From an uncultured Synechococcus sp. (GTDB lineage Bacteria; Cyanobacteriota; Cyanobacteriia; PCC-6307; Cyanobiaceae): 38,117 bases of DNA. Shown here piece after piece: positions 1 through 38,117 of the stretch. Both the position numbers and the translations under genes were made by a program. The DNA lies in contig CAJXSQ010000004.1 of the NCBI GenBank assembly GCA_913061215.1, forward strand, positions 1 to 38,117, read 5' to 3'. The notes beneath the pieces were generated by a model. That model was not told the DNA's origin. It did not search any database and was given only the letters and a program-made list of their open reading frames with translations. Each line of letters starts with the position of its first letter. Within the stretch, counting starts at the first letter, position 1.

Positions 1-686
1 CCCAGGAGCACCGGTCCCGCTGGTACGCCCCCAGCAAGACCTATCCGACCCTTCTTCAGGAAGACGATCGGATCCGCAAGTTCATCCACAAGAAGTACGG
101 CTCCGCCGGCATCAGCGACGTGGTGATCGCCCGCAAGGCTGATCAGCTCGAAGTGGAACTCAAGACCGCCCGCCCCGGCGTGCTCGTTGGCCGTCAGGGC
201 AGCGGCATCGAGGAGCTGCGCAGCGGCATCCAGAAAACCATTGGTGATTCCGCCCGTCAGGTGCGGATCAACGTGGTGGAAGTGGAGCGCGTCGATGCCG
301 ACGCCTACCTGCTGGCCGAATACATCGCCCAGCAGCTGGAGAAGCGCGTGGCCTTCCGCCGCGTGATGCGCATGGCCATCCAGCGTGCTCAGCGCGCTGG
401 CGTGCTCGGCCTGAAGCTGCAGGTGAGCGGCCGCCTCAACGGCGCCGAGATCGCCCGCACCGAGTGGACCCGCGAAGGCCGTGTGCCGCTGCACACCCTG
501 CGTGCCGACATCGACTACGCCACCAAGGTGGCCTCCACCACCTACGGGGTGCTGGGCATCAAGGTGTGGGTGTTCAAGGGTGAAGTGCTGCCCGGCAACA
601 AGGACAAGGTGCCCGTGGGTGCTGCGCCGAAGCGCCGCGCCAGCCGCCGGCCCCAACAGTTCGAAGACCGTTCGAACGAAGAGTGA
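1..686 (+). CDS. rpsC: 30S ribosomal protein S3 (5' partial)
   Basis: S3 sits at the mRNA entry channel of the small ribosomal subunit. The reading frame is open from base 3 of the window and continues upstream, so the 188-aa track ORF starting at 120 is only an internal start. Residues before it ([20 protein letters not shown]) match the S3 N-terminal region. The KH RNA-binding domain with its [10 protein letters not shown] loop follows, then the S3 C-terminal domain ([20 protein letters not shown]). The basic tail ends in SNEE. It is the first gene seen of the S10/spc superoperon, with 16 bases to rplP. Identity is very secure; only the start is missing. Confidence 0.97.
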
Positions 687-702
687 TCAGGAGGCCTGAA
701 CC

Positions 703-1164
703 ATGCTGAGTCCAAGACGCGTCAAATTCCGTAAGCAGCAGCGCGGCCGCATGCGCGGTGTCGCCACCCGCGGCAACACCATCGCCTTCGGTCAGTTCGC
801 TCTGCAGGCCCAGGAGTGCGGGTGGATCACCTCCCGCCAGATTGAGGCCAGCCGCCGTGCCATGACCCGCTACGTGAAGCGGGGCGGAAAGATCTGGATC
901 CGGATCTTCCCCGATAAGCCGGTGACCATGCGCCCCGCTGAAACCCGGATGGGTTCCGGTAAGGGCAACCCCGAGTTCTGGGTGGCCGTGATCAAGCCCG
1001 GTCGCATCCTGTTCGAGATGGGCGGTGCCGACATCACCCCCGAGATCGCCCGGGAAGCCATGCGCCTGGCGCAGTACAAGCTGCCCGTGAAAACCAAGTT
1101 CCTGACCCTGGCGGATCAGGAAGCCGAACAGGCTGCCGCTGCGGCCACCACCGTGGAGTCCTGA
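703..1164 (+). CDS. rplP: 50S ribosomal protein L16
   Basis: L16 helps form the A-site tRNA region of the large subunit next to the peptidyl transferase centre. The 153-aa protein begins [17 protein letters not shown] and carries the conserved core [20 protein letters not shown], both diagnostic of L16. It is slightly longer than the usual 135-145 aa because of an Ala-rich acidic tail. A strong ribosome binding site (CAGGAGG, about 688-694) lies 8 bases before the ATG. Only two bases separate its stop from rpmC, so the two are co-translated in the operon. Confidence 0.97.
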
Positions 1165-1166
1165 CC

Positions 1167-1376
1167 ATGGCACGTCCCGACATCGCCGAGGTGCGCAAGC
1201 TGTCCGACGGCGACATCACCACCCAGATCGACGACACCCGTCGCGAGCTGTTCACCCTTCGTTTCGAGCAGGCCACCCGCCGTCTCGAGAATCCGCACCG
1301 CTTCAAGGCCGCCCGCGTCAAGCTGGCCCAGCTGCTGACGGTGCAATCGGAGCGCCAGCGCTCCGCCGCTTCCTGA
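1167..1376 (+). CDS. rpmC: 50S ribosomal protein L29
   Basis: L29 is a small helical protein near the polypeptide exit tunnel and part of the docking site for nascent-chain factors. The 69-aa product has the L29 pattern: an N-terminal helix ([12 protein letters not shown]), then [20 protein letters not shown], then the RVKLAQLLT helix. Length is normal. It lies between rplP and rpsQ exactly as in the standard spc order, with 2 and 17 bases of spacing. Recognition rests on both sequence and position. Confidence 0.96.
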
Positions 1377-1393
1377 TCCCCTAAGTAACCGTT

Positions 1394-1645
1394 ATGGCAA
1401 CCAAGGAAAGGGTCGGCACCGTCGTCAGCGACAAGATGGATAAAACCGTGGTGGTGGCGGTGGAAAACCGCTTCCCTCACCCCATCTATCAGAAGACGGT
1501 GAGCCGCACCAAGCGCTACAAGGCGCACGATGAGGACAACACCTGCAAGGTGGGTGACCGCGTCCGCATCACCGAAACCCGTCCCCTCAGCCGCACCAAG
1601 CGCTGGGCCGTGGCCGAGGTGCTGAACACCAGCAGCGCCAGCTGA
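1394..1645 (+). CDS. rpsQ: 30S ribosomal protein S17
   Basis: S17 is a primary 16S rRNA-binding protein with an OB fold that helps start small-subunit assembly. The 83-aa ORF opens with [18 protein letters not shown], the classic S17 signature, followed by [19 protein letters not shown] and the [18 protein letters not shown] motif. Length is typical. It is preceded by rpmC and followed 12 bases later by rplN. Nothing is unusual except a short Ser/Ala tail. Confidence 0.97.
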
Positions 1646-1657
1646 GGAGATTGTCCG

Positions 1658-2023
1658 ATGATTCAACAGGAAACATTCCTCAACGTCGCTGATAACAGCG
1701 GCGCCAAGCGCATCCAGTGCATCCGTGTGCTGGGAACCAACCGTCGCTACGCCCACGTGGGCGATGTGATCGTGGCCGCCGTGAAGGACGCCATGCCCAA
1801 CATGGGCGTGAAGAAGTCCGATGTGGTGAAGGCCGTGGTGGTGCGCACCAAGGCCACCCTGCGCCGCGTCAACGGCAACTCGATCCGTTTCGACGACAAC
1901 GCTGCCGTGATTCTCGGCACCGACAACAACCCCAAGGGCACCCGCGTCTTCGGTCCCGTGGCGCGTGAACTGCGCGACCGCAACTTCACCAAGATCGTGT
2001 CCCTCGCTCCGGAGGTGATCTGA
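1658..2023 (+). CDS. rplN: 50S ribosomal protein L14
   Basis: L14 binds 23S rRNA at the subunit interface and contacts 16S rRNA when subunits join. The 121-aa sequence begins [21 protein letters not shown] and contains [14 protein letters not shown] and [20 protein letters not shown], all invariant L14 features. A GAGGAG ribosome binding site lies about 10 bases before the ATG. Its TGA is one base from the rplX ATG, a spacing that favours coupled translation. Confidence 0.97.
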
Positions 2024-2024
2024 G

Positions 2025-2381
2025 ATGGCCACTGCCACTCCCAAAGCCAAAGCTCAGGTGCGCACCAAGATGCGCATCAAGAAGGGCGACACCGTTCAGG
2101 TGATCAGCGGCAAGGACAAGGGCAAGACCGGTGAGGTCCTGCGCACCCTTCCCTATGAGAATCGTGTTGTGGTGCAGGGCGTGAACCTGCGCACCCGCCA
2201 CGTCAAGCCCACCCAGGAAGGTGAAACCGGTCGCATCGTCACCGAAGAGGCATCCCTGCATGCTTCCAACGTGATGCTGTACTCCACCGAGAAGAAGGTG
2301 GCCAGCCGCGTGGAAATCGTGGTGGAAAAGGACGGCACCAAGAAGCGTCGCCTCAAGAAAACCGGCGAGATCCTCGACTGA
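2025..2381 (+). CDS. rplX: 50S ribosomal protein L24
   Basis: L24 is an early assembly protein of the large subunit that nucleates 23S rRNA domain I and sits near the tunnel exit. The 118-aa protein has the KOW motif [20 protein letters not shown] near residues 19-38, then [20 protein letters not shown], typical of L24. It has a short Ala/Lys N-terminal extension compared with E. coli. The start follows rplN by a single base. A 66-base spacer with an inverted repeat separates it from rplE. Confidence 0.96.
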
Positions 2382-2407
2382 TCTCCATTCCTATCCATCT
2401 TGTCCGC

Positions 2408-2427
2408 CTTCTGACCAAGCCCAGAAG
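2408..2427 (+). promoter_or_regulatory. Inverted repeat upstream of rplE
   Basis: A perfect 6-bp inverted repeat, CTTCTG and CAGAAG with an 8-base loop, lies in the rplX-rplE spacer about 20 bases before the rplE start. In E. coli the S8 protein represses the spc operon by binding the mRNA at the L5 start. Whether this hairpin does anything comparable here is inference. There is no T-run, so it is not a terminator. Confidence 0.3.
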
Positions 2428-2447
2428 CGCACTCCTTGTCCCCCGTC

Positions 2448-2987
2448 ATGTCCCTTAAAAAGAACTATCGGGAGAAGATCCAGCCCAAGCTGCTGAAGGA
2501 TCTCAATCTCTCGAACGTCCACGAAGTCCCCAAGGTGGTGAAAGTCACCATCAACCGGGGCCTCGGCGAAGCCGCTCAGAATGCGAAGGCCCTTGAGGCC
2601 TCCATCGAGGAGCTGGCCACGATCACCGGTCAGAAGGTGATGGTGACCCGCGCCAAGAAAGCCATCGCCGGCTTCAAGATCCGTCAGGGCATGCCGATCG
2701 GTGTGGCCGTCACCCTGCGTGGCGATCGCATGTATGCGTTCCTCGAGCGTCTGATCCACCTGGCTCTCCCCCGCATCCGCGACTTCCGCGGTGTGAGCGA
2801 GAAGAGCTTTGACGGTCGGGGCAACTACACCCTCGGGGTGAAGGAGCAGATCATCTTCCCGGAGATCTCCTTCGACAAGATCGACGCCATCCGGGGCATG
2901 GACATCACCATCGTGACCACTGCCCGTAACGACGAAGAGGGCCGGGCCCTCCTCCGCGAGATGGGAATGCCGTTCCGCAGTAACTGA
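2448..2987 (+). CDS. rplE: 50S ribosomal protein L5
   Basis: L5 binds 5S rRNA and the P-site tRNA elbow in the central protuberance. The track ORF begins at a TTG (2436), but the ATG at 2448 gives [19 protein letters not shown], the usual cyanobacterial L5 N-terminus, and a normal length of 179 aa. Conserved L5 segments are [36 protein letters not shown], and [20 protein letters not shown]. It lies 19 bases before rpsH. The function call is secure; the start is very likely. Confidence 0.96.
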
Positions 2988-3006
2988 GCCCTCTTCGGAC
3001 CCGACC

Positions 3007-3408
3007 ATGGCCAATCACGACCCGATTTCCGACATGCTCACCCGCATTCGCAATGCGAGTGAGAAGCGTCACCAATCCACCAAGGTGCCCGCATCCCGCA
3101 TGGCACGCAGCATCGCCAAGGTGCTGCAGCAGGAGGGCTTCATCGCTGAGATCTCTGAAGAGGGTGAAGGCGTTGAAAAGCACCTCGTGCTCGAACTCAA
3201 GTACAGCGGCAAGCACCGTCAGCCGCTGATCCGCACCGTGCAGCGCGTCAGCAAGCCCGGTCTGCGCATCTACAAGAACACCCGCCAGCTTCCCAAGGTG
3301 CTGGGCGGTCTCGGCGTGGCCATCATCTCCACCTCCAAGGGTGTGATGAGCGACCGCGATGCCCGCAAGCAGGGCGTCGGCGGCGAAGTGCTCGCTTACG
3401 TCTACTGA
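3007..3408 (+). CDS. rpsH: 30S ribosomal protein S8
   Basis: S8 binds 16S rRNA helix 21 and organises the central domain of the small subunit; in E. coli it is also the feedback repressor of the spc operon. The 133-aa ORF begins [18 protein letters not shown] and ends with [26 protein letters not shown], both diagnostic. Length is normal. It lies between rplE and rplF, with 16 bases before rplF that include an AGGGAGG ribosome binding site. Confidence 0.97.
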
Positions 3409-3424
3409 TCAGGGAGGTTGATCC

Positions 3425-3964
3425 ATGTCTCGTATTGGTAAAGCGCCGATTCCCGTGCCGGGCGGCGTCACCGTCACCCTCAGCGGTCTCGACGTCAAAG
3501 TCAAAGGCCCCAAGGGTGAACTGAGCCGCACCCTCCCCGACGGTGTGACCATTGCCCAGGACGGCAGCACCCTTGTGGTGTCTCCCGCCAGCGACAACCG
3601 CCGCTCCCGTGAGCGCCACGGCCTCTGCCGCACCCTCGTCGCCAACATGGTGGAAGGGGTGAGCAAGGGCTACACCCGCAAGCTCGAGATCGTTGGCGTG
3701 GGCTACCGCGCTGCGGTGCAGGGCAAGAAGCTGGTGGTGAGCGCCGGCTACAGCCACCAGGTGGAAATGGTGCCTCCCGACGGCGTGACCTTCGCCGTCG
3801 ATGGCAACACCACCGTGCTCGTGTCTGGTGCGGACAAGGAGCTGGTGGGCAACGAAGCTGCCAAGGTGCGCGCCATCCGTCCCCCTGAGCCCTACAAGGG
3901 CAAGGGCATCAAGTACGAGGGCGAACGCATCCTGCGCAAGGCCGGTAAGACCGGTAAGAAATGA
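3425..3964 (+). CDS. rplF: 50S ribosomal protein L6
   Basis: L6 lies near the sarcin-ricin loop, where it supports elongation-factor binding. The 179-aa protein has the two-repeat L6 layout: [17 protein letters not shown] at the N-terminus, [26 protein letters not shown] in the middle, and the C-terminal [19 protein letters not shown] signature. A strong ribosome binding site (AGGGAGG) precedes the ATG. It is followed 32 bases later by rplR. Confidence 0.97.
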
Positions 3965-3996
3965 GGTCTGCCTGAGCGTCGTTACCCTGTACTGCC

Positions 3997-4362
3997 ATGT
4001 CCACTCTGTCCCGCAAGCAGCAGACGCAGAAACGCCACCGGCGTCTGCGTCGCAATCTCTCCGGTACGGCCGCGCGTCCGCGCCTGGCTGTGTTCCGTTC
4101 CAACAATCACATCTACGCCCAGCTCATCGACGACGACGCCCAGAGCACCCTCTGCTCTGCGTCCACCGTCGATAAGGAGCTGCGCTCCAGCGTCTCGGCC
4201 GCTGCCACCTGCGATGCTTCCGTCGCCGTTGGTCAGCTGGTCGCCAAGCGTGCCCTCGCCAAGGGCATCCAACAGGTGGTCTTCGATCGAGGCGGCAACC
4301 TGTACCACGGCCGTGTCAAGGCCCTGGCTGACGCCGCCCGGGAAGCGGGCCTTCAGTTCTGA
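3997..4362 (+). CDS. rplR: 50S ribosomal protein L18
   Basis: L18 binds 5S rRNA with L5 and brings it into the central protuberance. The 121-aa protein has a basic N-terminus ([19 protein letters not shown]) followed by [20 protein letters not shown] and the C-terminal [28 protein letters not shown] signature. Length matches the family. Start and operon position are standard; rpsE follows after 14 bases. Confidence 0.97.
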
Positions 4363-4376
4363 TCCCTGCTCTCACC

Positions 4377-5018
4377 ATGACCGAAACCAACGACCAGATC
4401 CAGTCCAACGCCGTTCCGGGCGCTGCTGACGTTCCTGCCGCGGCCGAAGGCCAGCAGCAGGAGCGCCGCGGTGGCCGTGGCGAGGGCAAGGGCGACCGGC
4501 GCGGCCGTCGCGACAACCGCCGTGGCCAGGAGCGTGACTCCGAATGGCAGGAGCGGGTGGTTCAGATCCGCCGCGTGTCCAAGACCGTGAAGGGCGGTAA
4601 GAAGATGAGCTTCCGGGCCATCGTTGTCGTCGGCAACGAAAAGGGCCAGGTGGGCGTGGGCGTCGGCAAGGCCGGCGATGTGATCGGTGCCGTCCGCAAG
4701 GGCGTGGCCGATGGCAAGAAGCACCTGGTGAAGGTGCCCCTCACCCGTCACTCCTCGATCCCCACCCAGGGCAACGGTCGCGACGGCGCCGCCAGCGTGC
4801 TGATCCGCCCCGCCGCCCCCGGTACCGGTGTGATCGCGGGTGGCTCGATCCGCACGGTGCTGGAGCTCGCCGGCATCAAGAACGTGCTGGCCAAGCGCCT
4901 CGGCTCGAAGACCCCCCTCAACAACGCCCGCGCTGCCATGGATGCCCTGGCCGGCCTGCGCACCCACAAGGAGACCGCCAAGGAGCGTGGCATCTCCCTC
5001 GAGCAGATCTACTCCTGA
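4377..5018 (+). CDS. rpsE: 30S ribosomal protein S5 with basic N-terminal extension
   Basis: S5 lines the mRNA channel and contributes to translational accuracy. At 213 aa it is about 45 residues longer than E. coli S5. The extra N-terminus (about residues 1-55) is low-complexity and rich in Gln, Arg, Gly and Asp. The conserved body starts near [21 protein letters not shown] and includes [22 protein letters not shown] and [20 protein letters not shown]. Extended S5 N-termini are common in cyanobacteria. It lies between rplR and rplO, with 8 bases to the latter. Confidence 0.96.
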
Positions 5019-5026
5019 GGACCGCC

Positions 5027-5479
5027 ATGACGTCGCTCAATCTCCAGTCCCTCGCGCCCCAGAAGGGCGCCCGTCGCCGCAAGCTCCGCAAGGGCCGCGG
5101 CATCGCCGCCGGCCAGGGTGCCAGCTGCGGTTTCGGCATGCGCGGTCAGAAGTCCCGCTCGGGTCGTCCCACCCGTCCGGGCTTCGAAGGTGGTCAGATG
5201 CCCCTCTACCGCCGGGTGCCGAAGCTCAAGCACTTCACCGTGATCAACCCCAAGAACTTCACGGTGATCAACGTGGGCAAGCTGGCTGACCTGGCGGCCG
5301 GCAGCACCGTCAACATCGACAGCCTCGTGAAGGACGGTCTCGTTACCAGCCCCAAGCATCCCCTCAAGGTGCTCGGCAGCGGCGACCTGAAGGTGAAGCT
5401 CACCGTTCAGGCCGCTGCCTTCACCGCCAGCGCCCGCGAGAAGATCGAAGCCGCCGGTGGCACCTGCGAAGTGATCTGA
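5027..5479 (+). CDS. rplO: 50S ribosomal protein L15
   Basis: L15 is a late-assembly protein that threads between 23S rRNA domains. The 150-aa ORF has the extended N-terminal arm [20 protein letters not shown] and the [19 protein letters not shown] motif typical of L15, then the globular C-terminal domain ending in [10 protein letters not shown]. Length is normal. It closes this transcription segment: a strong intrinsic terminator begins 41 bases after its stop, before secY. Confidence 0.96.
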
Positions 5480-5519
5480 GCTTCGGCTTGGTTCTGACCC
5501 CGACCCATTAGCGTCGGTG

Positions 5520-5559
5520 CCGCCTGGCGGAGCCTTCCGGCTTCACCAGGCGGTTTTTT
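5520..5559 (+). terminator. Intrinsic terminator between rplO and secY
   Basis: CCGCCTGG (5520-5527) pairs with CCAGGCGG (5546-5553). Inside is a second perfect stem, AGCC-TTCC-GGCT, and a run of six T follows directly (5554-5559). This is a textbook Rho-independent terminator on the + strand, 41 bases after the rplO stop and 30 bases before the secY ATG. Either secY has its own start or this is a partial read-through point. Confidence 0.88.
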
Positions 5560-5588
5560 GTTCCTTTCCTCTCTCCCGCCAGCCCGTC

Positions 5589-6905
5589 ATGCTCGTGAGC
5601 CGGGGTCGTAACCCCAGTGCCGGTGAAATCGTCACCCAGCTGATCCAGGCCAAGGATCTGCGCAACCGCGTGTTGATCACCCTCGGCCTGCTGCTGCTGG
5701 TGCGGCTCGGGATCTATATCCCCGTGCCCGGCATCGATCGGGCCGCCTTTCAGGACTTCATCGCCCGCGGTGGCCAGCTGATCGGCTTCCTCGACATCTT
5801 CACCGGTGGCGGCATCTCCACCCTCGGCGTGTTCGGCCTGGGGATCCTGCCCTACATCAACGCCTCGATCATCCTGCAGCTGCTCACCTCGGCCCTGCCG
5901 CAGCTCGAGGATCTGCAGAAGAACGAGGGGGAGGCCGGCCGCCGCAAGATCGCCCAGTACACCCGCTACGTGGCTCTGGGCTGGGGCATCCTCCAGAGCA
6001 TCGTTTTCGCCCTGATCCTGCGCCCCTACGCCACGGCCGGCACCTCGGATCTGGTGTTCGTGCTTCAGACCGCTGTGGCGCTGGTGACCGGCTCCATGGT
6101 GGTGATGTGGATCAGTGAGGTGATCACCGAGCGGGGCATCGGCCAGGGCGCCTCCCTGGTGATCTACCTCAACATCGTGGCCACGCTGCCCCGGGCGCTC
6201 GGTTCCACGATCGAGCTGGCCCAGAGCGGCGACCGCAGCACCGTCGGCGGCATCGTGGTGCTGGTGGCGGTGTTCCTGGTCACGATCGTGGGGATCGTGT
6301 GCGTGGAGGAGGGCAGCCGCCGCATCCCGATCGTGAGCGCCAAGCGCCAGGTGGGTGGCGCCAGCCTTTCCGCCCGCCAGAGCTATCTGCCGCTCAAGCT
6401 CAACGCTGGCGGTGTGATGCCGATCATCTTCGCCTCGGCCGTGGTGTTCCTGCCGCTCACCATCGCCAACATCACCAAGCAGCCCTGGCTGATCAACATC
6501 GCGGCGGCCCTCAGCCCCAACAGCGGCACCCCCTGGGTGTACGCGCTGCTGTTCTTCGGGCTGATCATCGGCTTCTCCTTCTTCTACGCCACGCTCACGA
6601 TCAACCCGGTGGATGTGGCCACCAACCTCAAGCGCTCCGGCGTTGCCATCCCCGGCGTTCGCCCCGGTTCCGCCACCGCCGGCTACCTCAGCGGTGTGCA
6701 GAACCGCCTCACCCTGCTGGGTGCCCTGTTCCTCGGTGCCGTGGCGATCATTCCCTCGGCCGTGGAATCGGCCACCCAGGTGAAGACCTTCCAGGGCCTG
6801 GGCGCCACCAGCCTGCTGATCCTGGTGGGTGTGGCCATCCAGACCGCCAAGCAGCTGCAGACCGCCGTGATCTCGCAGCGCTACGAGGGCATGGTGCGCC
6901 AGTGA
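5589..6905 (+). CDS. secY: Preprotein translocase subunit SecY
   Basis: SecY is the channel subunit of the SecYEG translocon, serving the plasma and probably thylakoid membranes. The track ORF starts at 5517 inside the terminator; the ATG at 5589 gives MLVSRGRNPSAGEIVTQLIQ and 438 aa, the usual cyanobacterial size. Ten hydrophobic segments are apparent. Family landmarks include the plug region GGGISTLGVFGLGILPYINASII, the cytoplasmic loop RRIPIVSAKRQ, and YFYATL-like FFYATLTINPVDVATNLKRSG. adk follows after 70 bases. Confidence 0.96.
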   Translation: MLVSRGRNPSAGEIVTQLIQAKDLRNRVLITLGLLLLVRLGIYIPVPGIDRAAFQDFIARGGQLIGFLDIFTGGGISTLGVFGLGILPYINASIILQLLTSALPQLEDLQKNEGEAGRRKIAQYTRYVALGWGILQSIVFALILRPYATAGTSDLVFVLQTAVALVTGSMVVMWISEVITERGIGQGASLVIYLNIVATLPRALGSTIELAQSGDRSTVGGIVVLVAVFLVTIVGIVCVEEGSRRIPIVSAKRQVGGASLSARQSYLPLKLNAGGVMPIIFASAVVFLPLTIANITKQPWLINIAAALSPNSGTPWVYALLFFGLIIGFSFFYATLTINPVDVATNLKRSGVAIPGVRPGSATAGYLSGVQNRLTLLGALFLGAVAIIPSAVESATQVKTFQGLGATSLLILVGVAIQTAKQLQTAVISQRYEGMVRQ

Positions 6906-6909
6906 GCCC

Positions 6910-6927
6910 GGGCTGTGCGCTCAGCCC
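6910..6927 (+). other. Hairpin between secY and adk
   Basis: GGGCTG (6910-6915) and CAGCCC (6922-6927) form a perfect 6-bp stem with a TGCGCT loop four bases after the secY stop. It is followed by pyrimidine-rich sequence (TCCTTCTGTCC) but no uninterrupted T-run. It could be an RNA-processing or 3'-stabilising structure; a weak terminator is possible. Confidence 0.35.
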
Positions 6928-6975
6928 TCCTTCTGTCCTGTTCCCCTCCCGTTTCCGTCGTTCGCATCCGTCGTC

Positions 6976-7536
6976 ATGAAGCAACGCCTTCTCTTCCTCG
7001 GCCCTCCCGGCGCCGGTAAGGGCACCCAGGCCCAGCGTCTGGCGGAGAGCCAGGGACTGCTGCACCTGTCCACCGGTGATCTGCTGCGGGCGGAAGTGGC
7101 CGCCGGCAGCGCGCTGGGCAAGGAAGCCGAAGCGGTGATGGCGCGCGGTGAACTGGTGAGCGATGCGCTGGTGCTGGCGATCGTGCGCAGCCGGCTGGAG
7201 CAGCAGGCCGCTGCCGGCGGCGGTGGCTGGTTGCTCGATGGCTTCCCCCGCAATGTGGCCCAGGCCGATGCCCTGGCTGAGCTGCTCGAGGAGCTCGGCC
7301 AGCAGATCGAGCTGGTGGTGCTGATGGAGCTGGACGACGCGGTGCTGGTGCAACGCCTGCTCTCCCGCGGCCGTGCCGATGACAACGAGGCGGTGATCCG
7401 CCACCGCCTGGAGGTGTACCGCCAGCAGACCGAGCCCCTGATCGCCTATTACCGCGAGCGCAATCTGCTGGCACCGGTGGAAGCTGCCGGCACGGTGGAG
7501 GAGATCGGCGCCCGGATCACGGCCCTGCTCGCCTGA
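6976..7536 (+). CDS. adk: Adenylate kinase (short-LID type)
   Basis: This cytosolic enzyme interconverts ATP + AMP and 2 ADP. The 186-aa protein has the Walker A loop FLGPPGAGKGTQAQRL near residues 7-22, the STGDLLR AMP-binding segment, and DGFPRNVAQA. The LID region is short (SRGRADDNEAVIRHRLEVY), lacking the 27-residue insert of E. coli Adk; this short form is normal in cyanobacteria. It keeps the conserved secY-adk order. rpmJ follows after 69 bases. Confidence 0.96.
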   Translation: MKQRLLFLGPPGAGKGTQAQRLAESQGLLHLSTGDLLRAEVAAGSALGKEAEAVMARGELVSDALVLAIVRSRLEQQAAAGGGGWLLDGFPRNVAQADALAELLEELGQQIELVVLMELDDAVLVQRLLSRGRADDNEAVIRHRLEVYRQQTEPLIAYYRERNLLAPVEAAGTVEEIGARITALLA

Positions 7537-7557
7537 TTCCCAGCCTCTGTCCCTGTT

Positions 7558-7575
7558 GACCCATGTGATAGGGTC
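7558..7575 (+). other. Short inverted repeat upstream of rpmJ
   Basis: GACCC (7558-7562) and GGGTC (7571-7575) flank an 8-base AT-rich loop in the adk-rpmJ spacer. It overlaps a TTGACC that resembles a -35 box, but no convincing -10 lies 16-18 bases downstream. It is reported only as a possible control structure. Confidence 0.2.
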
Positions 7576-7605
7576 ATCGTTTGCAAAATTGGAGAGACCG
7601 CTCCC

Positions 7606-7719
7606 ATGAAGGTGCGTGCCTCGGTCAAGAAAATGTGCGACAAGTGCCGGGTGATCCGTCGCCACGGCCGGGTGATGGTGATCTGCGCCAACCCCAAGCA
7701 CAAGCAGCGCCAGGGTTGA
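7606..7719 (+). CDS. rpmJ: 50S ribosomal protein L36
   Basis: L36 is the smallest large-subunit protein, stabilising 23S rRNA near the factor-binding region. It is too short for the ORF track. The 37-aa translation is [20 protein letters not shown]... ending in NPKHKQRQG. It carries the zinc-binding set Cys11, Cys14, Cys27 and His32 of the classic zinc-type L36. Position between adk and rpsM is the standard order. Identity is certain from sequence. Confidence 0.97.
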
Positions 7720-7786
7720 TCCCCGGCTCGCTCTTGCCTTCGGCCTTCGGGCCACCCATCCCCTGCTCACCCCACCCTTCGTTTCT

Positions 7787-8152
7787 GTGGCTCGGATTGC
7801 CGGCGTCGATATCCCTCGCGACAAGAGGATCGAAATCGCCCTCACTTACGTTTATGGGATCGGCCTGACCACGGCCAAGAAGATCCTGGCCAAAACCGGC
7901 GTCAACCCGGATACCCGCGTCAAGGACCTCGACGACGCCGACGTGCAGAAGCTGCGCGGCGCTGCTGAGGCCTACACCCTGGAAGGCGACCTGCGCCGTC
8001 AGGAGGGCATGGCCCTCAAGCGCCTGCAGGACATCGGCTGCGTGCGCGGTCGTCGCCATCGCGTCGGTCTGCCTGTGCGTGGCCAGCGCACCCGCACCAA
8101 CGCCCGCACCCGCCGCGGCGCCCGCAAGACCGTTGCCGGCAAGAAGAAGTAA
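7787..8152 (+). CDS. rpsM: 30S ribosomal protein S13
   Basis: S13 sits in the head of the small subunit and contacts the P-site tRNA and the large subunit. The start is GTG at 7787, giving [20 protein letters not shown], the standard N-terminus. Further signatures are [14 protein letters not shown] and the basic tail [20 protein letters not shown]. The length of 121 aa is normal. A 67-base spacer without a terminator separates it from rpmJ. Confidence 0.97.
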
Positions 8153-8257
8153 GGCCTGAGCCTGCTTCCGGCCTTCGGCCAACGCTTTCGCACCTGCCGA
8201 TCGATCCGCGTAGTGGATCCTCGTCACCAGGTTGCCCCTTCAGTTCACTGATCACCT

Positions 8258-8273
8258 CCCTGCAGCAGCAGGG
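8258..8273 (+). promoter_or_regulatory. Hairpin just upstream of rpsK
   Basis: CCCTGC (8258-8263) and GCAGGG (8268-8273) form a perfect 6-bp stem with an AGCA loop, ending 9 bases before the rpsK ATG. It sits where a ribosome binding site would normally be, so it could affect initiation. No T-run follows (CTTTAAACC). The 130-base rpsM-rpsK spacer also contains GATCC/GGATC and GGCC-TTC-GGCC repeats. Confidence 0.35.
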
Positions 8274-8282
8274 CTTTAAACC

Positions 8283-8675
8283 ATGGCCAAGCCCGCCAAG
8301 AAATCCGGCGCCAAGAAGACCAAGCGGAATGTGCCCAACGGTGTGGCGCACATTCAGAGCACCTTCAACAACACCATCGTTTCGATCACCGACACCGCTG
8401 GTGAAGTGATCTCCTGGAGCTCCGCTGGAGCCAGTGGTTTCAAGGGCGCCCGTAAGGGCACTCCCTTCGCCGCTCAGACCGCCGCAGAAGCCGCCGCCCG
8501 TCGCGCCCTTGAGCAGGGGATGCGCCAGATCGAGGTGCTGGTGCGCGGTCCTGGTTCCGGTCGTGAAACCGCCATCCGTGCTCTGCAGGTGGCTGGTCTG
8601 GAGATCACCCTGATTCGCGACGTCACCCCCCTGCCCCACAACGGCTGCCGCCGCTCCAAGCGTCGCCGGGTCTGA
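8283..8675 (+). CDS. rpsK: 30S ribosomal protein S11
   Basis: S11 forms part of the platform of the small subunit near the mRNA exit. The 130-aa protein begins with a Lys-rich tail ([17 protein letters not shown]) and then shows [32 protein letters not shown] and the C-terminal [16 protein letters not shown], all diagnostic. A hairpin sits directly upstream. rpoA begins 57 bases downstream from its stop. Confidence 0.97.
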
Positions 8676-8691
8676 TCCGACGTTTTGCCCC

Positions 8692-8705
8692 GCCCCAGAG
8701 GGGGC
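8692..8705 (+). other. Hairpin between rpsK and rpoA
   Basis: GCCCC (8692-8696) and GGGGC (8701-8705) with an AGAG loop are followed by a pyrimidine tract (TCCTCCTCTTCTTTC). It resembles an imperfect terminator or a pausing/processing site placed between S11 and RNA polymerase alpha. No clean T-run is present. Confidence 0.3.
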
Positions 8706-8732
8706 TCCTCCTCTTCTTTCGAGCTTCAGACC

Positions 8733-9671
8733 GTGTTGCAGTACCAGATCGATCGGGTTGAACACCAGATCGCCGACGACCGCTCCCAGACCGGCGTCTT
8801 TGTGATCGGCCCCCTTGAGCGGGGCCAGGCCATCACCCTCGGCAACTCCCTGCGCCGCGTGCTGATGGGAGCCCTTGAGGGCAGCGCCATCACCGCCGTG
8901 CGCATCGCCGGCGTGAACCACGAATACGCCACCGTTCCCGGTGTGCGTGAAGACGTGCTCGATATCCTGCTGAACTGCAAGGACATTGCTGTCAGCAGCC
9001 GCACCCGCGAGCTGGAGATCGGTCGCCTGGTGGCCAACGGCCCTTGCACCGTCACCGCCGCCGACCTGCAGTTCTCCTCGCAGGTGAGCGTGATCGATGG
9101 CGATCGCCCGATCGCCACGGTGGCCGATGGCTACAGCCTCGAGCTCGAGGTGCATGTGGAGCGTGGTGTGGGCTACCGCCCCGTGGATCGCCGCACCGAG
9201 GACACCAGCTCGATCGATCTGCTGCAGATCGATGCCGTGTTCATGCCGGTGCGCCGCGTGAACTACAGCGTGGACGAAACCGCTGTGGGTGAGGGTGGTT
9301 CCGCCCGCGAGCGCCTGCGCCTGGAAATCGAAACCGATGGCTCCGTCACCCCCGACGACGCCATGGCCCAGGCGGCCAATCAGCTGATCGCGCTGTTCCA
9401 GCCCCTGGCCAGCCTCACCATGGTGGATGAGCCCGGCCTGGAGCCCGAGCCCTCCGCCGAGGCTCAGATTCCCCTGGAGGAACTGAACCTCTCGGTTCGT
9501 GCCTACAACTGCCTGAAGCGCGCCCAGGTCAACTCCGTGTCCGACCTGATGGGCTTCAGCTACGAAGATCTGCTGGAGATCAAGAACTTCGGTTCCAAGT
9601 CGGCCGATGAGGTGATCGAGGCGCTTGAGCGCATCGGGATCTCCCTGCCCCAGAGCCGCACCAGCGCCTGA
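8733..9671 (+). CDS. rpoA: RNA polymerase alpha subunit
   Basis: RpoA forms the dimer on which RNA polymerase is assembled; its C-terminal domain contacts promoter UP elements and activators. The track start (TTG 8685) adds a Ser-rich stretch not expected in the family. GTG at 8733 gives [20 protein letters not shown] and 312 aa, the normal cyanobacterial size. The N-terminal domain shows [20 protein letters not shown]; the C-terminal domain (about 240-310) shows [19 protein letters not shown] and [15 protein letters not shown]. It lies between rpsK and rplQ as expected. Confidence 0.96.
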
Positions 9672-9721
9672 TCGCGCGCACGTCGCATCCTCTTTCTTAA
9701 CGCTTACCTTCCGCATCCGTC

Positions 9722-10072
9722 ATGCGCCACCAGTGCCGAGTTCCCAAGCTGGGACGCCCCGCCGACCAACGCAAAGCGATGCTGCGCGCCCTCACCACGC
9801 AGCTGATCCGCGAAGGTCGCCTCACCACCACCAAGGCCCGCGCCAAGGCCCTGCGCGATGAAGCCGAGCGCATGATCAGCCTGGCCAAGGACGGCAGCCT
9901 CGCCGCCCGTCGCCGCGCCATCGGCTACATCTACGACAAGCAGCTGGTGCACGCCCTGTTCGATAAAGCTCAGGAGCGTTACGGCGATCGCAATGGCGGC
10001 TACACCCGCATCATCCGCACCGTGCCCCGCCGCGGCGACAACGCCGAAATGGCGATCATCGAGCTGGTCTGA
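9722..10072 (+). CDS. rplQ: 50S ribosomal protein L17
   Basis: L17 lies on the solvent face of the large subunit near the exit tunnel. The 116-aa ORF begins [20 protein letters not shown], followed by [25 protein letters not shown] and the C-terminal [25 protein letters not shown]. These are invariant L17 features and the length is typical. A terminator-like hairpin follows 36 bases after its stop. Confidence 0.97.
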
Positions 10073-10107
10073 GCTGATCGCGTTCCTTCACGCGTTCTGA
10101 TCTCACC

Positions 10108-10142
10108 GCCGCGCTGGCCTCCTGGGCTGGCGCGGCTTTGTT
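10108..10142 (+). terminator. Likely terminator between rplQ and truA
   Basis: GCCGCGC (10108-10114) pairs with GCGCGGC (10130-10136). The stem can be extended inward by two G-U and three G-C/C-G pairs, and TTTGTT follows. It ends four bases before the truA ATG, so read-through or an overlapping truA leader is needed for truA expression. Confidence 0.65.
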
Positions 10143-10145
10143 GCA

Positions 10146-11087
10146 ATGACCGTTGATGCTTCTGCCGGCGGCGGCCTGCGCCGCATCGCCCTCTGCCTGC
10201 AATACGACGGTTCCGCCTTCTGCGGCTGGCAGAAGCAGCCCCGTGATCCCAGCGTGCAGGAGACGCTGGAGCAGGCCATCGCCCAGCTCGATCCCCACCG
10301 GCCGGTGCGGGTGCAGGCGGCAGGGCGCACCGACACCGGCGTGCATGCGGCGGCTCAGGTGGTGCACATGGATGTGAGCGGCCCGATCCCTGCGCAGCGC
10401 TGGCCGGCAGCCCTGAACGGGCGCCTGCCGGGCACGATCCGTGTGCGTGCCGCTGCCGACGTGCCGCCGCACTGGCATGCCTGCTTCAGCGCCAGCTACC
10501 GCCGCTACCGCTACACGATCCACAACGCCAGGGTTCCGAATCTGTTCCTGGCCCCCTGGAGCTGGCATCGCTACCAGCTGCGCCTGGATGAGCAGCGGAT
10601 GCGCGCGGCCCTCGAAGGCATGCTCGGCGAGCACGATTTCGCCGCCTTTGAGCGGGCCGGCAGTGCCCGCTCCCACTCGCGCACCACCCTGCAGGAGGTG
10701 CAGGTGCTCCGGCGCGGCGATCTGATCGAGGTGGAGCTGCAGGCCAGCGGTTTCCTCTACGGCATGGTGCGGCTGGTGATGGGCCAGCTGGTGGCGGTGG
10801 GCGAAGGGCGCCTGAGCCTGGCCGATTTCGAACGGCGCTGGCGCAGCCGTGCCCGGCATGAGGTGAAGGAGGCGGCCCCGCCCCAGGGGCTTTGCCTGCT
10901 GCGGGTGGGCTATCCCCAGCCCGTGTTCCCTGAGGCTGCCTGGTACGATTGTCAACCGCGGTATTGGCTGGAGCACTCCGACTCCCCGCCCCCGCCTGCC
11001 CCGAAGCGCTCCGTCGAGGAGTCCGTCAGGCGGCAGGGTTCGGGCGGGGAGGTAGTGTCGCTCCACGAGCTTCAGTCGCCCGAGTGA
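10146..11087 (+). CDS. truA: tRNA pseudouridine(38-40) synthase TruA
   Basis: TruA converts uridines 38-40 in the tRNA anticodon arm to pseudouridine. The 313-aa protein has [15 protein letters not shown] near the start and the catalytic motif [15 protein letters not shown], where the Asp is the nucleophile, plus [12 protein letters not shown] and the C-terminal [14 protein letters not shown]. After [14 protein letters not shown] the family consensus ends; the last ~45 residues are Pro/Ser/Glu-rich and not recognisable, and may partly reflect overlap with the rplM promoter region. It links the rpoA-rplQ and rplM-rpsI blocks, a usual cyanobacterial arrangement. Confidence 0.94.
10941..10949 (+). 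promoter_or_regulatory. Possible extended -10 for rplM operon inside truA
   Basis: TGGTACGAT inside the 3' end of truA reads as an extended -10 (TG-N-TACGAT). No good -35 is found 17 bases upstream. It would give an rplM-rpsI-rpmE transcript with a leader of about 240 bases. It fits the loss of family consensus in the overlapping TruA tail, but this is weak evidence. Confidence 0.25.
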
Positions 11088-11193
11088 TCGGGTGCCCTGC
11101 CGTCCCAGTCCAGACCTTCCGTCCAGACACCCTGTCCCGCCCCCTGTTCGTCTGCAGAGCAGTGGTGCTTTACCGATCCGGCCCGCCGGTGCG

Positions 11194-11646
11194 ATGAACA
11201 AGACTCTCGTTCCCCCTCAGGATCCCTCCAGTCGCCAGTGGTATCTGGTGGATGCTGAGAACCAGACCCTCGGCCGTCTCGCCAGCGAAGTGGCATCGGT
11301 GCTCCGGGGCAAGAACAACCCCAACTTCGCTCCTCACATTGACGCCGGCGATTTCGTCGTGGTGATCAATGCCGAGAAGGTGAAGGTGAGCGGCAACAAG
11401 TTCACCGAGAAGGTCTATCGCCGTCATTCCGGTCGCCCCGGCGGCATGAAGACCGAAAGCTTCGCCGCGCTGCAGGCCCGCATCCCTGAGCGCATCGTGG
11501 AGAAGGCCGTGAAGGGCATGCTTCCCCACAACGCCCTCGGTCGTCAGCTGTTCCGCAAGCTGAAGGTTTACAAGGGTGCTGAGCACCCCCACGCCGCCCA
11601 GCAGCCCAAGGCCCTCGCCCTCGATCCCGCCGCTTCCGCCCAATGA
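11194..11646 (+). CDS. rplM: 50S ribosomal protein L13
   Basis: L13 is an early 23S rRNA-binding assembly protein. The track ORF starts at 11092, but the ATG at 11194 gives [20 protein letters not shown] and 150 aa, the normal cyanobacterial form. Signatures are [43 protein letters not shown] and [24 protein letters not shown]. Its stop overlaps the rpsI ATG (ATGA), indicating translational coupling. The 106 bases before the start hold no clear structure. Confidence 0.96.
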
Positions 11647-12044
11647 GCACCAACACTGTCGTCTACTGGGGAACCGGCCGCCGCAAAACCGCTGTGGCCC
11701 GTGTGCGCGTGGTTCCCGGCACCGGCACCGTCACCATCAACGGTCGTCCCGGTGACAACTACCTCAACTACAACCCCGTTTACCTGGCGGCGGTCACCGC
11801 TCCCCTGCAGACCCTCGGTCTGGCCAGTGAGTACGACCTGCTGGTGAACGTGCGTGGCGGCGGCCTCACCGGCCAGGCCGATGCGATCAAGCAGGGCGCC
11901 GCCCGTGCCCTGTGTGAGCTCTCCCCCGAGAACCGCAAACCGCTCAAGACGGAAGGTCACCTCAGCCGCGACCCCCGCGCCAAGGAGCGTCGTAAGTACG
12001 GCCTGAAGAAAGCCCGTAAGGCTCCTCAGTTCTCCAAGCGCTGA
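11643..12044 (+). CDS. rpsI: 30S ribosomal protein S9
   Basis: S9 is a small-subunit head protein whose C-terminal Lys/Arg tail touches the P-site tRNA anticodon. The 133-aa protein has [41 protein letters not shown] and ends in the expected [12 protein letters not shown]. The start overlaps the rplM stop by four bases. L13 and S9 genes are paired in nearly all bacteria. rpmE follows after 32 bases. Confidence 0.97.
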
Positions 12045-12076
12045 TTCCGCTTCAGCACCCCAGCTCTGTATCCGTC

Positions 12077-12334
12077 ATGCCGAAGGCCGAAATCCATCCC
12101 ACCTGGTATCCCGATGCCAAGGTGATCTGCAACGGAGAGGTGGTGATGACCACCGGCTCCACCTCGCCCGAGCTCCACGTGGATGTGTGGAGTGGCAACC
12201 ACCCCTTCTACACCGGTACCCAGAAGATCCTCGACACCGAGGGTCGCGTGGACCGCTTCATGCGCAAGTACGGCATGGCCGGCGCCAGCACCGATGCCCA
12301 GGCCGGCGATCAGAAGGCCGACGCCAAAGCCTGA
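12077..12334 (+). CDS. rpmE: 50S ribosomal protein L31 (zinc-free type)
   Basis: L31 bridges the central protuberance and the small-subunit head. The 85-aa protein begins MPKAEIHPTWYPDAKVICNG and contains VWSGNHPFYTGTQKILDTEGRVDRFMRKYGM, the L31 core. Only one cysteine remains (in VICNG). The CxC...CxxC zinc ligands of E. coli L31 are absent, with WSGNHPF where the family has CSKCHPF. This marks it as the zinc-independent form. A strong terminator follows 32 bases later. Confidence 0.95.
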   Translation: MPKAEIHPTWYPDAKVICNGEVVMTTGSTSPELHVDVWSGNHPFYTGTQKILDTEGRVDRFMRKYGMAGASTDAQAGDQKADAKA

Positions 12335-12366
12335 TCGGCGTCACACCCGGTGTGATTGTTCCCATA

Positions 12367-12395
12367 GCCGGATGCTCCAGGGCATCCGGCTTTTT
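12367..12395 (+). terminator. Intrinsic terminator after rpmE
   Basis: GCCGGATGC (12367-12375) and GCATCCGGC (12382-12390) form a perfect 9-bp stem with loop TCCAGG, followed by five T. A second small hairpin, TCACAC-CCG-GTGTGA (12341-12355), precedes it. It ends the ribosomal block 17 bases before prfA, so prfA needs read-through or a promoter inside this spacer. Confidence 0.9.
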
Positions 12396-12412
12396 GCTGC
12401 CCTGCTGACGCC

Positions 12413-13510
12413 ATGGATGCTTCCTTCCTGAGCGAGCGCCTGGAAACGGCCCGCACCACCTTTGAAACGCTGGAGCGGCAACTGGCGGATCCCGATGTGG
12501 CGGCCAACCCCGCCCAGCTGGAGCCGATCGCGCGGGAGCGGGCCCGGCTGGAGCCCCTGGTGATCGGCTATGCCGAGCTGGCAACCCTGCGCGGCCAGGA
12601 GCAGCAGGCACGCGAGCTGCTGCGGGAGAGCCGTGGCGATCAGGAGCTGGAGGCCCTGGCTCAGGAGGAGCTGGCTGCGCTCACCGAGCGCATCGCCGTT
12701 CTGGAGGAGCAACTCACCCTGGCGCTGCTGCCGCGTGATCCCCGCGACGAGCGCAGCGTGATGCTGGAGATCCGCGCTGGTGCCGGCGGCGATGAGGCGG
12801 CGCTCTGGGCCGGCGATCTGGCGCGGATGTATGAGCGCTATGCCCAGAGCGTGGGCTGGAAGGTGCTGCCGGTGAGTGCTTCGGAGGCTGAGCTCGGCGG
12901 CTACAAGGAGCTGATCCTGGCGATCAAGGGTGATGGTGTGTTCAGCCAGCTGAAATTTGAGGCCGGTGTGCACCGTGTGCAGCGGGTGCCCGCCACCGAA
13001 TCTCAGGGCCGGGTGCACACCTCCACCGCCACGGTGGCCGTGATGCCCGAGGCCGATCCGGTGGAGGTGCAGATCGATCCCGGCGATCTGGAGATCAGCA
13101 CGGCCCGCTCCGGTGGTGCCGGCGGCCAGAACGTGAACAAGGTGGAAACGGCGGTGGATCTGCTGCACAAACCCACCGGCATCCGCGTGTTCTGCACGCA
13201 GGAGCGCTCACAGTTGCAGAACCGTGAGCGGGCCCTGGAGATTCTGCGGGCCAAGCTCTACGAGCGCGAGCTGGCGGCGGCCAATGCCGAGGAGCGCTCC
13301 GCCCGCCTCGCTCAGGTGGGAACGGGCGATCGCAGCGAGAAGATCCGCACCTACAACTACAAGGACAACCGCACCACCGATCACCGCCTCGGCCGCAACT
13401 TCGCGCTGGAGCCGGTGCTGCAGGGGCAGCTGGCCGAGCTGATCGGGGCCTGCGTGTCGGCGGATCAGCGCCGCCAGCTGGAGCAGCTGGCCGAGCAGGC
13501 CGGGGCCTGA
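12413..13510 (+). CDS. prfA: Peptide chain release factor 1
   Basis: RF1 ends translation at UAG and UAA codons by hydrolysing peptidyl-tRNA. The 365-aa protein has the codon-recognition tripeptide PAT in [19 protein letters not shown], which distinguishes RF1 from RF2, and the catalytic GGQ in [19 protein letters not shown]. The C-terminal [18 protein letters not shown] is also typical. Length is normal. It follows the rpmE terminator by 17 bases and ends 9 bases before the convergent HNH gene. Confidence 0.96.
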
Positions 13511-13519
13511 GGGCGGGGT

Positions 13520-14047
13520 TCAGGCCACCGCATCCAGCCCCGTGTCATCCCAGCCCTGCACGTATTTCGCCCATTCCCGGTGCTGGCCGCGCGCCATCTG
13601 GCGCTGGGCTTCGAACAGTGGGCCGCTCAGGGGGCGCCGGGGCGGGCGCAGCAGGATCATCCCCGCTTCCCGGGGCGTGCGGTTGCCCTTCTGAACGTTG
13701 CAGCGCAGGCAGGCGGTGGTCACGTTGTCCCAGCTGTGGCTGCCGCCACGGCTGCGGGGATGCACATGATCGATCGAGAGCCGTTCCGAGCGGCTGCCGC
13801 AGTATTGGCAGCGATGGTCGTCGCGGTGGAACAGGTTGCGGCGGGTGAGCGGCAGGGCCCGGAACGGCACCCGCACAAACTGGCGCAGGCGGATCACGGT
13901 GGGGCGATTCAGGCCCGGGCGCAGCTGCAGATCAGGAGCGTGTTCGAGGCCCTCCGCCTTGCCCTTGAGCAGCATCACGGTGGCGCGGCGCCAGCTGGTG
14001 ATGTTCAGCGGCTCGTAGGAGGCGTTCAGAACCAGAACCTGACCCAT
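13520..14047 (-). CDS. HNH endonuclease family protein
   Basis: This belongs to the small HNH nuclease family widespread in cyanobacteria; its substrate and biological role are not established. The ATG at 14047 gives MGQVLVLNASYEPLNITSWR, the conserved N-terminus, and 175 aa; the track start (14086) adds 13 residues. The HNH fold is visible: zinc pair CQYC, the SIDHVHPRSRGGSHSWDNV segment with catalytic DH, and a second pair CLRC followed by NVQKGNRTPREAG. The Cys pairs and His are all intact, so it should be active. It is convergent with prfA and divergent from alr with about 100 bases between. Confidence 0.88.
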   Translation of the reverse strand: MGQVLVLNASYEPLNITSWRRATVMLLKGKAEGLEHAPDLQLRPGLNRPTVIRLRQFVRVPFRALPLTRRNLFHRDDHRCQYCGSRSERLSIDHVHPRSRGGSHSWDNVTTACLRCNVQKGNRTPREAGMILLRPPRRPLSGPLFEAQRQMARGQHREWAKYVQGWDDTGLDAVA

Positions 14048-14148
14048 GGGAGCGCTCCCCCTGGCAGCTCCGGAATTGCTCGCCATGCTAAGGGGAACCG
14101 CCGAAAGCGTCGGCAGTCCCGCCTACGCTCCCCCCATCTGCCCGGTGG

Positions 14149-15339
14149 ATGACGGACGCCTCCCCTGCCATCACGCCCACGGGGCAACCCTGGCCGCACC
14201 CGCGCCAGCGCGCCTGGATTGAGGTGTGTGAGGCGGCGGTGCAGGCCAATGCCCGCAGCCTGTGCCGTTCGCTCGCTCCCGGCTGCTCCCTGATGGCGGT
14301 GGTGAAGGCCGATGGCTACGGCCACGGTGCCGTGCCGGTGGCCCGTGCCGCGGCGGCCGGAGGGGCCAGCTGTTTCGGGGTGGCCACCCTGCAGGAAGGG
14401 TTGGAGCTGCGCCAGGCCGGCCTGCGCCAACCCGTGCTGGTGCTGGGCAACCTCACCCAGCCCGATGAGCTGCGCACCTGCCTGCACTGGCAGCTGATGC
14501 CCACCCTGAGCAGCATGCGCGAGGCCCTGCTCTGCCAGAACCTGGCGGCCGGCAGCGGCCGGGCCATGGCTGTGCAGCTCAAGCTCGACACCGGCATGGC
14601 CCGGCTCGGTGCCCCCTGGCAGGAGGGCCCGCGGCTGGTGGAGGCGATCACCGCCCTCGAAGCGGTGACGCTCGCAGGCGTGTATTCCCACCTGGCCGAT
14701 GCGGATGCCCCCGGCCCTGGCCTCGATCCGCTCACCCAGCAGCAGCAGCAACGCTTCGAGGCGGTGCTCACCGCCCTGCAGGAGGGCGGCCTGGCGGGCG
14801 GCTGCCGCCATCTGGCCAATTCCGCTGCCACCCTGCGCACCCCCCGGCTGCACTACGACATGGTGCGTGTGGGCCTGGCCCTCTATGGCCACCGGCCGGC
14901 TCAGCATCTCGGCGGCGATCTGCCCCTGCAGCCGGCCATGCAGGTGCGGGCGCGGGTGAGCCTGATCCGCGAGGTGCCCGCCGGTGTGGGCGTGAGCTAC
15001 GGCCATCGCTTCACCACCCAGCGCCCCAGCCGCCTGGCGGTGGTGAGCATCGGCTATGCCGATGGCGTGCCCCGTCTGCTCTCCAACCGCCTGGAGGTGC
15101 TGCACCACGGGCGCCGCATCCCCCAGGTGGGCGCGATCACCATGGACCAGCTGGTGCTCGATGCCACCGACGCCCCCGAGCTGGAGCAGGGGGCGGTGGT
15201 GACCCTGCTGGGCCGTGATGGCGATGCCCGGATTGAACCGCTCGCCTGGAGCGATCCCTGCGGCACCATCCCCTGGGAGATCCTCTGCGGCTTCAAGCAC
15301 CGGCTGCCGCGCCTGCCCGTGCAGGGGCCGGGAAGCTGA
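14149..15339 (+). CDS. alr: Alanine racemase
   Basis: This PLP enzyme interconverts L- and D-alanine for peptidoglycan synthesis in the cytosol. The 396-aa protein contains the PLP-lysine motif LMAVVKADGYGHGAVPVAR (Lys near residue 50), LKLDTGMARLG, the second catalytic residue Tyr in VGVSYGHRF, and GAITMDQLVLD. Length is typical. The ATG at 14149 adds a short Pro-rich N-terminus. tRNA-Ser begins 18 bases after the stop. Two putative peptidoglycan-acting genes lie just downstream. Confidence 0.95.
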   Translation: MTDASPAITPTGQPWPHPRQRAWIEVCEAAVQANARSLCRSLAPGCSLMAVVKADGYGHGAVPVARAAAAGGASCFGVATLQEGLELRQAGLRQPVLVLGNLTQPDELRTCLHWQLMPTLSSMREALLCQNLAAGSGRAMAVQLKLDTGMARLGAPWQEGPRLVEAITALEAVTLAGVYSHLADADAPGPGLDPLTQQQQQRFEAVLTALQEGGLAGGCRHLANSAATLRTPRLHYDMVRVGLALYGHRPAQHLGGDLPLQPAMQVRARVSLIREVPAGVGVSYGHRFTTQRPSRLAVVSIGYADGVPRLLSNRLEVLHHGRRIPQVGAITMDQLVLDATDAPELEQGAVVTLLGRDGDARIEPLAWSDPCGTIPWEILCGFKHRLPRLPVQGPGS

Positions 15340-15357
15340 TAGGCTCTCTCTGCCGCT

Positions 15358-15446
15358 GGAGAGGTGGCTGAGTGGTTGAAAGCGGCTCCCTGCTAAGGAG
15401 TTACAGGAGGCAACTTCTGTCGAGGGTTCGAATCCCTCCCTCTCCG
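15358..15446 (+). tRNA. trnS-GCU: tRNA-Ser (anticodon GCU)
   Basis: The 89-base sequence folds as a class II tRNA. The acceptor stem is GGAGAGG with CCTCTCC and discriminator G. The anticodon stem GCTCC/GGAGT closes loop CTGCTAA, with anticodon GCT at 15392-15394. A long serine-type variable arm follows, then the T-arm GAGGGTTCGAATCCCTC. It reads AGC and AGU codons. CCA is not encoded. It sits between alr and the 3' end of the opposing serine hydrolase gene. Confidence 0.96.
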
Positions 15447-15455
15447 TTCCCGAAT

Positions 15456-16379
15456 TCAGGCCTCGAGCAGCTGCCGGCACAGGTTAGGCAGTAGCTGCTC
15501 ATCGGCTGCACGCTCGCGCCCCTCGCTGAACACCACCAGCAGCATCGGCGCCCTGCCCTCCACTTCGATGTAGGCCGCGTCGTGGCGGGCCTGGCTCATC
15601 CAGCCGGCCTTGCTCCAGAGGCGGGCGCCGGCGGGCAGCCCCCCACCGAGGAAGCCATCCACCTGATTCTCCGGATCGGCGGCCCGCTGGGCTGGATCCA
15701 GATCGCGCTGCAGCAGCTGGCGCATGCGCTGGCCGGCCGGCGGCGACACCAACGCCCCGCTGATCACCCCGTGCAGCAGCCGCGCTGTGAAGCTGGTGTT
15801 CAGCCGGTTGCGGTTCTCGCGCTGCTCGCCATACGACTGGCGCTCGCGGCCATAGGGGCCATCGCCCCAGGTTTTCTGGCAGGCATTGCAGCCGTTCCAC
15901 TCGCCCCAGCCCAGCTCCTCACACCAGCGATTCACCAGCTGGCGCCGTTCGCTCCAGGCCTGGAAGGCCGGCTGCGGCAGTTCCGGCCCGCTCGTGGTGC
16001 CGGTGAGCAGATCCAGCACCAGGCCGGTGGCATCGTTGCTCGAGTCGCGGATCATGTCCGCCAGGGCGCGCTGCAGTTCCGGTGTGTTCTCCAGCAGCTG
16101 CTGCTGCAACCAGTGCTCGGCCGCCACCAGATACAGCAGCTTCACCACGCTGGCTGGATAGCGGCTCTGCTGGCCGCGCCAGGCGGCACCGGCCGGTGCC
16201 TCAGCCCAGAAGCGAGCCAGATCGGTGGCCTGGCTGGCGCTGTTGATCAGCGAGTGCTCGTAGCGCAGCCAGGTGATCGAGAGCTGCGCGGCCAGTCCCG
16301 GCCGGCCATCGGCCTCGAGCCCGGCCACAACGGCCTCCAGCTGCTGGGCCATCGCCCCATCCGGGCAGTAGAACGCCAT
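15456..16379 (-). CDS. Beta-lactamase-like serine hydrolase
   Basis: The protein resembles class A beta-lactamases and low-molecular-weight penicillin-binding enzymes. The ATG at 16379 gives 307 aa; the track used TTG 16397. Motifs visible are SVVK (about 77-80, the SxxK nucleophile and lysine), RDSSND (about 111-116, where SSN may stand for SDN) and SKAGW (about 256-260, the KTG equivalent). A clear Glu166-type omega loop is not evident, so efficient beta-lactam hydrolysis is doubtful. No signal peptide is seen, which is odd for this family. Its start faces an NlpC/P60 gene only 17 bases away. The substrate is unknown. Confidence 0.75.
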   Translation of the reverse strand: MAFYCPDGAMAQQLEAVVAGLEADGRPGLAAQLSITWLRYEHSLINSASQATDLARFWAEAPAGAAWRGQQSRYPASVVKLLYLVAAEHWLQQQLLENTPELQRALADMIRDSSNDATGLVLDLLTGTTSGPELPQPAFQAWSERRQLVNRWCEELGWGEWNGCNACQKTWGDGPYGRERQSYGEQRENRNRLNTSFTARLLHGVISGALVSPPAGQRMRQLLQRDLDPAQRAADPENQVDGFLGGGLPAGARLWSKAGWMSQARHDAAYIEVEGRAPMLLVVFSEGRERAADEQLLPNLCRQLLEA

Positions 16380-16396
16380 CGCGGCCAAGGGGGGCA

Positions 16397-17149
16397 ATGG
16401 CGAGATTAGGCAGGCTGGCGGAAGGCGCCCCGGTGGCCCTGGAACTGCTGCGGCCCGGCACCTCCTGGCGCCTCAGTGCGCCGCTGGATCTCACCAGTCA
16501 CTGGAGCGGCCCGGGCCTGGCCACCCAGGCGGCCGCCGGCCGGGCCTTCACCGTGCTCGCACCGCTCCAACCGGGCCGTGCCCGCCTGCGGGTGCGCCTG
16601 CTGGAGGATGGGTATCCGGGCTGGGCCGATCCGCAGCAGCTGCTCGGCAACGCCCGCGCCTGCCAGGCGCCGCCGCCGCGGCTGCTCGATGCTTCGGCGA
16701 TCGCGGCCCGGCTGCCGGCAGTGCTGGCCTTCGCCGAGCAGGCTCGCCTGCAGCCCAATCGCTATCTCTGGGGCGGCACCCTCGGCCCCGATTTCGACTG
16801 CTCCGGCCTGGTCCAGGCCGCCTTTGCCAGCGCCGGGATCTGGCTGCCGCGCGACGCCTATCAGCAGGAGCGCTTCTGTGCGCCCGTGGCGGTGGCGCCC
16901 GGCTGCTACAGCCTGTTGCGCCCCGGGGACCTGATCTTCTTCGGGCGTCCGCAGCGCTGCACCCATGTGGGGCTGTATCTGGGCAGCGGGCGCTACCTGC
17001 ACAGCTCCGGCTGCGAGCACGGCCGCAACGGCATCGGCATCGATGGTCTCGATCCGCAGCTGCAACACCCGGTGAGCGTGCACTACCGGCGTGAGCTGCG
17101 CGGGGCCGGCCGGGTGATCCGCTGCCACGACGGCACTCCCCTGCCCTGA
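16397..17149 (+). CDS. NlpC/P60 family cell-wall peptidase
   Basis: The 250-aa protein has an N-terminal SH3-like region (about 10-85) and a C-terminal NlpC/P60 domain (about 105-245). Catalytic residues are visible: Cys135 in PDFDCSGLVQAAF, His190 in CTHVGLYLG and His202 in YLHSSG. Related cyanobacterial enzymes (Anabaena/Nostoc NlpC/P60) cleave gamma-D-Glu-diaminopimelate bonds in muropeptides. No signal peptide is seen, which suits a role in recycling peptides inside the cell. Its stop overlaps the next start by one base (TGATG), suggesting coupled translation with the DUF819 gene. Confidence 0.88.
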   Translation: MARLGRLAEGAPVALELLRPGTSWRLSAPLDLTSHWSGPGLATQAAAGRAFTVLAPLQPGRARLRVRLLEDGYPGWADPQQLLGNARACQAPPPRLLDASAIAARLPAVLAFAEQARLQPNRYLWGGTLGPDFDCSGLVQAAFASAGIWLPRDAYQQERFCAPVAVAPGCYSLLRPGDLIFFGRPQRCTHVGLYLGSGRYLHSSGCEHGRNGIGIDGLDPQLQHPVSVHYRRELRGAGRVIRCHDGTPLP

Positions 17150-18237
17150 TGCCGATGCTTGCCTCGTTGCTGTTGATCCTGGCGCTCACCGCCCTGGGCT
17201 GGTGGCTGGCGCAGCGCACCGCTGTTGGCCGGCAGCTGGGCACCACCATGCTCGTGCTGCTGCTGGGGTTGCTGGTGAGCAATCTCACCGGCCTGGAGCC
17301 TCAGGCGGCAGCGGCCGCCTGGGTCAACGGTCCGCTCACCTCCCTGGCGATCGCGCTGCTGCTGCTGGCGGTGGACCTGCGGCGACTCTGGCCCGATGCC
17401 CGCCAGCTGCTGCCGCCCTTCCTCACCGCGGTGCTCTGCACCGTGCTGGCGGTGCTGCTGGGCGGCTGGCTGCTGCAGCCGCTGCTGGGGCCTGAACGCG
17501 GCGTGCTGGCTGGGGTGTTCACCGCCACCTTCACCGGCGGCAGCCTCAATTTCGTGTCGGTGGCGCGCACGCTGCAGCCCTCCGAGGGCCTGCTCACCGT
17601 GGCCACCACGGTGGACTACGTGGTGTTCGCCGCCTGGTTCGCCGCGAGCCTCTGGCTGGGGCGGCGCCGCTCGCCCGGCCCCGAGCAGCCGCCAGCCGGC
17701 TCCGCCGCTGCGCTCGAAGCGGTTGATGGCTGGTGGCAGGGTCTGCTCTGGGGCCTGGCGCTGCTGCTGCTCTCCAACGCGCTCACCGCTGGGCTGCAGC
17801 GGTTCTGGCCGGCTCTGCCCTCGATCCTGGTGCTCACCACCCTCACGCTGGCCGCCGCGCAGCTGCCGGGTGCCCGCAGCCGCCGCGGTTGCTATGGCCT
17901 CGGCCTGCTGCTCATCCAGCCGTTCTTCACGGTGATGGGGCTCAGCTCCCCGGTGGCGGGCCTGTTCGGGGAGGGCCTGCCGGTGCTCGTGTACGCGGCC
18001 CTGATCGTGCTGCTGCAGGGGCTTGCGCTGTTGCTGCTGCGCCGCTGGCGCGGCTGGGGACTGGCGGAAACCCTGGTGGCGTCGCAGGCCTCGATCGGCG
18101 GTCCCAGCACAGCCCTCGCCCTGGCCACAGCCATCGGCCGCGCTGAGTTGGCCCTTCCCGCCGTGGCGATCGGGCTGCTGGGTTACCTGCTCGGCACCTA
18201 TCTGGGTTTGCTGGCGGCGGTGCTGCTCGGTTCTTAA
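17149..18237 (+). CDS. DUF819-family membrane protein
   Basis: This is a 362-aa integral membrane protein with about ten hydrophobic segments. The central FTATFTGGSLNFVSVARTL matches the conserved segment of the DUF819 (YjcL-like) family, whose fold resembles transporters with inverted repeats. A second similar stretch, ASQASIGGPSTALALATAIG, lies near residue 315 in the other half. Function and substrate are unknown. It is translationally coupled to the NlpC/P60 gene, so a role in moving muropeptides or amino acids is possible but only inferred from position. Confidence 0.8.
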   Translation: MPMLASLLLILALTALGWWLAQRTAVGRQLGTTMLVLLLGLLVSNLTGLEPQAAAAAWVNGPLTSLAIALLLLAVDLRRLWPDARQLLPPFLTAVLCTVLAVLLGGWLLQPLLGPERGVLAGVFTATFTGGSLNFVSVARTLQPSEGLLTVATTVDYVVFAAWFAASLWLGRRRSPGPEQPPAGSAAALEAVDGWWQGLLWGLALLLLSNALTAGLQRFWPALPSILVLTTLTLAAAQLPGARSRRGCYGLGLLLIQPFFTVMGLSSPVAGLFGEGLPVLVYAALIVLLQGLALLLLRRWRGWGLAETLVASQASIGGPSTALALATAIGRAELALPAVAIGLLGYLLGTYLGLLAAVLLGS

Positions 18238-18288
18238 CCCCTCCCTCAGGCCCCTCGCCTAGGTTCCAGCCAATCTCAGCCGCGCCCT

Positions 18289-19254
18289 GTGAGCCCCAGC
18301 ACCGCCCCCGAGCTCTCGATCGTGGTGCCCCTCTACAACGAAGAGGAGAGCCTGCCGCTGCTGGTGGAGAAGCTGCTGGCGGCCCTGCGTCCGCTGGGCC
18401 GCTCCTTCGAGCTGGTGTTGGTGGACGACGGCTCCAGCGACGCCACGGCAGCGGTGCTGCGCCAGCTGGCAGCCACCACGCCCGAGCTGGTGGCGGTGCT
18501 GCTGCGCCGCAACTACGGGCAGACGCCGGCCATGTCGGCCGGCTTTGATGCCAGCCGCGGCCAGCTGATCGTGACCCTCGACGGCGATCTGCAGAACGAT
18601 CCGGCCGACATCCCGATGCTGCTGGAGCGGCTGGAGCAGGGCTACGACCTGGTGAGCGGCTGGCGGCATCAGCGCCAGGACAACGCGGTGAGCCGGCTGC
18701 TGCCCAGCAAGATCGCCAACCGGCTGATCGCCCGCGTCACCGGCGTGAAGCTGCACGACTACGGCTGCTCGCTCAAGGCCTACCGGCGCGAACTGGTGGA
18801 GGACATGAACCTCTACGGCGAGCTGCACCGCTTCCTGCCGGCCCTGGCCTACATCGAGGGTGCGCGGATCACCGAGGTGAAGGTGAACCACAACGCCCGG
18901 CAGTTCGGCCAGAGCAAGTACGGCATCGACCGCACCTTCCGGGTGCTGATGGACCTGCTCACCGTGTGGTTCATGAAGCGCTTCCTCACCCGGCCGATGT
19001 ATGTGTTCGGCTTCGGCGGCCTGGTGGGCATCGCCATCGGCGCGGTGCTCAGCGCCTATCTGCTGGTGGAAAAGCTGCTGGGCGCGGAGATCGGCAACCG
19101 GCCGCTGCTGCTGGTGGCGGTGCTGGCGTTGATCGCCGGTGTGCAGCTGTTCTGCTTCGGCCTGCTGGCGGAGCTGCAGATGCGCACCTACCACGAGAGC
19201 CAGGGGCGCCCGATCTACCGGGTGCGGGAAACGTTGCGCGGCGGCCTGGTCTGA
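18289..19254 (+). CDS. GtrB/DPM-like family 2 glycosyltransferase
   Basis: Enzymes of this group transfer a sugar from a nucleotide donor to polyprenyl phosphate at the inner face of the membrane. The 321-aa protein starts at GTG. It shows SIVVPLYNEEESLPLLV, VDDGSSDAT, the metal-binding DGDLQNDP near residue 97, and KYGIDRTFRVLMDL. Two C-terminal membrane helices (about 235-260 and 270-300) follow, as in the structurally known Synechocystis GtrB. The sugar is unknown. The last 40 bases overlap the 3' end of the opposing gene. Confidence 0.88.
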   Translation: MSPSTAPELSIVVPLYNEEESLPLLVEKLLAALRPLGRSFELVLVDDGSSDATAAVLRQLAATTPELVAVLLRRNYGQTPAMSAGFDASRGQLIVTLDGDLQNDPADIPMLLERLEQGYDLVSGWRHQRQDNAVSRLLPSKIANRLIARVTGVKLHDYGCSLKAYRRELVEDMNLYGELHRFLPALAYIEGARITEVKVNHNARQFGQSKYGIDRTFRVLMDLLTVWFMKRFLTRPMYVFGFGGLVGIAIGAVLSAYLLVEKLLGAEIGNRPLLLVAVLALIAGVQLFCFGLLAELQMRTYHESQGRPIYRVRETLRGGLV

Positions 19255-19697
19255 ACCGCCGCCGTTGCTGCGCTGCGGCCGCGGAAGTGGGCCATCGCTT
19301 CGGCGGCCAGGGCGGCCACGGCGCAGTCGCTGTCGCGCAGGCCGCGGCGCACCAGAGGCAGCGTGTCGCGGTGGTGCCAGGCGGCGCACACCGCCAGGGC
19401 CTGCCGGCGCTGGTCACCGCCGGCCTGGAACTGGCGCTCCAGCTGCCTGAGCAGCAGCTGCCGGCCGCGTCGATCGGCGGCGGCGGGCAGGACCACGGCT
19501 TCGGTGCCGTCCGGCGCGTCTGCCCCGGCCTCGCCGGGAGCGTCATCCCGCATCAACACCCGTTCCATGCGGCTGCGGTTGAGCGCCGCCACGGCCGAGG
19601 CATCAGTGGAGCGCAGGATCTTCGGGCGGGGCCGCCCCAGCAGCCAGCAGGCGGCCACCACGGCGGCAATCGCAGCGGCGGAGAGGGCCTGGGTCAT
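19215..19697 (-). CDS. Conserved hypothetical, HEAT-like, membrane-anchored
   Basis: I do not recognise a named family. The 160-aa product begins with one hydrophobic helix (ALSAAAIAAVVAACWLL, about 4-20), probably a membrane anchor. An Asp/Glu/Arg-rich linker follows. Residues about 80-135 form helical repeats (RRQALAVCAAWHHRDTLPLV, RRGLRDSDCAVAALAAEAM) resembling HEAT repeats. It is divergent from psaI with about 95 bases between, and its 3' end overlaps the glycosyltransferase by 40 bases. Role unknown; proximity to photosystem I genes may or may not matter. Confidence 0.65.
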   Translation of the reverse strand: MTQALSAAAIAAVVAACWLLGRPRPKILRSTDASAVAALNRSRMERVLMRDDAPGEAGADAPDGTEAVVLPAAADRRGRQLLLRQLERQFQAGGDQRRQALAVCAAWHHRDTLPLVRRGLRDSDCAVAALAAEAMAHFRGRSAATAAVQTRPPRNVSRTR

Positions 19698-19792
19698 CGG
19701 TCTGAACTTTTATGTCGCCCCTTCCGCCGCCCGAGAGCAGTTTCAGACGCGCTCCTTACAGTGCCGAACGGTAGCTGTATTGGCCCACGCTG

Positions 19793-19909
19793 ATGACCGG
19801 AGACTTCGTCGCCGCCTGGATGCCCTCGGTGTTCGTGCCCATTGTCGGGATCCTGGGTCCTGCGGTGGCCATGGCCCTGCTGTTCAACGTGATCGAAGCC
19901 CGCGACTGA
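19793..19909 (+). CDS. psaI: Photosystem I subunit VIII (PsaI)
   Basis: PsaI is a single-helix subunit of photosystem I that helps PsaL hold the trimer together. The gene is too short for the ORF track. The 38-aa product starts MTGDFVAAWMPSVFVPIVGI, followed by a hydrophobic helix rich in Ala/Leu/Val and a short tail ending NVIEARD. The pattern and its place 42 bases before psaL make the assignment firm. A CCTTACAG about 35 bases upstream resembles half of a light-responsive HLR1/RpaB site, but only one half is present. Confidence 0.92.
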   Translation: MTGDFVAAWMPSVFVPIVGILGPAVAMALLFNVIEARD

Positions 19910-19951
19910 GTCGTCGCCGCTTCATCGCCGCCAACCACCTTCCTTCCACCG

Positions 19952-20443
19952 ATGACCGTGACCCCCGTCGCCGACCCCTGCGTCGGCAATCTGGCCACTC
20001 CCGTCAACAGCAGCTACTTCAGCCGTGCCTTCCTGAACGCGCTGCCGGCCTATCGCCCGTCCCTCTCTCCCAACCGTCGCGGTCTGGAAGTGGGCATGGC
20101 CCATGGCTTCTTCCTCTACGGCCCCTTTGTGATCACCGGCCCGCTGCGCGCCACCGAATACGCCAGCACCGCCGGTCTGCTGGCGGCTGTGGGTCTGGTG
20201 TCGATCCTCACGGTGTGCCTCTCGATCTATGGCACCGCCGGCCGCGGCCCCAACGTGCAGCCCGCTGACGCCACCATCGACAATCCCCCCGCCGATCTGT
20301 TCACCAAGGCCGGCTGGGCTGAGTTCGCCAGCGGCTTCTGGCTCGGCGGTTGCGGTGGCGCCGCCTTCGCCTGGTTCCTCGCCGGCACCAGCATCGTGGC
20401 TCCGCTGGTGAAGATCGCCGGTGGCGTGTGGAGCGTGGGCTGA
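19952..20443 (+). CDS. psaL: Photosystem I subunit XI (PsaL)
   Basis: PsaL is the membrane subunit at the centre of the photosystem I trimer in the thylakoid. The 163-aa protein has [21 protein letters not shown] and [20 protein letters not shown], then two long hydrophobic helices, and the conserved [27 protein letters not shown]. Length is normal. It probably forms an operon with psaI upstream, and a clear terminator follows 27 bases after the stop. It converges on the pseudo-ATPase gene. Confidence 0.97.
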
Positions 20444-20466
20444 GCCCTGCGCCCTCGTGAGTGCTC

Positions 20467-22665
20467 TCAAGCCCCGCTGCGGCGGGGCTTTTTTGTTGGC
20501 CTGGCCGCAGGCTTGATCACGGCATCCTGGCCGCCGCCGATGCGGCCCAGTTCCGCCAGCAGCACCGGTAGATCCACCGCCAGCACGGCGAGAACCGGGT
20601 TCACCGGCAGCAGCAGATTGAGCAACACCACGCTGATGTGCGGTGCGAGCACCAGGGCGAGGTTGCGCCGGTGGCGCTGGGCGGCTTCCCAGGCGATGGT
20701 CTGACAGGCCACCAGGCTGGTGATTGCCTCCGGCCGCAGCACCAGATCGGCGTTCTCGCTGCTGAGGCCATGCTCCCGGCTGAGCAGCTCGATCGAGAGG
20801 TCGGCCTGCGCGAGGCTCAGGCCATCGATGGCGCTGCAGCCCAGCATCGCGATCGCTTCCCCCTGGGCCCGCCAGGCGTTCAGCCATCGGTGGCGCTCCA
20901 CAGCGCTGGCCGCCGTGTGAAGGCTGGCGGAGGGCCCGTGCAGCCGGGTGGCCAGGCGCTCCACCAGCTCGCTGTGATGCTCCGCCAGCAGATGCAGCTG
21001 CCAGCCGGCCCGCTGCAGCTGCCTCAGCCCCTGCAGCAGCGGCCGCGACAGCTGCAGTTCGAAGCCAACGGCGCCCACCACCTGGCCCTGCCGCACCAGA
21101 TAGAGCAGGGTTTCGCCGGGGGGCGTCACCAGTTCGGCCGGAGCGCGCAGGCCCAGCTGCTGCAGCATCGCGGCCCCACCCAGCTGGTGGAGCACCCCAT
21201 TGATGCGCCCCTGCTGCCCTTCATTGCCCAGCGGTTGGATCGCCTCCACCACGGCCGGCAGCAGATCCTCCGCTTCCAGAACACTGCGCAGCGCGTGCAG
21301 GCCATGGGGTTTCTGGCGGCAGCGGAATCCCGCCACCGCCTGAATCAGCTCTTCGCTGCTGATCAGAAAGGGCATGGCATGGATGCCACCGAGGCGCCAG
21401 CTGCTGCTGCTCAGCACCACGGCTTCGCTCACCAGCAACCGGCGGCAGCGGGCCAGGGCATCGATCGCCTCCGGTCGCCGCAGCAGCACCCCCTGCCAGA
21501 GCAGATCCCGCTGGGCGTTGCCGTAGGTGAGAGAGGCGGTGAGTTGCCAGTCGCTGGCGGGATCAAACTGCATCAGGGCACCGGCACTGCCGTGCGGACC
21601 CACCACCAGCAGGGCTGCGCCCGCCACCAGCAGGTAAGGCACGGACGCCTGGTGCCACTGTTCCGCCCGGCGCAGCAGCGAGGGATGGCGGTTGTGGCCG
21701 TCTTGCTGCTGCGCCTGATGGAGCAGCCGTTGGAGCGTTCGCCGCTCCGGATCGTGCTGCGGGCTGTGCACCAGCCGCACCTCCAGCTCCCCCTCCATCA
21801 CAAGGGCGCCGAAGGGGAGCTGCTGGAAGGCTCTGGCGCTGAGCAGGCGGGGATCACCATCGCGCCAGCGGCTGCTCACCAGGGCCTCTCCTGCCATCAC
21901 CAGCCCATGGGCCGGCACTGGATCGCCCGCTCCCAGCAGCAGCCGGTCTCCGGCTGTGAGGGCGGCGAAGGGGCGCTGCTGCCAGCGGCCATCCCCCTGC
22001 CGCACCATGAAGTTCAGATCGGTGAGCCGCTGCTGCAGCTGCTGATCAAAGGCCTCGGCAAAGCTGGGTGAGGGCGTCCAGGCCTTGAACACCTGGTTGG
22101 CTGTTTCCAGGGTCCACTCCAGCAGCACCGCGGCGGGGTTGCCCTGGGCCAGCAGGCTGCTGAACCAGAACAGATCCAGCCAGCTGCCGGCGGTTTGCGG
22201 TTGGCGCAGGCTCTGCAGGCAACGCCTGGTGAGGGGGACGTAGCCGAACGCCAGAAACAGCAGCAGGCCAGGCCAGGCGGGTAACTCCAGCAGGGCCACG
22301 CCGGCCAGAACGCCCGTGGTGCCACCGAGTCTCCAGAGGGCCGGGCGGGATGCCCGGGGCGTGAGCTGCAGCGGCTGACGCTGCTCGTGCAGCAGGGCCA
22401 GGCGCAGCAGGGCCTGCAGTTGCTTGCGCCGCAGCGGGCGGCGGCCGCTGTGCCGGATCACCAGGCTGCCGGCCAGCGTGTTGACCCGCACGGCCTGCAC
22501 CCAGGCCAGATGCAGGCTGGCGTTGAGCAGCCGCTGCTGCAGGGTGTGGTTGTTCAGCAGGGCGGAGCTGGAGAGCCGCATCCGATGCGGCAGCACCTGC
22601 CGGATCTGCCAGGGCTCGCCCTGGGGGGCGAGGTTGATCCGATCGCCGGCACGCAGCTCTGGCAT
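20467..22665 (-). CDS. Degenerate P-type ATPase homologue (pseudoenzyme)
   Basis: At 732 aa (ATG 22665; GTG 22680 adds five) this has the full layout of a heavy-metal-type P-type ATPase: an HMA-like N-terminal domain without CxxC (about 25-90), membrane helices (115-150, 160-190), an actuator-like domain (215-320), helices (340-365), a P-domain-like part and C-terminal helices (665-705). The key motifs are lost. The phosphorylation loop DKTGT is SEAVV (about 413-417), TGE is DGD (269-271), TGD is AEH, and GDGxND is GCSAID (609-614). The CPC metal motif is absent. The frame is long and clean, so it looks selected rather than decaying. ATP-driven transport is unlikely. It converges on psaL. Confidence 0.85.
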   Translation of the reverse strand: MPELRAGDRINLAPQGEPWQIRQVLPHRMRLSSSALLNNHTLQQRLLNASLHLAWVQAVRVNTLAGSLVIRHSGRRPLRRKQLQALLRLALLHEQRQPLQLTPRASRPALWRLGGTTGVLAGVALLELPAWPGLLLFLAFGYVPLTRRCLQSLRQPQTAGSWLDLFWFSSLLAQGNPAAVLLEWTLETANQVFKAWTPSPSFAEAFDQQLQQRLTDLNFMVRQGDGRWQQRPFAALTAGDRLLLGAGDPVPAHGLVMAGEALVSSRWRDGDPRLLSARAFQQLPFGALVMEGELEVRLVHSPQHDPERRTLQRLLHQAQQQDGHNRHPSLLRRAEQWHQASVPYLLVAGAALLVVGPHGSAGALMQFDPASDWQLTASLTYGNAQRDLLWQGVLLRRPEAIDALARCRRLLVSEAVVLSSSSWRLGGIHAMPFLISSEELIQAVAGFRCRQKPHGLHALRSVLEAEDLLPAVVEAIQPLGNEGQQGRINGVLHQLGGAAMLQQLGLRAPAELVTPPGETLLYLVRQGQVVGAVGFELQLSRPLLQGLRQLQRAGWQLHLLAEHHSELVERLATRLHGPSASLHTAASAVERHRWLNAWRAQGEAIAMLGCSAIDGLSLAQADLSIELLSREHGLSSENADLVLRPEAITSLVACQTIAWEAAQRHRRNLALVLAPHISVVLLNLLLPVNPVLAVLAVDLPVLLAELGRIGGGQDAVIKPAARPTKKPRRSGA
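20471..20494 (+). terminator. Intrinsic terminator of psaIL
   Basis: GCCCCGC (20471-20477) pairs with GCGGGGC (20482-20488), loop TGCG, followed by six T and preceded by AA that extends the stem. It ends the psaI-psaL transcript. It lies inside the last codons of the opposing gene and encodes its Lys/Arg-rich C-terminus; no T-run exists for the minus strand. Confidence 0.92.
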
Positions 22666-22777
22666 CGCTTCAGCCTGCACAGCCGCAGCGGCGGCCTGGC
22701 GTGTTGTGGCACACCCCGGGCCGCAGGCTCGCGCACCGCTGGGATCTCGTTAAAGTTGGCGCGTTCCGTCAGCAGTG

Positions 22778-22864
22778 ATGTGGCGATTGAGCGGCGCTTG
22801 CGCCTCTCGGCCGCCGAATGCATCGCCGGTTGACATCAATCCCCAAAGGAGGAGGTGCCCGTGA
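22778..22864 (+). CDS. Possible 28-codon leader ORF
   Basis: An ATG at 22778 opens a 28-aa frame (MWRLSGACASRPPN...RRRCP) that runs through the foldable element and the Shine-Dalgarno. It stops with a TGA that overlaps the GTG of the next small ORF (GTGA, 22861-22864). That overlap is the arrangement seen in translationally coupled genes. It has no obvious ribosome binding site of its own, and random occurrence is quite possible. Confidence 0.2.
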   Translation: MWRLSGACASRPPNASPVDINPQRRRCP

Positions 22865-22914
22865 GTCACAGTTGTTCCAAGCAGGGTCTGCTGATCGCGG
22901 AGAACGCCGGCTGA
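22861..22914 (+). CDS. Possible 17-aa small protein with ideal ribosome site
   Basis: GTG 22861 starts a 17-codon frame, MSHSCSKQGLLIAENAG. It is placed exactly 8 bases after AAAGGAGG, a perfect complement to the 16S 3' end and stronger than the sites of most genes in this window. A structured leader precedes it and a terminator follows. An alternative 38-aa frame from ATG 22818 (MHRRLTSIPKGGGARESQLF...) crosses the same region. No family is recognised, so it may be a small protein, a leader peptide or chance. Confidence 0.4.
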   Translation: MSHSCSKQGLLIAENAG

Positions 22915-22970
22915 TTACGGCGCCTGATTCCTAGATCATTCGGTTCCGCGCCAGAGCGGACCCGGCGAGA

Positions 22971-23018
22971 GCCCCCGGAGAGCCAGCGTCAGCTGCGTTC
23001 TCCGGGGGCATCGTTTTT
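22971..23018 (+). terminator. Strong terminator of the small + strand transcript
   Basis: GCCCCCGGAGA (22971-22981) pairs perfectly over 11 bp with TCTCCGGGGGC (22999-23009). An inner CAGC/GCTG stem sits in the loop, and ATCG then five T follow. The T-run exists only on the + strand, so it terminates a + strand transcript although no + strand gene was annotated upstream. The hairpin overlaps the 3' end of the opposing DUF2079 gene. Confidence 0.85.
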
Positions 23019-24431
23019 CTGGCACAGCTCAAGGCCGCTGGCCCAGCGGCGGCAGCGCCAGCCGGCGGATCTGGCCTCGCGCAGCAGCTGTTGCTGGCGC
23101 TGGCGCGAGGAGCCCCAGCCGGGATCGCGGGGATTGAGCAGCAGCGCATCCAATCGCTCCAGCTGCGTCTTGTCGCGGCGGGCGCGGGGGAAGCTCACCT
23201 GCTGGCGCTGGCTCAGCTGGGGCACCAGGTAGCTGGTGGTGCTGAGGCGCGCCTCGGCGGGAACGGCGGCGATCGCCTCCCGCACCGCCGGCAGCTGATC
23301 CACCCGCTCCAGGTAAGGCCCTGTGAAGAACCACGGTTTGGCCAGGGCTGCCCAGCACACCACACTCCAGCCGAAGCGCCGCCAGGGCACCGGCTGGCGC
23401 GGCTGCAGGGCCAGGCCATCGATGGCCGCCACCACGGCGATCACGGCCACCGGCAGGCTGTAGTGATGGATCAGGGTGCGCTGGGGAGCTTCCTCGGAGA
23501 GCACGTTCACCAGCACCAGCGGGATCGCTCCGGCCAGCACCGGCAGCGAGGCCTTCCGCCAGAACGGCGCCACCGCCACGCTGATCAGCAGCAGATACAC
23601 CAGCCCGCCGGCCCAGTCCACATGCCGGATCAGCAGATCGGGCCGGGTGAGCAAGCCCAGCAGCACCTGATCGAGGCTGTCGCCCAGGTAGGAAAACAGC
23701 GCTCCGGCAGCCTTGGGCCCGGCATCGCTGCCCTTGAGCAGCGGATAGAGCCAGCGGTTGAGCAGGGCCAGCCAGCCCAGGGCCAGGCCGAGGGCAGCGC
23801 CGGCCCAGATCCAGCGCCGCCGCAGCGCCTGCTCCAGCCCCAGACCGGCCACCACCAGCACCAGGCCGTCGCGGCAGCCCAGCAACAGCACCAGCAGGCC
23901 GAACCACAGCCAGGGCCGCTGGGCCCGGCTGGCCCAATAGGCACCGGCCAGGGCCGGCATCACCCACACCTCGGGGTGGAAGTCGAACAGGTTGGCGTTG
24001 AACACCACCGGCTGCAGCCACCACAGGCCGCAGGCCAGCCAGCAGAGCTTGGGGCTCAGGCCGGCCTGGCGGCCCACCCACCACAGCGGCAGGGCGGTGA
24101 AACTCAACGCTGCAGCCTGGCTGGCCAGCAGCCACTGCACGCTGCCCAGCAAGCGGTAGGGCAGGGCGGCGCCATAGAGGGCCCAGGCGCCGTGGTCGGC
24201 CAGGATGTGCACCCCCTCCATCGAGGAGATCGGCGGCAGGCCGCGGCTCACCAGCCAGATCCACTGATCGAACAGGCCCAGGTCGTAGGCGTTGCTCTGC
24301 AGCAGGGCGTGGCGGGCTGCGGCGCAGATCCACAGCAACAGCGCAATCGCCCCACTGGTGAGCCAGAGGTTGCGGGGCGGCAGGCTTCGGCTCTCGGGCA
24401 TGGGCGGACGCTCAGGCGCCGAGCTTCCCAT
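22989..24431 (-). CDS. DUF2079-family membrane protein
   Basis: This 480-aa polytopic membrane protein has roughly ten hydrophobic segments. N-terminal SNAYDLGLFDQWIWLVSRG and the following HILADHGAWALYG are typical of DUF2079, a family related in topology to GT-C transferases. The soluble C-terminal part (about 375-475) begins AVREAIAAVPAEARLSTTSY, also typical. The Asp residues in the first outer loop (YDLGLFDQ) could be catalytic, but no activity is established. A start at Met11 (24401) is an alternative. It is divergent from the GtrA-YdjC gene with 22 bases between start codons. A paralogue lies at 27411-29024. Confidence 0.82.
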   Translation of the reverse strand: MGSSAPERPPMPESRSLPPRNLWLTSGAIALLLWICAAARHALLQSNAYDLGLFDQWIWLVSRGLPPISSMEGVHILADHGAWALYGAALPYRLLGSVQWLLASQAAALSFTALPLWWVGRQAGLSPKLCWLACGLWWLQPVVFNANLFDFHPEVWVMPALAGAYWASRAQRPWLWFGLLVLLLGCRDGLVLVVAGLGLEQALRRRWIWAGAALGLALGWLALLNRWLYPLLKGSDAGPKAAGALFSYLGDSLDQVLLGLLTRPDLLIRHVDWAGGLVYLLLISVAVAPFWRKASLPVLAGAIPLVLVNVLSEEAPQRTLIHHYSLPVAVIAVVAAIDGLALQPRQPVPWRRFGWSVVCWAALAKPWFFTGPYLERVDQLPAVREAIAAVPAEARLSTTSYLVPQLSQRQQVSFPRARRDKTQLERLDALLLNPRDPGWGSSRQRQQQLLREARSAGWRCRRWASGLELCQKNDAPGERS

Positions 24432-24453
24432 AGGCTGCCGGCCCTGGCCATGG

Positions 24454-25725
24454 ATGGCGGTGGGCGTGCGGGCGAAGCTGGCGGAGCTGATGCGCTACGG
24501 CGGCGTGGGGGTGCTGGCCGCGGCCATTCATGCGTTGGTGCTGCTCAGCGGTGAACGCCTGGGAGCACCCCTGCCCCTGGCCAACCTGCTCGGTTTTCTG
24601 CTGGCTTCCCTGTGGGGCTATCTGGCCCATGCGCTGTTCACCTTCCGCGAACGCACCGGCGGTATGCCGTTCCCGCGCCGCTGGCTGGTGATCCAGAGCG
24701 GCGTGAATGTGTTGCTGAGCCTGCTGTTGCCCGGCTGGCTGGCCGGCTGGGCCCGCACGGCCGGCGGCACGCTGGTGCTGGTGTTCACCCCCACGGCGGT
24801 GAACTACGTGATCTGGTCGCTGGCGGCGCGGCACAGCGCGCGGCGGCGTGCACGCTCGCAGCCGCTGGAGCCCCAGCCGCTGCTGTTTCACGCCGATGAT
24901 CTCGGGCTGGATCCCGCCGTGAACGCTGCGATTGTGCGATTGCACGATGCCGGCGCTCTCCAGTCCGCCAGCGTGCTGGTCACGGCCCCGGCGGTGCAGG
25001 AAGCGGTTGCCCTCAGCCGGCGGCGGCCGCAGCTGCAGATCGCCCTGCATCTCTGCCTGAGCGAGGGGCTGCCGGCTGCCCCCCCGGCGTTGATCCCGGA
25101 TCTGCTCGATCCCCAGGGCCGCCTGGCGCTGGGCTTCGGCCGCTTGCTGCTGAGCGGGTGGCTGCCGCCGGGTGCGCCGCGCCGCCGCCGCCTGGAGGAG
25201 CAGCTGGCCCGCGAGCTGCGGGCGCAGGTTGAGCGTTTTCAGCAGCTGTTTCCCGATCGGCCGCTGCTCCTGGATGGCCATCAGCACCTTCACCTGCTGC
25301 CCCTGGTGTGGCAGCAGCTGCTCCAATTGCCGCCCCCGCTGCGGCCGATCTGGATCCGCACCCTGCGCGAGCCCTGGCCCTGGCGGGGGATCCCCGCTGC
25401 GGCCTGGCGACACAGCTGCCAGGCCCTGGGGCCGCTCAAGTGGCTGCTGCTGCGCCTGCTCAACCGCGGCCGCGCCGCTGAGCTGGCCCGCTTGGGGATC
25501 GCCACCAACCAGGGTTTCAGCGGCGTGCTGTTCACCGGCTTGATGGATCGGGCGGTGATCGCTGCGGCGGAGCGCCGTCTCAGCGGCGGTGGCCTGGTGC
25601 TCGCCCATCCGAGTGAGCCGTGGCCGGCCGGTGCCGAGCTGCCGGCCTATCCACTCTCGAGCCGCTTCTATCGCTCCAGCTGGCGTCAGCGCGAGGCCGA
25701 CGCGCTGATGCGCCGCACCAGATAG
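24454..25725 (+). CDS. GtrA-like flippase domain fused to YdjC/ChbG-like deacetylase
   Basis: Two usually separate proteins are joined in one 423-aa frame. Residues about 8-128 form a four-helix GtrA-like domain (ELMRYGGVGVLAAAIHALVL, FLLASLWGYLAHALFTF), a family linked to flipping polyprenyl-phosphate sugars. After a basic linker, residues 142-423 form a YdjC/ChbG (also HpnK-like) domain, with HADDLGLDPAVN (146-157), the His of ALHLCLSEG and DGHQHLH (274-280) as metal ligands, plus LAHPSEP near the end. YdjC enzymes deacetylate N-acetyl sugars. The track start 24292 runs antisense into the neighbour, and ATG 24454 fits the domain edge. The last 40 bases overlap the next, opposing gene. Confidence 0.85.
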   Translation: MAVGVRAKLAELMRYGGVGVLAAAIHALVLLSGERLGAPLPLANLLGFLLASLWGYLAHALFTFRERTGGMPFPRRWLVIQSGVNVLLSLLLPGWLAGWARTAGGTLVLVFTPTAVNYVIWSLAARHSARRRARSQPLEPQPLLFHADDLGLDPAVNAAIVRLHDAGALQSASVLVTAPAVQEAVALSRRRPQLQIALHLCLSEGLPAAPPALIPDLLDPQGRLALGFGRLLLSGWLPPGAPRRRRLEEQLARELRAQVERFQQLFPDRPLLLDGHQHLHLLPLVWQQLLQLPPPLRPIWIRTLREPWPWRGIPAAAWRHSCQALGPLKWLLLRLLNRGRAAELARLGIATNQGFSGVLFTGLMDRAVIAAAERRLSGGGLVLAHPSEPWPAGAELPAYPLSSRFYRSSWRQREADALMRRTR

Positions 25726-26663
25726 GGCGGTCGCCGCTTGCTTTCCTCAAAGATGCGGCCGATGTATTCCCCGAGGATGCCGATGCCGATCAGCTGCACG
25801 CCCCCGAGGAACAGCACCGCCACGATCAGTGAGGCGTAGCCGGGCACATCGATGCCGTGCAGCAGTGTGCTCACCACCAGCACCAGGGCATACACCAGGC
25901 TGATCAGCGAAATCACGGTGCCCACGCCGATCCAGATGCGCAACGGCAGCACCGAGAAGCTGAAGATGCCATCGAGGGCGTAGCTGAACAGCCGGCGAGC
26001 GTTCCAGGTGGTGGCGCCGCTGCCGCGCTGGGGGCGGTCGTAGCTGATGTCCACGCTGCGGAAGCCCGTCCAGGGGAACAGGGCCTTGGAGAAGCGGGTG
26101 CCCTCGCGCATGTCGGTGAGGGCGCGCACCACCGGCTGGCTGAGCAGGCGGAAATCGCCGGCACCGTCCACCAGCTGCACCGAGTCGGTGAGGCGGTTGA
26201 ACAGGGAGTAGAAGCCGGAGGCGCTGAGGATCTTCAGGGTGGATTCCTGATCGGCGGCGCTGCGGATCGCCGTCACCATCTCGGCTCCCTCCTGCCAGAG
26301 GCGCACCATCTCCGGGATCAGCTCCGGTGGGTGTTGCAGGTCGGCATCGATCAGCACCACCGCATCGCAGCGGCCCCGGGCTTCGTCGAGCCCGGCGAGC
26401 ATCGCCGCCTCCTTGCCGAAGTTGCGGGTGAGTTCGATCAGGCTGATCGGCAGGGCTGCCGGCTGATCCCGCCGCTCCTCGATCGCCGCGCGGATCACGG
26501 CAGCCGTGTGATCTCGCGACCCGTCGTCGATCAGCAGCAAGCGCTCCGCCACGCCGAGCGCTTCGATCGCGGCGATGAACTCCCGGATGCCCGCGGCTTC
26601 GTTGAAGCAGGCGGCCACCACCCAGAGGCTCGGCGGCGCGGCAGCACTCGGGGGCGGGCTCAT
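25686..26663 (-). CDS. Second GtrB-like family 2 glycosyltransferase
   Basis: The 325-aa protein resembles the GtrB/ArnC group that makes polyprenyl-phosphate sugars. Motifs are VVAACFNEAAGIREFI, LIDDGSRDHT, ELTRNFGKEAAMLAGLDEA, the metal-binding DADLQHPPELIP near residue 105, and GDFRLLSQPVVRAL. Two C-terminal membrane helices (about 235-260 and 270-300) end in LGEYIGRIFEESKRRPPYLV, the common tail. It is the second such enzyme in the window, so two different sugars may be loaded. It runs convergent to the GtrA-YdjC gene, its natural partner class. Confidence 0.9.
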   Translation of the reverse strand: MSPPPSAAAPPSLWVVAACFNEAAGIREFIAAIEALGVAERLLLIDDGSRDHTAAVIRAAIEERRDQPAALPISLIELTRNFGKEAAMLAGLDEARGRCDAVVLIDADLQHPPELIPEMVRLWQEGAEMVTAIRSAADQESTLKILSASGFYSLFNRLTDSVQLVDGAGDFRLLSQPVVRALTDMREGTRFSKALFPWTGFRSVDISYDRPQRGSGATTWNARRLFSYALDGIFSFSVLPLRIWIGVGTVISLISLVYALVLVVSTLLHGIDVPGYASLIVAVLFLGGVQLIGIGILGEYIGRIFEESKRRPPYLVRRISASASR

Positions 26664-26761
26664 CCGGCAGACCCGATGGCCGGGCGTGAAGGGGAAGGCA
26701 TCAGCAAAGCATTGGCGGTGTTAACGCAGCCTTAAGGTTTGGCAAAGGCCCGGGCCGCTCC

Positions 26762-27508
26762 ATGACCGTTGAGCAACAGCGCACGATCCACACGCCCTGG
26801 GGCAGTTTGACGCCCGCGGTGGATCTGCTGCCGCTGCTCTACATGCTGGTGCTCTACGGCGTGGTGTATTTCCTGCCGTTCGGCGTGTTCGAAGCCTGGA
26901 CCACGGGAGAAGATGGCCCGGCCGAGTGGCTGCAGTTCGCGGCCTATGCCGGTGCCTGTGTGTGCAGCCTGCGGGTGCTGTGGTTGCGGCGGCGGCAGTG
27001 GCGTTCGCTGCAGGGCCTGGCCTGGCTGCTGCTCACCCTGTTTCTCTTCTATGTGGCGGCGGAGGAGATCAGCTGGGGCGAGCGCATCCACGGCTGGGGT
27101 GTGGAGGCCCTGCGCAGCATCAACGCCCAGAAGGAAACCAACATCCACAATCTGCCGGCGGTGCAGAACTACCTGCATGTGTCGTTCATCAGTGCCGGCC
27201 TGTTCTTCGGCTATGCCGGCTGGCGCTGGATGCCCCGGATCGAGGCCTGGCCCGCGCGGCGCTACAGCCTCTACTTCCTGTTCGTGGCGCTCTTCTACAC
27301 CTATTTCGATCTGAGCTGGATCAGCCATGCCGAGCGCATCCGCAATGATCAGGAGGGGATCGAGCTGCTGATGGCCGTGGGGCTGTTCCTGCACACGCGC
27401 TCCTGGGCGTTCAGTTCTGCTTCGCCTGATCCAGGAGGCGATCAAGCTGCTGCTGAACTTCGGCACGCACCGGGCCATTCCGCTCCAGGATCGCCACCCC
27501 GTCGCTGA
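26762..27508 (+). CDS. Conserved polytopic membrane protein with EEISWGERIHG motif
   Basis: I do not know a named function. The 248-aa product has about six hydrophobic segments. Its hallmark is an acidic, intramembrane-edge motif AEEISWGERIHGW (about 100-112) followed by AQKETNIHNLPAVQNYLH, a pair I associate with an uncharacterised family in many bacteria. Conserved Glu, Arg and His suggest an enzyme rather than a structural protein. The last ~30 residues (SASPDPGGDQ...) are antisense to the next gene's end and look non-conserved. It is divergent from the glycosyltransferase by about 100 bases. Confidence 0.7.
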   Translation: MTVEQQRTIHTPWGSLTPAVDLLPLLYMLVLYGVVYFLPFGVFEAWTTGEDGPAEWLQFAAYAGACVCSLRVLWLRRRQWRSLQGLAWLLLTLFLFYVAAEEISWGERIHGWGVEALRSINAQKETNIHNLPAVQNYLHVSFISAGLFFGYAGWRWMPRIEAWPARRYSLYFLFVALFYTYFDLSWISHAERIRNDQEGIELLMAVGLFLHTRSWAFSSASPDPGGDQAAAELRHAPGHSAPGSPPRR

Positions 27509-29024
27509 CGCGCTGCACCCGGTAGCCCTCCCCCTGCAGCATCCGCAGCAGGCGCACGGTTTTCTTCAGCGCTTTCTGCTCCTGCGGGAAGGCATCGGCG
27601 TAGCGAGCCTGATAGTCGATGTCCACCGCCAGCCAATCCACCGGATGAGGCTTGCCCTCCCGGTCCTGATAGGCCGTGTGATACGGAAAGCGCACCAGAA
27701 TGGGGCGGGCCGCCAGATGCGGCACCAGGGGTGAGTTGGCCGCCACGCTGGCCTCGGCCGGGATCAGGGCCATGGCGTCGTGGGCGCTGCTGGCGTGCTG
27801 CCACTGGCGCCAGGGGCTGCGGTGCACCCAGGGCTGGATGCTGTCGGGGATCAGCCAGGAGAGGCTGCGGTTGGGGTTGCTCCCCAGGGTGAACAGCAGC
27901 GAGAGCAGGATGCAGCCCGCCCACACCCGGCGCAGCCGCCGCGAGGCGAACAGCGGCTGGTGGCGTTGCCACCACAGGGCGCTGCCGGCAAACAGGCCCG
28001 GCACCACCAGATAGGTGTAGCGGATGTTGATCGAGAGGGGGTTGTTGAAGCCCTGGGCCAGCAACAGGCCCAGCAGCGGCAGCCCCATCAGCAGCCAGCT
28101 GTCGAGGGCGATCCAGGGCACGAACAGCAGCGGCAGGCCCTGGCCGGCCAGATACAGCAGCGTGTCGCGCGGTGGGCTCACCAGCTCCCGGAGCAGCACC
28201 AGCGGTTGGCGCAGCACCAGGCCGGCCACCTCGAGGCTGCTGGCCTGCTCACGCCCCTGCAGGTACTGGCCGAAGTTCTCCACCATGAAGCGGCGGGAAT
28301 TGTCGTGGCTGAACAGCGGCATCAGCACGTTGGTCACCAGCACCACCCAGCCACCACCCCAGGCGATCAGCCCCAGGGCCAGCGGCCAGCGCGAGCGTTC
28401 GCGCACCAGCAGCCAGATCCCCACCCCCACCAGCACCACGCCGGTGTCTTCGCGGATCAGGGGCATCAGCAGGGCCGCCGGCAGCGTGAGCCACAGCCGC
28501 CGCTCCAGCAGGCCGAGCAGCAGCACGAACACGCACAGCGGCAGCTGGCTCAGATCCGTGAAGTTGCCCAGCGCCGGGCCGATCACCGCATTGGCGCCGT
28601 AGAAGGCGAGGGTGAGCATCGCCGCCAGATCCGGCTCCAGGCGCCGCCGGGCGATGCGGTGCAGCACCAGGCCCGCCGCGGCGATCAGGGCCACCTGCAG
28701 CAGGGGCAGCGCCCACTTGCCCAGCAGGGCCACCAGCGGAAGCCACAGCACCAGCGTGGGCGTGAAGTGCTGGCCGAGCCGGTGGTACCCGAGGGCGGGC
28801 AGCTCTCCGCCGTGCACCACGTTGGTGGAGAGCTGCGAGGAGAGCGTGCTCTCGAAGGGATGGCCCTGCAGGCCATTCCAGAGGATCTGAAACAGGATGC
28901 CCTGATCCATGGAGGCGGCCAGGCTGTGCATCCGCCACCACTGCAGTGCCCAGCCCACGAGGGTGAACACGCCGGCCGCCAGCCACACCCGCTGCTCCGG
29001 GCTGAAACGTTGCTGTGAGCTCAT
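27411..29024 (-). CDS. DUF2079-family membrane protein (paralogue)
   Basis: A 537-aa membrane protein with about ten to twelve hydrophobic segments. It has the DUF2079 N-terminus SLAASMDQGILFQILWNGLQG and GYHRLGQHFTPTLVLWLPLV, and the soluble C-terminal part with MALIPAEASVAANSPLVPHL. The Asp of MDQG is at the position of the acidic residue in GT-C-type first loops. It is longer than the copy at 22989-24431. Its start overlaps the stop of the upstream ArnT-like gene (ATGA), so the two are translated together. Function is inferred as glycan transfer. Confidence 0.82.
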   Translation of the reverse strand: MSSQQRFSPEQRVWLAAGVFTLVGWALQWWRMHSLAASMDQGILFQILWNGLQGHPFESTLSSQLSTNVVHGGELPALGYHRLGQHFTPTLVLWLPLVALLGKWALPLLQVALIAAAGLVLHRIARRRLEPDLAAMLTLAFYGANAVIGPALGNFTDLSQLPLCVFVLLLGLLERRLWLTLPAALLMPLIREDTGVVLVGVGIWLLVRERSRWPLALGLIAWGGGWVVLVTNVLMPLFSHDNSRRFMVENFGQYLQGREQASSLEVAGLVLRQPLVLLRELVSPPRDTLLYLAGQGLPLLFVPWIALDSWLLMGLPLLGLLLAQGFNNPLSINIRYTYLVVPGLFAGSALWWQRHQPLFASRRLRRVWAGCILLSLLFTLGSNPNRSLSWLIPDSIQPWVHRSPWRQWQHASSAHDAMALIPAEASVAANSPLVPHLAARPILVRFPYHTAYQDREGKPHPVDWLAVDIDYQARYADAFPQEQKALKKTVRLLRMLQGEGYRVQRVSDGVAILERNGPVRAEVQQQLDRLLDQAKQN

Positions 29025-31078
29025 GGCTGTTTCAGGTTGTGAGAAACGGTATGCACCGCCGCTGGCAGGCTGCGCCGAAGCGCCAGCGCACCGCGCGGGT
29101 CGAAGCAGAGGCTGCGGCTGAGATCGCGCAGGGCCAGCAGCACCGGCCCCACGCCCGCATCACCAGCTGAGGCGTCAGCCACCCGCGCAGCGCTGCAGCT
29201 GTTCCAGTCGGCCAGCAGCACCACGCTGCGGTAGGCACTGGGCCAGCGCCCGGGACCCTCCAGCTGCTCCAGCCCGGCGAACCAGCGATCAGCCGCAGCG
29301 GGCCTGTTCTGCAGCACCGCCAGCAGCGCCAGGCTCCAGAGGGCATCGCGATCGCTGGGGTTCTGCTGCAGCCGGGTTTCGGCCCAGCCCGCCACCTCGC
29401 GCTGGTAGCTGAAGCGTGGATCGAGCAGGTGCCACGGGCCGATGGCGGCGAACACCGCCTTCAGGCCGCGGGGGCCCTGCTCCAGGCCCCGGGCCAGGGT
29501 GATGAAGCGCTGGCTGAAACTCCCGGGTTGTGCGGCAGCGGGCTTCCGCCGCCACAGCTCCAGCTGGCGCCGGCGGCTCCAGGGCCAGGTCTGCACCCGT
29601 TCATAACGGCCATCGCGGCGCACGGCCCGGCTCAGGGCGCGGGCGGAGGGGCGGGTGGTGCCCTGGTCGCCGCTGGCGATCAGCCACCACTGGCCTTGCT
29701 CCAGCGCCAGCTCCTGCTCGCCGGGGTTGCGGCCCAGCCGCCGCACCAGGATCTGGCTGCCCCCCTGGCGGCCCAGCAGCGTGAGGGTGTGCTCGTTGAG
29801 ATCGGCGCTGCTGCCGCTGATCAGCAACGTGGTGGGGGTGTCGCCCACCCGTTCGCGCAGGGATCGCAAGGCCGCCACCACGCTGCTGGGCGGATCGTGA
29901 TGGAGCTGGCTGAGGCTGGCGCGGGCCTCGATCGCGCCGGCGCTGAGCAGGCCGAGCGCCAGGGCACCGCCGGCCCAGCGCTCGCGCCGCCGGCTGGCGA
30001 TCCACTGCCCCAGTGCCCACCAGCCCCGGGCCAGCAGCAGGGCGAGCAGCGGCAGCACCGGCGCGATGTAGCGCTCGTCCTTGTTGGGGCTGAGGCTGGT
30101 GCACAGCCAGCCGCTGATCGCCACCCCCAGCAGCCAGGCCCAGCCGGCCGGCCAGTGCTGGCGCCAGCGCCCTCGGTGCTGCCACCCCAGCAGCCCCAGG
30201 CCGGCCAGGCCCGCTGCGAGCGTGGCCGCACCCAGCTGCCCGCTCCACAGGCGCGGATACCAGATCAGGCTGCGGGGATCGAGGCTGCCCGGGTCGCCCT
30301 CATCGGCGCCGGAGCTGATCACGGCCCGCTCGGTGCCGCTGATGGTGGTGATCCAGTTGTGATGCAGCCAGGGCAGCAGCAGCGCCAGCACCAGCGCCAG
30401 GGCCGCCCAGGCCTGCCAGCGCCGCCGCGGCTGAGCCTGGGCCTGCCCGAAGCTCCACAGGGCCGGCAGGGCCAGCACCAGCAGGGCGCTCTGTTTGATC
30501 AGCAGGGCCGCGGCGATCGCGCCGGCGGCCGCCAGCGCCTGTCCCCAGCGGCCGCCGCGCTCGGGCCGTTGCCAACGCCAGAGCAGCCACAGGGCCAGGC
30601 TGCAGCTGGCGGTGAGCGGCATGTCCAGGGTGAAGTCCACCCGCAGATCGGAGAGGGCTGGCGCCAGGGCCACCAGGGCGGCCGCCAGGAGCCCGAAGCC
30701 CGGGCTGAGCAGCTGCCGGCCCCAGAGGCCGATCACCACCAGCAGCACCCCGTGCCAGAGGCTCAGCACCCAGCTGGCGGCATCGGGCTGTTCGCCGGCA
30801 AGGGCCATCACCGTGCCGCTCACCAGGGAGGAGAGGGGCGGGATCTTGGGGGAGAGATCCAGCAGGCCCTGCCAGCCGGGCCAGGCTCCCCCCGGCAGCA
30901 GCCCCAGGGCGCGGCCGTGGTCCACGGCGCTGTTGAGATAGTCGGCCTGATCCCAGGCGGGCAGGCGCTGATCCGCCAGCAGCCAGGCCCGATCCGCAGC
31001 GGTGGCCAGCAGCCAGATCAACAGCAGCGCCAGCCACCACAGCCAGGGTGAACGCTTCAACACAGGCAGCCGGTGCAC
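29021..31078 (-). CDS. ArnT/GT39-like glycosyltransferase with soluble C-terminal tail
   Basis: The 685-aa protein (GTG start) looks like a polyprenyl-phosphate-sugar-dependent transferase acting on the outer face of the membrane. The N-terminal helix is followed by LPAWDQADYLNSA with the likely catalytic Asp43, then LRVDFTLDMPLTASCSLALW and LLIKQSALLVLALPAL, usual in this family, and PNKDERYIAPVLPLLALLLA. About eleven membrane segments end near residue 390. The remaining ~290 residues are soluble and include TPR-like helices (DRDALWSLALLAVLQNRPAAADRW). Acceptor and sugar are unknown. It is coupled to the DUF2079 gene downstream. Confidence 0.82.
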   Translation of the reverse strand: MHRLPVLKRSPWLWWLALLLIWLLATAADRAWLLADQRLPAWDQADYLNSAVDHGRALGLLPGGAWPGWQGLLDLSPKIPPLSSLVSGTVMALAGEQPDAASWVLSLWHGVLLVVIGLWGRQLLSPGFGLLAAALVALAPALSDLRVDFTLDMPLTASCSLALWLLWRWQRPERGGRWGQALAAAGAIAAALLIKQSALLVLALPALWSFGQAQAQPRRRWQAWAALALVLALLLPWLHHNWITTISGTERAVISSGADEGDPGSLDPRSLIWYPRLWSGQLGAATLAAGLAGLGLLGWQHRGRWRQHWPAGWAWLLGVAISGWLCTSLSPNKDERYIAPVLPLLALLLARGWWALGQWIASRRRERWAGGALALGLLSAGAIEARASLSQLHHDPPSSVVAALRSLRERVGDTPTTLLISGSSADLNEHTLTLLGRQGGSQILVRRLGRNPGEQELALEQGQWWLIASGDQGTTRPSARALSRAVRRDGRYERVQTWPWSRRRQLELWRRKPAAAQPGSFSQRFITLARGLEQGPRGLKAVFAAIGPWHLLDPRFSYQREVAGWAETRLQQNPSDRDALWSLALLAVLQNRPAAADRWFAGLEQLEGPGRWPSAYRSVVLLADWNSCSAARVADASAGDAGVGPVLLALRDLSRSLCFDPRGALALRRSLPAAVHTVSHNLKQP

Positions 31079-31124
31079 GAGGGCGAGACGGGAAGTCTGA
31101 GCGAGAGGCCAAGTGCAGCGGATC

Positions 31125-31140
31125 TGTAGCGACTGCTACA
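31125..31140 (+). promoter_or_regulatory. Inverted repeat upstream of the porin
   Basis: TGTAGC-GACT-GCTACA is a perfect 6-bp inverted repeat in the 166-base spacer between the ArnT-like start and the porin ATG, about 105 bases before that ATG. Another pair, TGCCA/TGGCA, follows at about 31140-31159. The symmetry and spacing suit a dimeric regulator site or an RNA hairpin in the leader. No regulator is identifiable. Confidence 0.4.
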
Positions 31141-31244
31141 TGCCATTGCGTTTTGTGGCACAGATCGACTGCTCTGGATGTGGCAGGTCTCGCAGGATGG
31201 CCATACGGCGCTCTGCGCCCGATTCCTCTTTTGGTGTGAGGACC

Positions 31245-32837
31245 ATGAAACTGTTCCAGAAGCTTCTTCTGGCGCCTGCTGCCCTGGGCCTGATGGCTCC
31301 TGTGGCTGCATCCGCCTCTGAACTCAACATCGCTGGCGTCAGCCAGTACGGCTCTGAGGAGCAGGTGACTTCGATCACCCAGTTCTCCGATGTGCAGCCC
31401 ACCGACTGGGCCTACCAGGCACTGAGCAACCTGATCGAGCGCTACGGCTGCGTTGCCGGCTACCCGAACGGCACCTACCGCGGTCAGCGTGCGATGACCC
31501 GCTTTGAAGCGGCCGCCCTGCTGAACGCCTGCCTCGATCGGATCACCGAAGTGACCGACGAGCTGAAGCGCCTGATGAAGGAGTTCGAAAAGGAACTCGC
31601 CATCCTGAAGGGCCGCGTGGATGGCCTGGAGGCCAAAGTGGGTGAGCTGGAAGCCACCCAGTTCTCCACCACCACCAAGCTGAAGGGTGAAGCCACCTTC
31701 GACATGGGTGCCTACACCTATGGCGGTTCTGCCAAGAAGGGCAACAACGGCCCCGGTGTGGGTGACAACGGCCTCTATTCGGCCTTCGTCTTCAACTACG
31801 ACGTCCGTCTGAACCTGAACACCAGCTTCACCGGCAAGGATCTGCTCTACACCCGTCTGCGCGCGGGTAACTACGCCGATTCCGCCTTTGATGGTGGTCA
31901 GTACCGCGGCACCAAGCTCGATAAGTCGTTCGAGTCGAAGGCTGGCCCGAACGTTGTCGATATCGACCGTCTGTACTACACCTTCCCGGTGGGCGACAGC
32001 CTGAAGTTCACCCTGGGTGCCCGCGCTCGTAACACCGAGCTGCTGGCGATCCGTCCTTCGGCTTATAAGTCGAACCTGCTCGACTTCTTCACCGGCACCT
32101 ACGGCGCTTCCGGCGTTTACAACAAGGAAACCGGCGCAGCCATCGGTGCTGTGTGGAAGCAGAAGGTGAAGAAGGGCAATCCCTACATGGCCGCTTCGGT
32201 GAGCTATGTGGCCAAGAATGCTCAGGATGGCAACCCGAACACCGGCGGCATCATGACCGACGGTGGCGGCGGCTCCTTCACCGCTCAGATCGGTGGTGCC
32301 GGCAAGCAGTGGGGCCTCACCGGCGCCTACCGCTACGGCCAGTGCGGTACCGACATCCGCTCCGGTACGCAGTACACCTACGCCCTCTCCAAGCTGAAGT
32401 GTGCTGACCTGAACGGCGGCGCTGCCACCAACAGCTTTGCCATCAACGGCTACTGGCAGCCCCAGGACGGCGGCTGGGTGCCCTCCATCAGCGCCAGCTG
32501 GGGCATCACCGGTTTCACCGATGGCTATGAGGACCTGAGCAACACCCAGAACGCTCAGTCCTGGATGGTGGGCCTCCAGTGGGAGGACGTGTTCATCAAG
32601 GGCAACTCCGCCGGTATGGCCGTGGGTCAACAGCCCTTCACCACCTCCACCTTCAACGGCGACACTCCCTACGACGGCAACTACGCCTGGGAGTGGTGGT
32701 ACAACTTCCAGGTCACCGACAACATCAGCGTGACCCCGGCTCTGTTCTATCTGAGCCGTCCCGCTGGTCAGAACACCCCTCAGGGTGAGACCTTCAACGC
32801 CTTCGGTGGCGTGGTTCAGGTGGGCTTCAAGTTCTGA
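31245..32837 (+). CDS. SLH-domain, OprB-type outer-membrane porin
   Basis: This is the main type of cyanobacterial porin (Som/iron-uptake-porin family). The ATG at 31245 gives 530 aa with a signal peptide MKLFQKLLLAPAALGLMAPV...ASASEL; the track start lies in the leader. One SLH domain (about 45-100, FSDVQPTDWAYQALSNLIER) should bind peptidoglycan-linked glycan. A coiled coil (about 103-141, LKRLMKEFEKELAILKG) follows, then a beta-barrel with alternating aromatic strands ending in VQVGFKF. The terminal Phe is the usual barrel-assembly signal. Codon use is biased as in highly expressed genes. Confidence 0.93.
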   Translation: MKLFQKLLLAPAALGLMAPVAASASELNIAGVSQYGSEEQVTSITQFSDVQPTDWAYQALSNLIERYGCVAGYPNGTYRGQRAMTRFEAAALLNACLDRITEVTDELKRLMKEFEKELAILKGRVDGLEAKVGELEATQFSTTTKLKGEATFDMGAYTYGGSAKKGNNGPGVGDNGLYSAFVFNYDVRLNLNTSFTGKDLLYTRLRAGNYADSAFDGGQYRGTKLDKSFESKAGPNVVDIDRLYYTFPVGDSLKFTLGARARNTELLAIRPSAYKSNLLDFFTGTYGASGVYNKETGAAIGAVWKQKVKKGNPYMAASVSYVAKNAQDGNPNTGGIMTDGGGGSFTAQIGGAGKQWGLTGAYRYGQCGTDIRSGTQYTYALSKLKCADLNGGAATNSFAINGYWQPQDGGWVPSISASWGITGFTDGYEDLSNTQNAQSWMVGLQWEDVFIKGNSAGMAVGQQPFTTSTFNGDTPYDGNYAWEWWYNFQVTDNISVTPALFYLSRPAGQNTPQGETFNAFGGVVQVGFKF

Positions 32838-32864
32838 TCCTCACGCTCCCTCACACATCCCTCA

Positions 32865-32891
32865 GCCCCTCGCGTCAGCGGGGGGCTTTTT
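32865..32891 (+). terminator. Intrinsic terminator after the porin
   Basis: GCCCCTCGC (32865-32873) pairs with GCGGGGGGC (32878-32886) over nine positions with one G-U pair, loop GTCA, followed by five T. It lies 27 bases after the porin stop and ends that single-gene transcript. Confidence 0.88.
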
Positions 32892-32950
32892 CATGAGCTG
32901 CGGCCAGGCCCGGTGCCGTCGGCGGTGAAGATGGAGGCTGATCCCCGCCG

Positions 32951-33628
32951 TTGCTCTTGCCCTCGCCCCGGTCGTCCCGTGATCCGTATCAGGTGCTGGG
33001 GGTGGCGGCCTCCGCCAGCGCCGCGGAGTTGAAGGCGGCCTACCGGGCTCTGGTGAAGCAGCATCATCCCGATGCCGGGGGAGACGAGCATCGGATCCTC
33101 GAGCTCAACGCCGCCTGGGAGGTGCTGGGCGACGCAGAGCGGCGGGCTGAGCACGATCGCCTGCACCGCCGATCCAGCCAGGCGCAAACCCGCGCCGCCC
33201 GCACGGCCACCGCTCAGGCGGCCCGCGGCGATGCCGAGCTCCTGGCCTGGCTGCAACAGGTGTATGCCCCGATCGATCGGTTGCTGGCCCAGGTGATCAA
33301 TCCCTTCCCGGCGCAGCTGCGAGCCCTCTCCGCTGATCCCTACGACGACCAGCTGATGGAGGCCTTCTGCGGTTTCCTGGAGCAGAGCCAGGCCAAGCTG
33401 GAGAAGGTGGAAACCCTGTATCGCTCCCTGGCGGCTCCCGCTTCAGCCCAGGGCTTCAGCCTCAGCCTCTATCACTGCCTCTCCCAGGTGCAGGACGCCC
33501 TCACGGAGCTGGAGCGCTACACGATGGGCTATGTGGATGGCTATCTGCGCGATGGCCGCGAGATGCTGCGGGAGGCCAAGCAGCGCCGCTCCCGCCTGCA
33601 CGACGAGCGGCGGCGCCTGGAGATTTAG
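32951..33628 (+). CDS. J-domain (DnaJ-like) protein
   Basis: The N-terminal 65 residues form a J domain: DPYQVLGVAASASAAELKAA, the Hsp70-activating HPD in VKQHHPDAGG (about 36-45), then LELNAAWEVLGDAERRAEHD. It should stimulate a DnaK partner. The remaining ~160 residues are helical and unlike the Gly/Phe or zinc domains of true DnaJ, so it is a type C J-protein with unknown client. A stop in frame at 32939 means the start must be TTG 32951 or TTG 32957, both rare; TTG 32951 is used. Its stop overlaps that of ndhO by four bases. Confidence 0.85.
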   Translation: MLLPSPRSSRDPYQVLGVAASASAAELKAAYRALVKQHHPDAGGDEHRILELNAAWEVLGDAERRAEHDRLHRRSSQAQTRAARTATAQAARGDAELLAWLQQVYAPIDRLLAQVINPFPAQLRALSADPYDDQLMEAFCGFLEQSQAKLEKVETLYRSLAAPASAQGFSLSLYHCLSQVQDALTELERYTMGYVDGYLRDGREMLREAKQRRSRLHDERRRLEI

Positions 33629-33876
33629 AAGGCCTCGAGCTGGTCGGCCCGCAGCCACACATCCGGTACGGGCCGGCGGAAGCGCAGCTGGGCGTAGTCG
33701 CCCTTGAGCAGCAGCACCTCGGCCGGTCCTTCAAAGATGTAGTTGGGAGCTGCGGCATCGCTGGCCTGGGCTTCCAGGCTGGCGCCATAGGCCGCGCGGT
33801 TCACCTTCACCAGGCTGCCCTTCTTGATGGTGCTCTTGGCTGCGGCCTGAGGTGCCGCTGCGGGCGTTTCAGCCAT
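33625..33876 (-). CDS. ndhO: NAD(P)H-quinone oxidoreductase subunit O
   Basis: NdhO is a small cyanobacterial/chloroplast-specific subunit of the NDH-1 complex, on the stromal side, used in cyclic electron flow and respiration. The 83-aa protein has an Ala-rich N-terminus then IKKGSLVKVNRAAYGASLEA, PNYIFEGPAEVLLLKGDYAQ and the terminal PVPDVWLRADQLEAF, all diagnostic. Length is normal. It is divergent from the antiporter gene by 39 bases. Confidence 0.94.
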   Translation of the reverse strand: MAETPAAAPQAAAKSTIKKGSLVKVNRAAYGASLEAQASDAAAPNYIFEGPAEVLLLKGDYAQLRFRRPVPDVWLRADQLEAF

Positions 33877-33915
33877 GGCGCTTGTGCGTGCTGCCAGGCA
33901 GGCTAGAGCCCTCCT

Positions 33916-35160
33916 GTGAGTCCTTGTTCTGTGCCCTTAAGCCTGGCGCTGTTGCTGGTGCTGTTCGGCGGCCTGCTGCTGCTGGCCCTCTTCCTGGACG
34001 ACATCGCCTCCCAGATCCGCATGCCCGGCATCCTGCTGGTGCTGGTGCTCGGCCTGCTCATCGACAACGACGTGCAGCCGGGCCCCGCTCAGCAGCCCTC
34101 ACTGATGAGCCTCAGTCACGCCGATCAGCTGGCCCAGTTCGCCCTGGTGCTGGTGCTGTTCTTCGGGGGGCTGGCCGCCAACTGGCAGCAGATCCGTCAG
34201 GTGCTGGTGCCCTCGCTGCGCCTGGCCACGCTCGGATCGCTGCTCACCGCCGGCGCCCTTTCGCTGGTGGTGCTTCTGGCCCAGAGCCTGCCGCTGCGCG
34301 AGTACGCCCTGGGTGTGGCCGGTGCGCTGTTCATCGGTGCCATGTTCTGCAGCACCGATGCTTCGGCCGTTCTCACCCTGCTCAGGCCCCTGCGCCAGCG
34401 CTTGCCCCTGCGCCTGCTGGACCTGCTCGAGTGCGAATCCGGCTTCAACGACCCCATCGCCGTGGTGCTCGCCGGCCTCGCCTTGGCCCTGCCGCACAGC
34501 CAGGACACCGAGCTGGCGCCGCTGCTGGTGGAGGTGGTGCGCCAGTTTCTGCTCGGGGCCTTCCTGGGCTTTCTCGGGGGTAAGGCAGCGGGGCTGATGC
34601 TGGGAAAGCGGCGCCATCCGCTCAATCTCAGCCAGGTGACGGTGATGGCCCTGGCTGCCCTGATGCTGGTGGCCGGCGGCTCGGCCCTGGTGGGGGCCAG
34701 CCCGCTGCTGGCCGCCTATGTGATGGGGCTGGTGCTGGGCAACAGCGAGGAGGTGGACCAGGAGCAGCTGGAGGCCAGCCAGGCCGGCTTCGCCAAGCTG
34801 GCCGAGCTGATGCTGTTCCTGTGCCTGGGGCTGGTGGTGCAGCCCACCGATGTGGTGGCGTTGATGCCCACTGCCCTGCTGCTGCTGCTGGTGCTGCTGC
34901 TGGTGCGTTGGCTGGTGGTGGCCCTGCTGCTGCTGCGCTCCGGTTTCAGCCGTGCCGATTGCCATTTCACGGCCCTGGCAGGGCTGCGCGGAGCCGTGCC
35001 GGTGGCCATTGCCCTGCAGGCGGCCGCTTCCGATGTGCCCTGGGGTGAGGCGATGCCAGCCTTTGCCTTGGCGGTGGTGCTGCTGGGCCTGGTGCTGCAG
35101 GGATCGCTGCTGCAGCCTGTGGCGCGGCGGCTGGGCCTGGTGGCTGCGTCCCATCCCTAG
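33916..35160 (+). CDS. CPA1-type Na+(K+)/H+ antiporter
   Basis: A 414-aa, about 12-helix membrane transporter starting at GTG. CPA1 landmarks are FCSTDASAVLTLLRP, LECESGFNDPIAVVLAGLAL with the ion-binding Asn-Asp pair, and LRGAVPVAIALQAA. It resembles the NhaP2/CvrA type but stops after the membrane domain, lacking the C-terminal TrkA-C/CorC regulatory domains. It should move Na+ or K+ against H+ across the plasma or thylakoid membrane. The ion choice cannot be read from sequence. Confidence 0.88.
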   Translation: MSPCSVPLSLALLLVLFGGLLLLALFLDDIASQIRMPGILLVLVLGLLIDNDVQPGPAQQPSLMSLSHADQLAQFALVLVLFFGGLAANWQQIRQVLVPSLRLATLGSLLTAGALSLVVLLAQSLPLREYALGVAGALFIGAMFCSTDASAVLTLLRPLRQRLPLRLLDLLECESGFNDPIAVVLAGLALALPHSQDTELAPLLVEVVRQFLLGAFLGFLGGKAAGLMLGKRRHPLNLSQVTVMALAALMLVAGGSALVGASPLLAAYVMGLVLGNSEEVDQEQLEASQAGFAKLAELMLFLCLGLVVQPTDVVALMPTALLLLLVLLLVRWLVVALLLLRSGFSRADCHFTALAGLRGAVPVAIALQAAASDVPWGEAMPAFALAVVLLGLVLQGSLLQPVARRLGLVAASHP

Positions 35161-35187
35161 CGTTGGCCTTGAGTTTGAGCTGAGCGC

Positions 35188-36117
35188 GTGCGGATTCTCT
35201 TGGTGGGTTGCAGCGGTTTCGTGGGCCGCGCCCTGGTGCCGCTGCTGCTGGAGGCCGGTCACACGCTCACGCTGGTGAGCCGCAGCAGCCGGCCCCTGCC
35301 GGCCCTGGAGCACCCGCAGCTGCAGCGCCTGCAGGCCGATCCCTCGCGTGCCGCCAGCTGGCAGCAGCCCCCCCTGCAGCAGGCGTTGGCTGAAGCGGAA
35401 GCCGTGGTGAACCTGGCCGGCGAACCGATCGCGGAGAAGCGCTGGACCCCGCAGCACCTGCAGCTGCTCAGCAGCAGCCGGATCGACACCACCCGCGCCC
35501 TGGTGGCCGCCATGGCTGCCCTGCCGGAGGAGCAGCGGCCGGGGGTGCTGATCAATGGATCGGCCATCGGCTACTACGGCACCAGCACCACGCAGCGCTT
35601 CGTGGAGAGCAGCCCCGCCGGAGGTGATGTTCTCGGCGGGCTCTGCGCCGCCTGGGAGGCGGAAGCCCGCGCAGCGGAGGCCTTCTGCCGGGTGGTGATC
35701 CTGCGGATCGGCATCGTGCTCGGCGGCGATGGCGGTGCCCTCGGCAAGATGCTGCCGGTGTTCCGGCTGGGCTTCGGCGGGCCGATCGGGACGGGTCAGC
35801 AGTGGATGAGCTGGATCTCCCGCCGCGATCTCTGCCAGTTGATCGCCACCGCGATCACCGATCAGGCTTACAGCGGCGCGTATAACGCCGTGGCGCCCGA
35901 GCCCTGCCGCATGGCGGCCTTCGCTGCGGCGCTCGGCCGTTGCCTGGGCCGACCCAGCCTGCTGCCCGTGCCGGGGCCGATGCTGCAGCTGTTGCTGGGG
36001 GATGGCGCCAAGGTGGTGCTGGAAGGCCAGCAGGTGCTGCCGCAGCGCCTGCTGGAGCAGGGTTTCCCGTTCCGCGACGCTGAGCTCAGCGCTGCACTCG
36101 CCGCTGCCACCAGTTGA
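35188..36117 (+). CDS. TIGR01777-type NAD-dependent epimerase (SDR39U1-like)
   Basis: The 309-aa protein starts at GTG (MRILLVGCSGFVGRALVPLL) with the Rossmann GxxGxxG modified to GCSGFVG. It carries the family signature NLAGEPIAEKRWTPQHLQLL, then INGSAIGYYG (Tyr of YxxxK not evident) and a C-terminal DUF1731-type region (LGRPSLLPVPGPMLQLLLGD). Members occur in bacteria and plants; a plastid homologue is linked to cell-division control. The reaction is unknown. It begins 27 bases after the antiporter, probably in the same transcript, and its end overlaps the opposing gene by 32 bases. Confidence 0.88.
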   Translation: MRILLVGCSGFVGRALVPLLLEAGHTLTLVSRSSRPLPALEHPQLQRLQADPSRAASWQQPPLQQALAEAEAVVNLAGEPIAEKRWTPQHLQLLSSSRIDTTRALVAAMAALPEEQRPGVLINGSAIGYYGTSTTQRFVESSPAGGDVLGGLCAAWEAEARAAEAFCRVVILRIGIVLGGDGGALGKMLPVFRLGFGGPIGTGQQWMSWISRRDLCQLIATAITDQAYSGAYNAVAPEPCRMAAFAAALGRCLGRPSLLPVPGPMLQLLLGDGAKVVLEGQQVLPQRLLEQGFPFRDAELSAALAAATS

Positions 36118-36367
36118 GGGCCCAGCCCAGCACGCCACTGAGGATCGCAGCGCCCATCAGCAGGCCGATCGCCGGGGTGAACAGCGGCTCCCACAGCCGC
36201 TGAAACCAATCCAGGGGTGTGTCGATGCCGCGGCTGTGGCACAGCACCGCCACGCCGAACCAGATCGCCCCGGCGATCACCACGAACACATCCACCACCA
36301 GCAGGGTGTCGATCCAGCCTTTGAGGCGCTGGCCGAGCGGTTGGGCGCTGCTGCTGGGTTCAGCCAT
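36086..36367 (-). CDS. Small conserved two-helix membrane protein
   Basis: A 93-aa protein without a known name. A short Ser-rich N-terminus precedes an amphipathic piece (LGQRLKGWIDTLLVVDVFVV), two likely membrane helices (about 22-42 and 63-83), and a basic end (WWQRRVQR). The loop RGIDTPLDWFQRLWEPLFTP between the helices is the most distinctive part. The ATG overlaps the end of the LpxB-like gene by eight bases, so it is translated with it. Role unknown. Confidence 0.7.
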   Translation of the reverse strand: MAEPSSSAQPLGQRLKGWIDTLLVVDVFVVIAGAIWFGVAVLCHSRGIDTPLDWFQRLWEPLFTPAIGLLMGAAILSGVLGWALNWWQRRVQR

Positions 36368-37580
36368 TCAGGAGGGCCTGCAGATCGGCGGCCATCCTGG
36401 CGGCACCGCCGCCGCTGCCGATGCGCTCCCGCCCCAGTTGTTGCAGCTCGTTCCGCCAGCGCTGATCGTGGAGGAGCCGCTCCAGCAGGTTCTCCAGCAG
36501 CCTGGCGGTGCCATCGAGCTGTTGTTCGCTGCCGGCGGCGCCGTTGGCGCAGAACACACCCGGCCCCAGCAGGCGCCGCTGGGCTTCCGCGAAGTTCTCG
36601 GTGAACTGGGGGCCATCACCCACCAGCTGCAGCACGGGCTTGCCCAGGCCCACGCACTGTTCGGCGGCCGTGCCTGTCATCGAGAGCAGCAGGTCGCACT
36701 GCTGCACCACCGCGGCGAAGCGGCCCCATTCCAGCTGCAGGCGCAGGGGGCCGCGCTGCAGGCTGCAGCTCTCGTCCCCATCCAGCTGCAGCTTCCAGCC
36801 CAGCCGGCTGGCCAGGGGGGCCACCTCCTGGGGGGTGAGCTTGCCCACCAGTGCGGCGTGCAGGCCCAGGCGCTCCGCTGGGCGTAAGGGTTCCGGCAGG
36901 CGCTCCAGCAACCGCAGCATCAGCTCCAGGTTGTGCAGCGCCTCGGGCAGGCGACTGCCCGGCAGCAGGCCCAGCCGTTGCAGCGGGCTGCCTGCCAGGG
37001 GCTCGCTGGCGCTGAGGGCGCCGTCGAAGAAGGGATTGCCGAAGAAGTGCACCGGCCGCTGCAGCTGGCCGCTGAGGTCGGCGGCGGTGAGCGCATCGCG
37101 GCTGTAGATGGCCCGCGTGCGCCGCTGGCGCAGGCAGGGGGCGCAGGGCCAGGGCAGGCGCAGCCGGCCCTCGTAGTGGCTGGAGTAGGCCACCAGATAG
37201 GTGGCTGTTGGCCGGCGGCTCAGCCAGGCCGCCATCACGGGGATCACATCGCCCACCACCAGGATCAGTTGGTAGCGGCGGGCGATGCGCAGCAGCAGCA
37301 GCAAGCGACCCAGCAGGTACAGGATCTGCCCCTGCACCACTTCGGTGAGCCGCCCCAGCGCACTGGTGTAGCCCAGGCCGCCGGTGCTGTACTCGCGGGT
37401 GCGGCCGCGGATGCGGATCCCGGCTTGTTCGTAGGCGCGGCCATGGCCCACCAGAGGCAGGGCTTCAACGCTCAGCCCGCGCTGCTGCAGGGCCTCACCG
37501 ATCAGAGCGCCGCTGAGATCTTCTCCGTGGCCGTTGCTCAGCAGCAGAATCGGCTGGCCGCCACCGCTGGGCCGGTTCAA
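36360..37580 (-). CDS. Lipid-A-disaccharide synthase-related (LpxB-like) protein
   Basis: A 406-aa GT-B-fold protein of the LpxB-related group found in cyanobacteria. It begins near PILLLSNGHGEDLSGALIGE, with EYSTGGLGYTSALGRLTEV, LVVGDVIPVMAAW, HFFGNPFFDG, GLLPGSRLPEALHNL and a C-terminal LLSMTGTAAEQCVGLGKPVLQLVGDGPQ, the nucleotide-sugar site. The track start at 37871 lies antisense-like within the TPR gene; TTG 37580 overlaps that gene's stop (TTGA) and gives the expected size. It may make a disaccharide lipid, but not necessarily lipid A. Confidence 0.85.
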   Translation of the reverse strand: MNRPSGGGQPILLLSNGHGEDLSGALIGEALQQRGLSVEALPLVGHGRAYEQAGIRIRGRTREYSTGGLGYTSALGRLTEVVQGQILYLLGRLLLLLRIARRYQLILVVGDVIPVMAAWLSRRPTATYLVAYSSHYEGRLRLPWPCAPCLRQRRTRAIYSRDALTAADLSGQLQRPVHFFGNPFFDGALSASEPLAGSPLQRLGLLPGSRLPEALHNLELMLRLLERLPEPLRPAERLGLHAALVGKLTPQEVAPLASRLGWKLQLDGDESCSLQRGPLRLQLEWGRFAAVVQQCDLLLSMTGTAAEQCVGLGKPVLQLVGDGPQFTENFAEAQRRLLGPGVFCANGAAGSEQQLDGTARLLENLLERLLHDQRWRNELQQLGRERIGSGGGAARMAADLQALLNG

Positions 37581-38005
37581 CCCTTCAGCCAAGCCTGAAC
37601 TTTTTGCAGCGCCTGCCAGTCGGGACGGCGGGCCAGACCATCGGCGATCGAGCCATCCAGCTCCTCGGCCAGGTCGGGGGCCATCGCCCGCACGCGCATC
37701 ACCCACTCGATGTGCTCGCGCACGCCCTTGGCGTTGGTTTCCAGCATCGCCAGGCTGAGGTTGATCCGGGCCTGCGGATCCTGGGGGTTGAGCTTCACGG
37801 CATTGCGTGCCGAGCGCAGGGCCGCCTGGGGTTGGTTGTCGAGCAGCTGCAGCCAGGCCAGGCAGGTCCACCCCGCCGAGAGCCGCGGCTCGTGCTGGGT
37901 GATCGTGAGGAAGCTGTCGATCACCTCCGGCAGCGGCGCACCCTCCTGGTAGCGCTGCAGAGCCTGCTCAAACAGCGAAGGGGCTTCGGCAACGGCGTCG
38001 GTCAT
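37577..38005 (-). CDS. TPR-repeat protein
   Basis: The ATG at 38005 gives 142 aa (MTDAVAEAPSLFEQALQRYQ); the track start lies in the spacer. Two tetratricopeptide-type units are visible: LSAGWTCLAWLQLLDNQPQA with AALRSARNAVKLNPQDPQA, then RINLSLAMLETNAKG. TPR proteins serve as binding platforms; the partner is unknown. It lies 59 bases downstream of the HesB-type gene and is translationally coupled to the LpxB-like gene. Confidence 0.82.
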   Translation of the reverse strand: MTDAVAEAPSLFEQALQRYQEGAPLPEVIDSFLTITQHEPRLSAGWTCLAWLQLLDNQPQAALRSARNAVKLNPQDPQARINLSLAMLETNAKGVREHIEWVMRVRAMAPDLAEELDGSIADGLARRPDWQALQKVQAWLKG

Positions 38006-38064
38006 GGGGCTGGCAGCGGGCCTGTTCTTGCCCTCAGGTTCGCACCCGGGCGGCCAGGGCTGGC

Positions 38065-38117
38065 TCACACCGCAAACGAGCTGCCGCAGCCGCAGGTCTG
38101 GGTGGCGTTGGGGTTGG
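38065..38117 (-). CDS. Iron-sulfur cluster assembly protein, HesB/IscA/ErpA type (3' partial end)
   Basis: Only the last 17 codons are in the window, too few for the ORF track. They read NPNATQTCGCGSSFAV then TGA. The CGCGxSF ending with its two conserved cysteines is the hallmark of A-type iron-sulfur carriers. The rest lies beyond 38117. Such proteins donate Fe-S clusters, relevant for photosystem I and NDH-1. Which member it is cannot be decided from this piece. Confidence 0.88.
   Translation of the reverse strand, partial: NPNATQTCGCGSSFAV

Follow-up and report, generated by a model that had tools for sequence, protein, structure and literature searches.

A conserved, structured RNA with a 17-codon open reading frame in Cyanobiaceae, very probably an overlooked branch of ncl0160

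In this study, the window (the whole stretch of DNA analysed, 38,117 nt from an uncultured Synechococcus sp., contig CAJXSQ010000004.1) was observed to carry a short locus on its forward strand between two genes of the opposite strand. The following features were assigned, with their basis in brackets.

20467–22680, minus strand: P-type ATPase gene, divergent neighbour (Pfam PF00122)
22751–22756, plus strand: -10 promoter element TAAAGT, of the form TAnnnT (sequence and equal spacing in relatives)
22763–23018, plus strand: predicted transcript of about 255 nt (bounded by the -10 box and the last base of the T-run; one conserved block)
22768–22834, plus strand: leader domain (covariation in 54 copies; covariance model R1), with stems P1 (22768–22773/22829–22834), P2 (22775–22781/22820–22826) and P3 (22782–22784/22813–22815)
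22848–22857, plus strand: ribosome-binding site GGAGGAGGTG (near-invariant among aligned copies)
22861–22914, plus strand: 17-codon ORF MSHSCSKQGLLIAENAG with GTG start and TGA stop (length constancy in relatives)
22884–22963, plus strand: 3′ folded domain (consensus fold; covariance model R2), with stems 22884–22891/22956–22963, 22896–22901/22945–22950 and 22906–22909/22941–22944
22964–23018, plus strand: terminator (sequence and consensus fold), with stem 22971–22982/22998–23009, lower stem 22964–22968/23011–23015, a GA/A internal loop, and T-run at 23014–23018
22989–24431, minus strand: DUF2079 membrane protein gene, convergent neighbour (Pfam PF09852)

The -10 box lies approximately 7 nt before the transcript start, which would fall at about 22763. 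As originally noted, and with every number confirmed, AAAGGAGG is found at 22845–22852, exactly 8 bases (AGGTGCCC) ahead of the GTG at 22861; this GTG opens an ORF of 17 codons that ends with TGA at 22912–22914, and an 11-bp terminator stem (GCCCCCGGAGA/TCTCCGGGGGC, 22971–22981 with 22999–23009) is followed by ATCGTTTTT. The conserved 3′ domain, which extends from the ORF to the terminator, was absent from that description; its 5′ arm consists of ORF codons 8–16, and the partner stretch lies directly before the terminator. The lower stem of the terminator (GGCGA/UCGUU) is conserved in the Cyanobiaceae copies, and the stop codon of the DUF2079 gene falls inside the terminator loop. A pattern scan for terminators did not list this one, the loop being longer than the scan allows; it is nonetheless evident in the sequence, folds, and is conserved. 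Judged from these features, region 22763–23018 of the plus strand is a free-standing gene and a predicted independent transcription unit.

Searches by blastn detected the element in 28 of 60 relatives, the weakest few of these matches being short chance matches, and homologues in 196 of 400 Cyanobiaceae genomes (142 of the 251 good ones). With the 3′ core model R2, 92 of 149 good genomes of the order were found to contain it. Carriers included Synechococcus WH7803, RCC307 and WH 5701, Cyanobium, Vulcanococcus, and Prochlorococcus MIT 0701. In WH7803 the core lies near 2,062,204 on the minus strand of CT971583.1, and in RCC307 near 258,122 of CT978603.1. The genomes listed by the R2 search as having no element were mostly 1.6–1.9 Mb, the size of high-light Prochlorococcus, which suggests that the element is absent from Prochlorococcus of the high-light type. 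Copies were about 230–270 nt in length and nearly always single in a genome. Two intact copies were present in G264 (L094 and L095) and in Synechococcus sp. GFB01 (L100 and L194), each of them between psbD and a gene for a SomA-type porin, and one further genome had, approximately 5 kb from its intact copy, a decayed second one (L228, G080:C1:2023848–2023973) with the ribosome site missing, the ORF broken and the terminator kept. Copies L123 and L186 come from contigs deposited under the names of Bifidobacterium breve and Gammaproteobacteria MAGs, which are probably misassigned cyanobacterial contigs. Phage and plasmid collections searched with the element gave no match. Since the element is conserved across relatives, chance is excluded, and what the comparison indicates is a real element.

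The stretch folded far better than dinucleotide shuffles (z = -4.5; none of 200 shuffles). An alignment of 54 copies gave a consensus fold of 53 pairs, in which 98.2% of paired cells could pair (89.1% in shuffles), 26 pairs were changed on both sides (14.4 in shuffles), and the covariation score was 0.309 as against at most 0.083 with slid partners. Covarying stem bases had been named beforehand as the support to look for, and the covariation in this fold was strong. Most of the compensatory changes sit in the leader (P1–P3) and the terminator. The 3′ domain varies too little to give strong covariation of its own, and the main argument for it is that pair-breaking cells are almost absent. Taken over the whole element, these data lend strong support to a defined, covarying predicted fold.

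Two pairings proposed for the leader fared less well. The GGCGAT/ATCGCC stem can be drawn in the window but is not kept in relatives, the stems that covary being P1–P3, and the CCTC thought to pair with the GAGG of the ribosome site is an unconserved part of a variable loop; P3 itself is topped by a variable apical stem. The leader does not appear to be a free riboswitch, because the leader model R1 found no strong second site in relatives, and a stand-alone leader riboswitch ahead of other genes was rejected on the same result. Sequestration of the ribosome site by the leader was likewise rejected, since its computed accessibility was unchanged (0.27 with and 0.25 without the leader). A UGAU/AUCA pseudoknot in the 3′ domain was dropped, as one side changes with no compensation. 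Upstream of the element, motifs resembling those of NtcA, RpaB (HLR1), Fur, Pho and LexA were not enriched.

Every one of the 145 distinct copies whose core was recognisable had an ORF of exactly 17 codons; this set was chosen by the core pattern and therefore leaves strongly decayed copies uncounted. The ORF started with ATG in 80 and GTG in 65 copies behind GGAGGAGGTG and ended with TGA, TAG or TAA, TGA being the main stop of the Cyanobiaceae form; residues S4, G9, L10 and E14 were invariant. This constancy, together with the near-invariant ribosome site, is the conservation of Shine-Dalgarno sequence and ORF on which the original prediction had been staked. Almost no synonymous change was found in codons 8–16, as expected if those codons also pair. 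In genus g68 (L222–L226) the 3′ domain has been rebuilt and is approximately 23 nt shorter, and the ORF still has 17 codons, with a TAG stop; copy L227, in which several core codons are changed, reads MSHSCIVEGLPLAEKAS and is also 17 codons long. Because the frame survives both the rebuilt 3′ domain and the changes in L227, frame and fold both appear to be held, and the pattern indicates that selection is keeping peptide and fold alike. A 17-aa peptide is very probably made from the RNA of this locus. Of the aligned copies, L093 (G035:C23) alone has lost 1 nt within the ORF; it keeps most of the fold, with several stem pairs changed on both sides, so that the fold may outlive the frame there and the peptide may be dispensable in that genome. 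The original suggestion of a regulated small-protein gene, leader-peptide RNA or sRNA pointed to the right area, namely a conserved 17-aa ORF in a structured RNA.

Our preferred reading, to which we give slightly better than even weight, is that the element is the Cyanobiaceae form of a cyanobacteria-wide gene, very probably ncl0160 (see below): a terminated RNA, free-standing and about 255 nt long, which would also serve as mRNA for the 17-aa peptide, its fold and its translation being mutually exclusive. Ribosomes would load at the near-invariant site just past the folded leader, and a ribosome at codon 8 would open the 3′ domain, because codons 8–16 are its 5′ arm. As translation would need the 3′ domain to be opened from codon 8 onward, fold and translation would exclude each other, and the RNA would switch between two states, an mRNA under translation into the peptide and a folded RNA that is not translated. 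A plain micropeptide mRNA, with the 17-aa peptide as its sole functional product and a fold that serves just stability and termination, would account for the frame and length kept in every one of the 145 copies and across the rebuilt 3′ domain. We regard it as rather unlikely, since the covarying leader and the near-zero synonymous change in codons 8–16 point to selection on the RNA itself, and in L093 the frame is broken while most of the fold persists.

The genes next to the element bear on two further explanations. The convergent DUF2079 gene comes next in the window's genus, where the element is equally conserved; in most of 38 distant loci, dehydratase and porin genes follow on the same strand, and in more than 12 Cyanobiaceae loci a porin gene lies within approximately 200 nt downstream. 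The element was thus shown to be independent of any one downstream gene. The order of its parts, from leader through short ORF and fold to terminator, is the classical one, and with a dehydratase or porin gene following in the lineages just named the element might be a leader-peptide attenuator, in which termination or read-through into the next gene (pterin dehydratase and/or SomA-type porin) would depend on whether the ORF is translated. This we consider distinctly improbable: a same-strand gene directly downstream, though present in other lineages, is lacking in the window and its genus, no conserved antiterminator pairing was seen (a candidate between ORF and terminator was rejected as not conserved), and the terminator arms vary whereas the ORF does not. 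Attenuation of porin genes is possible where these follow directly, not in the window's genus. Porin genes are known targets of cyanobacterial sRNAs, and a terminated, structured, single-copy RNA gene adjoining them could also be a non-coding trans-acting sRNA with an accidental ORF; the invariable 17-codon frame, the use of three stop codons and of both ATG and GTG starts, and the near-invariant ribosome site make this very improbable. Many draft contigs end 50–450 nt upstream of the element, beside a psbD copy (L040, L044, L047, L058, L066, L079, and others), and psbD, which is probably present in more than one copy per genome, may explain these ends.

Comparison with Rfam by cmscan, both at the gathering threshold and at E ≤ 5, returned only tRNAs or sub-threshold chance matches; the tRNA gene at 15358–15446 (plus strand) was the sole match in the window at the gathering threshold. 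The element has no entry in Rfam, Pfam or NCBIfam, which is why gene finders miss it. Kinship with the Downstream-peptide/glutamine class had been suggested. This was not upheld, and both RF01704 and RF01739 were rejected, neither covariance model matching at gathering or even at E ≤ 5. Yfr103, an abundant marine RNA, was also rejected: Synechococcus CC9605 has 7 paralogues of 290–328 nt, as against a nearly always single-copy element of about 230–270 nt. That the element is a glutamine riboswitch, a Downstream-peptide (Yfr6) element or Yfr103 is therefore barely credible, despite the similar layout of leader and short ORF and, for Yfr103, a similar species range.

Model R2 gave weak matches in other cyanobacterial families, in which the same architecture holds an ORF of 23 codons (e.g. 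MSDSSKCMGLQVEVSRLCAGAVR); matches L255–L257 were false on inspection. Blastn with the 23-codon form detected it in 204 of 291 genomes of the class, representing 104 of 130 genera. Model R3, a profile built from non-Cyanobiaceae copies only, found the element in 13 of 13 non-Cyanobiaceae genomes. When the window was searched with this profile, the locus was the best match (E = 7.8e-5), as it was in the whole genome (E = 0.007, the next match having 0.23), and R3 also located the counterpart of this locus in 11 other Cyanobiaceae genomes. The consensus fold of the 23-codon form follows the same plan: GGG of codons 8–9 pairs with CCC next to the terminator, and the terminator combines a lower stem GCUA/UAGU with the GA/A loop also found in the Cyanobiaceae form. 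Among 35 distinct copies of 23 or 24 codons, the stop was TAA in 19 and TAG in 16. In many genomes, for the one form as for the other, a psbD copy is found upstream of the element and a SomA-type porin gene downstream; in the 23-codon form a gene for pterin-4a-carbinolamine dehydratase separates element and porin. These common neighbours give independent support for common descent. Cross-detection by the models in both directions, the same fold plan, the GA/A loop and the neighbours together showed, at the level of sequence comparison, that the window element and the 23-codon element (L251–L291) share descent.

The RNA ncl0160, known from Synechocystis PCC 6803 and Nostoc PCC 7120, was first seen in Synechocystis. 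A 2016 study of Nostoc described an sRNA that is conserved widely and probably codes for a peptide of 23–25 aa, with a ribosome site and, in 83 homologues, the stops TAA (47), TAG (34) and TGA (2); the marine Prochlorococcus/Synechococcus lineage was excluded (PMC4734099). In our literature search the name appeared in no other paper. The ATG or GTG start behind a ribosome-binding site is common to ncl0160 and the present element; the presence in nearly all cyanobacteria examined has its counterpart in the 204 of 291 genomes detected by blastn and the 13 of 13 detected by R3; and the ORF of 23–25 codons is found in the 23/24-codon homologues, the Cyanobiaceae copies having 17. By matching features, not by sequence, the 23-codon form is very probably ncl0160, and the window locus is very probably its overlooked picocyanobacterial (Cyanobiaceae) branch. 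A broader reading would make the whole family a phylum-wide, translation-gated RNA switch with peptides of 17–23 aa, retained in nearly all cyanobacteria, in which the coding sequence supplies one arm of a regulatory fold and peptide synthesis and folding are alternatives; its leader would have been replaced and its peptide shortened in picocyanobacteria, and the switch lost in high-light Prochlorococcus; we offer this as possible and on balance doubtful.

The locus is very probably a new branch within an RNA family of which little is known and which lies outside the known Rfam families; what is new is the 17-codon picocyanobacterial branch, ncl0160 in Synechocystis and Nostoc being already known. 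The shortest annotated conserved cyanobacterial protein is PetN, with 29 aa (PMC5126843), and a gene of 17–23 codons, if retained in almost all of the cyanobacterial phylum, would be shorter still. The picocyanobacterial branch brings the question into tractable marine Synechococcus, and the apparent absence from high-light-type Prochlorococcus genomes would amount to a natural deletion experiment.

Several known systems resemble the element in part. Like ncl0160, it would be an sRNA conserved widely among cyanobacteria that carries a short ORF behind a ribosome site, and its 23-codon relatives agree with ncl0160 in peptide length (23–25 aa) and stop-codon use, whereas the Cyanobiaceae form has 17 codons, TGA as its main stop and a different covarying leader. 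Downstream-peptide RNA/Yfr6 (RF01704) and glnA RNA (RF01739) also place a folded leader before a short ORF in picocyanobacteria, but the most conserved section of the window element is its 3′ part. Yfr103 is likewise strongly folded and occurs in marine Synechococcus and low-light Prochlorococcus, and differs in being multi-copy and longer in CC9605. As in SgrS/SgrT and RNAIII, one terminated RNA would combine a selected fold with a short ORF; unlike in those systems, the ORF of the window element itself would form one arm of the conserved fold.
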